A stretch of 49,868 nt of DNA, taken from the NCBI GenBank assembly GCA_902568425.1, contig CACFQM010000005.1:1-49868 (forward strand), read 5' to 3'. Source of the stretch: an uncultured Pelagibacteraceae bacterium. GTDB lineage: Bacteria; Pseudomonadota; Alphaproteobacteria; Pelagibacterales; Pelagibacteraceae. This document shows positions 1 to 49,868 of this stretch, one piece after another (positions within the stretch are counted from its first letter, which is position 1; each line of letters starts with the position of its first letter). The notes beneath the pieces were generated by a model that was given only the letters and a program-made list of their open reading frames with translations, was not told the origin of the DNA and ran no database searches. Both the position numbers and the translations under genes were made by a program.

Positions 1-1
1 T

Positions 2-364
2 GTATATTTTGTAATAAATTTAAATAAAAGAAAAAAAAGTATTAGAAATTTAGTAAGGCAGATAGAAAATATTATAATTAGTTTTTTAAAATTTTACAGA
101 ATAAAATCTTATGCAGATAGAAAAAATATTGGTATATGGGTAAATAATAAAAAGATTGCAGCAATTGGTATAAGAGTGTCTAGGTGGGTCGCTTACCATG
201 GTTTTTCAATAAATGTGAGTAATAATCTTGAGGATTATAAAAAGATTATTCCATGTGGATTAGACAATAATAAAATCACATCAATTAAAAATGAGGGAAA
301 TAAATACAAGAATATTAATGTAAATTTGAAAAAAGTTATTGGCAAATATTTGTCTAAGATTTAA
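2..364 (+). CDS. lipB: Octanoyltransferase LipB, C-terminal part (5' end outside window)
   Basis: LipB moves octanoyl from acyl carrier protein to the lipoyl domains of 2-oxoacid dehydrogenases and the glycine cleavage H protein, the first step of lipoate synthesis. The frame is open from base 2 to the TAA at 362-364. It encodes family landmarks in order: a YFVINL strand, GIWVNNKKIAAIGIRVSRWVAYHG, then NIIPCGL-like IIPCGLDN. The catalytic cysteine of the family is the Cys in PCG. About half of the protein is missing because it starts before the window. Its 3' end overlaps the convergent rluC by 11 bases. An internal GTG at 176 would give a 62-residue product but cuts the conserved core, so it is not the real start. 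Confidence 0.88.
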   Translation, partial: VYFVINLNKRKKSIRNLVRQIENIIISFLKFYRIKSYADRKNIGIWVNNKKIAAIGIRVSRWVAYHGFSINVSNNLEDYKKIIPCGLDNNKITSIKNEGNKYKNINVNLKKVIGKYLSKI

Positions 365-1253
365 TATTTTTTTTGACAAAGTTTTCAAGTTGTAAACCAT
401 AATCAGCTTTAAAATTATATTTTATTTTATTAATCATAAATTTAATTTTATAAGCATGAAGTAATAAGTTTTTACCATTTTTTTCATTTTTGAACGAATA
501 TTTTTCATCACCAACAACTGGATGGCCAATATTAAATAATTGTTTTCTTAATTGATGTTTTCTTCCCGTGATAGGTTTTAATTCAACAAATGAAAATTTA
601 TTGTTTGATTTTAAAACTTTAATATAAGAAATTGCCTTTTGAATAATTCTTCGATTTTTTTCGTATAAAACCAAATCATCTTTCATAATTTGTAAATTTC
701 TATTTACATTACCATGTGTAACAGCAATATAAATTTTATGTATTTTTCTTATCCTAAAAAGTGAAGTAAATAATTGAGCATATTCTCTACTCTTTGCAAT
801 TATCATTACACCAGAAGTTTCTTTATCTAATCTGTGAACTATATATGGCTTTGAATCGTAAAAATATTCTGTATTTTTAAGGATATCTATAATATTTTTA
901 AATGATTTGGTGCCTGACTGCACGGGTATACCTGCAGGTTTATTTATTACTACAAAATTGTCATTGTTCTCTATTATAAAATTTCCATAAGTTTTTTTTT
1001 CTTTTTCTGAAGGTTTGTATTTTTTAATCTCAGATTTATTTTTATGTTTTATTTTATCATAATTAAATACTTCAATTATATCGTTCAATTGAACTCTATA
1101 TTTAGTTTTTGTTTTTTTTTTATTAACTTTGATTTTATTTTTTCTGATTAACTTTTCTAAAAAAGATTGTGGTAAATCTGATACGTTGTGTTTAAACCAA
1201 CGATCAAGTCTAGCATTATGATAGTCCCTTTTGACTACAAATTTACTTATCAT
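354..1253 (-). CDS. rluC: 23S rRNA pseudouridine synthase, RluC type
   Basis: RluA-family pseudouridine synthase that isomerises uridines in 23S rRNA (RluC acts at 955/2504/2580 in E. coli). An S4 RNA-binding domain lies at about residues 14-63 (RLDRWF ... LIRKNKIKVN). The catalytic HRLDKETSG motif is at 140-148, with Asp143 as the expected nucleophile. The 299-residue length and the arrangement fit alphaproteobacterial RluC better than RluD, but the choice between paralogs is inferred. It lies 10 bases downstream of rplQ and is probably the last gene of the ribosomal run. Its 3' end overlaps lipB. Confidence 0.82.
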   Translation of the reverse strand: MISKFVVKRDYHNARLDRWFKHNVSDLPQSFLEKLIRKNKIKVNKKKTKTKYRVQLNDIIEVFNYDKIKHKNKSEIKKYKPSEKEKKTYGNFIIENNDNFVVINKPAGIPVQSGTKSFKNIIDILKNTEYFYDSKPYIVHRLDKETSGVMIIAKSREYAQLFTSLFRIRKIHKIYIAVTHGNVNRNLQIMKDDLVLYEKNRRIIQKAISYIKVLKSNNKFSFVELKPITGRKHQLRKQLFNIGHPVVGDEKYSFKNEKNGKNLLLHAYKIKFMINKIKYNFKADYGLQLENFVKKNIKS

Positions 1254-1263
1254 TTAGTAATTT

Positions 1264-1707
1264 TTACTTTGCAGCAGCTTTTTTTAGTGGCTCTTTTTCT
1301 TTTTTAGTGGGATTAACTTTTTTTGGTTTATCTATTTTTTTAGCGTTAATATCTCTATCTACAAGCTCAATAACAGCCATAGGTGCGTCATCACCTGTTC
1401 TGAATCCTGCTTTTAAAACTCTAGAGTAACCACCTTTCCTATTAGCATATCTTTTTGACAGTGTTTCAAAAACTTTTTTTACGGAATTTTTATCTTGTAA
1501 TTTTGAAAATAAATTTTTTTGGTTACTAAGATCTGTTGTTTTTCCAATTGTTATAACTTTATCAATTTTAGGTTTTAGCTCCTTTGCTTTAGGAAGTGTA
1601 GTAATTATCTGTTCATACTTTATTAAAGAATTTAACATGTTTTTAAAAAGAGCCTTTCTATGCTCTGATGTCCTGTTAAGTTTTCTGTATCCTATCTTGT
1701 GTCTCAT
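1264..1707 (-). CDS. rplQ: 50S ribosomal protein L17
   Basis: Large-subunit protein L17. The N-terminus [19 protein letters not shown] is the family signature, and the core ends near [17 protein letters not shown] (about residues 101-117). After the core comes a roughly 30-residue Lys/Pro/Ala-rich tail ending in KKAAAK, longer than the minimal L17. Its start directly abuts the rpoA stop, so translation is probably coupled. It is the final ribosomal protein gene of the alpha operon. Confidence 0.97.
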
Positions 1708-2739
1708 TTAATATGTGCTCTCTTCTAATTTTTTTGACAACTCCACAATATTATCTGGTGGCCAGTTGGGTATTTCCATGCCTAGGTATAAAGACATAGA
1801 ACTTAGCACTTCTTTAATTTCATTTAGAGACTTTCTTCCAAAGTTAGGAGTTCTCAACATTTCTGACTCAGATTTTTGTACAAGATCACCAATATAAATA
1901 ATATTATCGTTCTTTAAGCAATTCATTGATCGTACTGAGAGTTCTAACTCCTCTACTCTTTTAAGTAAGTTCTTATTAAATTCAGGTTCAGTTGTTTTAG
2001 TTTGTGCAGGAATTTCTTTTGGATCTTCAAAATTTACAAACATTGAAAGCTGATCTTGAAATATTCTAGCGGCAAATGCCACAGCATCTTCTGCTGGAAT
2101 TGTTCCATTTGTTTCAACTTGCATTGTTAATTTATCATAATCTAAAGCATCACCTTCTCTGGTAGTATCAATTGAATAAGAAACTTTTTTTACAGGACTA
2201 AATAATGAGTCAATTGCAATCAAACCAAGGGGAGTGTCTTCTGTTTTATTTTTTTGAGCTAAAACATAGCCTCTTCCGTTATTAACAACTAATTCCATAT
2301 GGAACTTAGTTTTTTCATCAAGATTACATATTGTCTGATCGAGGTTTAAGATTTCAACACCATTTACCGGTGTTATGTCTTTTGCTTTAACTTCTTTGGG
2401 TCCAGTTGCATCTAAAATTAATTTTTTTGATCCTGAAGTATTTAATTTTACCGCTAAATTCTTTACATTTAGCACGATGTCTGTAACATCCTCTCTAACA
2501 CCTTTTATTGATGAAAATTCATGCAGCACTCCATCAATTTGAATCGCGGTCACTGCTGCACCTTGGATAGATGATAAAAGAATTCTTCTAAGCGCATTTC
2601 CTATTGTTTGACCAAAACCTTTTTCTAAAGGTTCTGCGATTACTTTCGCCATGGATTTATCATCGTTGCTTGTTATCGCAAGTTTAGAAGGCTTAATTAA
2701 TGTTTTCCAATTTTTGTCTATTATATTAATATTCTCCAT
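1708..2739 (-). CDS. rpoA: DNA-directed RNA polymerase subunit alpha
   Basis: The alpha subunit forms the dimer that nucleates RNA polymerase assembly. The N-terminal domain (about residues 15-240) carries the assembly signature [22 protein letters not shown]. The C-terminal domain (about 260-335) has [20 protein letters not shown] and the [14 protein letters not shown] helix-hairpin-helix used for UP-element and activator contacts. The 343-residue length is normal for Alphaproteobacteria. The start overlaps the rpsK stop by one base and the stop abuts rplQ. Confidence 0.98.
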
Positions 2740-3185
2740 TATACTCTCCTTTTTTTTGGTGGCCGTGCTCCGTTATGAGGCATAGGTGTTGTGTCTTTAA
2801 TTGAAATAATTTTAAAACCTCTTGATTGTAAAGCTCTTAAAGCAGTCTCTCTGCCTGAACCAGGACCTTTTACCTGAACTGATAAGGTTCTTAAACCTTG
2901 TTCATAAGCTTTACCTCCAGCGTCGTCAGCAGCAACTTGCGCAGCATATGGTGTTGATTTTCTTGATCCCTTGAAACCTTTTGTGCCCGCAGAAGACCAA
3001 GCAACAACGTTTCCTTGTTCATCGGCAATAGATATTATCGTGTTATTAAATGTGGAATTTACAAATGCTATCCCTGAAGAAATATTTTTTTTGTTTTTTG
3101 ACTTTTTCTTTACTACTTTTTTTACTACTTTTTCTTCAGTACTTTTTTTTTCTGTTTCTAAATTATTTTTATTTTTGATATTCAT
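2739..3185 (-). CDS. rpsK: 30S ribosomal protein S11
   Basis: Platform protein of the small subunit. Conserved blocks include [60 protein letters not shown] and the C-terminal [18 protein letters not shown]. It is 148 residues, about 20 longer than usual, because of a Lys/Glu-rich N-terminal segment of roughly 37 residues before SSGIAF. This segment has no alternative Met near the core, so the listed start is kept. Two bases separate it from rpsM. Confidence 0.97.
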
Positions 3186-3187
3186 TT

Positions 3188-3571
3188 TTATTTTTTCATA
3201 GGAGTTAATTTCTTACCTGCGATTGCAATAGCTTTACCTTTTCTCGTTCTGGCATTTGAATGAGTTCTTTGGCCTCTAACAGGTAATTTTTTTTTATGTC
3301 TAGAACCTCTGTAGCAGGCTAAATCAACTAATCTTTTTATGTTCATTGATTTCTCTCTTCTCAGATCACCTTCGACTTTATAATTAGCATCAATGTATTC
3401 TCGAATTTTTAAAACTTCTTCTTCTGAAAGTTTATTAACTCTTTTATTCAAAGGAATATTTAGTTTTTCACAGATAATCTTAGAATTATTATCTCCTATG
3501 CCGTGGATATAAGTTAATGCTGTATGAACAACTTTGTTAATAGGTATGTTAATGCCTGCTATTCGAGCCAT
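3188..3571 (-). CDS. rpsM: 30S ribosomal protein S13
   Basis: Head protein of the 30S subunit that contacts P-site tRNA and L5. It begins [13 protein letters not shown], carries the helix-two-turn-helix ALTYIHGIG, and ends with the basic [22 protein letters not shown] tail typical of the family. It is 127 residues. It is the first gene after adk and has its own likely promoter overlapping the adk stop, so rpsM-rpsK-rpoA-rplQ can be transcribed separately from the spc genes. Confidence 0.97.
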
Positions 3572-3598
3572 ATTATGTGATGTTTAAGTTCTTGCGTA

Positions 3599-3626
3599 TT
3601 TATATTGAGTAATCATTTAAAGTCAA
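3599..3626 (-). promoter_or_regulatory. Probable sigma-70 promoter for rpsM-rpsK-rpoA-rplQ
   Basis: On the minus strand, TTGACT (3621-3626) is followed after 16 bases by TATAAA (3599-3604); each matches five of six consensus bases. The -35 overlaps the adk stop codon. The predicted start would leave a leader of about 20 bases before the rpsM ATG at 3571. This is the best promoter match noticed inside the ribosomal superlocus. It is pattern-based only. Confidence 0.55.
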
Positions 3627-4195
3627 CCCTTGATAGTGTCAATTAAGTCACTAATTTCAGTATTTATTTCTGATATTCCAGCCTCACCATTTACAAATTT
3701 CAGTAAATTAGATTGCTTGTAATAACCTATAACTGGTTCAGCTGATTTTTCGTACGTTTTATATCTTTTAATTGCTATTTCCTCATTGTCATCAGCTCTA
3801 TTTTCTTTAATTTGTCTTTCTAAAATTCGTTTTTTAACTGTTTCTAAACTTACAGATAACTTTAAAACTACATCTATCTTTTGATTATATTTTTTTAGTA
3901 AAATTTCTAAATTTTTTGCTTGAGATAGTGTTCTGGGATATCCATCAAAAATAATGTGGTTTTTATAATTATCGTTTGAAATAAATTTTTCAATTAAATT
4001 ACTTACAATTTCATCTGAGACTAATTCACCAGAATTTATTATCGATGAAATTTGTGAACCCAATTCTGTCTTATTTCTTATTTCTTCACGTAAAAGCTCG
4101 CCTGTTGATAATTGATAAAGATTGTATTTATTTACAATAAATTTAGCCTGAGTTCCCTTACCTGCACCAGGTGGCCCAAAAATTATTATGTTCAT
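3623..4195 (-). CDS. adk: Adenylate kinase
   Basis: Cytosolic enzyme catalysing AMP + ATP = 2 ADP. The P-loop GPPGAGKGTQA is at residues 7-17, the AMP-binding LSTGELLREE at about 29-38, and FDGYPRTLSQA holds the family signature. The 190-residue length and the short segment after LERQIKENRADD show a short-LID form without the four zinc cysteines of long adenylate kinases. It sits between secY (2-base gap) and rpsM, as in other Alphaproteobacteria. Confidence 0.97.
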   Translation of the reverse strand: MNIIIFGPPGAGKGTQAKFIVNKYNLYQLSTGELLREEIRNKTELGSQISSIINSGELVSDEIVSNLIEKFISNDNYKNHIIFDGYPRTLSQAKNLEILLKKYNQKIDVVLKLSVSLETVKKRILERQIKENRADDNEEIAIKRYKTYEKSAEPVIGYYKQSNLLKFVNGEAGISEINTEISDLIDTIKG

Positions 4196-4197
4196 AA

Positions 4198-5490
4198 TTA
4201 TTTATTAAATTTTGCCTTTTTTATCAAGTGTTCATACTGGGAGCTCATAAGACGAGTTTGAACCTGGGTTACTGTATCCATAGCAACTACTACTACGATT
4301 AATACAGATGTTCCCCCCAAATAAAATGGTATTGGATATTTAGCAATTAAAAATTCAGGCATTAAACAAACTAAAGTTAAATAACATGCCCCGATTGTTG
4401 TTAGTTTAGTTAAAATACTTTCAATATACTCTGCAGTTCTGTCACCTGGTCTTATACCTGGAATATATCCACCATATTTTCTTAAATTTTCTGATGTCTC
4501 CTTTGGATTAAAAACAATTGATGTATAAAAAAACGCGAAGAAGATAATTCCAAATGCATATAACAACATGTATAAAGGTTTGCCTTGAGAAAATAATGAT
4601 GAAAAATTTATAAAAAATTCAGAATCAGAAACGCCAAAATTTGAAAAAGTAATAGGTAGTAATAACAATGCTGATGCAAAAATTGCTGGGATTACCCCGG
4701 CTGTATTTATTTTTAATGGTAAATATGAAGACTCTCCACCGTAAATTTTATTTCCCATTTGCCTCTTAGGATAATTGACAAGAATTTTACGCATCGCTCT
4801 CTCCATAAAAACAATAAACATAACTGTTGCAATTAATAATATGAAGATTGATATAATCATTACTGGTGATAGAGCACCAGTTCTTCCTAATTCAAAAGTT
4901 GAAGCAAGTGCTCTTGGAATTTCAGCAACTATACCTGCAAAAATTATTAATGAAATACCATTTCCAATACCACGTGAGGTAATCTGTTCACCTAGCCACA
5001 TTAGAAAAGTTGTTCCAGCAACTAAAGAAATCGTGGTCATTACTTTAAAATAAGCTCCTGGATCTAAAACTAGATCTCCCGCATTTTCCAACCCAACTGA
5101 AACACCATAACCCTGTAATGTTGCAATCAAAACTGTACCGTAACGAGTAATTTGTGTAATTTTTTTTCTTCCTATTTCACCTTGTTCCTTTAAATTTTTA
5201 AAATAGTCTGAAACACCTGTAAGTAATTGAACTATAATAGAAGATGAAATATATGGCATTATTCCTAATGCGAAAATTGCCATCCTTTGAACTGCTCCTC
5301 CAGAAAAAACATTAAACATTCCTAATAAACCTTTTTGACTTGAAGACATTATTTCAGATAATGAATTGGGATCTATACCGGCTATTGGAACATAAGTGCC
5401 TAATCTATAAATACAAAGAATAAAAATAGTAAAAAATATTCTATTCCTTAAATCAGATGAGTTGGTTGATAAATTTGAGTCTTCAGCCAT
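4198..5490 (-). CDS. secY: Protein translocase subunit SecY
   Basis: Main channel subunit of the SecYEG translocon in the inner membrane. At 430 residues it shows the ten hydrophobic spans expected. Family landmarks include YRLGTYVPIAGID near residue 25, the LGIMPYISSSIIVQLLTG segment of TM2, and IPGIRPGDRTAEYIE (about 343-357) in the cytosolic loop before TM9 that contacts SecA and ribosomes. Its start abuts the rplO stop. The partner secE is in this window at 28382-28573. Confidence 0.98.
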   Translation of the reverse strand: MAEDSNLSTNSSDLRNRIFFTIFILCIYRLGTYVPIAGIDPNSLSEIMSSSQKGLLGMFNVFSGGAVQRMAIFALGIMPYISSSIIVQLLTGVSDYFKNLKEQGEIGRKKITQITRYGTVLIATLQGYGVSVGLENAGDLVLDPGAYFKVMTTISLVAGTTFLMWLGEQITSRGIGNGISLIIFAGIVAEIPRALASTFELGRTGALSPVMIISIFILLIATVMFIVFMERAMRKILVNYPKRQMGNKIYGGESSYLPLKINTAGVIPAIFASALLLLPITFSNFGVSDSEFFINFSSLFSQGKPLYMLLYAFGIIFFAFFYTSIVFNPKETSENLRKYGGYIPGIRPGDRTAEYIESILTKLTTIGACYLTLVCLMPEFLIAKYPIPFYLGGTSVLIVVVVAMDTVTQVQTRLMSSQYEHLIKKAKFNK

Positions 5491-5967
5491 TTATTTGTTG
5501 TTTGAGGTATTTAAAATATTAACTAATCCACCGGCTTTTTCGATTTTATCTTTAGCTGATTTAGAAATAAAGTCGGTTTTAATTGTTAATTTTTCTTTTA
5601 ATTCGCCTGTTCCTAAAACTTTAAGTTTAAGAAACTTATTTTTAACAATATTTTTATCTTTCAGATATTTAATATTAATTTCTTCTTTACTGTTAATTTT
5701 TTTATTTTTTAAAAAATTCTCTATATCTTTAAGGTTAAGAATAGCTACAAATTTTTTTTTATTCAATTTGCTTAAACTTTTAAACCCTCGTTTTGGAAGT
5801 CTTCTGTACAATGGCATTTGACCACCTTCAAAACTTTTTATTGCTACACCAGATCTAGACTTTTGACCCTTAACACCTCTGCCAGATGTTTTGCCTTTTC
5901 CAGATCCAATTCCTCTTCCAACTCTAATTTTTTTAGCATTAATTTTAACAAGACTATTTAATTTCAT
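5491..5967 (-). CDS. rplO: 50S ribosomal protein L15
   Basis: Late-assembly large-subunit protein. The glycine/arginine-rich N-terminus (RVGRGIGSGKGKTSGRGVKGQKSR spans about residues 16-39) is diagnostic. FEGGQMPLYRRLPKRGF follows, and the C-terminus has VKAGELK-like VLGTGELKEKLTIK. It is 158 residues and lies directly between rpsE and secY, with no L30 gene upstream (see findings). Confidence 0.96.
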   Translation of the reverse strand: MKLNSLVKINAKKIRVGRGIGSGKGKTSGRGVKGQKSRSGVAIKSFEGGQMPLYRRLPKRGFKSLSKLNKKKFVAILNLKDIENFLKNKKINSKEEINIKYLKDKNIVKNKFLKLKVLGTGELKEKLTIKTDFISKSAKDKIEKAGGLVNILNTSNNK

Positions 5968-5968
5968 T

Positions 5969-6472
5969 TTAGTTTTCCCTTTTTTTAATAATCTCAGCTA
6001 TTTTTTTATTTCTCATTGCAGAAATAGTTTTTGGAGAACTCTGGCTTTTTAAACCTTGGACAACTGCCTTTAGAACGTTGTGTGGATTTGGAGAGCCTAA
6101 AGATTTGGTCACAATATCTTGGATGCCTAGAACCTCACAAACAGCTCTAGTAGCTCCACCCGCTATTATTCCGGTACCTGTTGGAGCCGCTCTCATTAAT
6201 ATTTTTCCTGAACCACTTTTTGCAAAAACGTCGTGATGCAATGTTCTACCATCTTTTAAAGGTATTTTGACCATATTTCTTTTTGCAACTTCAGTAGCTT
6301 TTTTAATTGCATCAGGTACCTGTTTAGATTTTCCCGATCCAATACCTATCGATCCTTTTTGATTACCAGCTACTACCAAAGCTGCAAAGCCAAATCTTCT
6401 ACCACCTTTTACAACTTTGGTGATTCTATTGATGGCTACTAATTTTTCTACAAATTCACTTTTTTCTTTCAT
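5969..6472 (-). CDS. rpsE: 30S ribosomal protein S5
   Basis: Small-subunit protein involved in decoding fidelity and helicase activity at the mRNA entry site. The dsRBD-like domain has [19 protein letters not shown] and [17 protein letters not shown]. The C-terminal S5 domain has [22 protein letters not shown] and [13 protein letters not shown]. At 167 residues it is of normal size. Its start overlaps the rplR stop by one base. Confidence 0.97.
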
Positions 6473-6825
6473 TAAAAATTTAATCCATTCTTTCTTAAAG
6501 ACTCTGCTAAAGCCTTTATTCTTCCATGATATTTGTACGCACCTCTGTCAAAAAATACTTTGCTAATTTTTTTTTCCGAGGCTCTTTTAGCTAAAATTTC
6601 ACCTAACAGAATTGACAAATCAGTCTTATTTTTTTTGTCCTTTTTAAGATCTTTTTCCATCGATGATGCAGATACTATGGTTTTGTTTATTTTGTCATCT
6701 ATAATTTGTGCAGAAATATTTTTTAAGGACTTAAAAACTGCAATTCTATATCTATCAATATTTACCTTCTTTAATTTATTACGATTTCTTATTAAACGTT
6801 TATTTTTAGAGTTAATTTTTTTCAT
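6472..6825 (-). CDS. rplR: 50S ribosomal protein L18
   Basis: 5S rRNA-binding protein. It is 117 residues with a very basic N-terminus ([11 protein letters not shown]), the strand [18 protein letters not shown], and the C-terminal block [27 protein letters not shown], which is the most conserved part of L18. Spacing is one base to rplF upstream and one overlapping base with rpsE downstream, so it belongs to the spc run. Confidence 0.96.
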
Positions 6826-6826
6826 G

Positions 6827-7365
6827 TTATTTTTTCTTACCCTCTTTCCTTATAACAAATTGGTCTTTTTCTTTTATCCCTTTTGCTTTGTAAGGTTCTA
6901 CAGGTTTCAAAGATTTGATATCTGCAGATACTTTTGAAACTAATTCTTTGTCTGATCCACTTATATTTAATTTAGTTTGTTTTTCAATTTTTACATTTAT
7001 ACCTTTTGGTATCGTATAAGTTACTTCATGGCTAAAACCTAACTGAAATACTAATTTATCACCTTTTGTACTTGCTCTAAAACCAACACCACTTAGCTCT
7101 AAATTTTTTCATGACCTTTTGTAACACCTAAAACAGCATTGTTTATTAAGCTTCTATATGTGCCCCACATTAAAGAGCTTTTCTTATCTTTGTTTTTGGG
7201 TGATATTTCAAATTCATTTTTTTCATTAATTTTTGAAGAAAACATCTTCTCATTAAAAATTAATTTTTGAGTTCCTTTAGGTCCAGAAACTAAAAGTGAA
7301 CCACTATCAACTTTTACAGTAGAGTCCTTCGGTAATAAAATAGGTTTTTTTCCAAGTTTTGACAT
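6827..7365 (-). CDS. rplF: 50S ribosomal protein L6, apparent one-base frameshift
   Basis: L6 lies near the sarcin-ricin loop and the GTPase centre. It starts MSKLGKKPILLPKDSTVKV at 7365. The first frame reads to VTKGHEKI and stops at TAG (7099-7101). The remaining domain continues in another frame as LELSGVGFRAS ... EGKKK, with a stop at 6827-6829. Adding one A to the six-A run (T6 at 7104-7109 on the + strand) restores GHEKNLELSGVGFRAS and a normal 179-residue protein. Both halves are well conserved, so the break is either a sequence error or a very recent mutation. An upstream Met at 7422 would overlap rpsH by 56 bases and is rejected. Confidence 0.9.
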
Positions 7366-7366
7366 T

Positions 7367-7765
7367 TTAAAATATCCTACAAATAATTTCACCACCAAGA
7401 TTGTTTTTTGTCGCTTCTGCATCCGACATCACGCCTTTACTCGTTGATAAAATAGCAAGTCCTAATCCATTAAGAACTTTAGGTATACTTGTTGCTCTTG
7501 AATAAACTCTTCTACCTGGTTTTGAAACACGTTTAATCTCTTTTATTACGGGTTGACCTTCGTAATACTTAAGTTTAACAAATATGTTTTTTATTTTCTT
7601 ATCGTTTGTGGTTATCTCATAATTAATTATATAGCCTTCTCTTTTTAATACCTCTAAAATTTTAGATCTAAAGTTTGAAAAAGGTATTTCAATTTTATTC
7701 AACGACCTCATCTGACCGTTTCTTATTCTAGTTAACATATCTCCTATTGGATCACCTAAACTCAT
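7367..7765 (-). CDS. rpsH: 30S ribosomal protein S8
   Basis: Central-domain assembly protein, and in E. coli the translational repressor of the spc operon. It starts MSLGDPIGDMLTRIRNGQ and ends with the signature GLGLAILSTSKGVMSDAEATKNNLGGEIICRIF. It is 132 residues, as usual. It sits nine bases from rpsN and one base from rplF. Confidence 0.97.
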   Translation of the reverse strand: MSLGDPIGDMLTRIRNGQMRSLNKIEIPFSNFRSKILEVLKREGYIINYEITTNDKKIKNIFVKLKYYEGQPVIKEIKRVSKPGRRVYSRATSIPKVLNGLGLAILSTSKGVMSDAEATKNNLGGEIICRIF

Positions 7766-7774
7766 ATTCCTCCT

Positions 7775-8080
7775 TTACCAACTTGATTTAGTCATTCCAG
7801 GTATTTTTCCTGATGACGCCATTTGTCTTAATGCAATTCTTGAAATTTTTAATTTTCTGTAAACTCCATGAGGTCTACCAGTAATTTCACACCTGTTTCT
7901 TACCCTTGTTTTAGCAGAATTCTTTGGTAATTTAGAAAGTTTTAATTGTGCTGCAAATCTCTCATTTAGAGGTAACTTTCTGTTATTAATTATTGCTTTA
8001 AGTTTTTTTCTTCTATTATGAAACTTTTTTGCCATTTTTATTCTTTTTAAATTTCTTTGAATTGCGCTTGTCTTTGCCAT
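7775..8080 (-). CDS. rpsN: 30S ribosomal protein S14 (zinc-independent type)
   Basis: Head protein of the 30S subunit. The C-terminal block [27 protein letters not shown] is diagnostic, ending [11 protein letters not shown]. The 101-residue length and the lack of the CxxC pairs of short S14 put it in the long, zinc-free class. It begins one base after the rplE stop. Confidence 0.97.
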
Positions 8081-8081
8081 T

Positions 8082-8696
8082 TTATCCTTTCTCTGTTTTG
8101 TCCTCTTTGATTTCGTTAACGATTTTTTTTATTTTTTTCTTTCTTTTTTCACTGTCTTTTATTATTGGAAAATTAAATTCTTTTAATAGAGATACGGTAT
8201 TTTCCTTTGAATTACTGTTGGTAACAATTGTTATATCCATACCTCTTATTGTTTCAACTTTATCAAAATTTATTTCTGGAAAAATTATGTGTTCCTTTAC
8301 ACCAAAAGTGAAATTTCCAAATTTATCACAAGCCGAGTCCTTCAGTCCTCTAAAATCTTTAATTCTTGGCAATGCAATATTTACTAATCTATCAAGAAAT
8401 TCATACATTCTATCATTCCTTAAAGTTACCTTCAGGCCAGCATTAGATCCTTTTCTAGATTTGAAATTTGATATTGATTTTTTGAATTTTGTAATCACCG
8501 GGTATTGTCCAGTTATTGATGACATGTCTTTTATACAAACTTCCATTTTCTTTTTATCTAAACCATCTTGGCCTAAACCCATATTTAAAACAATTTTTTT
8601 TATTTTTGGAACCGCATTAATATTTTTATAATTAAGCTTTGTCATTAAGCTTTGAATAATCTCTTTTCTGTATCTATCTTTTAGTCTTGGTGTCAT
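8082..8696 (-). CDS. rplE: 50S ribosomal protein L5
   Basis: 5S rRNA-binding protein of the central protuberance. The start is set at [15 protein letters not shown] (8696), which matches the family N-terminus. A Met nine codons upstream adds only rplX-overlapping sequence. Conserved blocks are [45 protein letters not shown] and the DFRGL segment. After the usual end (EFNFPII) there is a Lys/Glu-rich tail of about 25 residues. The gene overlaps the annotated end of rplX by 23 bases. Confidence 0.95.
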
Positions 8697-8937
8697 TATT
8701 TTTTCCTTTTTTATTTTCCTCAAAATTTTTTAAATTTGACAGATGTATAAAGCCTTCTTTACTAATTATTCCACCTTTATTTTCTTTTGTAGCCTTTTTG
8801 TGTTTTTTCTGCATATTTGCACCTTTGACCTTAGCTAAATTTCTAAATCTATTAATTTCAATAATCTCTCCAGTTTTACCTTTGTCTTTACCAACGCAAA
8901 CTTTTACCTTCGATCCTTTTTTAAAAAGACTCTTCAT
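8674..8937 (-). CDS. rplX: 50S ribosomal protein L24
   Basis: Assembly-initiating protein with a KOW motif. [18 protein letters not shown] (residues 10-27) is the KOW segment, followed by [12 protein letters not shown]. At 87 residues it is somewhat short. The last residues NNDTKTKR are read within the 5' end of rplE in another frame. If the A-run before them had one more A, the gene would end in a TAATG stop/start overlap. The real C-terminus is therefore uncertain by a few residues. Confidence 0.94.
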
Positions 8938-9302
8938 AATACCTCCGGAGCTAAAGAAATAATTTTTGTTTGACCTCGTGATCTTAGTTCCCTCGTAACT
9001 GGTCCAAAAATTCGTGTTCCAATTGGTTCACCTTTTTCATCCGTAAGCACTACTGAGTTACTATCAAATTGAACTTTAGAACCATCTTTTCTAAAAATTT
9101 CTTTTTTAGTTCTAACCACAACTGCTTTATGTACAGATCCCTTTTTTACCTTGCCATTAGGGAGTGCGTCTTTAACGCTAACAACTATAAGGTCACCGAC
9201 TCCAGCATATCTTCTTTTTGATCCTCCTAAAACCTTTATACATTCTACCCTTTTTGCTCCTGTATTATCTGCAACCAATAATTCAGTTTGAATTTGTATC
9301 AT
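8934..9302 (-). CDS. rplN: 50S ribosomal protein L14
   Basis: Subunit-interface protein forming intersubunit bridges. It starts [27 protein letters not shown]. The core contains [31 protein letters not shown] and [10 protein letters not shown]. At 122 residues it is the standard length. It overlaps rplX and rpsQ by four bases at each end (ATGA-type coupling). Confidence 0.98.
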
Positions 9303-9529
9303 TTCTCTAAAACCTCCCAGGTTTTAAGTTTAGAGATTGGTTTAGACTCTATAATTTTTACTATATCTCCAATTTTATATTTATTTTTTTCATCATGTGC
9401 ATGATATTTTTTTGATCGAGAGATAACCTTTCCATAAAACGGATGTCTAAATTTTCTTTGTACTTTGACCACAATTGTTTTGTCATTTTTATTGCTTACC
9501 ACTTCACCTTGTAAAATTCTTTTAGTCAT
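9299..9529 (-). CDS. rpsQ: 30S ribosomal protein S17
   Basis: 16S rRNA-binding OB-fold protein. The start is at [18 protein letters not shown] (9529), giving 76 residues. Conserved features are [19 protein letters not shown] and [23 protein letters not shown] longer reading from 9610 adds 27 residues that are rpmC sequence in another frame, so it is rejected. It overlaps rpmC by eight bases. Confidence 0.96.
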
Positions 9530-9710
9530 TTTTTCCCTGTAAGTTATTAAAAAGTCTAGCAATACTTTTTTTAATTCTAGAAAATTCAGCAACATTTTGT
9601 ACTTGTCCATTTACTTTTTTAAACCTCATATTAAATAGGTCTTTTTTTAATTTTTGTATCTCTCTCAACGATTGATCCTTTGTTAATTTTTTTTGATCTT
9701 TTTTTTTCAT
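9522..9710 (-). CDS. rpmC: 50S ribosomal protein L29
   Basis: Small helical protein at the peptide exit, near the SRP and trigger factor site. It is 62 residues, with the characteristic [19 protein letters not shown] and [12 protein letters not shown]. It lies between rplP and rpsQ as in all S10 operons. Confidence 0.94.
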
Positions 9711-9712
9711 AA

Positions 9713-10117
9713 TTATCTTTTTACAAATTTTGTTTTAATAGGAAGTTTGGCTGATGCTTTATATAATGCCTCCCTTGCAACCTGCTCTGAGACTCCATCA
9801 ACCTCAAATAATATTCTTCCAGGCTTAACTCTACATGCCCAATATTCAGGTGATCCTTTACCTTTCCCCATTCGTACTTCGGTTGGTTTTTTTGAAACAG
9901 GTATATTTGGAAATATCCTTGACCATACCTTGCCAGTTCTTTTCATGTGTCTTGTTAATGCAACCCTTGCTGCTTCAATTTGTTTACCAATTACCCTTTC
10001 AGGCTGAATAGCTTTTAACCCAAATTCACCATAATTAAGTGAGCTCGCTCTTGTGGCGTTTCCATGAATTCTTCCTTTATGTGCTTTTCTAAATTTACTT
10101 CTTACTGGTTGAAGCAT
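9713..10117 (-). CDS. rplP: 50S ribosomal protein L16
   Basis: Large-subunit protein near the A-site tRNA elbow. It starts [19 protein letters not shown], contains [55 protein letters not shown] and the [14 protein letters not shown] block. It is 134 residues, a couple shorter than E. coli. Its start lies 23 bases inside the end of rpsC. Confidence 0.98.
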
Positions 10118-10781
10118 TTTTAGTCCTTTCCATTTTTTGTTTATTGACGTCTTTTAAAAATATTTCGCCTTTATAAATCCAAACTTTAACACCAATAATA
10201 CCATAAGTTGTTAATGCTTCGGACTCAGCATAATCTAAATTAGCTCTTAGTGTATGTAATGGTATACTTCCTTCTCTCAACCATTCACTTCTTGCGATTT
10301 CATTTCCAGCCAATCTTCCGCTAAGTGTTACTTTAATTCCTTTAGCACCAAGTCTCATTGCTGACTGCATTGCTCTTTTCATTGCTCTTCTGTAGGCAAT
10401 TCTTTTTACCAATTGTTGAGAAATATTTTCTGCAACAAGGTATGCATTTAATTCTGGTTTTTTTATCTCTTTAATATTAACAGAAACTTCACTATCAGTA
10501 ATTTTTGAAATTTTACCTTTTATTTTTTCGATGTCAGATCCCTTTTTTCCAATCACAAAACCCGGTCTAGATGTATGTATGAAAACAGAACATTTTTTAC
10601 CAGACCTCTCGATTATTATTTCTGATACCCCCGAGTTTTGGATATTCTTTTTAATATATTCCCGAATTTTATAGTCTTCGATTAAATATTTACCATAATC
10701 ACCCTTTCGAGCAAACCAAACAGAATCCCAACCTCTATTTATACCTAATCTAAAACCTATTGGATTTACTTTTTGACCCAT
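10095..10781 (-). CDS. rpsC: 30S ribosomal protein S3
   Basis: mRNA-entry-channel protein. It starts [20 protein letters not shown]. The type-2 KH domain has [18 protein letters not shown] (about residues 72-89). The C-terminal domain has [21 protein letters not shown] and [14 protein letters not shown]. It is 228 residues and its last codons overlap rplP by 23 bases. Confidence 0.98.
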
Positions 10782-11158
10782 TATTTTTTATCTCCCTGTT
10801 TTTTTTCTATTTTCTTCTCCTCTAAAATTATTGTCACTCTACTATAAGGTTTTTTTATTGGGGCAGCTCTTCCTTTGGCCCTTGGTCTAAATCTTTTCAT
10901 AACAATAGATTTACCTACGTAGGCCTCTTTCACATAAAGATTATCAATATCATATTGATAATTATTTTCTGCATTTGCAATAGCTGATTTGACCGTTTTT
11001 TTTATATCTTTTGCAACTTTTTTTCTCGTAAATTCTAAATCTCTGATTGCAACATCAGCCTTCTTTCCTTTAATGAAATTTAAAACTAAATTTGCTTTTC
11101 TAGCTCCACTTCTAACGTTCTTATTTATTGCTTTAATTACGTTATTTTTTTCTGTCAT
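10781..11158 (-). CDS. rplV: 50S ribosomal protein L22
   Basis: Exit-tunnel protein whose beta hairpin helps form the constriction. The N-terminal part has [28 protein letters not shown]. The hairpin and end have [28 protein letters not shown]. It is 125 residues. One base overlaps rpsC, and its first four bases overlap rpsS. Confidence 0.96.
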
Positions 11159-11547
11159 TTACTGTCCTTTTTAGGTGCCGCAGGTTTAGCAGGTGTCGAA
11201 GATGCAGCAGGTGTAGTTTTTGGTGAAGCTCCAGGTGCGGCCCCAGGTGCGGCTTTGGGTGCAGATCCCTCTGCAGCAGCTTTCTTATCTGCAGGTGTGT
11301 GTCCAGAAAATTTTCTTGTTGGTGAAAACTCACCCAATTTATGTCCAACCATTTCTTCTGATACTGTTATAGGTATGAAACTCTTTCCATTGTGAATTAA
11401 AAAACTATGCCCTACAAATTCTGGTATAATTGTAGAGTTTCTTGACCATGTTTTTATTGGTGCTTTTTTGGACTGATCTTTAAGTTTATCAATTTTTTTT
11501 ATTAAACTTGGATGTACAAATGGTCCTTTCCACACACCTCTGGTCAT
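11155..11547 (-). CDS. rpsS: 30S ribosomal protein S19 with Ala/Pro-rich C-terminal tail
   Basis: Head protein of the 30S subunit. The core is unmistakable: [17 protein letters not shown], the [20 protein letters not shown] block and [17 protein letters not shown]. The core ends near residue 90, where ordinary S19 proteins stop. Here about 40 more residues follow, rich in Ala, Pro, Ser and Lys ([12 protein letters not shown] repeats, ending PKKDSK). This tail is clearly richer in G and C than its surroundings. It overlaps rplV by four bases. Confidence 0.96.
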
Positions 11548-12384
11548 TTAACTATCACTCCTTTTTTTTCTTCTAGTGATTATAAATTTATCACTCCTTT
11601 GTGGTCTTCTAGTTTTAAGACCTTTTGCTGATTGTCCCCAAGGTGAAACTGGATTTCTACCACCAGCCGTTTTACCTTCGCCACCTCCATGGGGGTGGTC
11701 AACTGGATTCATTGCTACTCCTCTAGTTTGTGGTCTTTTACCCTTCCACCTATTTCTTCCAGCTTTACCAATTTTTATATTTTTCTGATCTGGATTTGAT
11801 ACTACCCCAATTGTAGCTTTACAATCTTTTCTTACCTTTCTAGTTTCGCCTGATGAAAGTTTAATTATAGCATATTCATCATCAATACCTGAGAGAGTTA
11901 CATGAGCTCCTGCTGATCTAGCAAGTTTGCCACCAGCTCCTAAATTTAATTCTACATTGTGAACCTGAGTACCAGGAGGTATGTCACCTAATGGCATGCA
12001 ATTACCCACTTTAATTTCTTTATTGGTGCCTGATATGATTTTATCTCCAATCTTTATATTTTGAGGACAGATAATATATGTTTTAGTTTTATCTTCGTAA
12101 GTAATCAAAGCTATGTAAGAAGATCGATTAGGATCATATTCTATTCTGTCAACAGTTCCTGTCATATCAATTTTATTTCTATGAAAATCAATTATTCGAT
12201 ATCTCTTTTTATGACCTGCTCCTCTTGCTCTAGAAGTTATCCTTCCAAGATTGTTTCTCCCGCCTGAAGAATGTTTTCCTCTTGTTAAAGGCTTATAAGG
12301 CGAACCTTTCCAAATATTTTTTCTGTCAACTAAAACAGTTGTCCTTGTAGATTTAGTATAGGGTTTATAAGACTTTAATCCCAT
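11548..12384 (-). CDS. rplB: 50S ribosomal protein L2
   Basis: Large-subunit protein needed for subunit association and peptidyl transferase function. It starts MGLKSYKPYTKSTR. The signature GVAMNPVDHPHGGGEGK includes the conserved His implicated near the catalytic centre, and the end reads KFIITRRKK. It is 278 residues, the usual length. Its stop is adjacent to the rpsS start and it lies four bases after rplW. Confidence 0.98.
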   Translation of the reverse strand: MGLKSYKPYTKSTRTTVLVDRKNIWKGSPYKPLTRGKHSSGGRNNLGRITSRARGAGHKKRYRIIDFHRNKIDMTGTVDRIEYDPNRSSYIALITYEDKTKTYIICPQNIKIGDKIISGTNKEIKVGNCMPLGDIPPGTQVHNVELNLGAGGKLARSAGAHVTLSGIDDEYAIIKLSSGETRKVRKDCKATIGVVSNPDQKNIKIGKAGRNRWKGKRPQTRGVAMNPVDHPHGGGEGKTAGGRNPVSPWGQSAKGLKTRRPQRSDKFIITRRKKRSDS

Positions 12385-12388
12385 AATT

Positions 12389-12682
12389 TTAAGCTCCTGA
12401 GGCCAGGTCTATACTTTGACCTTTTTTTAAAGTTATCATTGCTTTTTTATATCCTTTTTTGAATCCAATTCTGCCTCTTATAACTTTAGTTTTAGATTTT
12501 TTAGTAATTGTATTTATTTTAATCACGTTTACTTTAAATATTTTCTCAATATTTTTTTTAATTGATTTTTTTGATGCATCGTTTCTTACTTTAAATATAA
12601 CCTTATTTTGCTCAGAAAGGTTTGTTGCCTTTTCAGTGATTATTGGTTGTATAACAGAGTCTAAATAATTAATTTTTTTCAT
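12389..12682 (-). CDS. rplW: 50S ribosomal protein L23
   Basis: Exit-site protein that docks trigger factor and SRP. It is 97 residues with VIQPIITEKATNLSEQNKVIFKV near the start, KKNIEKIFKVNVIKINTI in the middle, and GFKKGYKKAMITLKKGQSID at the end. It overlaps the rplD 3' end by 14 bases. Confidence 0.96.
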   Translation of the reverse strand: MKKINYLDSVIQPIITEKATNLSEQNKVIFKVRNDASKKSIKKNIEKIFKVNVIKINTITKKSKTKVIRGRIGFKKGYKKAMITLKKGQSIDLASGA

Positions 12683-13304
12683 TTGTTAACCTGTCTTGAA
12701 TATTTTTAATAGAGCTTGTGGTAAATAAAACATTTTTATATTTAACTAGATCATAAACGTTTGTTCCTAACTCGCTTACTAACTTAACATTCGGTAAATT
12801 TCTTACAGATTTTAAAATATTTTTTTCGGTAGTTTTATCAGAAACAATTAGTACATTGTCAATTTTATTTTTGTTTAAAAATGTATAAAATATTTTTGTT
12901 TTTTTAATTTCTTTTTTTACATCATCAAATACAAAAAGTTCATTATTATTTTTTTTCTTTGATATGGTTTGTGCTAAAGCTATCTTTCTAACTTTTTTGT
13001 TTATTTTTTTAGTCTTATAATTATCACCCTTTGGTCCATGAGCTACTCCACCACCAACAAATAAAGGTGCTTTTCTTGAAGCATGTCTAGCGCCACCAGT
13101 GCCTTTTTGGGCATAAATCTTTTTTGTAGAGCCCACAACCTCATTTCTTTGTTTGGTTTTTGCGACACGCTTTTTTGAATGATTTAGTTGCCAGTCAATC
13201 ACATATTTTAAAAGTTTATTATTTACTTTTAGACCCGTGAGTTTATCAGAAACATTTATGTCTTTGCTTTTGTTGCCGTCAATATTTAAAACTTTTAAAT
13301 TCAT
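12669..13304 (-). CDS. rplD: 50S ribosomal protein L4
   Basis: Exit-tunnel protein, and in E. coli the autogenous regulator of the S10 operon. The extended loop shows RNEVVGSTKKIYAQKGTGGARHASRKAPLFVGGGVAHGPK (about residues 53-92). The C-terminal part is an ordinary Rossmann-like L4 domain. It is 211 residues. Three bases separate it from rplC. Confidence 0.96.
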   Translation of the reverse strand: MNLKVLNIDGNKSKDINVSDKLTGLKVNNKLLKYVIDWQLNHSKKRVAKTKQRNEVVGSTKKIYAQKGTGGARHASRKAPLFVGGGVAHGPKGDNYKTKKINKKVRKIALAQTISKKKNNNELFVFDDVKKEIKKTKIFYTFLNKNKIDNVLIVSDKTTEKNILKSVRNLPNVKLVSELGTNVYDLVKYKNVLFTTSSIKNIQDRLTNEKN

Positions 13305-13307
13305 AAA

Positions 13308-14078
13308 TTATTTCTTTTTTGGTTCAGCTTTTTTTGTTTGATTATCAGGTTTCTTTGGTGCGTCTTCTTTTTTAGTCTCTTTTTTACTAGCGGGTTTTGC
13401 TACTTGTATATCTTGTGCAAATTTTTCCAAACTAGTTTTTCTGTTAAAAGTTTTTTTTGATTTTCTTAAATAAACTGTCGTATTTTTAGATCCAGGTATC
13501 GATCCTTTAATATAAATAAGACCATTTTCAACATCAGATTTAATTACTTCAAGATTTAATATAGTTCTAAATTTAGATCCCATGTGACCAGCCATTTTCT
13601 TTCCTTTAAAAACTTTTCCAGGATCCTGGTTTTGACCAGTTGATCCGTGTGATCTGTGAGAAACAGAAACACCGTGACTGGCTCTTAAACCTCCAAAATT
13701 ATATTTTTTCATTACACCAGCAAATCCTTTTCCTATTGTTTGTGATCTAACATCTATAAACTTAACATCCTTTAAAATTTCCAAGCCAATTTCACTTCCT
13801 GTTTTGTATTCATCTGTTTTTTCAACCCTGTATTCTTTAATTATTTTTTTAGGTTCTGTATTTTTTTTCGCAAAAAAACCTTTCATTTGGTTAGTAAGCT
13901 TTGAATTTTTCTTTTTAATAAAGCCTAATTTAATTGCTGAATAACCGTTCTTTTCTTTTGTATACACGTCAATAATTCTTCCTTTTTCAACCTTTACCAC
14001 TGTGACTGGTACAGAAATACCTGAGCTAAAAAACTCTCGTGTCATTCCCATTTTTTTTCCTACTAAACCTAAAGTCAT
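13308..14078 (-). CDS. rplC: 50S ribosomal protein L3 with Lys/Pro-rich C-terminal tail
   Basis: Assembly-initiating protein close to the peptidyl transferase centre. It starts MTLGLVGKKMGMTREF. The loop GASHGVSVSHRSHGSTGQNQDPGKVFKGKKMAGHMG-type block is present at about residues 133-166, and its Gln after GSTG is the residue PrmB methylates in other bacteria. At 256 residues it exceeds the usual 205-210. The extra is a C-terminal Lys/Pro/Glu-rich tail starting near residue 222. Confidence 0.97.
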   Translation of the reverse strand: MTLGLVGKKMGMTREFFSSGISVPVTVVKVEKGRIIDVYTKEKNGYSAIKLGFIKKKNSKLTNQMKGFFAKKNTEPKKIIKEYRVEKTDEYKTGSEIGLEILKDVKFIDVRSQTIGKGFAGVMKKYNFGGLRASHGVSVSHRSHGSTGQNQDPGKVFKGKKMAGHMGSKFRTILNLEVIKSDVENGLIYIKGSIPGSKNTTVYLRKSKKTFNRKTSLEKFAQDIQVAKPASKKETKKEDAPKKPDNQTKKAEPKKK

Positions 14079-14080
14079 AT

Positions 14081-14389
14081 TTAAATTTTAATTTCTATAT
14101 CTACTCCCGATGCCAAGTCTAGTTTCATTAAAGCTTCGACTGTTTGTGGTGTCGGTTCAACGATATCTATTAATCTCTTATGAGTTCTTGTTTCAAATTG
14201 CTCTCTACTTTTTTTATCAATGTGTGGTGATCTCAAAACTGTGAATCTTTCAATTTTAGTTGGCAAAGGTATTGGTCCTTTTACTTGGGCCCCAGTTCTT
14301 TTTGCTGTGTTAACTATTTCCTCCGTTGATAAATCAAGGATTTTATTATCGTAAGCTCTAAGATGTATTCTAATATTTTGATTTTCCAT
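14081..14389 (-). CDS. rpsJ: 30S ribosomal protein S10
   Basis: Head protein, also the NusE antitermination partner of NusB and NusG. It is 102 residues with [56 protein letters not shown] and the C-terminal [12 protein letters not shown]. It directly follows fusA. The tuf copy often found between these two genes is absent here. Confidence 0.98.
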
Positions 14390-14390
14390 T

Positions 14391-16466
14391 TTAAGCCATT
14401 TTTTTTGTTACTTCATCTTGTACATTTTGAGGAACTTTAGCGTAGTGATCAAAAAACATTGAGTATTGTGCTCTGCCTTGAGACATAGATCTCAAATTAT
14501 TTATGTAGCCAAACATGTTTGCTAAAGGAACCATTGCACTTATTACTGTTGCATTTCCTCTTGTTTCTGTGGTTGATACTTGTCCTCTTCTACTATTTAA
14601 GTCACCAATTACATCACCCATATAATCTTCGGGTGTAATTACTTCTACCCGCATCATTGGTTCTAATAGTTTTAAAGTTGCTTTAGTACAAGCCTCTTTG
14701 AAACAATACCTAGATGCTATTTCAAATGCTAAAACACTAGAATCAACGTCATGGTGCAAACCATCTACAATTGTTACTTTATAATCTATTAAAGGAAACC
14801 CTGCTAATATTCCATTATCAGCGACACTTTCAATTCCCTTTTCGACCCCTGGTATAAACTCTTTTGGTATTGCTCCTCCTTTAATTTTATTTTCAACTTC
14901 TCTTCCCTTTCCTGGTTCTAAAGGCTCAACATTAAGTTCAACTTTTGCAAATTGACCAGCGCCTCCACTTTGTTTTTTGTGAATGTAGACGCTTGATACT
15001 GGTTTTAGAATAGTTTCCCTGTAAGCAACCTGTGGAGCACCAATATTTGCTTCTACTTTAAATTCTCTTTTCATTCTATCTACAATAATATCTAAATGTA
15101 GCTCTCCCATACCTTTAATGATTGTTTGACCAGACTCCTCATCAGAAGAAACTCTAAATGACGGGTCTTCTTTGGCTAACCTTCCAAGTGCCTCACCCAT
15201 TTTCTCCTGGTCACCCTTCGTTTTAGGTTCAACTGCAATCTCTATAACTGGATCTGGAAACTCCATCGGCTCTAAAACTACTGGGTTATCCTCGTCTGAT
15301 AACGTATGTCCTGTTATAGTATATTTTAAACCTGCCAAAGCTACTATATCTCCTGCATTAGCCTCTTTTACGTCTTCTCTACTGTTAGCATGCATCAATA
15401 ACATTCTACCAACTCTTTCTTCTTTATCTCGTGATGTATTATAAATTCCTGTTCCAGATTTTAGAGTGCCAGAGTAAATTCTTATAAAAGTTAGAGATCC
15501 AACAAAAGGGTCGTTTGCTACTTTAAAAGCTAAAGCAGAAAAAGGCTCTTTATCATCAAATTTTCTCTCAATTTCATCTTTAGAGTTTGGTTTTGTTCCT
15601 TTTATTGAGTTAATATCCTTAGGACTAGGAAGAAAATCAATTACAGCGTCAAGTAAGGGTTGAACACCTTTATTTTTAAAGGCTGAACCAGTAATTACTG
15701 GTACAAAATCAAATTTTAAGCATCCTTTTCTGACACAAGCTATTATATCTTTTTCAGAAATTTCTTTACCATTTAAATAATCATCCATTAATTTTTCGTC
15801 TTGTTCTACGGCTGTCTCCACTAAGTCTTTTCGATATTTATCTGCTTGTTCCTTTAAGTCGGCGGGTATATCTACATATTCGAACTCAGCTCCAAGTTTT
15901 TCATCTTTCCAAACTACAGCTTTCATTTTAATTAAATCAACCACACCTTTTAATGAAGATTCAATTCCAACAGGGATTTGCATAACAAGAGGTTTAGCAC
16001 CGAGTCTATCTTTGATCATTTGAACACAATTGAAAAAGTCTGCTCCAGTTCTATCCAGCTTATTTACAAAACAGATTCTTGGTACTTTGTACTTATCAGC
16101 TTGACGCCAGACTGTTTCAGATTGAGGTTCAACACCAGCAACACCATCAAATACTGCAACCGCTCCATCCAAAACTTTTAGCGATCTTTCAACTTCTATC
16201 GTAAAATCTACATGACCAGGTGTATCGATAATATTAATTCTGTGTTCTCTCCAAAAACAAGTTGTTGCGGCAGAAGTAATTGTTATACCTCTTTCTTGTT
16301 CTTGCTCCATCCAATCCATAGTAGCGGCACCATCGTGAACCTCACCGATTTTATGACTTTTGCCGGTATAATATAAAATTCTTTCTGTCGTAGTAGTTTT
16401 ACCGGCATCTATGTGAGCCATAATTCCAATGTTACGATATTTTTCTAATGTATGTGATCGAGCCAT
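14391..16466 (-). CDS. fusA: Elongation factor G
   Basis: Translational GTPase that drives translocation and, with RRF, ribosome recycling. The start is set at [15 protein letters not shown] (16466), giving 691 residues. An upstream Met at 16490 would overlap rpsG and add eight non-family residues. The P-loop [12 protein letters not shown] is near residues 17-28, switch [10 protein letters not shown] near 80-87, and NKLD near 134-137. Domains II-V follow without a break, including [18 protein letters not shown]. The four-base gap to rpsG fits the str operon. Confidence 0.97.
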
Positions 16467-16470
16467 AATA

Positions 16471-16947
<477 letters not shown>

Positions 16948-16950
16948 TTA

Positions 16951-17322
16951 TTATTTGGGTTTTTTTGCTCCGTATAGAGAACGTCTTTTTTTACGAGCTG
17001 TGACGCCTTGTGCATCGAGATTTCCTCTTAGAATATGATACCTTACACCAGGTAAATCTTTGACTCTTCCTCCTCTAATAAGAACTACTGAGTGTTCTTG
17101 CAAATTATGTCCTTCTCCAGGTATATAAGCTGTTACTTCATAGCCATTTGACAATCTTACTCTTGCAACTTTTCTTAAAGCTGAATTTGGTTTTTTTGGA
17201 GTTGTTGTATAAACCTTAATACAAACAGCTCTTTTAAGAGGTTGTTTTTCCAAAGCTGGAACTTTATTTCTAGCTAAAGGTTTAACTCTGGGTTTTCTCA
17301 TCAACTGATTTATTGTCGGCAT
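16951..17322 (-). CDS. rpsL: 30S ribosomal protein S12
   Basis: Decoding-centre protein. The start is [15 protein letters not shown] (17322), giving 123 residues; a reading three codons longer has no family support. [22 protein letters not shown] holds the lysine that is streptomycin-relevant in E. coli (Lys43), and [14 protein letters not shown] holds the second one (Lys88). Both are unaltered. It opens the str group after a 172-base gap from rpoC. Confidence 0.98.
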
Positions 17323-17494
17323 AATTTCCAAATTTAGATAGATAAAAGTAAAGATAGGCTTAGGTTTCTTTATTTTTTAGTTATTGTTTAAGGTCAATAT
17401 TACCTTACTTTTAACCATCAAAATTGCGCTAAACTAACATTGAAGTCTAAAAAGTCAACGTTTAATAAGTAAAAAAACCCCTTAAATACTTGCG
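17323..17494 (-). promoter_or_regulatory. rpoC-rpsL intergenic region with candidate str promoter
   Basis: At 172 bases this is the longest unambiguous gap in the window. On the minus strand TTGACC (17392-17397) is followed after 17 bases by AATAAA (17369-17374). The -35 is good and the -10 weak. Transcription would start near 17361, giving a leader of about 40 bases before rpsL. No convincing rho-independent terminator for rpoC was seen; GGGG followed by seven T is present at 17474-17484 (minus strand) but without a clear stem. Read-through from rpoBC into the str genes remains possible. Confidence 0.35.
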
Positions 17495-20400
17495 TTATTC
17501 GGTCTTAATTTCTGTTTTTTTAGTTTTGTCTATCTCTTGTTTGGCGAGTTCTTGTTTTTTCAATTCTGCAATTCTTACTTTGTCTTCCTCTTTTGCTTGT
17601 TTGTCTAAAATATTTTTTGTTAGACCTGTACCAGCAGGAATAAGTCTACCAACAATCACGTTTTCTTTGAGACCTTCTAATGTGTCTATTTTTCCTTTTA
17701 TTGCAGAGTCGGTTAATACTCTTGTGGTTTCTTGAAAAGAAGCTGCAGATATAAACGAGTTTGTTTGAAGTGATGCTTTAGTTATTCCTAGTAATACTCT
17801 TTCTCCAGATGCAGGTTTTTTGTTTTGTTTTTTTAGCTCCTCATTTGCATTGTTTAAATCAATTCTATCAACAAGTTCACCATTTAAGTAATCAGAGTCC
17901 CCTGAGTCTTTAATTTCAACTTTTTTAAGCATCTGTCTTACTATTGTTTCAATGTGTTTATCATTTATCACAACTCCTTGCATTCTGTAAACTTCTTGTA
18001 CTTCTGTTACAAAATATTCTGTTAAAGCTTCCACCCCTAAAATTCTTAAAATATCATGAGGCGCGGGTGCTCCATCTAATAAATATTCACCTTTTTTTAT
18101 TTTTTCGCCCTGATTAAAATTTGTATGTTTTCCTTTTGGTATTAAATAATTAGACGACTCCCCTTTGTCTGTGACGATAGAAATTTTTTGTTTCCCTCTA
18201 ACCTCTTTACCAAATTGAATTGTTCCATCGCTTTCTGCTATTATGGCGCTATCCTTTGGTCTTCTTGCTTCAAATAGTTCCGCAACTCTTGGAAGGCCGC
18301 CTGTTATATCTTTTGTTTTGGAAGTTTCTTTAGGTAATCTTGCTAAAACATCACCGGCTGATATTTTTTGTCCATCTTGTACAGAAAGAATTGAATCTGG
18401 TACTAAATAATATCTCGCTTCATTACCATCGGCTTTTTTTATAACTTCTCCTTCGGAATTTCTTAATGTTATTCTTGGTTTTAAATCAGTATTTTTAGAT
18501 TGCGATCTCCAATCTACAACTGATTTTGAAGATATACCTGTGGCATCATCAAGTGTTTCAGCAAGTGAAACGCCATCAACCAAATCCATGTAGTTAACAA
18601 TACCATTTGTTTCTGCTATTACAGGTAAAGTGTATGGGTCCCATTCACATATTTTTTTTCCTTTTTGTACTTTTTCACCGTTTTTAAAAAAAAGTTTAGA
18701 ACCATAGGGAACTTTATAAAGGGCAAGTTGTCTTCCGTTATCATCTTCTAAAGAAAGTTGAGTATTTCTACCCATAACAATTATATTGTTTTTTGAATCT
18801 TCGAGTAAATTTTTATTACTTACCTTTAAAATACCTGAGTTAACAGATACAACTGAGGAGTCCTCTTTAATTTGCGCTGTACCACCTACGTGAAATGTTC
18901 TCATTGTCAACTGAGTTCCTGGCTCACCTATTGATTGGGCGGCTATCATTCCTATAGCTTCTCCAACACTTACTAATTTTCCTCTCGATAAATCTCTACC
19001 ATAAGACATCGCGCAAACACCTTTTTTTGATCCACAAGTGATTACTGAAAATACATTAATAGATTTAACCCCAGCTGAGTCTATTTTTTCACAAATGTTT
19101 TCATCGATCATTTGTTTTTTCTTAATAATTAATTCTCCGGTTAATGGATTTTTTACATCCTCAGCTGCCACTCTACCTAAAACTCTTTCAGATAAACTCA
19201 CTAATACGTTACCACCTTCAATAATTTCAGATAGTTTTATTGATGATCTGTTATTACAATCACATTCTTTTTTAGTTACTTGAATATCTTGGGCCACATC
19301 ACAAAGTCTTCTTGTTAAATAACCTGAATTAGCAGTCTTTAATGCTGTGTCAGCTAAACCTTTTCTAGCTCCATGGGTTGAATTAAAGTATTCTAATACT
19401 GTTAATCCCTCTTTAAAGTTTGAAATTATTGGTGTTTCAATAATTTCACCAGATGGTTTGGCTATAAGTCCTCTCATGCCAGCTAATTGTTTCATCTGTG
19501 CTGGTGATCCTCGAGCACCAGAATCAGCCATCATAAAGACTGAATTGGTTTCAATTCTACCATCTGGATAAATTTTTTCAGCTGAAGAAATTTCTTTCAT
19601 CATTTCATTTGCAACTGAGTCTGTGCATTTAGACCAAATATCTACAACTTTATTATATTTCTCTCCTCTAGTTATAAGCCCATCCTGATATTGTTTTTCA
19701 TAATCTTCTATTTGTTTTTTAGTTTGACTAACCAATTTTTCTTTAGTTTTTGGAATAATCAAATCATTTTTTCCAAAAGAAATCCCTGCTTTAAAAGCAT
19801 GTTTAAATCCTAAATCTTTTATTCGATCACAAAAAATCACAGTTTCTTTTTGACCACAATATCTGTACACAGTGTCAATTACCTCAGAAACTGCTTTTTT
19901 CGTTAATAATTTATTAACTAGTTCAAATTTAATTCTATGATTTTTAGGTAAAGTTTTAGACAATAGAAAACGTCCAGCAGTACTTGTATATTTCTCTGAA
20001 ATTTTGTTTCCGTCTTTATCTACTGTGTTAAATATCGAAACTATCTTAGAGTGAACACTAATATCTTTTCTTTCAATGGCGTTCTCAATCTCATCTACAT
20101 CAGAGAAGATACCAACTGGTTTTGCATTTGAGTCCTCTTTATGTTGAGACAAATAATATATCCCAAGCACAATATCTTGGCTCGGTACAATTATTGGCTT
20201 ACCGTTCGATGGACTTAAAATGTTGTTTGTTGACATCATAAGAACACGTGCTTCGATTTGTGCTTCTAAACTCAATGGTACATGTACAGCCATTTGGTCT
20301 CCATCAAAATCTGCATTGAAAGCGGCACAGACTAAAGGATGTAATTCAATTGCATTTCCCTCAATTAATTTTGCCTCAAAAGCTTGAACACCCAATCTAT

Positions 20401-21694
20401 GCAATGTTGGTGCCCTATTTAATATAACCGGGTGCTCTCTTATTATATGTTCAAGAGCATCCCAGACTTCGCTCTTTTGTTTTTCAACCATTCTTTTTGC
20501 TTGTTTAATGGTTGTTGCAAATCCTAATTTATCTAATCTTGCATATAAAAATGGTTTAAATAGTTCCAAGGCCATCTTTTTAGGTAATCCACATTGGTGT
20601 AATTTAAGTTCAGGCCCAACAACAATTACTGATCTTCCAGAATAATCTACTCGTTTCCCTAAAAGATTTTGTCTAAATCTACCTTGTTTTCCTTTCAACA
20701 TTTCTGCTAATTATTTTAAAGGTCTTTTGCCAGTTCCTGTAATAACTCTTCCTCTTCTTCCGTTATCAAATAAGGCATCAACTGACTCTTGTAACATTCT
20801 TTTCTCATTTCTGACTATTATGTCCGGAGCTTTCAAATCCAAAAGTCTTTTAAGTCTATTGTTTCTATTAATTACTCTTCTATACAAATCATTTAAATCT
20901 GATGTAGCAAATCTACCTCCATCTAATGGAACTAACGGTCGAAGTTCAGGTGGTATCACTGGAACGGTGGTTAAAATCATCCACTCTGGTTTATTTCCTG
21001 AGTCTATAAATGACTCGATGAGTTTTAATCTTTTTAAAGTTCTTTCCTCAGTAACTTTTGACTTGATTGTCTTTAAAGATTCTCTGAGTTTTTTTCTCTC
21101 AGACGCTAGATCAATACTTAATAATATTTCTCTTACAGCTTCAGCGCCAATACCAGCTGTGAATCCATCTTCTCCGTACTTTTCTTGAGCTTTTATATAT
21201 TCGTCCTCTGTAAGAAGTTGGCCTTTTTTTAATTCAGTCAAGCCAGGTTCGATAACTATAAAGCTCTCAAAATATAAGATCTTTTCTACCTCTTTGAGCT
21301 TCATATCTATAGCAAGAGAAATTCTACTTGGTAATGACTTTAAAAACCAAATGTGTGCTACAGGACATGCGAGATCTATGTGTCCCATTCTTTCACGTCT
21401 AACGTTAGATTTTGTTACTTCTACTCCACATTTTTCACAAATTATGCCTCTAAACTTCATTCTTTTGTATTTTCCGCAAAGACATTCGTAGTCTTTAATT
21501 GGGCCAAAAATTCTTGCACAAAATAATCCGTCTTTTTCTGGTTTGAAAGTTCTATAATTTATAGTTTCTGGTTTTTTTATTTCACCAAAAGACCATGATT
21601 TTATTTTTTCTGGGCTAGCTAAAGTAATTTTAATATGATTAAAATTCTTTTCTGCAACGCTCTTTCTTGTATCTTTTGATAAGTCTTTTCTCAT
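17495..21694 (-). CDS. rpoC: RNA polymerase subunit beta', interrupted by an in-frame TAA
   Basis: Catalytic subunit of RNA polymerase. From ATG 21694 to the stop at 17495 there are 1400 codons, and codon 328 is TAA (20711-20713). Before it are the zinc-binding cysteines (71, 73, 86, 89) and [12 protein letters not shown] of the rudder. After it, in the same frame, come LAE and then [24 protein letters not shown] (switch 2). The Mg-binding NADFDGD is at 460-466, and [17 protein letters not shown] of the trigger-loop region follows. The family has Ser at the TAA position, so a single TCA to TAA change explains it. A Met three codons later (20701) could start the 1068-residue remainder. Sequence error is the simplest reading; a split beta' or read-through is the alternative. 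It lies nine bases after rpoB. Confidence 0.95.
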
Positions 21695-21703
21695 TTTAAA
21701 TTT

Positions 21704-24700
21704 TTAATTCAATTCTATGTTTAGTCCTAAAGCTCTTATTTCTTTAATTAAAACGTTGAAGGACTCTGGTACACCTGACTCAAAATTATCATCACCCTTA
21801 ACTATTGTTTCATAAACTTTGGTTCTTCCTGCAACGTCATCAGATTTAACAGTTAAAATTTCTTGTAAAGTATACGATGCGCCATAAGCTTCTAATGCCC
21901 AAACTTCCATTTCACCAAATCTTTGTCCACCTAATTGAGCCCTACCACCTAATGGTTGTTGAGTTACTAAACTATAAGGACCTGTTGATCTAGCATGAAT
22001 TTTGTCTTCAACCAAATGGTGAAGTTTAAGCATATATATTATGCCTACAGTTATTGGTCTATCAAATTTTGTTCCTGTTCTACCATCCCATAGATTTGTT
22101 TGACCTGCATTTGGCAACTTAGCTAAGTCTAACATTTTAGTAATATCCTCTGTTGTTGCTCCATCAAAAACTGGTGTTGCTATAGGAACTCCATTTGACA
22201 AATTTGAACATAATTCTTTAAATTGTCTTTCATCCAAATTATTTACAATATCACTTAACCTTTTTTCTCCGTATATTTGGCCTAAAGTACTCTTCAAATC
22301 TTTATTATCATTTGTTTTTTTAAAGTTGTTGTATAAATTTTTTACTTTTTCACCGAGTTCAGAGCATGACCACCCAAGGTGAGTTTCTAATATTTGCCCA
22401 ACGTTCATTCGGCTTGGTACCCCTAGTGGATTTAAAACTATATCAACTGGCTTACCACTTTCCATGTAAGGCATGTCTTCGACTGGTACTATTTTGCTTA
22501 TAACACCTTTATTTCCATGTCTTCCAGCCATTTTATCTCCTGGCATTAATCTTCTTTTTATAGCAACAAAAACTTTAACTACTTTCATAACTGTTGGTAG
22601 AAGATCGTCTCCTTGTCTAATTTTAAGAACTTTATCTTCAAATCTTAGTTTTATATCTTCTTGCGCTTTATCAAATTGTTCTTTTAATTGCGATACTTTG
22701 CTATTTATACTTTCGTTTTTAAACTTGATTTTCCAATAATCTTTTATATCAAGAGAACTTAAAATGTCGCTGGTTAACGTATCTCCAGATTTCAAAGATT
22801 TAAAACTTTTTTCAATTGGTTCTTTCTTTAAGATTTCATTCAATCTTAATTTAATATTTCTTACTAAAATCTCTTCCTCAACTTGCTTATCTTCCTGAAC
22901 TGCTTCAATTTCATATCTTTCTATTGCTATTGCTCTTTCATCCTTTTCAATACCGTGCCTGTTAAAAACTCTAACATCAACTACAACACCAGAACTTCCT
23001 GGAGGTAATTTTAACGATGTGTCTCTTACATCAGTAGCTTTTTCACCAAATATTGATCTCAATAATTTTTCCTCAGGACTAGAGGCCGTTTCTCCTTTAG
23101 GAGTTACTTTCCCAACAAGAATATCTCCTTGTTTAACTTCGGCACCAACATATACAATGCCTGACTCATCAAGATTTTTTAAGCTTTCCTCACTTACATT
23201 AGGAATATCTCTAGTTATTTCCTCTGTACCCAATTTTGTATCGCGCGCCATTAATTCATATTCCTCAATATGAATAGAGGTAAATACATCATCTGTTACA
23301 CATCTCTCAGATATAAGAATAGAATCCTCAAAATTATAACCCTGCCACGGCATAAATGCTACTGTAACGTTTTTACCCAAGGCTAACTCACCTAACTTAG
23401 TTGCTGGGCCATCAGCAATTATATCTCCTTTTTTAATCACATCTCCCCATTTCACTAAAGGCTTTTGGTTTATACAGGTGTTCTGATTTGATCTTTGAAA
23501 TTTCATTAAACTATAGATATCTACACCAGATTTAGATAAATCTTTTTCTTCTGTTGCTTTGACTACAATTCTTTTTCCATCTATTTTGTCTACTACACCA
23601 TTACGCTTAGCAACTATAGTTACACCTGAATCTAAAGCCACATCTCCCTCGATACCTGTGCCAACTAGTGGCGACTCTGGTTTTAACAACGGCACAGCCT
23701 GTCTCATCATATTTGACCCCATTAACGCTCTGTTTGCATCATCATTCTCCAAGAAAGGTATCAAAGATGCCGCAACTGAAACTAATTGTTTTGGAGATAC
23801 GTCGATATAGTCAATATTTTCTCTTCTTGATAAAACAAAATTTAATCCTTTTCTGCAAGACACTAATTCTTCAATAAAACTTCCATCCGAACTAACAGGA
23901 GAATTTGCTTGGGCAATTGTAAATTTTTCTTCCTCAATTGCTGACAAATATTCAATTTTATCTAAAATCTTTCCACTTTGTACTTTCTTGTATGGGCTTT
24001 CTATAAAACCATATTTATTTACTTTCGAATAAGTTGCCAAACTATTTATCAATCCAATATTCGGACCCTCTGGCGTTTCTATTGGACAAATTCTTCCGTA
24101 ATGAGTTGGGTGAACATCTCTTACTTCAAAACCCGCTCTTTCTCTAGTTAATCCACCTGGACCTAGTGCGGAGACTCTTCTTTTGTGTGTTATTTCTGAT
24201 AAAGGATTAGTTTGATCCATAAACTGAGATAGCTGTGATGTTGCAAAAAAATCTTTAAAAGAGGTGCTAATAGGTTTTGCATTAATTAGTCCTTGTGGCA
24301 GTGCAGACTCAATTTCTAAAAAAGTTGACATTTTTTCTCTTATAGTTCGTTCCATTCTTAACAAACCAATTCTAAATTGATTTTCGACTAATTCACCCAC
24401 AGATCTTACTCTTCTGTTACCTAAGTGATCTATATCATCAACTTCACCTTTTCCATCTCTTAAATCCAGCATGAATTGTATTATAGAAATAATATCTTTT
24501 TTGGTAAGTATTCTTAAATTATCGTCTTCTTTAAGATCAAGTCTCGCGTTCAGTTTTACTCTTCCAACATCCGATAAATCATATCTTTCGTTACTAAAAT
24601 ATAAATTTTTAAAAACTTCTTCCGCTACTTCGGGGGTTGGAGGTTCTCCTGGTCTTAAAACTTTATAGATATCGTTTAATGCAGATTGTTTATCAAAATT

Positions 24701-25801
24701 TTTATCAATTTTAATTGTTTCAAATATATATGGACCTTTTAAAATTGAGTCTACATTTGCAAGTTTTAGTTTCGAAATTTTTGAAGACACAATTTTTTCT
24801 AAAGCTTCTTTTGTGACATTAAATCCAGAATTAATTATTAATTTACCTTCGGAATCTTTTAAATCTTCATTAGAATATTTTCCAATTATTTCGTCCTCAG
24901 ATACAATAATTTTTTCTAAATTTTTTTCTTTTAACTTTTGGGCCAAAATAAAGTTAAGTTTTTCACCTTTTTTTAATATTTTCTTATTATTTTTTTTGTC
25001 GATTAAATCAAATAATAATTTTATTGGTCTTTTATACTTTTCTGGTTTAAATTCAGTAGACCAAGTCTTAGTTGTTGTATCAAATTGATAAGAGTCGTAG
25101 GTATAAAACTGTTCTAAAATATTTTGCCTACTCATTCCCATTGCATACAAAAATGTTGTTATCGGTAATTTCTTTTTTCTATCTATTCTGAAATGTAAAA
25201 TATCTTTTGGATCAAATTCAAAATCTAACCAAGAGCCTCGTCCTGGAATTATCCTGCAGTTGAACAACAATTTTCCGCTACTATGAGTTTTGCCTTTATC
25301 ATGATCAAAAAATACACCAGGACTTCTGTGCATTTGGTTTACAACTACTCTTTCTACTCCATTAACTACAAATGTTCCACTTGAAGTCATTAAAGGTAAA
25401 TCACCCATAAAAACTTCTTGCTCTTTTGCTGATAATATTTGTTTAGTATTATTTTCTTGATCAATTTCATAAACTACTAAACGTAAATTTGCTTTTAATG
25501 CAGATGAATAGGTAAGACTTCGCTGTCTACATTCATTTACATCAAATTTAGGTTTGTCTAAGCTACAAGAAATAAATTCAAGAGAAGATTTTTCAGAACT
25601 ATCGTTAATAGGGAAAATGCTTTTAAAAACCTTTGTTAATCCTTTGTCTAAAGTTGACCCTTTTACTATATCTGACTTAGACTCGATGAATTGTTTGTAG
25701 GAATTTTTTTGAACTTCAATTAGATTGGGTATTGATAGGCTTTCTTTTAATTTTCCAAAATTTTTTCTAATACTTTTTTTTTGAGTAAAAGTTAATTCCA
25801 T
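21704..25801 (-). CDS. rpoB: DNA-directed RNA polymerase subunit beta
   Basis: Second-largest RNA polymerase subunit, 1365 residues and uninterrupted. The rifampicin-binding cluster reads [31 protein letters not shown], with the residues usually mutated in resistance all in the sensitive state. Further landmarks are [25 protein letters not shown], the [13 protein letters not shown] block and the C-terminal [24 protein letters not shown] clamp anchor. The 38-base gap after rplL carries a weak GTACT/AGTAC inverted repeat. Confidence 0.98.
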
Positions 25802-25839
25802 TCAATAACTAATTTAGTACTTGCGAAATTGTACTGATA

Positions 25840-26208
25840 TTATTTTAATTCTACTTTAGCTCCAGCAGCTTCTAGCTTTTTCTTAGCTTCTTCGGCATCT
25901 TTTTTCGCTACGCCTTTTTTAACCTCTTTAGGTGCTGCTTCTACTAAATCTTTTGCTTCTTTTAATCCTAACCCAGTTATAGCTCTAACTTCTTTAATAA
26001 CGTTAATTTTTTTATCACCTGCTGAACTTAAAAAAATTGTAAATTCAGTTTTTTCTTCTGCTGGGGCTGCTCCGCTAGCTGCTGGTGCTGCTGCAGCCGG
26101 TGCTGCTGCTGTTACTCCCCATTTTTCTTCTAATTGTTTAGAAAGTTCCGCTGCTTCAACCACAGTTAATTTTGATAATTCGTCGATAATTTTGTTTAGA
26201 TCAGCCAT
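25840..26208 (-). CDS. rplL: 50S ribosomal protein L7/L12
   Basis: Stalk protein that recruits translational GTPases. Residues 1-32 form the dimerisation domain ([26 protein letters not shown]). About 33-52 is an Ala/Pro-rich hinge, and the C-terminal domain has [39 protein letters not shown]. It is 122 residues. It follows rplJ by 17 bases, and four to six copies bind L10. Confidence 0.98.
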
Positions 26209-26225
26209 AAATTTTTTTGAAATAT

Positions 26226-26738
26226 TTAACCTTTTTTACTTTTCTCGTGCGCCAAAATAGCAATTTTTGAGCCAGGTGCAAGCAAAATACTTAAAAATTT
26301 CTGAGCAGGAGCTGACAAAATACCAACAATTTTAGCTCTTGCTTCGTCTAAAGTAGGTAGTGTGGCGATTTGGGCCACATCTTTAGCTTCCAAAACCTTT
26401 CCATCCATAAAACCAGCTACTATTTTTAAGTGTGAGTCACCCTTTGCATATTTTGCTAAAATTTTTGCTGAAGTAATTGGATCTGAAGATATGGCTGCAG
26501 CAGTAGGACCGCTAAAAAACTTTTCTAGTTCCTTACATTTGGTTTCTTTTATAGCCAGCTTTGTAATTCTATTTTTTGTTACTTTGAAAAATATTCCGTT
26601 TTTTCTCATTTCATCTCTAATCTTATCAAGCTCTTTTACATTTAAACCCTTGTAGTGAGCTATCATAACAGCTTCGTTTGAAGAAAATACTTTTTTCATT
26701 TCCTCAACGTAATTTTTTTTCTGTTCTTTGCTCATCAT
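26226..26738 (-). CDS. rplJ: 50S ribosomal protein L10
   Basis: Stalk base protein that anchors L7/L12 dimers and, in E. coli, represses its own operon. It is 170 residues with [35 protein letters not shown] near the start. The C-terminal helix that holds L12 is at about 130-165 ([30 protein letters not shown]). Two consecutive Met codons open the gene (26738 or 26735). Confidence 0.97.
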
Positions 26739-26741
26739 AAT

Positions 26742-27434
26742 TTAAATATCCTTAAAATTTAGTTTAAAAGATGGACTCATAGTTGTGGAGAAATAAATTT
26801 TTTTTATATTTTCAGAATTAAAAATAGATGATTTTTCTTTTTTCAAAAATTCAAAAGCACTCTTTATATTTTCTAATAGTTTATTTTCTTGAAAACTTTT
26901 TCTACCTATAGAGAAAGAAAGGTTACCATCTTTATCATTTTTGACCTCAATAGATTTATTTTTAATTTTATCAACTGATTTAGCTAGATCATCAGAAACA
27001 GTACCCATCTTTGGATTTGGCATAAGACCTTTCGGACCAAGTATTTTGCCTAATTTTCCAATTTTGGACATCATAGAAGGAGTACAGATTAATTTATCAA
27101 AATTAATATTTTTATCTGCTATTTTTTTTAAAAGATCTTCAGAACCAACAACATCAGCTCCACTTTTTTTGGCCTCATCTAATTTATTTTCATCACATAA
27201 GAGACCAACTCTAATCTTTTTCCCGTTTCCATGGGGTAAGTCAATTAGTGTTCTTAAATTGTTGTCTGCGCCTTTAATTTTTTTAAGATTTATCTTCATA
27301 GAAATATCAATCGACTCATCAAATTTAACGCCAGATCCATTCTTCAGTTCATTAAGAATCTGTTCAAATTTTTTTAATTCTTTTTTTTTGTAAGTCTCTT
27401 TTATGTTTTTATATCTTTTAGATTTTTTTTTCAT
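26742..27434 (-). CDS. rplA: 50S ribosomal protein L1
   Basis: L1-stalk protein that helps move deacylated tRNA out of the E site. Conserved blocks are [18 protein letters not shown], the [33 protein letters not shown]-type signature at about 117-149, and FSIGRKSF. It is 230 residues and ends [12 protein letters not shown]. It overlaps rplK by four bases. Confidence 0.97.
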
Positions 27435-27856
27435 TTTTTAACCTCTATACCCATTGATCTTGCAGACCCACATATAATTTTAGTTGCTTCCTCCAAATCA
27501 TGAGCATTAAGATCTTTCATTTTCTCCTTTGCAATTTGTTCTGCTTGCTTAATTGTTATTGATCCTGCAACAACTCTTCCAGGTTCTTTTGAACCACTTT
27601 TTAGTTTAGCAGCTTCCCTAATAAAATGTGATGCAGGTGGAGACTTAATTATAAAGTCAAATTTTTTGTCTTTATATACTGTGATAACTACAGGGACAGG
27701 TTTTCCCATAAAAGCTTTTGTCTTTGCGTTAAAAGCTTTACAAAACTCCATTATATTAATTCCTCTTTGCCCGAGAGCGGGACCTACAGGTGGTGCGGGA
27801 TTTGCTTGTCCGCCTTTAATTTGTAATTTTACATAGCCCGCTATTTCTTTTGCCAT
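27431..27856 (-). CDS. rplK: 50S ribosomal protein L11
   Basis: GTPase-centre protein binding 23S helices 43/44. The N-terminal domain shows [35 protein letters not shown] and the C-terminal RNA-binding domain ends in the signature [16 protein letters not shown]-like block. It is 141 residues, the standard length. It overlaps nusG by one base. Confidence 0.98.
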
Positions 27857-28380
27857 TATATTTTCTCCACTTGATTAAACTCAAGATCAACAGGTGTCGG
27901 TCTTCCAAAAATTGAAACAGAAACCTTTAATCTTAATTTTTCCTCATCAATCTCCTCTATTAAGCCAGTAAAAGATGCAAATGGTCCATCAGAAACTTTT
28001 ACTTTTTCTCCAACCTCATAAATAATTCCTGCATTTGGATTTGTTTCTGTTTCATCAATCTGACCCATTATTTTTTTAATCTCATTTTCTGAAACAGGTA
28101 CTGGGCTCCCTTCGGGGCCTAAAAAGCCGCTCACTTTTTGTATATTTTTGATTTTATGATAAATATTTTTGTTTAAATCAAGTTTGACTAAAACGTATCC
28201 AGGAAAATATTTTTTTTCTTTTTGTGTTCTTTTGCCTTTTTTAACCTCAACAACTTTTTGAGTTGGTACAAGAATTTCACCAAGGTTATTTTGCAAAGAA
28301 TTTTTTGCCATAATGTCCTTTATGTTATCAGCAACCTTATTTTCAAATCCAGAGTAAGCTTGTACAATGTACCAATTCAT
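27856..28380 (-). CDS. nusG: Transcription termination/antitermination protein NusG
   Basis: Binds RNA polymerase through its NGN domain and the Rho or S10 partner through its KOW domain. It starts [21 protein letters not shown]; the NGN domain covers about residues 1-115 ([12 protein letters not shown]). The KOW domain is at about 122-174 ([23 protein letters not shown], ending [11 protein letters not shown]). It is 174 residues. One base separates it from secE. Confidence 0.97.
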
Positions 28381-28381
28381 T

Positions 28382-28573
28382 TTAAAAATTAAGTGTTAAA
28401 ACTAAGTTTAATAAAAATCTTAAAATTTGATCTAATAATAAAAAGAAAACTGCAGCTAAAGTAGCTAAACCAAAAACCATTAAAGACCCGGTAACAGTAT
28501 CTTTTTTTGTTGGCCAAGTTATCTTAAAAGCTTCTTGCTTAACTTCTTGTAAAAATCTTAATGGGTTTCTCAT
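28382..28573 (-). CDS. secE: Protein translocase subunit SecE
   Basis: Small inner-membrane subunit that clamps SecY. The start is [21 protein letters not shown] (28573), giving 63 residues with one transmembrane span (about 30-58) and the conserved amphipathic KITWPTKKD segment. A longer reading from 28648 (VERRSPKPEVGG...) is only tRNA-Trp read in sense and is rejected. Confidence 0.95.
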
Positions 28574-28587
28574 AAGTTTTCTCTTCT

Positions 28588-28663
28588 TGGCAGGAGCGGA
28601 GGGAATCGAACCCCCAACCTCCGGTTTTGGAGACCGGCGCTCTACCAATTGAGCTACACTCCT
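28588..28663 (-). tRNA. tRNA-Trp (anticodon CCA)
   Basis: Cloverleaf of 76 bases with an encoded CCA end (28588-28590). The acceptor stem AGGAGTG pairs with CGCTCCT (one G-T pair). The anticodon stem-loop CGGTCTCCAAAACCG places CCA at positions 34-36, and the T arm holds GGTTCGATTCC. It is located between tuf and secE, the standard proteobacterial arrangement. Confidence 0.97.
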
Positions 28664-28672
28664 AGTAGCTTA

Positions 28673-29866
28673 TTATTTTATAATCTTGGTTACCACTCCA
28701 GCACCAACTGTTTTACCGCCCTCTCTAATTGCAAAATTTAGTTTTTCACTCATAGCTATAGGAGTTATAAGTTTAACATTAAATTTAGCATCATCACCTG
28801 GCATTATCATTTCAGTTCCAGATGGAAGAGTTACCTCTCCAGTTACATCTGTAGTTCTAAAGTAAAATTGAGGTCTATACTTTGTAAAAAACGGAGTATG
28901 TCTTCCCCCTTCTTCTTTCTTTAAAACATATGCTTGAGCCTCAAACTCAGTATGTGGAGTTACTGACCCAGGTTTTGCTAAGACTTGACCTCTCTCAATA
29001 TCGGTTCTTTCAACGCCTCTTAAAAGTGCACCAATATTATCACCTGCTTCACCTGTATCTAAAATTTTTCTAAACATTTCCACTCCGGTTATAACTGTTT
29101 TTTTAGTATCTTTGATACCAACTATTTCCAGCTCCTCACCAGTTTTAACAACTCCTTGCTCAACTCTTCCTGTGGCAACTGTTCCTCGTCCTGAAATTGA
29201 GAAAACGTCTTCTACTGGCATTAAGAACGGTTTGTCTTTTGGTCTTTCTGGTTGTGGAATTGTGTCATCAACAGCTTTCATAAGTTCCATAATTGCATTT
29301 TTTCCTGTTGCCTCATCTTTTCCTTCAACAGCGTTTAACGCTGAACCCTTGATGATTGGAATCTTATCTCCCGGAAATTTATAAGAGGTAAGGAGTTCTC
29401 GTATTTCTGTTTCTACAAGTTCTACTAACTCTTTATCCTTTACTTGATCAATTTTATTTAAAAAAACTACAATGGCAGGAACACCTACTTGTCTTGCTAA
29501 AAGAATATGCTCTCGAGTTTGAGGCATTGGACCATCGGCTGCGTTCACAACTAAAATTGCACCATCCATCTGTGCTGCACCAGTGATCATATTCTTCACA
29601 TAGTCAGCGTGACCAGGACAATCAACGTGTGCGTAATGTCTTTTGTCAGTTTCATACTCAACGTGAGCTGTTGAAATTGTAATTCCTCTTTCTTTTTCCT
29701 CAGGTGCTTTATCAATTTGATCATACGCAATAAATTCTGCTCCACCTTTTTCAGCTAACACTTTAGTTATTGCTGCTGTTAGTGTTGTCTTACCATGATC
29801 TACGTGCCCAATTGTACCAATGTTACAATGTGGTTTGCTTCTTTCAAATTTTTTCTTGTCCGCCAT
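28673..29866 (-). CDS. tuf: Elongation factor Tu
   Basis: GTPase that delivers aminoacyl-tRNA. It is 397 residues. The P-loop [10 protein letters not shown] is at about 19-28, DCPGHADY at about 82-89 and NKID at about 137-140. Domain II starts near residue 212 ([17 protein letters not shown]) and domain III near 307. It is the only tuf in this window; no copy sits beside fusA. It is nine bases upstream of tRNA-Trp and follows tRNA-Gly, so it is likely cotranscribed with both. Confidence 0.98.
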
Positions 29867-29903
29867 TTTTTCCTCTTCTTTATATATAGTTTTTTATTTT
29901 ATT

Positions 29904-29977
29904 TGGAGCGGATGAGGAGAATCGAACTCCTAGCATCAGATTGGAAATCTGAGGTATTACCATTATACGACACCCGC
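29904..29977 (-). tRNA. tRNA-Gly (anticodon UCC)
   Basis: Cloverleaf of 74 bases with encoded CCA (29904-29906). The acceptor GCGGGTG pairs with CATCCGC. The anticodon stem TCAGA/TCTGA encloses the loop TTTCCAA, placing TCC at 34-36. The T arm contains AGTTCGATTCT. It is the second tRNA of the Tyr-Gly-tuf-Trp transcript. Confidence 0.97.
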
Positions 29978-30024
29978 ACGATCCAAACTATTTTACACTC
30001 AGTTATTTAAACACTTATTAAGTT

Positions 30025-30110
30025 TGGTGGAGGGGGAAAGATTCGAACTTTCGAAGACCGAAGTCAACGGGTTTACAGCCCGCCCCATTTGACCGCTTTG
30101 GTACCCCTCC
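30025..30110 (-). tRNA. tRNA-Tyr (anticodon GUA)
   Basis: 86-base tRNA with a long variable arm, as expected for bacterial tRNA-Tyr. The acceptor GGAGGGG pairs with CCCCTCC and CCA is encoded at 30025-30027. The anticodon loop CTGTAAA gives GTA. It is the first element of the tRNA-tuf transcript. Confidence 0.97.
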
Positions 30111-30162
30111 AAATACTGTTAGGGGATACCCAATAACTTAAAAAGCATTCAACAACAAGGGT

Positions 30163-30191
30163 TTTATAAGCATCTTGTATGGTAAATGCAA
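30163..30191 (-). promoter_or_regulatory. Candidate promoter of tRNA-Tyr/tRNA-Gly/tuf
   Basis: On the minus strand TTGCAT (30186-30191) is followed after exactly 17 bases by TATAAA (30163-30168). A start near 30156 would leave a leader of about 46 bases before tRNA-Tyr. The same TTGCA-N-(17)-TATAAA pattern occurs before tRNA-Leu at 34462-34490. It lies in the 135-base divergent gap (30111-30245) between tRNA-Tyr and rlmB, which holds nothing else I can identify. Confidence 0.45.
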
Positions 30192-30245
30192 TAAATCATT
30201 TTGCTTCTAAATATGCTATTTATTTAAAAAAAAACATTAAATTTC

Positions 30246-30998
30246 GTGAAAAAAAGTACTTTTTACATCGTAGGAAGACATGCTGTTACTGAGGCACTAA
30301 AAAACCCTAATAGACAGGTTGTTCGAGTGTTTTTAACAGAGGACTCAAAGAAAAAAATACATAAAGAAAATCAGCATATCAATCTCCTAAAGAACGTTAG
30401 TGTTTTTTATAAGTCTAAAAAGGAACTAGATAAATATTGTGCTAGAGAAGATATATTACACCAAGGTTTGGTTGCTGAGATAGAGCATTTGGAGGAAATA
30501 AGTTTGAAAAGTTATATCAACGAAAATTCTGATAGAAATGATATAAATTTAGTTGCTTTAGATGAAGTTACAGATCCTAGAAATATAGGTTCAATTATTA
30601 GAAGTGCTACATCCTTTAATATAGATGGAATAATAGTAAAAGAAAGGTCATATCCTAGTGAAAGTAAATTATTATATAAAAGTGCAAGTGGATGTGCTGA
30701 ATTAATTAAAATATTTCTAGTATCAAATATAAACACAACACTCAAGTATTTAAAGTCTAAAAATTTCTGGGTAAGTGGGTTTGACACCCAAAGTAAAAAA
30801 GATTTTACAAATCATGATTGGAAGGGAAATAATGTTCTATTGTTTGGGTCCGAAGGCCATGGTTTAAGTCATCAAATAAAAAAAAATTCAGATTTTTTAT
30901 TTCGTATAAGCATAAATAAAAATGTAGAAAGTCTGAATATTTCTAATAGTGCATCTGTAGTTTTTCATCATTTAAATTTTATTAAAGAAAAATCTTGA
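30246..30998 (+). CDS. rlmB: 23S rRNA 2'-O-methyltransferase, RlmB/TrmH family (SPOUT)
   Basis: SPOUT-class enzyme; RlmB methylates Gm2251 in 23S rRNA with S-adenosylmethionine. It begins with GTG (30246). An N-terminal substrate-binding domain (YIVGRHAVTEALKNP, residues 7-21) precedes the knotted methyltransferase domain: ALDEVTDPRNIGSIIRSATSFNIDGIIV (about 103-130), LFGSEGHGLS (about 199-208) and SLNISNSASVVFHH (about 228-241). These are the three TrmH-family motifs. It is 250 residues. The exact target site is inferred from the family. Confidence 0.85.
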   Translation: MKKSTFYIVGRHAVTEALKNPNRQVVRVFLTEDSKKKIHKENQHINLLKNVSVFYKSKKELDKYCAREDILHQGLVAEIEHLEEISLKSYINENSDRNDINLVALDEVTDPRNIGSIIRSATSFNIDGIIVKERSYPSESKLLYKSASGCAELIKIFLVSNINTTLKYLKSKNFWVSGFDTQSKKDFTNHDWKGNNVLLFGSEGHGLSHQIKKNSDFLFRISINKNVESLNISNSASVVFHHLNFIKEKS

Positions 30999-31023
30999 TA
31001 TCTACCCAACTTTTATTTAATAC
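30995..31023 (+). promoter_or_regulatory. Weak candidate promoter for tRNA-Thr
   Basis: TTGATA (30995-31000) overlaps the rlmB stop and is followed after 17 bases by TAATAC (31018-31023). The -35 matches five of six bases but the -10 only three. A start near 31030 would be right before the tRNA 5' end. Cotranscription with rlmB is the alternative. Confidence 0.25.
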
Positions 31024-31032
31024 TCCGTGCAG

Positions 31033-31108
31033 GCCCTCATAGCTCAATTGGTAGAGCAACTGATTTGTAATCAGTAGGTTCGCGGTTCGAGTCCGTGTGG
31101 GGGCACCA
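31033..31108 (+). tRNA. tRNA-Thr (anticodon UGU)
   Basis: 76-base cloverleaf with encoded CCA (31106-31108). The acceptor GCCCTCA pairs with TGGGGGC (one T-G pair). The anticodon stem ACTGA/TCAGT encloses TTTGTAA, giving TGT. The T arm contains GGTTCGAGTCC. It converges with the formate dehydrogenase gene, 15 bases away. Confidence 0.97.
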
Positions 31109-31123
31109 TATCAATTTATAAAA

Positions 31124-32323
31124 TTATTTCTTTTTGTATTTTGCAGCTTCTTCAGAACCGCCAGTGGCACTCCCTTTACTATAAGAGTGAGCACCCATTC
31201 CAGCGAGTTGTCCATTTTTTACAATTAAATATTGATCCCTAATTTGTTTTTTTTCTAAAAAACATTCTAATATTTCTCTTACCCCAGCTGCGTATCTTGC
31301 TTGCGCAGAAAGGGAAGTTCCAGAAGTGTGAGGTGTCATACCATGATTTGGCATTGTTCTCCAAATATGGTCATTTGGTGCTGGCTGAGGAAACCATACA
31401 TCACCAGCATACCCGCTTAGCTGACCTGATTTAAGTGCTTTAGCGATAGCCTCTCTATTACAAATTTTTCCTCGAGCTGTGTTAACAATGTAAGCTCCTT
31501 TTTTCATTTTACTAATTAGTTTTTCGTCAAATAAATTTTCGGTTTCTGGATGTAAGGGACAGTTAATTGTAACAACATCGCAGACTTTGACAAGTGACTC
31601 TACAGATTCATGGAATGTTAAGTTTAATTCTTTTTCAACAGAGTCAGGAAGTTTGTGTCTGTCAAAATAGTGTAAATGGACATCAAAAGGTTTCATTTTT
31701 CTTAAAGCATCTAAACCAATACGTCCAGCAGCAACTGTACCAACATGCATTCCTTCAACATCGTATGATCTTTGCACAGCGTCAGCAATATTCCATCCGC
31801 CATCATTTACTATTCTGTGTTGGTTATGATAATCTCTTACCAAAGATAAAATCATCATAACTATATGTTCTGCCACTGATCTGGAATTACAATAAGTTAC
31901 CTCAACAACATCTATTTTATTATCTATTGCGGCCTGAAGATCAACATGGTCCGACCCTATTCCAGCAGTTATTGCCATCTTTAAATTTTTTGCTGATTTA
32001 ATTCTTTCTTTAGTTAAATAGTATGGCCAAAAGGGTTGGGAAATTACAACATCAGCGTCGATTAATTCTTTATCTGCTTTACATCCTTTAGCATCTTTAT
32101 CTGAAGTAACTACTAACTTATGTCCCTTTGACTCTAAAAATTTTCTCAAGCCTAATTCACCAGATACACATCCTAGTAATTGACCTGGTTTAAAATCTAT
32201 TGAACTAGGTGTAGGAAGTTTCATACCATCAGGGTACTTGTCTAGTTTAGGTAAAGAAGATACTGGATAACTTTTAGGCATTCCACTTTTAGGATCATCA
32301 TATAGAACACAAAGTATTTTCAT
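31124..32323 (-). CDS. fdh: NAD-dependent formate dehydrogenase
   Basis: Oxidises formate to CO2 and reduces NAD+ in the cytosol. It belongs to the D-2-hydroxyacid dehydrogenase superfamily and needs no metal. At 399 residues it aligns, from memory, almost position by position with Pseudomonas sp. 101 FDH. It has PFW at 97-99, Asn146, the nucleotide loop AAGRIG at 198-203, Asp221 (NAD rather than NADP preference), Arg284 in NTARGK, Gln313 in FPQPAP and His332 in TPHTSG. The C-terminal GAHSYSKGSATGGSEEAAKYKKK is also typical. The next gene upstream on the same strand is NAD kinase. It is likely used for energy from C1 compounds. Confidence 0.95.
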   Translation of the reverse strand: MKILCVLYDDPKSGMPKSYPVSSLPKLDKYPDGMKLPTPSSIDFKPGQLLGCVSGELGLRKFLESKGHKLVVTSDKDAKGCKADKELIDADVVISQPFWPYYLTKERIKSAKNLKMAITAGIGSDHVDLQAAIDNKIDVVEVTYCNSRSVAEHIVMMILSLVRDYHNQHRIVNDGGWNIADAVQRSYDVEGMHVGTVAAGRIGLDALRKMKPFDVHLHYFDRHKLPDSVEKELNLTFHESVESLVKVCDVVTINCPLHPETENLFDEKLISKMKKGAYIVNTARGKICNREAIAKALKSGQLSGYAGDVWFPQPAPNDHIWRTMPNHGMTPHTSGTSLSAQARYAAGVREILECFLEKKQIRDQYLIVKNGQLAGMGAHSYSKGSATGGSEEAAKYKKK

Positions 32324-32351
32324 TTGCTTAGTTAAACAGATATTTAAATCT

Positions 32352-32368
32352 TTTTAAAGCCTTTAAAA
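32352..32368. promoter_or_regulatory. 17-bp AT palindrome upstream of the formate dehydrogenase gene
   Basis: TTTTAAAG-C-CTTTAAAA is a perfect eight-base inverted repeat around one base, 29-45 bases upstream of the formate dehydrogenase start. It is too tight for an RNA hairpin, so it could be a DNA operator. In such AT-rich DNA chance is a real possibility. No clear -35/-10 pair was found in the 67-base gap to nadK. Confidence 0.25.
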
Positions 32369-32390
32369 CCAAAATGGTCATAATATAAAT

Positions 32391-33158
32391 TTAGTTAATT
32401 TTTCTTTTTTGTTCGGATTTAATCTTCTTTAATAAACTTTCTCCTTTATTAAAAAGAAGTTTAAATTTAATCTTCTTATTTACTGATGCTTTAATTGAAA
32501 TAATGTTTCTGATTTCATAATTATCAGCGACTGCAGCAATAGGTCTCTTTTTTGGGTCTAAATTTCTTATAAAAATTTGTGTTCTATCAGAAACAATTTT
32601 TCCTTTCCATCTTCTTGGTCTAAATGGACTTATTGGTGTTATAGCCAGCTTCTTCGAATTTAATAATAAAATGGGACCATTCACAGAAAGGTTATATGCT
32701 GTGCTTCCTGCTGGCGTAGATAATAATATACCATCTCCAATCAATTTTTTTATTAGAATTCTATTGTTGATTTTAAGTTGTATTAAAGATGTTTGTTTGC
32801 TTTGTCGTAGAATTGATAATTCATTTATTGCTAAGAGTGAAATAATCTTTTTAGCTTTGCTAATTGCTTTAATTTGAAGGGGATAAATCATTGTGGGCTT
32901 AGCTTTATTAATTCTTTCAATTATTCCTTTTGAAGTAAATTTATTTAACAAGAAACCTACCGAGCCGCAATTTAAACCGTAAAAAGGTTTTTTGTATTCA
33001 TAAAATTTTTTAATTGTTTTGAGCATAAATCCGTCGCCGCCAGCAACAACAATTACATCAGACTTTTTAATAGAATAATTTTTATATTTTTTAGATATAA
33101 TTTTTTTTAAATATCGTGCTTTATTGCTGTTATCAAAAATAAAACTAAATTTTTTCAT
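32391..33158 (-). CDS. nadK: NAD kinase
   Basis: Phosphorylates NAD+ to NADP+. It is 255 residues. The diagnostic GGDG is at 40-43 (VVAGGDGFMLKTI). NCGSVGFLLN follows near residue 83, and the second family motif STPAGSTAYNLSVNGP is at about 148-163. It overlaps the upstream CgeB-like gene by four bases, so the two are probably translated together. Confidence 0.93.
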   Translation of the reverse strand: MKKFSFIFDNSNKARYLKKIISKKYKNYSIKKSDVIVVAGGDGFMLKTIKKFYEYKKPFYGLNCGSVGFLLNKFTSKGIIERINKAKPTMIYPLQIKAISKAKKIISLLAINELSILRQSKQTSLIQLKINNRILIKKLIGDGILLSTPAGSTAYNLSVNGPILLLNSKKLAITPISPFRPRRWKGKIVSDRTQIFIRNLDPKKRPIAAVADNYEIRNIISIKASVNKKIKFKLLFNKGESLLKKIKSEQKRKIN

Positions 33159-34342
33159 ACCTTTTTATTTGAAAATGGAAATTTTATTAAAAACATTATA
33201 GAGCTAATTATTCCTAAAATAAAAACAATTGGTAATAATCTTTTATTTTCATATTTATTCCTAAATAATGAGTTAAAAACTTGACTATAAAAGGATGAAA
33301 AATGATTCTGTCTAAATCTTATTTGAATGTTTTTTTTAAAGCATATAAACTCATACCAAAATGGTAATTCCAGTATTAAATTGTTTTTTGTTTTAGAAAT
33401 TTCATTAATAAATAATTTAATTTTATTCATATAAATTTTATCTTCAAAATCCATACATTTATTGTTATATTTTTTTGTAGCCTCCACAAGTTTAGACTCG
33501 TCTGATAAATATTGCCTTATTATTGATAAACATTCATTTTCGTTCGTAAAATATGGTAACTCGTTATTTTTAAAAATTAATTCTGATGACGGATCGTATT
33601 CTGAAACACAAAGTGATCCGCATAAACCAGTAAAGTATACACGACCTCTTAGAGTATATTGATATTTAAAAGAAGTTAAAGGGTTATAGCTATACTTTGA
33701 ATTATCTTGTTCAGTAAAATTTAAAATAATTTTTGATTGATTGATCAACTTGTTTAGCTTTTCAAACGTATTGGATATTTCATCATAAGGTCCACATTCT
33801 AAAACTTTTATATTATTTTTTTTTAAATACTGTAAATATTTAGACCTATTATTTTTTTGTCTACCAAAGAATAGAACATCGTAAATTTTTTTTTCTTTTA
33901 AATCCTTAAAAACCGAACTACTAGACTCAACAGGAAGAAATAACGCTTTGTAACCAAGCTCTTGAAATTTTAATACAGAAATTGGGCAACCAGATAATAC
34001 AAAGTCACATGCAGAAGCTGTTATTCTATTTAAATGGTGATACATAGGATCGTCCCAGGAAAAGATTCCTTTTTTCACGCTATTATTAATTGATCTTATA
34101 AAGTTTATATTTATTATTGATAAGCCATCACCCTGAAATAATACTAAAGATATTTTTTCTTTGTTGATTATCTCATTAATATTTTTTGCTATATTTTGGT
34201 TGTTTATTTTTAGGTAATCCGAGATATATATTATTTTTATTTTGTAGTGATCATTAAATTTTTTTTCATAAAAAAAAGTATTCGGGGTTTCTTTTTTTCT
34301 TTCGGTAAATAAAATTAAAATTGACTCTTTATTTTCTGACAT
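33155..34342 (-). CDS. CgeB-like glycosyltransferase with C-terminal membrane anchor
   Basis: Probable GT-B glycosyltransferase. VLFQGDGLSIININFIRS, the FSWDDP segment, YDVLFFGRQKNNR (about 173-185) and the donor-side GRVYFTGLCGSLCVSEYDPSSELIF with NELPYFTNENECLSIIRQYL resemble the CgeB / Glyco_trans_1_2 group by eye. A hydrophobic span near residues 368-388 followed by Lys-containing residues suggests tethering to the membrane. The substrate is unknown. It lies between tRNA-Leu and nadK and overlaps nadK by four bases. The family call is moderate. Confidence 0.6.
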   Translation of the reverse strand: MSENKESILILFTERKKETPNTFFYEKKFNDHYKIKIIYISDYLKINNQNIAKNINEIINKEKISLVLFQGDGLSIININFIRSINNSVKKGIFSWDDPMYHHLNRITASACDFVLSGCPISVLKFQELGYKALFLPVESSSSVFKDLKEKKIYDVLFFGRQKNNRSKYLQYLKKNNIKVLECGPYDEISNTFEKLNKLINQSKIILNFTEQDNSKYSYNPLTSFKYQYTLRGRVYFTGLCGSLCVSEYDPSSELIFKNNELPYFTNENECLSIIRQYLSDESKLVEATKKYNNKCMDFEDKIYMNKIKLFINEISKTKNNLILELPFWYEFICFKKNIQIRFRQNHFSSFYSQVFNSLFRNKYENKRLLPIVFILGIISSIMFLIKFPFSNKKV

Positions 34343-34355
34343 TGTTATATTTTAT

Positions 34356-34440
34356 TGGTGCCCTCGGACAGACTCGAACTGTCACTCCCTTGCGGGCAAG
34401 GATTTTAAGTCCTTTGTGTCTACCATTTCACCACGAGGGC
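34356..34440 (-). tRNA. tRNA-Leu (anticodon UAA)
   Basis: 85-base class II tRNA with a long variable arm and encoded CCA (34356-34358). The acceptor GCCCTCG pairs with CGAGGGC. The anticodon stem AAGGA/TCCTT encloses CTTAAAA, giving TAA. It borders the catabolic block that begins at 34502, so it may mark an island edge. No direct repeat of its 3' end was found on a quick reading. Confidence 0.97.
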
Positions 34441-34461
34441 AACTATTTTGTTTTAGCATGT

Positions 34462-34490
34462 TTTATACTCCTGGCAAATGCTAAGTGCAA
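34462..34490 (-). promoter_or_regulatory. Candidate promoter of tRNA-Leu (and the CgeB-like gene)
   Basis: On the minus strand TTGCAC (34485-34490) is followed by 17 bases and TATAAA (34462-34467), giving a start near 34455 and a leader of about 15 bases. The layout equals that in front of tRNA-Tyr. The same bases read TATACT (34464-34469) on the + strand, which could be the -10 of the divergent BKACE gene. Confidence 0.42.
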
Positions 34491-34501
34491 TCCTATGAAG
34501 A

Positions 34502-35302
34502 ATGATTTATAAATATTTTACAGTGGATTTTTATAAACCAGATAAATTACCAAATTTAATGGTTGCTCCTAATGGTGCAAGACCAATGAAAAAAGATCAT
34601 GCAGCAGTTCCAATAACTATGAATGAGATTGTAGAAACAGGAAAAGCCTGTTTCGAGGCTGGAGCGAAAGCAATTCATTTCCATACACGAAATAATAAAG
34701 GGGAACATGTTCTTGATAGTGGTTTATGTAAAGAAACATTGAGTGAGCTTCAAAAAAAAGTTCCTAAGATGCATTTGCAAATAACAACTGAAGCTATTGG
34801 AAAATATTCACCTGAAGAAATGCGAAAACTAGCTTATGAAGTTATACCTCCTGGTATTTCAATTGGTATAAGAGAAATGATTCCTTCAAGAAAACCCTCG
34901 AATGAAGATATAAAAATTTATCAAAAATTAATTGATGCTGGTACAAAAATTCAACATATTTGTTATGAACCAGAAGATATAGATCTACTATCAAATCTTC
35001 TGACCAAATCTAAAATTTCAAAGGACGGTGTGTGGTGTATGTTTGTAATAGGGCATTACTCTGGAAAAATAAGTGATCCAAAAAAAATTTCATTGTTTAT
35101 TGAAAGACTTAAGCAAAATGAATTTTATGCTGATTGGGCAGTATGTGCGTTTGCAAAAGAGGAAATTTCATGTCTTAAAACTGCAATTAAACTTGGTGGT
35201 AAAATAAGAGTTGGTTTTGAAAATTCCTTCTTAATGCCAGATGGAAGTGTAGCTCCTAATAATGAAACAAAAGTTAAAGCGGCAAGTAATTTATTCTATT
35301 AA
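34502..35302 (+). CDS. BKACE family enzyme (DUF849, beta-keto acid cleavage)
   Basis: TIM-barrel, zinc-dependent Claisen-type enzyme. Known members such as Kce transfer the acetyl end of a beta-keto acid to an acyl-CoA, giving acetoacetate and a new CoA ester. LMVAPNGARPMKKDHAAVPIT (residues 19-39) and GAKAIHFHTRN carry the expected zinc ligands His59 and His61, and Glu240 in VGFENSFLMPDG is the likely third. It is 266 residues, near the family norm. The substrate is unknown. It is convergent with the FAD monooxygenase, with a 29-base overlap at the 3' ends. Confidence 0.82.
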   Translation: MIYKYFTVDFYKPDKLPNLMVAPNGARPMKKDHAAVPITMNEIVETGKACFEAGAKAIHFHTRNNKGEHVLDSGLCKETLSELQKKVPKMHLQITTEAIGKYSPEEMRKLAYEVIPPGISIGIREMIPSRKPSNEDIKIYQKLIDAGTKIQHICYEPEDIDLLSNLLTKSKISKDGVWCMFVIGHYSGKISDPKKISLFIERLKQNEFYADWAVCAFAKEEISCLKTAIKLGGKIRVGFENSFLMPDGSVAPNNETKVKAASNLFY

Positions 35303-36719
35303 AGTCATTTGTTGATTTAAATGATTTGAGAATGAACCTGTCAGGTCGAACAATTATTGCTTTTGCCTTGTAAGTTTTTAGCAAGTTACTAAGTCCTTTA
35401 ATATCTTTATCTGTAATTGACTTTATTTTATTAAAAGAAAATTTTTTAATTAGTTTTGATGAAGTGAGTAATAATGGCGATTTTGAAAATTTTTCATCTA
35501 AAGTTTTACCATTTTTCATTTTAAGTTGTGGAAAAGTTTTTCCCCTATTTTTATCTTTATTACTTCCAAGACCAATACCCAATTTAGGCTTAATCGATTG
35601 CATGCTTTTTGTACCATCAGGTCTAGAAGAAATATTGTCAGTAATATTCTCTGATCCGACTGCATTAACAAATTCTCCCATTCTCATTGTTGTCTCTATA
35701 TATTCTTTTACATTTGAAAATCTTTCTGTTTGATAAGTATCTAAAAATTTTCCATCATGTTTGTTTTTAATACATAAACTAATTTTCCAGGCAAGATTTG
35801 ATACATCTCTTATACCCGCACACATACCTTGGCCCATAAATGGCGGCATAAGGTGTGCAGCGTCTCCAGCAATAAAAATTCTTCCTTTTCTCCACTTTCT
35901 AGCTATAGCTGATTGAAAAATATAAATCGCTTTTCTTTCTAAGATGGCTTCTTTTGAGTTAAGCCAAGGTTTAAGGAAATTCCAAATATATTTATCAGAT
36001 AATATTTCTTTTTCGTTTTCATCATTCTGAATAGCGAACTCCCATCGTCTCCTTTTGCCAACATTTCGACAATATGTAGCTGGTCTTTCTGAGTTTGAGT
36101 ATTGAATTGTTCTATCTGGTAATTTATTTTTATTTTTCTTTAAAATCAAATCAACAACAGCCCACTTTTGTGTAAAACCTAAATTGTCTAAAACTGAACC
36201 CATCTGTTCTCTGGTGGTAGAACGTGCACCATCACAGCCAATTACGTATTTTGAGGAAGCTTTATTTATTTTATTTTTGCTTTTAAAAAATAATTCAACA
36301 GAATTTATATTATTTTTGATTTTAATTACTTCAGTATTTTGCAACAGTTTAACTTTTTTAAAAGTTTTTAAACGATTTCGAAGATTTCTCTCTAAATCAG
36401 GTTGATGAAATCTATAGCTAGGATACCACCCGTTTTCAGTTATAGATTTTGGACGGGGCCAATCAAGTAATACTTTTCCACTAGAATTCACAAACTTAGT
36501 ACCTTTGTTAATTATAGTGTTTTTTAAAAAGTTTTTAGTAATTCCAATTGTTTGAAAAACTCTCATGATTTCATCATCAAAATGAACAGCTCTAGGTAAA
36601 GCGTATAAATTTTTTTCTCTTTCTAAGATTAAAATTGAAAAACCATTTAACGCTAATAAATTTGCTAAAGTGCCACCAGTTGGTCCTAAACCTACAATTA
36701 TAACATCGTATTGTTTCAT
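35274..36719 (-). CDS. FAD-dependent aromatic hydroxylase, MhpA-like
   Basis: Class A flavin monooxygenase that would hydroxylate an aromatic ring with NAD(P)H and O2. The Rossmann GLGPTGG is at 10-16, the DG motif IGCDGARS at 160-167 and the GD motif IFIAGDAAHLMPPFMGQGMCAG at 281-302. ALPRAVHFDDE near 40-50 and YRFHQPDLE near 102-110 are typical of the MhpA/PobA-like 3-hydroxyphenylpropionate group. It is 481 residues, shorter than the roughly 550 of MhpA, with a reduced C-terminal domain. It precedes the BKACE overlap and lies 18 bases downstream of the extradiol dioxygenase gene. The true substrate is unknown. Confidence 0.85.
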   Translation of the reverse strand: MKQYDVIIVGLGPTGGTLANLLALNGFSILILEREKNLYALPRAVHFDDEIMRVFQTIGITKNFLKNTIINKGTKFVNSSGKVLLDWPRPKSITENGWYPSYRFHQPDLERNLRNRLKTFKKVKLLQNTEVIKIKNNINSVELFFKSKNKINKASSKYVIGCDGARSTTREQMGSVLDNLGFTQKWAVVDLILKKNKNKLPDRTIQYSNSERPATYCRNVGKRRRWEFAIQNDENEKEILSDKYIWNFLKPWLNSKEAILERKAIYIFQSAIARKWRKGRIFIAGDAAHLMPPFMGQGMCAGIRDVSNLAWKISLCIKNKHDGKFLDTYQTERFSNVKEYIETTMRMGEFVNAVGSENITDNISSRPDGTKSMQSIKPKLGIGLGSNKDKNRGKTFPQLKMKNGKTLDEKFSKSPLLLTSSKLIKKFSFNKIKSITDKDIKGLSNLLKTYKAKAIIVRPDRFILKSFKSTNDFNRINYLPL

Positions 36720-36737
36720 TTTTTGAATTAAATAATT

Positions 36738-37712
36738 TTAGTTTTTGTTATTAATTTTTGAGTAAAGCCATGGACAGTCTACCAACAGGGGTGCTTGTTT
36801 TCCTTTAGCAGCAGTGTCTAAACGTTTATTTCTAAATTTCATTCTCTCGTCATCAGGTAAATAAAGTCTTTCATGACCCCAAAAACTTGGTCCCTCAAAT
36901 GTTTCATGCGATTTCCATGAACTTGGGTCTATTATCCTTCCACCCCATCCATTCTCAACAAAAAATCCAGAAGGAGTAATAGAATAAAAAGATGTCATAT
37001 AATCATTAGTGTGACGCCCCATTGTATATGCTATTGCATTATCTTTATATTGCACCAAATCATAACCCTGTCCGACATCATCAAGACTATTGTATTCAAC
37101 CATAAAATGGTGAAAACCAATTTTTCCTGAACCAAATAAAGCTAAACTATGGTGACGACCATTAATGTGAAAAAAACATAATGAGATTGGTGTATTACTG
37201 TAATCACTAATCTTGAAACCAAGAATATCTCTATAGAAAGGAACCACTTTATTAAAATCTTTGACATGCAAAACCACATGACCCATACCCAATGCTCCAG
37301 TTTTGAATCCAGAGATTGGTCTTGAGGGTTTAAATGGTTCGGTATCTTTCATTGGATTATAAACCAATTCGACTCTGTTGCCTTGTGGATCGTTAAAATG
37401 AATTAATTCTTGAACAAATCTTTTATCTGAATAAGAAGAGTTGCCTAAAGTAACTTTTATATTTTTAGACTCTAACTTAGCTGCATAAGTTTGAAGATCC
37501 TCTTTTTTATCAACTTCAAAACCAACAAAAGCTAAACTATCTCCAGTGTCGCCTGTAATGGCTAATCTTTGTTTGTGGTCATCCATTCTAAAAGATAAAG
37601 ATCCCTTGCCTCTATCAATTCTTTGCATACCCAAACATTTTTCAGAATAGTCTGACCAATCTTCAAGTTTATCTGAGTTGACGCCTATGTAACTTAATGC
37701 CGAAACTGCCAT
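36738..37712 (-). CDS. Extradiol ring-cleavage dioxygenase, BphC-like (type I, VOC fold)
   Basis: Predicted Fe(II) enzyme that opens a catechol ring beside its hydroxyls. Two vicinal-oxygen-chelate modules are visible. The catalytic one carries His145 (GMGHVVLHV), His202 (GFHHFMVEY) and Glu253 (FFVENGWGG), the 2-His-1-carboxylate triad. Second-shell residues are also in place: His187/188 (GRHHSLAL), His234 (MGRHTND) and Tyr243. It is 324 residues, somewhat over BphC length. It starts 25 bases below a strong hairpin and 18 bases before the FAD hydroxylase, consistent with hydroxylation followed by meta-cleavage. Confidence 0.87.
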   Translation of the reverse strand: MAVSALSYIGVNSDKLEDWSDYSEKCLGMQRIDRGKGSLSFRMDDHKQRLAITGDTGDSLAFVGFEVDKKEDLQTYAAKLESKNIKVTLGNSSYSDKRFVQELIHFNDPQGNRVELVYNPMKDTEPFKPSRPISGFKTGALGMGHVVLHVKDFNKVVPFYRDILGFKISDYSNTPISLCFFHINGRHHSLALFGSGKIGFHHFMVEYNSLDDVGQGYDLVQYKDNAIAYTMGRHTNDYMTSFYSITPSGFFVENGWGGRIIDPSSWKSHETFEGPSFWGHERLYLPDDERMKFRNKRLDTAAKGKQAPLLVDCPWLYSKINNKN

Positions 37713-37718
37713 ATTATT

Positions 37719-37724
37719 ATTATA
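37719..37724 (-). promoter_or_regulatory. Consensus -10 box at the extradiol dioxygenase start
   Basis: A perfect TATAAT lies six bases before the dioxygenase ATG. If used, transcription would begin at or next to the start codon, giving a leaderless mRNA. No good -35 was seen; the expected position falls in the hairpin. In AT-rich DNA the hexamer could be chance. Confidence 0.25.
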
Positions 37725-37731
37725 CTAGAAA

Positions 37732-37763
37732 AAACATGAGCCCGCTATAGATAACGCGGGCTC
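37732..37763 (-). terminator. Rho-independent terminator after the TRAP binding-protein gene
   Basis: GAGCCCGC (37738-37745) and GCGGGCTC (37756-37763) form a perfect eight-base GC-rich stem with a ten-base loop. On the minus strand it is followed by ATG and six T. It lies 16 bases after the dctP stop and 25 bases before the dioxygenase start. It is by far the most GC-rich hairpin noticed outside RNA genes. It probably lets dctP be expressed more strongly than the two downstream catabolic genes. Confidence 0.8.
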
Positions 37764-37779
37764 ATTAGATTTTTTATTA

Positions 37780-38796
37780 TTAGCCGTCTATTTTCTTAAT
37801 AATTTGTCTGGCTCTTTTTAGCACACCAGCACCATCAAGACCTTTGCCTTTCATTTCTGCTAACCAATCTTTTTCGATAGGTTTAAGTATTTTTTTATAC
37901 TTAGCAATAACAGCTGGAGAGGCTACTGCAATCTCATGTCCTGGAGTATTTGCAACAACTTCTTTCATTTTTTCATTTTGTCTATCAATTAAGTTTGAAG
38001 CCCAACCACTGAAAGCATGACCACTAAACTTATCAATACATTTTTTCTGTACTGAGTCTAAACTTTTGTATTTTTCTTTGTTCATTATCAATCCAAAAGT
38101 AGCATTAGTTATATTCACTTCTGTGTGATATTTCGTAACTTCAAATAATTTAAACGAACCTACAGCTGTATAAGGAAAAGGTGTTCCGTCTAATACACCT
38201 TTGTTAAGAGCTTCGTAAGTACCAGGCGCTGGAACTTTTACTCCAGTAGCACCTAAAGTCTTAAGAATTGTTCCTGCGATTTTACTAGGAACTCTCATTT
38301 TTTTTCCTTTAAAGTCTGCTGGATCCATAACTTTAGTATTTTTCATATGAATTTGATAACCAGGATTTGAATGTAACCCGATCAAGTGAATTCCTGACAT
38401 TTCTTTATCAAGATATCCCTCGTCATATAAAGTATTTAAAGCAGTTGATCCTGCTGCAGATGTTCTTGTTAAAAATGGAAGTTCTATTACTGAACTTAAA
38501 GGGAACTGACCTCCAATATAACCTAAAACAGTCCATGAAATATCAGCAACGCCTTTAGTAACTATATCGTATTGCTTAGGTGGGCTACCTAAAACTCCAC
38601 CGGCATACATTTTTACATTAAGTTTACCATTTGCACACTTATTTACATTTTCAGCCCATCCTCCTAGAATTTTACTAGCAATAAAGGCTTTTGGTGGTTC
38701 GAAAGTTGCCAATTTAAGTTCAGTAGCAGAAGCCGAACTGATTAAACTTAAAGAGAAAACCCCAAACAAAAAACCAATTAGTTTTTTCTTAATCAT
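37780..38796 (-). CDS. dctP: TRAP transporter solute-binding protein DctP
   Basis: Periplasmic receptor of a TRAP transporter. A signal peptide (basic MIKKK, hydrophobic LIGFLFGVFSLSLIS, cleavage after SASA) precedes the mature domain beginning TELKLATFEPP. The conserved arginine that binds substrate carboxylates is in GKKMRVPSKIAG (about residue 166). It is 338 residues with the start at ATG 38796, behind a strong GGGGG ribosome-binding site; a TTG four codons upstream lies on that site and is rejected. The permease genes dctQ and dctM are on the opposite strand at 39749-41535. The ligand is probably an organic acid. Confidence 0.9.
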   Translation of the reverse strand: MIKKKLIGFLFGVFSLSLISSASATELKLATFEPPKAFIASKILGGWAENVNKCANGKLNVKMYAGGVLGSPPKQYDIVTKGVADISWTVLGYIGGQFPLSSVIELPFLTRTSAAGSTALNTLYDEGYLDKEMSGIHLIGLHSNPGYQIHMKNTKVMDPADFKGKKMRVPSKIAGTILKTLGATGVKVPAPGTYEALNKGVLDGTPFPYTAVGSFKLFEVTKYHTEVNITNATFGLIMNKEKYKSLDSVQKKCIDKFSGHAFSGWASNLIDRQNEKMKEVVANTPGHEIAVASPAVIAKYKKILKPIEKDWLAEMKGKGLDGAGVLKRARQIIKKIDG

Positions 38797-38843
38797 TTTT
38801 TCCCCCAAATAAATTAATTTATATTTTTAGCTTAGCTTTAATT

Positions 38844-39695
38844 TTAGATTTTTTCATCCTTAATTATGTTCGAAAGTATACCAATTTCTGATATCTCGAC
38901 CTCTACTTTATCACCATCTTTCATAAAAATCGGAGGTTTTCTCTTGAAACCTACTCCTCCAGGTGTTCCGGTAACTAAAACATCCCCTGCCCGCCAAGGA
39001 ATAGCTTTTGAAACATAAGAAATTAAACTTGGAATATCAAAAATAAGTTGACTTAATTTAGCACTTTGCATGACATTACCATTTAGACGTGTCTGAATTG
39101 ATAACTTTGTGTAATCAGAAATATTTTCAGCTAAAACCATGTGAGGTCCAAAACTTCCAGTTCTTTCAAAATTTTTTCCCATTCCAAATTGTCTAGTATG
39201 CTGTTGCCACTCTCTTACAGTGCACTCGTTATAACATGAGTAACCAATTATGTGTTTTAGAGCATCTTTTGGTTGGATGTGTTTTCCAGCATCACCCATA
39301 ATAACTGCCATTTCACATTCGTAATCTAAACTTTCTGACACCTTTGGTCTTTGAATTGGCTGTTTGTGTGCTGTTTGACTTTCAGGAACTCTAAGAAAAA
39401 TTACAGGATTTTGTTCGACAGTTCTGCCTGTTTCTTTAACATGCTCACTATAATTAAGACCAACGCAAACAATTTTGCCAGGGTTTGGAATTACTGGTAA
39501 GTAATCTATTTCATCAACGTTTATTTTTCCTGGATTTTTTTTTGAAAATTCTTTGGCTTCATTTATTGAATTATTAATTATAAGCTCTTTTAAAGTTTGT
39601 GCTCCTTTAATTTGCCCTGTTAAATCTGTAATATTTTTTCCGTCAGAAACACCAAACTTAGGTTGGCCTTTTAGTAAAAAAGAAACAAATTTCAT
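38844..39695 (-). CDS. Fumarylacetoacetase-family enzyme (hydrolase/hydratase/decarboxylase)
   Basis: The FAH superfamily splits or hydrates beta-diketo and 2-oxo acids, including products of ring cleavage. GKIVCVGLNYSEHVKE (about 73-88) and LDYECEMAVIMG carry the metal ligands Glu126 and Glu128. GKNFERTGSFGPHMV and VLVTGTPGGVGF complete the family pattern. The third ligand, usually Asp in a GYxxxND motif, is Glu157 here (GYSCYNECTVREWQ), a conservative oddity. It is 283 residues. It lies upstream of dctP on the same strand and 53 bases from divergent dctQ, pointing to a role in using the imported compound. Confidence 0.88.
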   Translation of the reverse strand: MKFVSFLLKGQPKFGVSDGKNITDLTGQIKGAQTLKELIINNSINEAKEFSKKNPGKINVDEIDYLPVIPNPGKIVCVGLNYSEHVKETGRTVEQNPVIFLRVPESQTAHKQPIQRPKVSESLDYECEMAVIMGDAGKHIQPKDALKHIIGYSCYNECTVREWQQHTRQFGMGKNFERTGSFGPHMVLAENISDYTKLSIQTRLNGNVMQSAKLSQLIFDIPSLISYVSKAIPWRAGDVLVTGTPGGVGFKRKPPIFMKDGDKVEVEISEIGILSNIIKDEKI

Positions 39696-39713
39696 AAACT
39701 ATTTTATATGCCT

Positions 39714-39742
39714 TTATCTATTAAACTCTGTTAGGCTACAAT
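39714..39742 (+). promoter_or_regulatory. Candidate promoter of dctQM in the 53-base divergent gap
   Basis: TACAAT (39737-39742) matches five of six -10 bases and lies six bases before the dctQ ATG. TTATCT (39714-39719) is a weak -35 at 17 bases. The start would fall on or next to the ATG (39749), so the mRNA could be leaderless; no Shine-Dalgarno is visible. On the minus strand TATAAA (39703-39708) could serve the FAH-family gene. Confidence 0.33.
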
Positions 39743-39748
39743 ATTCTT

Positions 39749-40228
39749 ATGCAAATTAAAATAAATAAAATATTTGACCACGCAGCTATTGCATCTGGAC
39801 TAATTTTATTTTCATTAGCAATACTTACTTTTTGCGATGTATTTGGTAGACGTTTTCTGAACTCCCCTGTTGCAGGCACTATTGAAATTGTTGAATTTGG
39901 TATTGCATTAGTTGCTTTTCTCGCAATGCCTAGAGCCTTTTTTTTAAATGCACATGTATCTGCTGACTTTATAAAAAATGTGGCTATTTCGAAATTACAA
40001 ACTTTTATTACAATTTTTAGATTCATTCTGATGTTGATTATAATGTCTTTTGTTGCATACGGTACTACAAAAGAAGCATTCGCATTTTTAGAAAACAAAA
40101 GAGTTACAATTGATCTTGAATTAAGTTTTTATCCATTCTATTTCGCAACAGCTATTGCAATGTGGTTAAGTGTTTTAGCAATAATACTTTGGTTTATTCA
40201 ATCTATAACAGAAAGAAACAGTAAATGA
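39749..40228 (+). CDS. dctQ: TRAP transporter small permease DctQ
   Basis: Small membrane subunit of the TRAP transporter. It has four hydrophobic spans in 159 residues and the family pattern LTFCDVFGRRFLNSPVAGTIEIVEFG (about residues 28-53), followed by FLAMPRAFFLNAHVSADF. The next gene overlaps by four bases, so DctQ and DctM are made together and form one complex with the DctP encoded on the other strand. Confidence 0.92.
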   Translation: MQIKINKIFDHAAIASGLILFSLAILTFCDVFGRRFLNSPVAGTIEIVEFGIALVAFLAMPRAFFLNAHVSADFIKNVAISKLQTFITIFRFILMLIIMSFVAYGTTKEAFAFLENKRVTIDLELSFYPFYFATAIAMWLSVLAIILWFIQSITERNSK

Positions 40229-41535
40229 GTTTTGATCCAATAGTAAACGGAGCATTGGCTTTTTTAGCAGTTCTAATTTTAATGGCACTTAATATTCCAA
40301 TTGGAATTTCGATGCTAATAGTAGGTTTCACTGGATTTGGATTCATAGTTGGTTTTGAACAAGCTTTTTTTATTTTAGGAACGGCACCCTATGAAGCTGT
40401 ATCAAAATATAGTTTATCAGTTTTACCTTTTTTTGTTTTGATGGGAAATCTTGCTAACAGAGCTAACCTTTCTAGAAATCTTTATGACGCTGCATATGCA
40501 ATAGTTGGTCACTATAAGGGTGGTCTTGCAATGTCAACCGTTGGTGCTTGTGCTGGGTTTGGAATGATTTGTGGTTCTTCAATTGCTACCGCAGCAACAA
40601 TGTCTCAAATGGCAGCTCCAGAAATGAGGAGACACGGTTACAGTGATGCTTTGATAAGCGGATCAATCGCATCTGGCGGAACTTTAGGAATAATAATTCC
40701 GCCCAGCGTTATTTTAGTTATATACGCCTATCTAACAGAACAATCGGTTCAAAAACTTTTCTTCGCCGCCTTAATACCAGGTTTAATAGCTGTTGTCCTT
40801 TATATGGTTGCTATACGTGTTTATCTTTTAATTTATCCTGGCCAAGGTGGGTACGGAAATAAAATGCCGTTTAAAGAAAGAGTAGCTGCTTTATGGAAAG
40901 TTTTTCCAATATTTTTAATTTTTGCAATTATTATGGGTGGACTTTACTTGGGCTTTTTTACTGCAACAGAAAGTGCTGCGGTAGGAGTGATACTTGTTTT
41001 AATTTTTATTTTTTTAAGACGACAATTAACTTTGGAAATGTTGAAAAATTCAGTCTGGGATACAATTAAAACTGTTGGAGCACTTTATCTTATAGTAGTA
41101 GGTGCTGCCGTATTTAATGTTTTAATAACTGTTACACAGTTACCTTTTACTGTGGTTGATTTCATTAATGACTTACAACTAACTCAGGTTGGAATAATTC
41201 TTGTTATTTGTGCAATATACTTAGTGCTTGGAACGGTAATGGACTCCCTCGCCATGTTATTTTTGACAATACCAGTTTTTTACCCTGTAATTGCTGATGC
41301 TGGTATTGATCCAATTTGGTTTGGAATTTTTGCAGTTATTGTTGTTGAGTTTGGATTAATTTCACCACCAGTGGGTATGAATTTATTTGTAATTAAAGGG
41401 GTAATGCAAAGAACTCCACTTCAAACAATTTGGTTTGGTACGCTTCCGTTCTTACTTACTGATATGATTAGACTTGCGCTGATTATTGCATTTCCAGCAA
41501 TATGTTTATTTCTTCCAAGTCTTATGATGTCTTAG
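40225..41535 (+). CDS. dctM: TRAP transporter large permease DctM
   Basis: Large membrane subunit that forms the sodium-driven translocation pathway. It is 436 residues with about 12 spans. Diagnostic blocks are GNLANRANLSRNLYDAA, GGLAMSTVGACAGFGMICGSSIATAATMSQMAAPEMRRHGY, ASGGTLGIIIPPSVILVIYA and FGLISPPVGMNLFVIKG. It overlaps dctQ by four bases and the convergent CPIC membrane gene by four bases at its 3' end. Confidence 0.95.
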   Translation: MSFDPIVNGALAFLAVLILMALNIPIGISMLIVGFTGFGFIVGFEQAFFILGTAPYEAVSKYSLSVLPFFVLMGNLANRANLSRNLYDAAYAIVGHYKGGLAMSTVGACAGFGMICGSSIATAATMSQMAAPEMRRHGYSDALISGSIASGGTLGIIIPPSVILVIYAYLTEQSVQKLFFAALIPGLIAVVLYMVAIRVYLLIYPGQGGYGNKMPFKERVAALWKVFPIFLIFAIIMGGLYLGFFTATESAAVGVILVLIFIFLRRQLTLEMLKNSVWDTIKTVGALYLIVVGAAVFNVLITVTQLPFTVVDFINDLQLTQVGIILVICAIYLVLGTVMDSLAMLFLTIPVFYPVIADAGIDPIWFGIFAVIVVEFGLISPPVGMNLFVIKGVMQRTPLQTIWFGTLPFLLTDMIRLALIIAFPAICLFLPSLMMS

Positions 41536-41858
41536 TGTTCGTGTTTTTCTATTCCGTGTTCCTCTAGTAAATCGTGCATTCTTTCATGCTCTTTATAAGT
41601 TAAGCTATAAAAAACTGCAGCAGTAACAAATGATCCAAGTACAACACCTTGTATAAATCTAAAAATTGTTTTTCTATTTCTTGCTTTGGTCTCATCATTC
41701 ATTTTCAAGCCTCTTTTTCTAGCTTCATAGAATTTATAAACTGCGTATGCTATTAAAATTACACTTATTATCCACGAAATAGGATGATTTACTACAGCTA
41801 TCATTGAGCCACCAAGTAAGGCAGCTATAAAACCACTAATCCAACAAATTGGGCACAT
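41532..41858 (-). CDS. Small membrane protein with N-terminal CPIC motif, unknown function
   Basis: It is 108 residues and not a family I recognise. A CPIC dithiol (residues 2-5) sits at the very N-terminus, followed by three likely transmembrane spans (about 8-24, 27-43 and 68-85). A basic cytosolic loop lies between the second and third, and a His-rich charged tail ends HEH. A thiol-redox or metal role is possible but only inferred. It is three bases downstream of the pirin gene, so the two are probably one transcript. Confidence 0.7.
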   Translation of the reverse strand: MCPICWISGFIAALLGGSMIAVVNHPISWIISVILIAYAVYKFYEARKRGLKMNDETKARNRKTIFRFIQGVVLGSFVTAAVFYSLTYKEHERMHDLLEEHGIEKHEH

Positions 41859-41861
41859 ATT

Positions 41862-42698
41862 TTATTTTACGAAAGTTCCGCTATGATAATCTTCGATAGC
41901 TTGCTGAATTTCAGCTTTTGTATTCATTACAAATGGTCCGCCTCGAGCAATTTGTTCGCCAATTGGTTTACCTGATATCAATAGAAACTTAGCTTTTGAA
42001 GTTGCTGAAATTTTTAACTCCTCGCCTTTATCTAATAAAATTAGTGTAGAGTCTTTTGTTTGTTTGTGTTGCTTGTCACCAATTTTAATTTCTCCTTCAA
42101 TCAAATAAATAAATGAATTGTGCGTTTTAGGTAATTTAAATTTAAAGTTTTTGTTTTTATTTAATTCTACGTCGAAGTAAATCGGTTCAACATTATGTTT
42201 TTTTACTGGTCCCTCTGCTTTTTCGAATTTACCTGCAATAACTTTTACTTGTTTATCTTCATCTTTGTGAATGCTCATTTTTTTTGAGTCTATATAAATA
42301 TATTCAGGTTTATTCATTTTATATTTTGCTGGCATATTTATCCAAAGTTGAAAGCCATGTAGTCTTCCTTCTTTCATAGCGGGCATTTCTGAGTGAATTA
42401 TTCCACTTCCTGTTTTCATCCATTGAACATCACCTGCCGTCATCCTCCCTTTTCCGCCAGTGCTATCTTTATGTTCAAATTCACCTGCTAACATATAAGT
42501 TACAGTTTCAATGCCTCTGTGTGGATGAGCTGGAAATCCTGCAACATAGTCATCTTTATTTTCTGAACCAAATTCATCTAACATTAAGAATGGATCAAAA
42601 TAATTTGGCTCAACACCAATACTCCTTTTTAATTTAACTCCAGCTCCATCTGAAGCGAGTGTTGGATCAATAATTTTATTTACCTCTATGTTGCTCAT
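41862..42698 (-). CDS. Pirin family protein
   Basis: Bicupin of the pirin group; members include quercetinase-like dioxygenases and regulators. The N-terminal cupin has the iron ligands His58 and His60 (PAHPHRGIETVTYML) and His102 and Glu104 (SGIIHSEMP), with FDPFLMLDEFG before them. The C-terminal domain ends GEQIARGGPFVMNTKAEIQQAIEDY, a standard pirin end. It is 278 residues. Function is not predictable from context. It is six bases after the sulfatase gene. Confidence 0.9.
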   Translation of the reverse strand: MSNIEVNKIIDPTLASDGAGVKLKRSIGVEPNYFDPFLMLDEFGSENKDDYVAGFPAHPHRGIETVTYMLAGEFEHKDSTGGKGRMTAGDVQWMKTGSGIIHSEMPAMKEGRLHGFQLWINMPAKYKMNKPEYIYIDSKKMSIHKDEDKQVKVIAGKFEKAEGPVKKHNVEPIYFDVELNKNKNFKFKLPKTHNSFIYLIEGEIKIGDKQHKQTKDSTLILLDKGEELKISATSKAKFLLISGKPIGEQIARGGPFVMNTKAEIQQAIEDYHSGTFVK

Positions 42699-42704
42699 AA
42701 TTAA

Positions 42705-44288
42705 TTACCAAACTCCAATCATTATATCGTCTTCTTTTGTGTAATCTCTATCTTTTAGAACAAACTCATCCGATGCAGCAACCCTGTTTTTTCTACTAAC
42801 TAATTTTTTTAATAATAGCTCTCTCATTTCATTTCTAACTTTAGAATAATCTTTTAACTGACCTAAATCTCTAAATTCTTCTGGATCGTTTTTAAGATCA
42901 AACAATTGTGGTGGAAAACCTTTAAAATAAATATATTTCCATTCGTTGTTTCTAATCATGTATCCTCTTGCGTCTGAAGCTCCTAGTTTAAGTGTTTTTC
43001 TAGCATCGTTAAATGAATAATCAATCTCACTAAATACCGCATCTTTCCAATTAGTAACTTTATCAGCATTTATTAAAGGCATTAAAGAAGTACCCTCAAG
43101 TCGATGTTTGCTCTCTTTGCTCTCGACCGCATCTAAAAAAGTTGGTAATAGATCTATTGCTTCAATTAAACGTTTTTCCTTTTGTCCTCTTGTTTTATTA
43201 GCTGATTCTCTTGGATCGTAAATAATCAATGGAACCCTTACTATTTGTTCATGAAATAATTCCTTATCTCCTAACCAATGGTCACCGAGATAATCACCAT
43301 GATCAGATGTAAATATAATCATTGTATCTTTAATAGTTCCTTTATTTTCAAGAAATTCAAAAAGCCTGCCAAGATTATCATCAATTTGTTTAATTAAACC
43401 CATGTAACCGGACATGACAGTATTTCTTACTTCGTCTTTTGAAAAAGTTTTTGAAACTCGTGTTTCTACAAAAGCTTTATAAACTGGGTTCATGTTTTCT
43501 TTCTGTTTCTCACTTCTTTGAACTTGACTAAATTGATTTTGGGAAAACATGTTATGATAAGGAGCTGGAGCAATATAAGGCCAATGAGGTTTTATATATG
43601 ACAAGTGTAAAAACCACGGCTTATCAGAACTTTCATCTATAAATTCCATTGCTCTATTAGTCATAAAAGCAGTTTCAGAATGCTTTTCAGGAATTCTAGC
43701 AGGCTTATTTGAATTTCTCAGTTTCCATCCGCTGAGAATTTCTCCATTTTTACCTTCAGCAGAATTAGCCCAACTATCCCATGGATTATCTCCTTCGTAT
43801 CCAAGTTTATTTAGCCAATCATTGTAAGACAATTTTTTTTTATATTTTTTAACATGATTGTTTGGATGAAGACCATCGTCTCTTTCGTAAGGTTCAAAAC
43901 CAGGTTCACTTACTATTAAACCAATTTCAGTATCTTTATTAATTCCTAAACGCGCCATGCCCTCTGTATCAGGTTTCATATGTGTCTTACCAACAATGCC
44001 TGTTCTTATTCCAGACTTTTTTAAATAATCACCTATGGTTAATTCTCCTATTGGTAATGGGACTTGGTTCCATGTGGAACCATGACTAAAAACTGTTCGG
44101 CCAGTATAATAAGAAGCTCTTGATGGACCACAAACTGGTGATTGAACATAGGCGTGCTCAAATAAAACACCTTTTTTAGCAAGATCGTCGATATTTTTCG
44201 TTTTTAAATGTGGATGCCCATAGCAAGATAGATAATCCCATCTAAGTTGATCTGCCATTATAAATAATATATTTTTAATTTTACCCAC
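42705..44288 (-). CDS. Type I sulfatase family hydrolase
   Basis: Alkaline-phosphatase-superfamily enzyme. MADQLRWD holds the metal ligand Asp13, and VCGPSRASYYTGR holds the sulfatase signature C-x-P-S-R at 53-57. Cys53 would be oxidised to formylglycine, so a formylglycine-generating enzyme elsewhere in the genome is expected. TSDHGDYLGDH supplies the later Asp/His ligands. It is 527 residues with no clear signal peptide, so it is likely cytosolic. Arylsulfatase, choline-sulfatase or phosphonate monoester hydrolase are all possible. It abuts two glycosyltransferase genes upstream, hinting at a sulfated or phosphonylated glycan or glycolipid. Confidence 0.85.
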   Translation of the reverse strand: MGKIKNILFIMADQLRWDYLSCYGHPHLKTKNIDDLAKKGVLFEHAYVQSPVCGPSRASYYTGRTVFSHGSTWNQVPLPIGELTIGDYLKKSGIRTGIVGKTHMKPDTEGMARLGINKDTEIGLIVSEPGFEPYERDDGLHPNNHVKKYKKKLSYNDWLNKLGYEGDNPWDSWANSAEGKNGEILSGWKLRNSNKPARIPEKHSETAFMTNRAMEFIDESSDKPWFLHLSYIKPHWPYIAPAPYHNMFSQNQFSQVQRSEKQKENMNPVYKAFVETRVSKTFSKDEVRNTVMSGYMGLIKQIDDNLGRLFEFLENKGTIKDTMIIFTSDHGDYLGDHWLGDKELFHEQIVRVPLIIYDPRESANKTRGQKEKRLIEAIDLLPTFLDAVESKESKHRLEGTSLMPLINADKVTNWKDAVFSEIDYSFNDARKTLKLGASDARGYMIRNNEWKYIYFKGFPPQLFDLKNDPEEFRDLGQLKDYSKVRNEMRELLLKKLVSRKNRVAASDEFVLKDRDYTKEDDIMIGVW

Positions 44289-44290
44289 TT

Positions 44291-45205
44291 TTAATTTATT
44301 CCATATCTTAAACTTTTATCAATTTTTTTACCCTCAAGTGTTTTGATCTCTACTTTTACATCTTTATTTAACCTCATATCTTTATTATTTTTCCATATAC
44401 CAGCTGCTAAATGTATAATTCCAATTGTATCGTTAGGTAAATAGGGCTCTACGAAAGTTTCTTTATTAGTATCATATTTTGGCAATAAATGACTTGTTAT
44501 CCAATTACATTTAAGAGGTAAAAACTCAACATCAACATTGTCATGATAAACTGCAATATTTATTGCAAGACCCTCAGATCCAAAAACTTTTCCTTTTGAT
44601 AAAGTTTTTTCGAGATTTTTTTGCCAAACATTCCAGCATTTAGAATTTTTTTCTAGAGAAAACACTCCAATATTTATATGTGGTGCGAAAGCTAATTTTC
44701 TAGAGATTTCATCTTCAATTCCAGAAGCTTTAGCATGTTTATAATTTTGAGACTTAATAATTGCCACTTTTCCTAACAGCCATTTTACTTTTGACATTAT
44801 TCTATAGCCTGGACCAATACTTTGGGTAATACCAAGTTTTCCATCTTCACAAGCCTTAAAATAAAGTTCGACTGCTGACCAAGAATTAATCCAGGCATCG
44901 CAATCTATCCAAAGATATTTTTTAAATTCTGGAAAATATTTTGGAATGAAAGCTCTTGATACCTGACTTTTTAACCATTCTTTTTTAAGAACTTTATATC
45001 CGGGCACTTTTATATCCCACTCAGCTTTTTTAACAGAATAAACTTTTTCTTTTAAAATTTTTACTTGCTGTTGAGTTAAGCCTGCATCTAATACACATAT
45101 TGATATATTTCTACTTTGATTATGAGCATGAATTGAATTTATAAGTTCATTTAATAGTTCAAAATAATTTGAGTCTGCTAAAGTTACAATTGCATTAGAA
45201 TTCAT
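44291..45205 (-). CDS. Glycosyltransferase, GT-A fold (GT8-like)
   Basis: It starts AIVTLADSNYFELLNELINSI, typical of GT8-like enzymes that watch a sugar acceptor site. A DxD metal-nucleotide motif lies at Asp101-x-Asp103 (YLWIDCDAWIN). The later segments SEGLAINIAVY and IGIIHLAAG resemble the His-containing acceptor side of that group. It is 304 residues and soluble. The donor and acceptor are unknown. The gap to the sulfatase is two bases and to the GT17-like gene seven. Confidence 0.65.
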   Translation of the reverse strand: MNSNAIVTLADSNYFELLNELINSIHAHNQSRNISICVLDAGLTQQQVKILKEKVYSVKKAEWDIKVPGYKVLKKEWLKSQVSRAFIPKYFPEFKKYLWIDCDAWINSWSAVELYFKACEDGKLGITQSIGPGYRIMSKVKWLLGKVAIIKSQNYKHAKASGIEDEISRKLAFAPHINIGVFSLEKNSKCWNVWQKNLEKTLSKGKVFGSEGLAINIAVYHDNVDVEFLPLKCNWITSHLLPKYDTNKETFVEPYLPNDTIGIIHLAAGIWKNNKDMRLNKDVKVEIKTLEGKKIDKSLRYGIN

Positions 45206-45212
45206 TTTATTT

Positions 45213-46103
45213 TCAAAGTATCCAGTCGTTATATTTATCTCGGTTCTGCCTTATAAAAATGGGCAATTCATTTATATTTACGACTTTTAGTTTTGTATTG
45301 CTTCTGTCCTTTACCTCTGAAGAATTTGCCATTAAATCATAAACAGGTTTCCGCTCTTTTATCATTCTATCAATTTCCTTTGGTCCTATATTACTTTGAT
45401 CATATTCGGGGTGATGCATATAAGATCTTAGTTTTTTATCAATCTCTTCTGGTGTTTTTATGTTTGTAAAATGCCAACCTCCATTTTCGACAAAATAAAC
45501 ATTGTTATATTTCTTATTTGAAAAAATTGTGTCTATTCTCCATAAGGGATATTTTTTATCCTTAATCTCTCTCAGCCATTGAGGAAATAAAAAATTTTTC
45601 ATCTTACAAGATTTGGATCCACACCAAACCATATTTTCTAAAATAAGGTTAAACTTATAATAAAACATTTTTTGTCTAAATAAGATAATTTTACTTTTAA
45701 TATTGGTAAAATTCACATTATCTAAGTTAGGAATTTCATCTAAGTCTGAAATAATTATTTGATCATTTGCCTCAGCTGACTTTAACAAACTACCAATTGC
45801 ATGTCTTTGACCGTTCTCAAATCTAACAGCATTCATTATAACTTTATTTTCCTTTATGTGATCAGTATCGTAAACATTTACTTCTTCAAGTCCTTTAGGT
45901 TTTTTATCAACAACGTGATAAATTATTTTGTCTTTAAATTTTGAAAATTTTTTAATATCAAATATTAAATTTCTTTTTTTTCCACTATGAGTAAAAGTGC
46001 TCTCCACAATAACAAACTTATCTACATACTTATCCAAAATGTTTAGTCTAACATCTAACAACATCTCTTCGTCGTAAAACATAAAACAATCAAAAATCTT
46101 CAT
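45213..46103 (-). CDS. Glycosyltransferase family 17-like protein
   Basis: It opens KIFDCFMFYDEEMLLDVRLNIL and continues VDKFVIVESTFTHSGKKRNL, the pattern of GT17 (beta-1,4-GlcNAc transferase-like) proteins. The DxDE motif is at 120-123 (IIISDLDEIPNL). Later FVENGGWHFTNIKTPEEIDKKLRSYMHHPEYD holds the family's His-rich end. It is 296 residues. The bacterial substrate is unknown. It overlaps the next gene upstream by four bases. Confidence 0.85.
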   Translation of the reverse strand: MKIFDCFMFYDEEMLLDVRLNILDKYVDKFVIVESTFTHSGKKRNLIFDIKKFSKFKDKIIYHVVDKKPKGLEEVNVYDTDHIKENKVIMNAVRFENGQRHAIGSLLKSAEANDQIIISDLDEIPNLDNVNFTNIKSKIILFRQKMFYYKFNLILENMVWCGSKSCKMKNFLFPQWLREIKDKKYPLWRIDTIFSNKKYNNVYFVENGGWHFTNIKTPEEIDKKLRSYMHHPEYDQSNIGPKEIDRMIKERKPVYDLMANSSEVKDRSNTKLKVVNINELPIFIRQNRDKYNDWIL

Positions 46104-46525
46104 TCAACTTTTATTTTTTTGTTCCTAGAAATTACAATGTAATTATTCTTGTAACCACAATCTTTATATCCTTGTATAATTAAGTTAAGATATCTTTTAC
46201 TTGGAGGAACATGCATAGTTTTTTTGGGCATATAATAAAACATTACTTTTTTCCCTAAAATTTTAAAATATTTCTTAATATAAGTTTTGGGATAATCCTC
46301 ATAAACATCTAATTCTTTTTCATCTTTTTTTGAAATTTTATAAATTGCGCCTAAAACTGTAGAATTTTTATCTTTTTGAATGTCTGCCACCCCTCCCCCA
46401 AGAAAATAATTTCTAAAAACGAGTTTATAATTTTTTAGACTGTAACAACCAATATACTTTGAATCTTTACATCTTTTCTTCATCTGTTTTTGATTAAGAT
46501 TACTTCCGAAAGCAAAATATAGCAT
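46100..46525 (-). CDS. Gamma-glutamylcyclotransferase-fold protein
   Basis: It starts MLYFAFGSNLNQKQM, the YxxYGSN-type signature of the GGCT/AIG2-like fold, where the substrate carboxylate binds. The likely catalytic Glu is Glu76 in LDVYEDYPKTY. It is 141 residues. Known members cyclise gamma-glutamyl or related amines; the true substrate here is unknown. Its first base overlaps the last base of the CinA-type gene. Confidence 0.85.
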   Translation of the reverse strand: MLYFAFGSNLNQKQMKKRCKDSKYIGCYSLKNYKLVFRNYFLGGGVADIQKDKNSTVLGAIYKISKKDEKELDVYEDYPKTYIKKYFKILGKKVMFYYMPKKTMHVPPSKRYLNLIIQGYKDCGYKNNYIVISRNKKIKVE

Positions 46526-47286
46526 CAGGCCCCTTTAAATATTTTTATTTTTTTTCTTTTCAATATTTTAATAATACTTTTGTGGCAAGATTGTAAACGA
46601 ATTTTATTTGATGATCTAATGACTATTGAAACACCAATTTTACCTAGTCTAAAGAAGGGGTAACTACCTATATCTACAAAACTTTTGTGTTTCTTTTGAA
46701 CCTCTTCTAATCCTTTAGCAATATTACTTTCTACAGTTTCAACAGATATTGTTGAACTATGAGTTATTAATCCGGGTGCTAAATATTTTTTTAAATTGTT
46801 TATCATTGATTTTAAAATTGACGGAACTCCAGGAAGACAAATAACATTTTTTATCATAAAACCGGGGGCTGCACTTGATGGATTATATATTAGTTTTGAA
46901 CCACTTGGCATTTTTGCCATTTTTTTTCTAGGATCATTAAAATTTTTATTTCCATAATAATTTTTTAAAATAGCATAGGCCTCTTTGTGATAAGTATATT
47001 TTTTTTTGAAAGCTTTAGAAATTGACTTTGAAGTAATATCATCATGAGTTGGTCCAATACCCCCAGTGGTTAGAACATAATTATTATTCTTACTTAATGA
47101 TAAAACATTTTTGACAATTCTACTTTCAACATCTGGGACTATTCTTACCTCACTAACTTTAATACCTAAATTATTATTCAACCATGAAGCTAAAAAAGAA
47201 ATATTTTTATCTACAGTTCTCCCTGACAAAATCTCATTACCTATTACTAAGATTGCGGCAGAAATTTTTTTATTTTTTTTAGTCAT
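46525..47286 (-). CDS. CinA-type molybdopterin-binding domain protein
   Basis: MoaB/MoeA-like fold found as the N-terminal part of CinA. AAILVIGNEILSGRTVDKN (residues 10-28) and YVLTTGGIGPTHDDITSKSI (about 71-90) are the two hallmark motifs, and PGFMIKNVICLPGVPSIL follows. At 253 residues it lacks the C-terminal nicotinamide-nucleotide amidase domain, so it is the stand-alone form. Bacterial homologues have been linked to ADP-ribose or nucleotide pyrophosphatase activity. It heads the minus-strand run and is 19 bases from the divergent sfsA. Confidence 0.85.
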   Translation of the reverse strand: MTKKNKKISAAILVIGNEILSGRTVDKNISFLASWLNNNLGIKVSEVRIVPDVESRIVKNVLSLSKNNNYVLTTGGIGPTHDDITSKSISKAFKKKYTYHKEAYAILKNYYGNKNFNDPRKKMAKMPSGSKLIYNPSSAAPGFMIKNVICLPGVPSILKSMINNLKKYLAPGLITHSSTISVETVESNIAKGLEEVQKKHKSFVDIGSYPFFRLGKIGVSIVIRSSNKIRLQSCHKSIIKILKRKKIKIFKGA

Positions 47287-47305
47287 ATTTTGTTAATATT
47301 AAAAA

Positions 47306-48010
47306 ATGAATTTCGAAAATGAATTAATACCAGGTGTTCTAATAAAAAGATACAAACGATTTTTTGTTGATATTAAATTAAAAAATAAAATTATAACTGC
47401 ACACTGTCCAAATCCAGGTTCAATGATAAAATTATTAGATAAAGGAAACCCGGTTTGGATAACAAAATCAAAAAATGTGCACAGAAAACTTAAATATACC
47501 CTTCAAATTATTCAGGTTAATAAAATAAAAATTTGTATAAATACACATGTTACAAATAAAATAGTCCAAGAAGCAATTAATAAAGGTTCAATTAAAGAGT
47601 TAAAAGATTTTAATATAATTAGACCTGAAAAAAAGTTCGGCAAAAATACAAGATTTGATTTTTTTTTACTTAATAAAGTAACGAATAAAAAAGCATTTCT
47701 TGAAGTTAAAAGTGTATCTTTGCAAAGAAAAAACTATCATGCTGAATTTCCAGACTCCGTTACTAGCAGGGGAAAAAAGCATTTAGAAAATTTAGTAATA
47801 GCTAATAAACAGGGTTATGAAAGCTATCTTTTTTTTCTAATCCAAATAGAAAAATGCAAGTCTTTTGCTATAGCATCTGACATAGATCCCGAATATTTCA
47901 AAGTTTTTAACAGTGCATTAAAAAAAAACATAAATGTTATTTGTTATGATTGTAAATTTACAAACAAAGGAATAGAAATAAATAAAAAAATTGATTTAAT
48001 TAATGAATGA
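47306..48010 (+). CDS. sfsA: SfsA family protein (sugar fermentation stimulation homologue)
   Basis: Nuclease-like fold with an OB-type N-terminal domain. RYKRFFVDIKL, HCPNPGSMIKLL, TRFDFFLLN, FLEVKSVSLQ and FPDSVTSRGKKHLENL are diagnostic. The order Asp-Glu-x-Lys of the C-terminal domain fits a PD-(D/E)xK nuclease fold. It is 234 residues. The in vivo role is unclear even in E. coli. It overlaps map by eight bases and is 19 bases from the divergent CinA-type gene. Confidence 0.93.
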   Translation: MNFENELIPGVLIKRYKRFFVDIKLKNKIITAHCPNPGSMIKLLDKGNPVWITKSKNVHRKLKYTLQIIQVNKIKICINTHVTNKIVQEAINKGSIKELKDFNIIRPEKKFGKNTRFDFFLLNKVTNKKAFLEVKSVSLQRKNYHAEFPDSVTSRGKKHLENLVIANKQGYESYLFFLIQIEKCKSFAIASDIDPEYFKVFNSALKKNINVICYDCKFTNKGIEINKKIDLINE

Positions 48011-48779
48011 TAAAATTTTAGAGTCTTTTGAAGGTACAAGAAGAGCTGGTGCTATTGCGGCTGGAGCTTTAGACGAATTAAATTCAATTATAAAACCTGG
48101 AGTAACAACTGAGGATATAGACAAGATATGCTATGAATACATTAATGACAACGGAGCATACTCTGCGCCACTATTTTATAGAGGTTTTCCTAAATCTTGT
48201 TGTACGTCAACAAACCACATTGTATGTCACGGGATACCACAAAAAAAATTTTTAAAAGATGGTGATATATTAAATGTTGATGTTACAGCAATTAAAGACG
48301 GATGGCACGGTGATACAAGTCGAATGTTTTTAGTGGGAAACGTATCAGTAAAAGCCAAAAAATTAATTAAAGCCACTTATGAGTCTATGATTAAGGGTAT
48401 CGAGACATTAAAAGAGGGATCTTTTACTGGAGATATAGGATTTGCAATACAAAATTACGTGGAACAAAAAGGTTTCTCAGTTGTAAGGGACTTTTGTGGT
48501 CACGGACTAGGTAAAAAATTTCATGAACCTCCAAACATTTTACATTATGGAGAACCAAAAACTGGAAACAGACTGTCTGCAGGAATGTTGTTTACAATTG
48601 AACCAATGATTAATGAGGGTGAATATAATACAAAATTGCTACAAGATGGTTGGACAGCAGTTACAAAAGATAAGTCTTTGTCAGCACAATTTGAACACAC
48701 AGTTGGAGTAACTAGTAATGGTTATGAAATTTTTACTTTATCTAAGAAAAAAATGGATCTACCTGAAACATTAAAATGA
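48003..48779 (+). CDS. map: Methionine aminopeptidase, type I
   Basis: Removes the N-terminal Met from new proteins. It is 258 residues. The metal ligands fall in place: Asp93, Asp104, His167, Glu200 and Glu231. His76 in VCHGIP is the substrate-binding histidine. LSAGMLFTIEPMIN is typical of type I enzymes without an insert. It overlaps sfsA by eight bases and purB by four (ATGA). Confidence 0.97.
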   Translation: MNDKILESFEGTRRAGAIAAGALDELNSIIKPGVTTEDIDKICYEYINDNGAYSAPLFYRGFPKSCCTSTNHIVCHGIPQKKFLKDGDILNVDVTAIKDGWHGDTSRMFLVGNVSVKAKKLIKATYESMIKGIETLKEGSFTGDIGFAIQNYVEQKGFSVVRDFCGHGLGKKFHEPPNILHYGEPKTGNRLSAGMLFTIEPMINEGEYNTKLLQDGWTAVTKDKSLSAQFEHTVGVTSNGYEIFTLSKKKMDLPETLK

Positions 48780-49868
48780 TAGAAAGATACTCTAGGGAAG
48801 AAGTTAAAAAAATCTGGCAAGATCATAATAGATATAAAATTTGGTTAGACATTGAACTTGCAGCTGCTTTAGCAATGGAAAAATATAAACTAATACCAAA
48901 GGGTGTTTATAAAAAGGTTAAATCTAAATCAAAAATTGATGTAAAAAAGATTTTAAAAATTGAAGGTAAGGTAAGACATGATGTGATTGCTTTTCTCAGT
49001 TCCATAATGGAAAAATCTGGGAACGAGGGAAGATTTTTACATAAGGGAATGACGTCATCAGATGTGTTAGATACTTGTTTTAATTTACAGCTTAAACAAT
49101 CTGGAGAAATACTTCTTAAAGATATTGATAATTTATTAAGCGCAATTAAAAAACAATCAATAAAACACAAATTTACTCTTTGTATTGGTAGAAGCCACGG
49201 AATACATGCAGAACCAACAACATTTGGGCTCAAGCTTCTTACTTATTATGCAGAATTCTCAAGAAATAAAAAAAGACTTGAAAAAGCTATTGAAGATATT
49301 TCAACTTGCGCAATTTCTGGGGCTGTTGGAACGTTTGCAAATATAGATCCTAGAATTGAAAAGTTTGTTGCGAACAAATTAAAATTAAAAATTGAACCAA
49401 TTTCAACACAAATTATTCCAAGAGACAGGCATGCTCATTTTTTTTCAGTGTTGGGTATAATTGCGAGTTCTATTGAAAGATTTTCTGTCGAGATACGAAA
49501 TTTACAAAGAACAGAAGTTGCGGAAGTTTATGAGTTTTTTAAAAAAAAACAAATGGGTTCATCTGCAATGCCTCATAAAAAAAATCCAGTCCTAAGTGAG
49601 AATTTAACCGGGTTAGCAAGATTAGTAAGGTCAATGGTAATACCGGCAATGGAAAACGTTGCGTTGTGGCATGAAAGAGATATTTCACACTCAAGTGTTG
49701 AGAGAAATATTGGTCCAGATGCAACTGTAACTCTAGATTTTGCTTTAAACAGAATGAGTGAGGTAGTTAATTCTATGAAAATAAATAAGAGTAATATGAA
49801 AAAAAATTTAGATTTAACAAAAGGATTATTTTTCTCACAAAGAGTAATGCTTTTTCTTACAGAAAAGG
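48776..49868 (+). CDS. purB: Adenylosuccinate lyase, 3' end outside window
   Basis: Catalyses two fumarate-releasing steps in purine synthesis. The frame opens with ATG 48776, overlapping the map stop, and stays open to the window end (364 codons). MIERYSREEVKKIW is the PurB N-terminus. HDVIAF, KGMTSSDVLDTC and the fumarase-superfamily signature GSSAMPHKKNP (about residues 262-272) are present. The family is about 430 residues, so roughly 65 are missing. No stop or frameshift was found where I checked. Confidence 0.96.
   Translation, partial: MIERYSREEVKKIWQDHNRYKIWLDIELAAALAMEKYKLIPKGVYKKVKSKSKIDVKKILKIEGKVRHDVIAFLSSIMEKSGNEGRFLHKGMTSSDVLDTCFNLQLKQSGEILLKDIDNLLSAIKKQSIKHKFTLCIGRSHGIHAEPTTFGLKLLTYYAEFSRNKKRLEKAIEDISTCAISGAVGTFANIDPRIEKFVANKLKLKIEPISTQIIPRDRHAHFFSVLGIIASSIERFSVEIRNLQRTEVAEVYEFFKKKQMGSSAMPHKKNPVLSENLTGLARLVRSMVIPAMENVALWHERDISHSSVERNIGPDATVTLDFALNRMSEVVNSMKINKSNMKKNLDLTKGLFFSQRVMLFLTEK

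Follow-up and report, generated by a model that had tools for sequence, protein, structure and literature searches.

In cyanobacteria and jumbo phages, the splits of the RNA polymerase beta' subunit described in PMC7598289 come after the catalytic double-psi barrel domain. The rpoC frame considered here encodes beta' on the minus strand at 17495-21694 of a window of 49,868 bases, which is the whole stretch of DNA analysed and all of contig C5; it spans 1,400 codons, as established from the open reading frame (ORF) list, frame translation and profile search, and it is broken at codon 328. On this frame, the cyanobacterial rpoC1 profile (TIGR02387) ends at residue 568 and the rpoC2 profile (TIGR02388) starts at residue 593, which places the cyanobacterial junction about 240 residues downstream of the stop and bears out the suggestion of the initial annotation that the two sites differ. 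The stop at 328 precedes NADFDGD, and a junction of the cyanobacterial type, lying after the catalytic domain, is not seen. To our knowledge, a split just before switch 2 is used by no cellular RNA polymerase. If beta' were made here as two chains divided at that point (about 37 and 118 kDa by the estimate of the initial annotation), with termination at the TAA and restart at the ATG at 20701, it would represent a new way of building an essential enzyme.

The interruption is real in the given letters, and the gene is otherwise continuous. Minus-strand letters round codon 328 read AGA CCT TTA AAA TAA TTA GCA GAA ATG TTG AAA GGA. The TAA occupies 20711-20713 (minus strand), in frame at a position where sequence reading and comparison with relatives indicate a conserved serine, and frame translation shows it to be the sole in-frame TAA ahead of the terminal one; the initial annotation had therefore located and described codon 328 correctly. 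The mechanical ORF list gives an N-terminal piece of 327 amino acids plus stop (20711-21694, minus strand) and a C-terminal piece of 1,068 amino acids plus stop (17495-20701, minus strand), the latter opening at the next ATG past the TAA (20701-20699), nine bases on, after TTA GCA GAA. The presence of this in-frame ATG favours a division of the subunit into two chains, as does the occurrence of beta' splits in other lineages, at least those described in PMC7598289. In a profile search the two halves adjoin on a single profile (TIGR02386, positions 2-307 and then 312-1144), and the rpoC alignments of relatives continue across the stop, the nearest at 98-99% identity. The unbroken rpoB (21704-25801, minus strand; ORF list and genus search), which served as control gene, precedes rpoC in minus-strand order on the contig.

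The distribution of the stop among relatives argues against such a division. With the read-through rpoC frame as query, 26 of the 31 genus genomes searched gave matches and the other five none; besides the window's own locus, 23 loci covered the site, and two further matches were too short. The equivalent of codon 328 is TCN (serine) in all 23, and with a stop in none of them the cyanobacterial pattern of a split common to relatives is absent. Serine is also found in the sequence of the solved structure 7ye1_D and in 76 of 80 named bacterial loci, the other four not matching the motif used, in agreement with the earlier claim that serine is the normal residue at this codon. The nearest rpoC by DNA (locus L005 of genome G007, 95.2% nucleotide identity) carries TCA, one base from TAA, in line with the proposed single-base change from TCA to TAA. 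No second genome of the species was seen among the 30 genus-mates. At the family level, 327 of 397 genomes matched a 1,326-residue query from which both ends had been omitted, and among the best 150 of these 327 matches an internal stop occurred in one, that of the window's own genome. Two rpoC matches apiece were recorded in 15 of the 150 listed family genomes, and these may be contig ends or frameshifts. A degenerate DNA pattern for a stop (or tryptophan) at exactly codon 328 found the stop in one of 397 family genomes, again the window's own, with no match for the reversed pattern used as control. The serine form of the pattern recovers 23/23 genus loci, 8/8 family loci and only 50/80 of the named distant loci; with none of the 31 genus and family loci missed, the search for the stop is sensitive at that range. 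The control gene rpoB showed no internal stop in the 26 matching genus genomes, two of the matches being partial. A distant search of a plasmid collection returned 44 records at only 60-80% identity, none of them close to the species. Among the genomes compared, the rpoC TAA is thus private to one assembly. A serine codon in relatives had been named beforehand as the observation that would make the stop an error: it was found, and the change is private, while the error itself needs the reads.

Apart from the stop, the window copy of rpoC is an ordinary member of its family. Measured against five relatives of equal length, dN/dS was 0.014-0.038 over codons 1-327 and 0.016-0.031 over the remainder, and the ten pairs among the relatives themselves gave 0.017-0.044 before the stop site and 0.021-0.034 after it; four of the ten values of the window copy fall slightly below the relatives' range and none above. 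Purifying selection acts in the ordinary way before as well as after the stop, and the gene is neither decaying nor adapting. We aligned 30 sequences; at the 977 columns that are otherwise invariant, the stop at S328 is the sole private change of the window copy, the other rows having 0 to 10. No private change that might compensate for a split was found elsewhere in beta' at these columns, which speaks against two functional chains. Signals at the junction point the same way. The bases ahead of the ATG at 20701 are the ordinary LAE coding sequence common to relatives, judged by eye they include no clear ribosome-binding site or other new start signal, and a local scan found no promoter-like or terminator-like site at the junction.

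The intact frame past the stop and its ordinary purifying selection could also be taken as a sign that the stop is real and that readthrough, or a suppressor tRNA, yields full-length beta'. Several observations weigh against this. The RNA fold round the stop is unremarkable (z -0.65), the terminal codon of rpoC is itself TAA, and none of the 20 tRNAs named by ARAGORN reads UAA, in an assembly that is 66% complete and in which one of 21 Rfam tRNA matches is unnamed. We consider readthrough or suppression very unlikely. General recoding of UAA was considered separately and rejected on two of these grounds, the TAA at the end of rpoC and the lack of a UAA-reading tRNA among those named.

The contig contains a second break. 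We screened all ORFs of the window against the syntenic stretches of eight relatives. Matches below 60% identity were left out of the count, as were stops in the first 5 or last 8 residues; a stop between query positions 7 and 21 was taken to reflect a different choice of start, and matches of short ORFs that overlapped tRNA genes or ran antisense to a longer ORF were regarded as spurious. Besides rpoC, the screen revealed one further clear break in the window, a missing A in rplF (ribosomal protein L6; 6827-7365, minus strand). By syntenic comparison and profile search, rplF is frameshifted, its pieces matching TIGR03654 at positions 1-84 and 84-175, and the alignment shows a run of A6 (7104-7109, minus strand) where six syntenic relatives have A7. 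The gene is uninterrupted in the 19 genus relatives that matched (30 searched, 11 without a match), and its frameshift probably reflects another sequence error. Unrelated disruptions of two essential genes within a single contig are hard to reconcile with a living cell, and sequence errors account for them easily.

Division of beta' into two chains leaves the rplF break unexplained. Together with the private stop, the lack of a clear start signal by eye and of promoter-like or terminator-like sites in the local scan, the unremarkable fold, the lack of compensating private changes at otherwise invariant columns and a known split that falls after the catalytic domain, at about residues 568-593 here going by the cases in PMC7598289, this led us to set aside the split with restart at 20701 that the initial annotation had put forward as one of its two readings. 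A functional split is exceedingly improbable, and is the least likely of the readings considered. The rplF break is likewise left unaccounted for if the rpoC stop were a fresh lethal change. A single sequenced cell can carry such a change, and the stop could then be a real but non-functional mutation, either in a doomed cell or in one whose second, intact rpoC is missing from the assembly; with 66% completeness, a second copy is possible. Only one rpoC match is present in the assembly, however, and the copy lacks signs of decay, so that a real mutation appears unlikely.

We also compared the frequency of breaks in this assembly (756,496 bases in 53 contigs) with that in relatives. When 40 kb of each of five other contigs of the assembly were screened under the same criteria, about 50,000 codons yielded no clear break. 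The count is therefore two breaks in about 65,000 codons here versus one clear break and three possible ones in about 180,000 codons of relatives; these figures do not show the assembly to be worse than its relatives and place it within the range of its kind. The clear break among the relatives affects a 311-amino-acid ORF of G026, in which a run of A has two extra A, a homopolymer indel comparable to that in rplF; this ORF (L169, at about bases 2616-3550 of G026:C1) is intact in G000 and G027. The window ORF at 30246-30998 (plus strand, 250 amino acids, GTG start), which lies between tRNA genes, has its G027 match in two frames at 70-76% identity, which could mean that the sequence is broken in G027 or has diverged rapidly. 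Other possible breaks in relatives concern the ORF at 48907-49233 in G014 and a 116-amino-acid ORF of contig C4 in G007, with a stop at 47.

A genus-mate genome is isolate AG-430-L09 (CACHXE010000009.1), and AG- isolate names presumably denote single-cell genomes of the Bigelow centre, although one AG- record (L051) is titled MAG. We infer that the source assembly is likewise an amplified single-cell genome. For the single-cell workflow of that centre, the published averages, taken over three benchmark cultures, are 1.5 misassemblies, 3.0 indels and 5.0 mismatches per 100 kb, as given in PMC6122165 and PMC11247762. Applied to the window, these figures predict about 2.5 mismatches and about 1.5 indels, and for an assembly of this size about 38 mismatches and about 23 indels. 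Between 5.6 and 5.9% of single-base changes create a stop (5.6% in the ORFs of the window), so that about two false stops would be expected in the assembly and 1.75 in 150 copies of the rpoC stretch, compared with the one observed. Since the benchmark culture with a small genome had the fewest errors, according to PMC5519541, these predictions may overshoot here and are likely upper figures.

Three observations, namely a stop that is private among the genomes compared, a gene with no other peculiarity and an unrelated homopolymer indel in another essential gene of the contig, argue that the rpoC TAA is very probably a base error fixed in amplification or assembly rather than a trait of rpoC in the organism itself. 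An error in the source DNA or its assembly was the other reading in the initial annotation, and it is the one that the private stop and the rplF break support better. The serine codon (TCA in the nearest relative) would have one base read as A instead of C on the coding strand. The likeliest origin of such a base would be miscopying or template damage when the genome of a single cell was amplified, or else thin read depth, followed by its fixation in the assembly consensus. A C-to-A change fits oxidative template damage, although a single case proves nothing. Under an error of this kind, we expect the reads at this site to contradict the A or to support it thinly. A limited literature search found nothing relevant on premature stops in rpoC of SAR11 or on amplification errors of this base type. 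As an error, the rpoC stop serves as a caution: if the published rate is representative, every amplified single-cell assembly may contain about two false stops, some of which will hit essential genes and mimic split or recoded genes. It follows that private stop codons should be checked in relatives and in reads before other readings are entertained.

Three known systems come closest to what is seen here. The cyanobacterial rpoC1/rpoC2 pair and the split beta' of jumbo phages resemble this locus in that the information for beta' lies in two frames; they differ in that, in the accounts consulted, the split is lineage-wide and falls at about 568-593 in the numbering of this frame, whereas here it falls at 328 in one assembly. 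The intact rpoC of the genus is another counterpart: in L005 of G007 the protein is 99% identical and the DNA 95.2%, the gene adjoins rpoB as in the window, and TCA stands where the window has TAA. Errors of single-cell assemblies likewise take the form of isolated mismatches or indels within genes that are sound elsewhere, and their rate, as published for the benchmark cultures, fits what is seen in the window.
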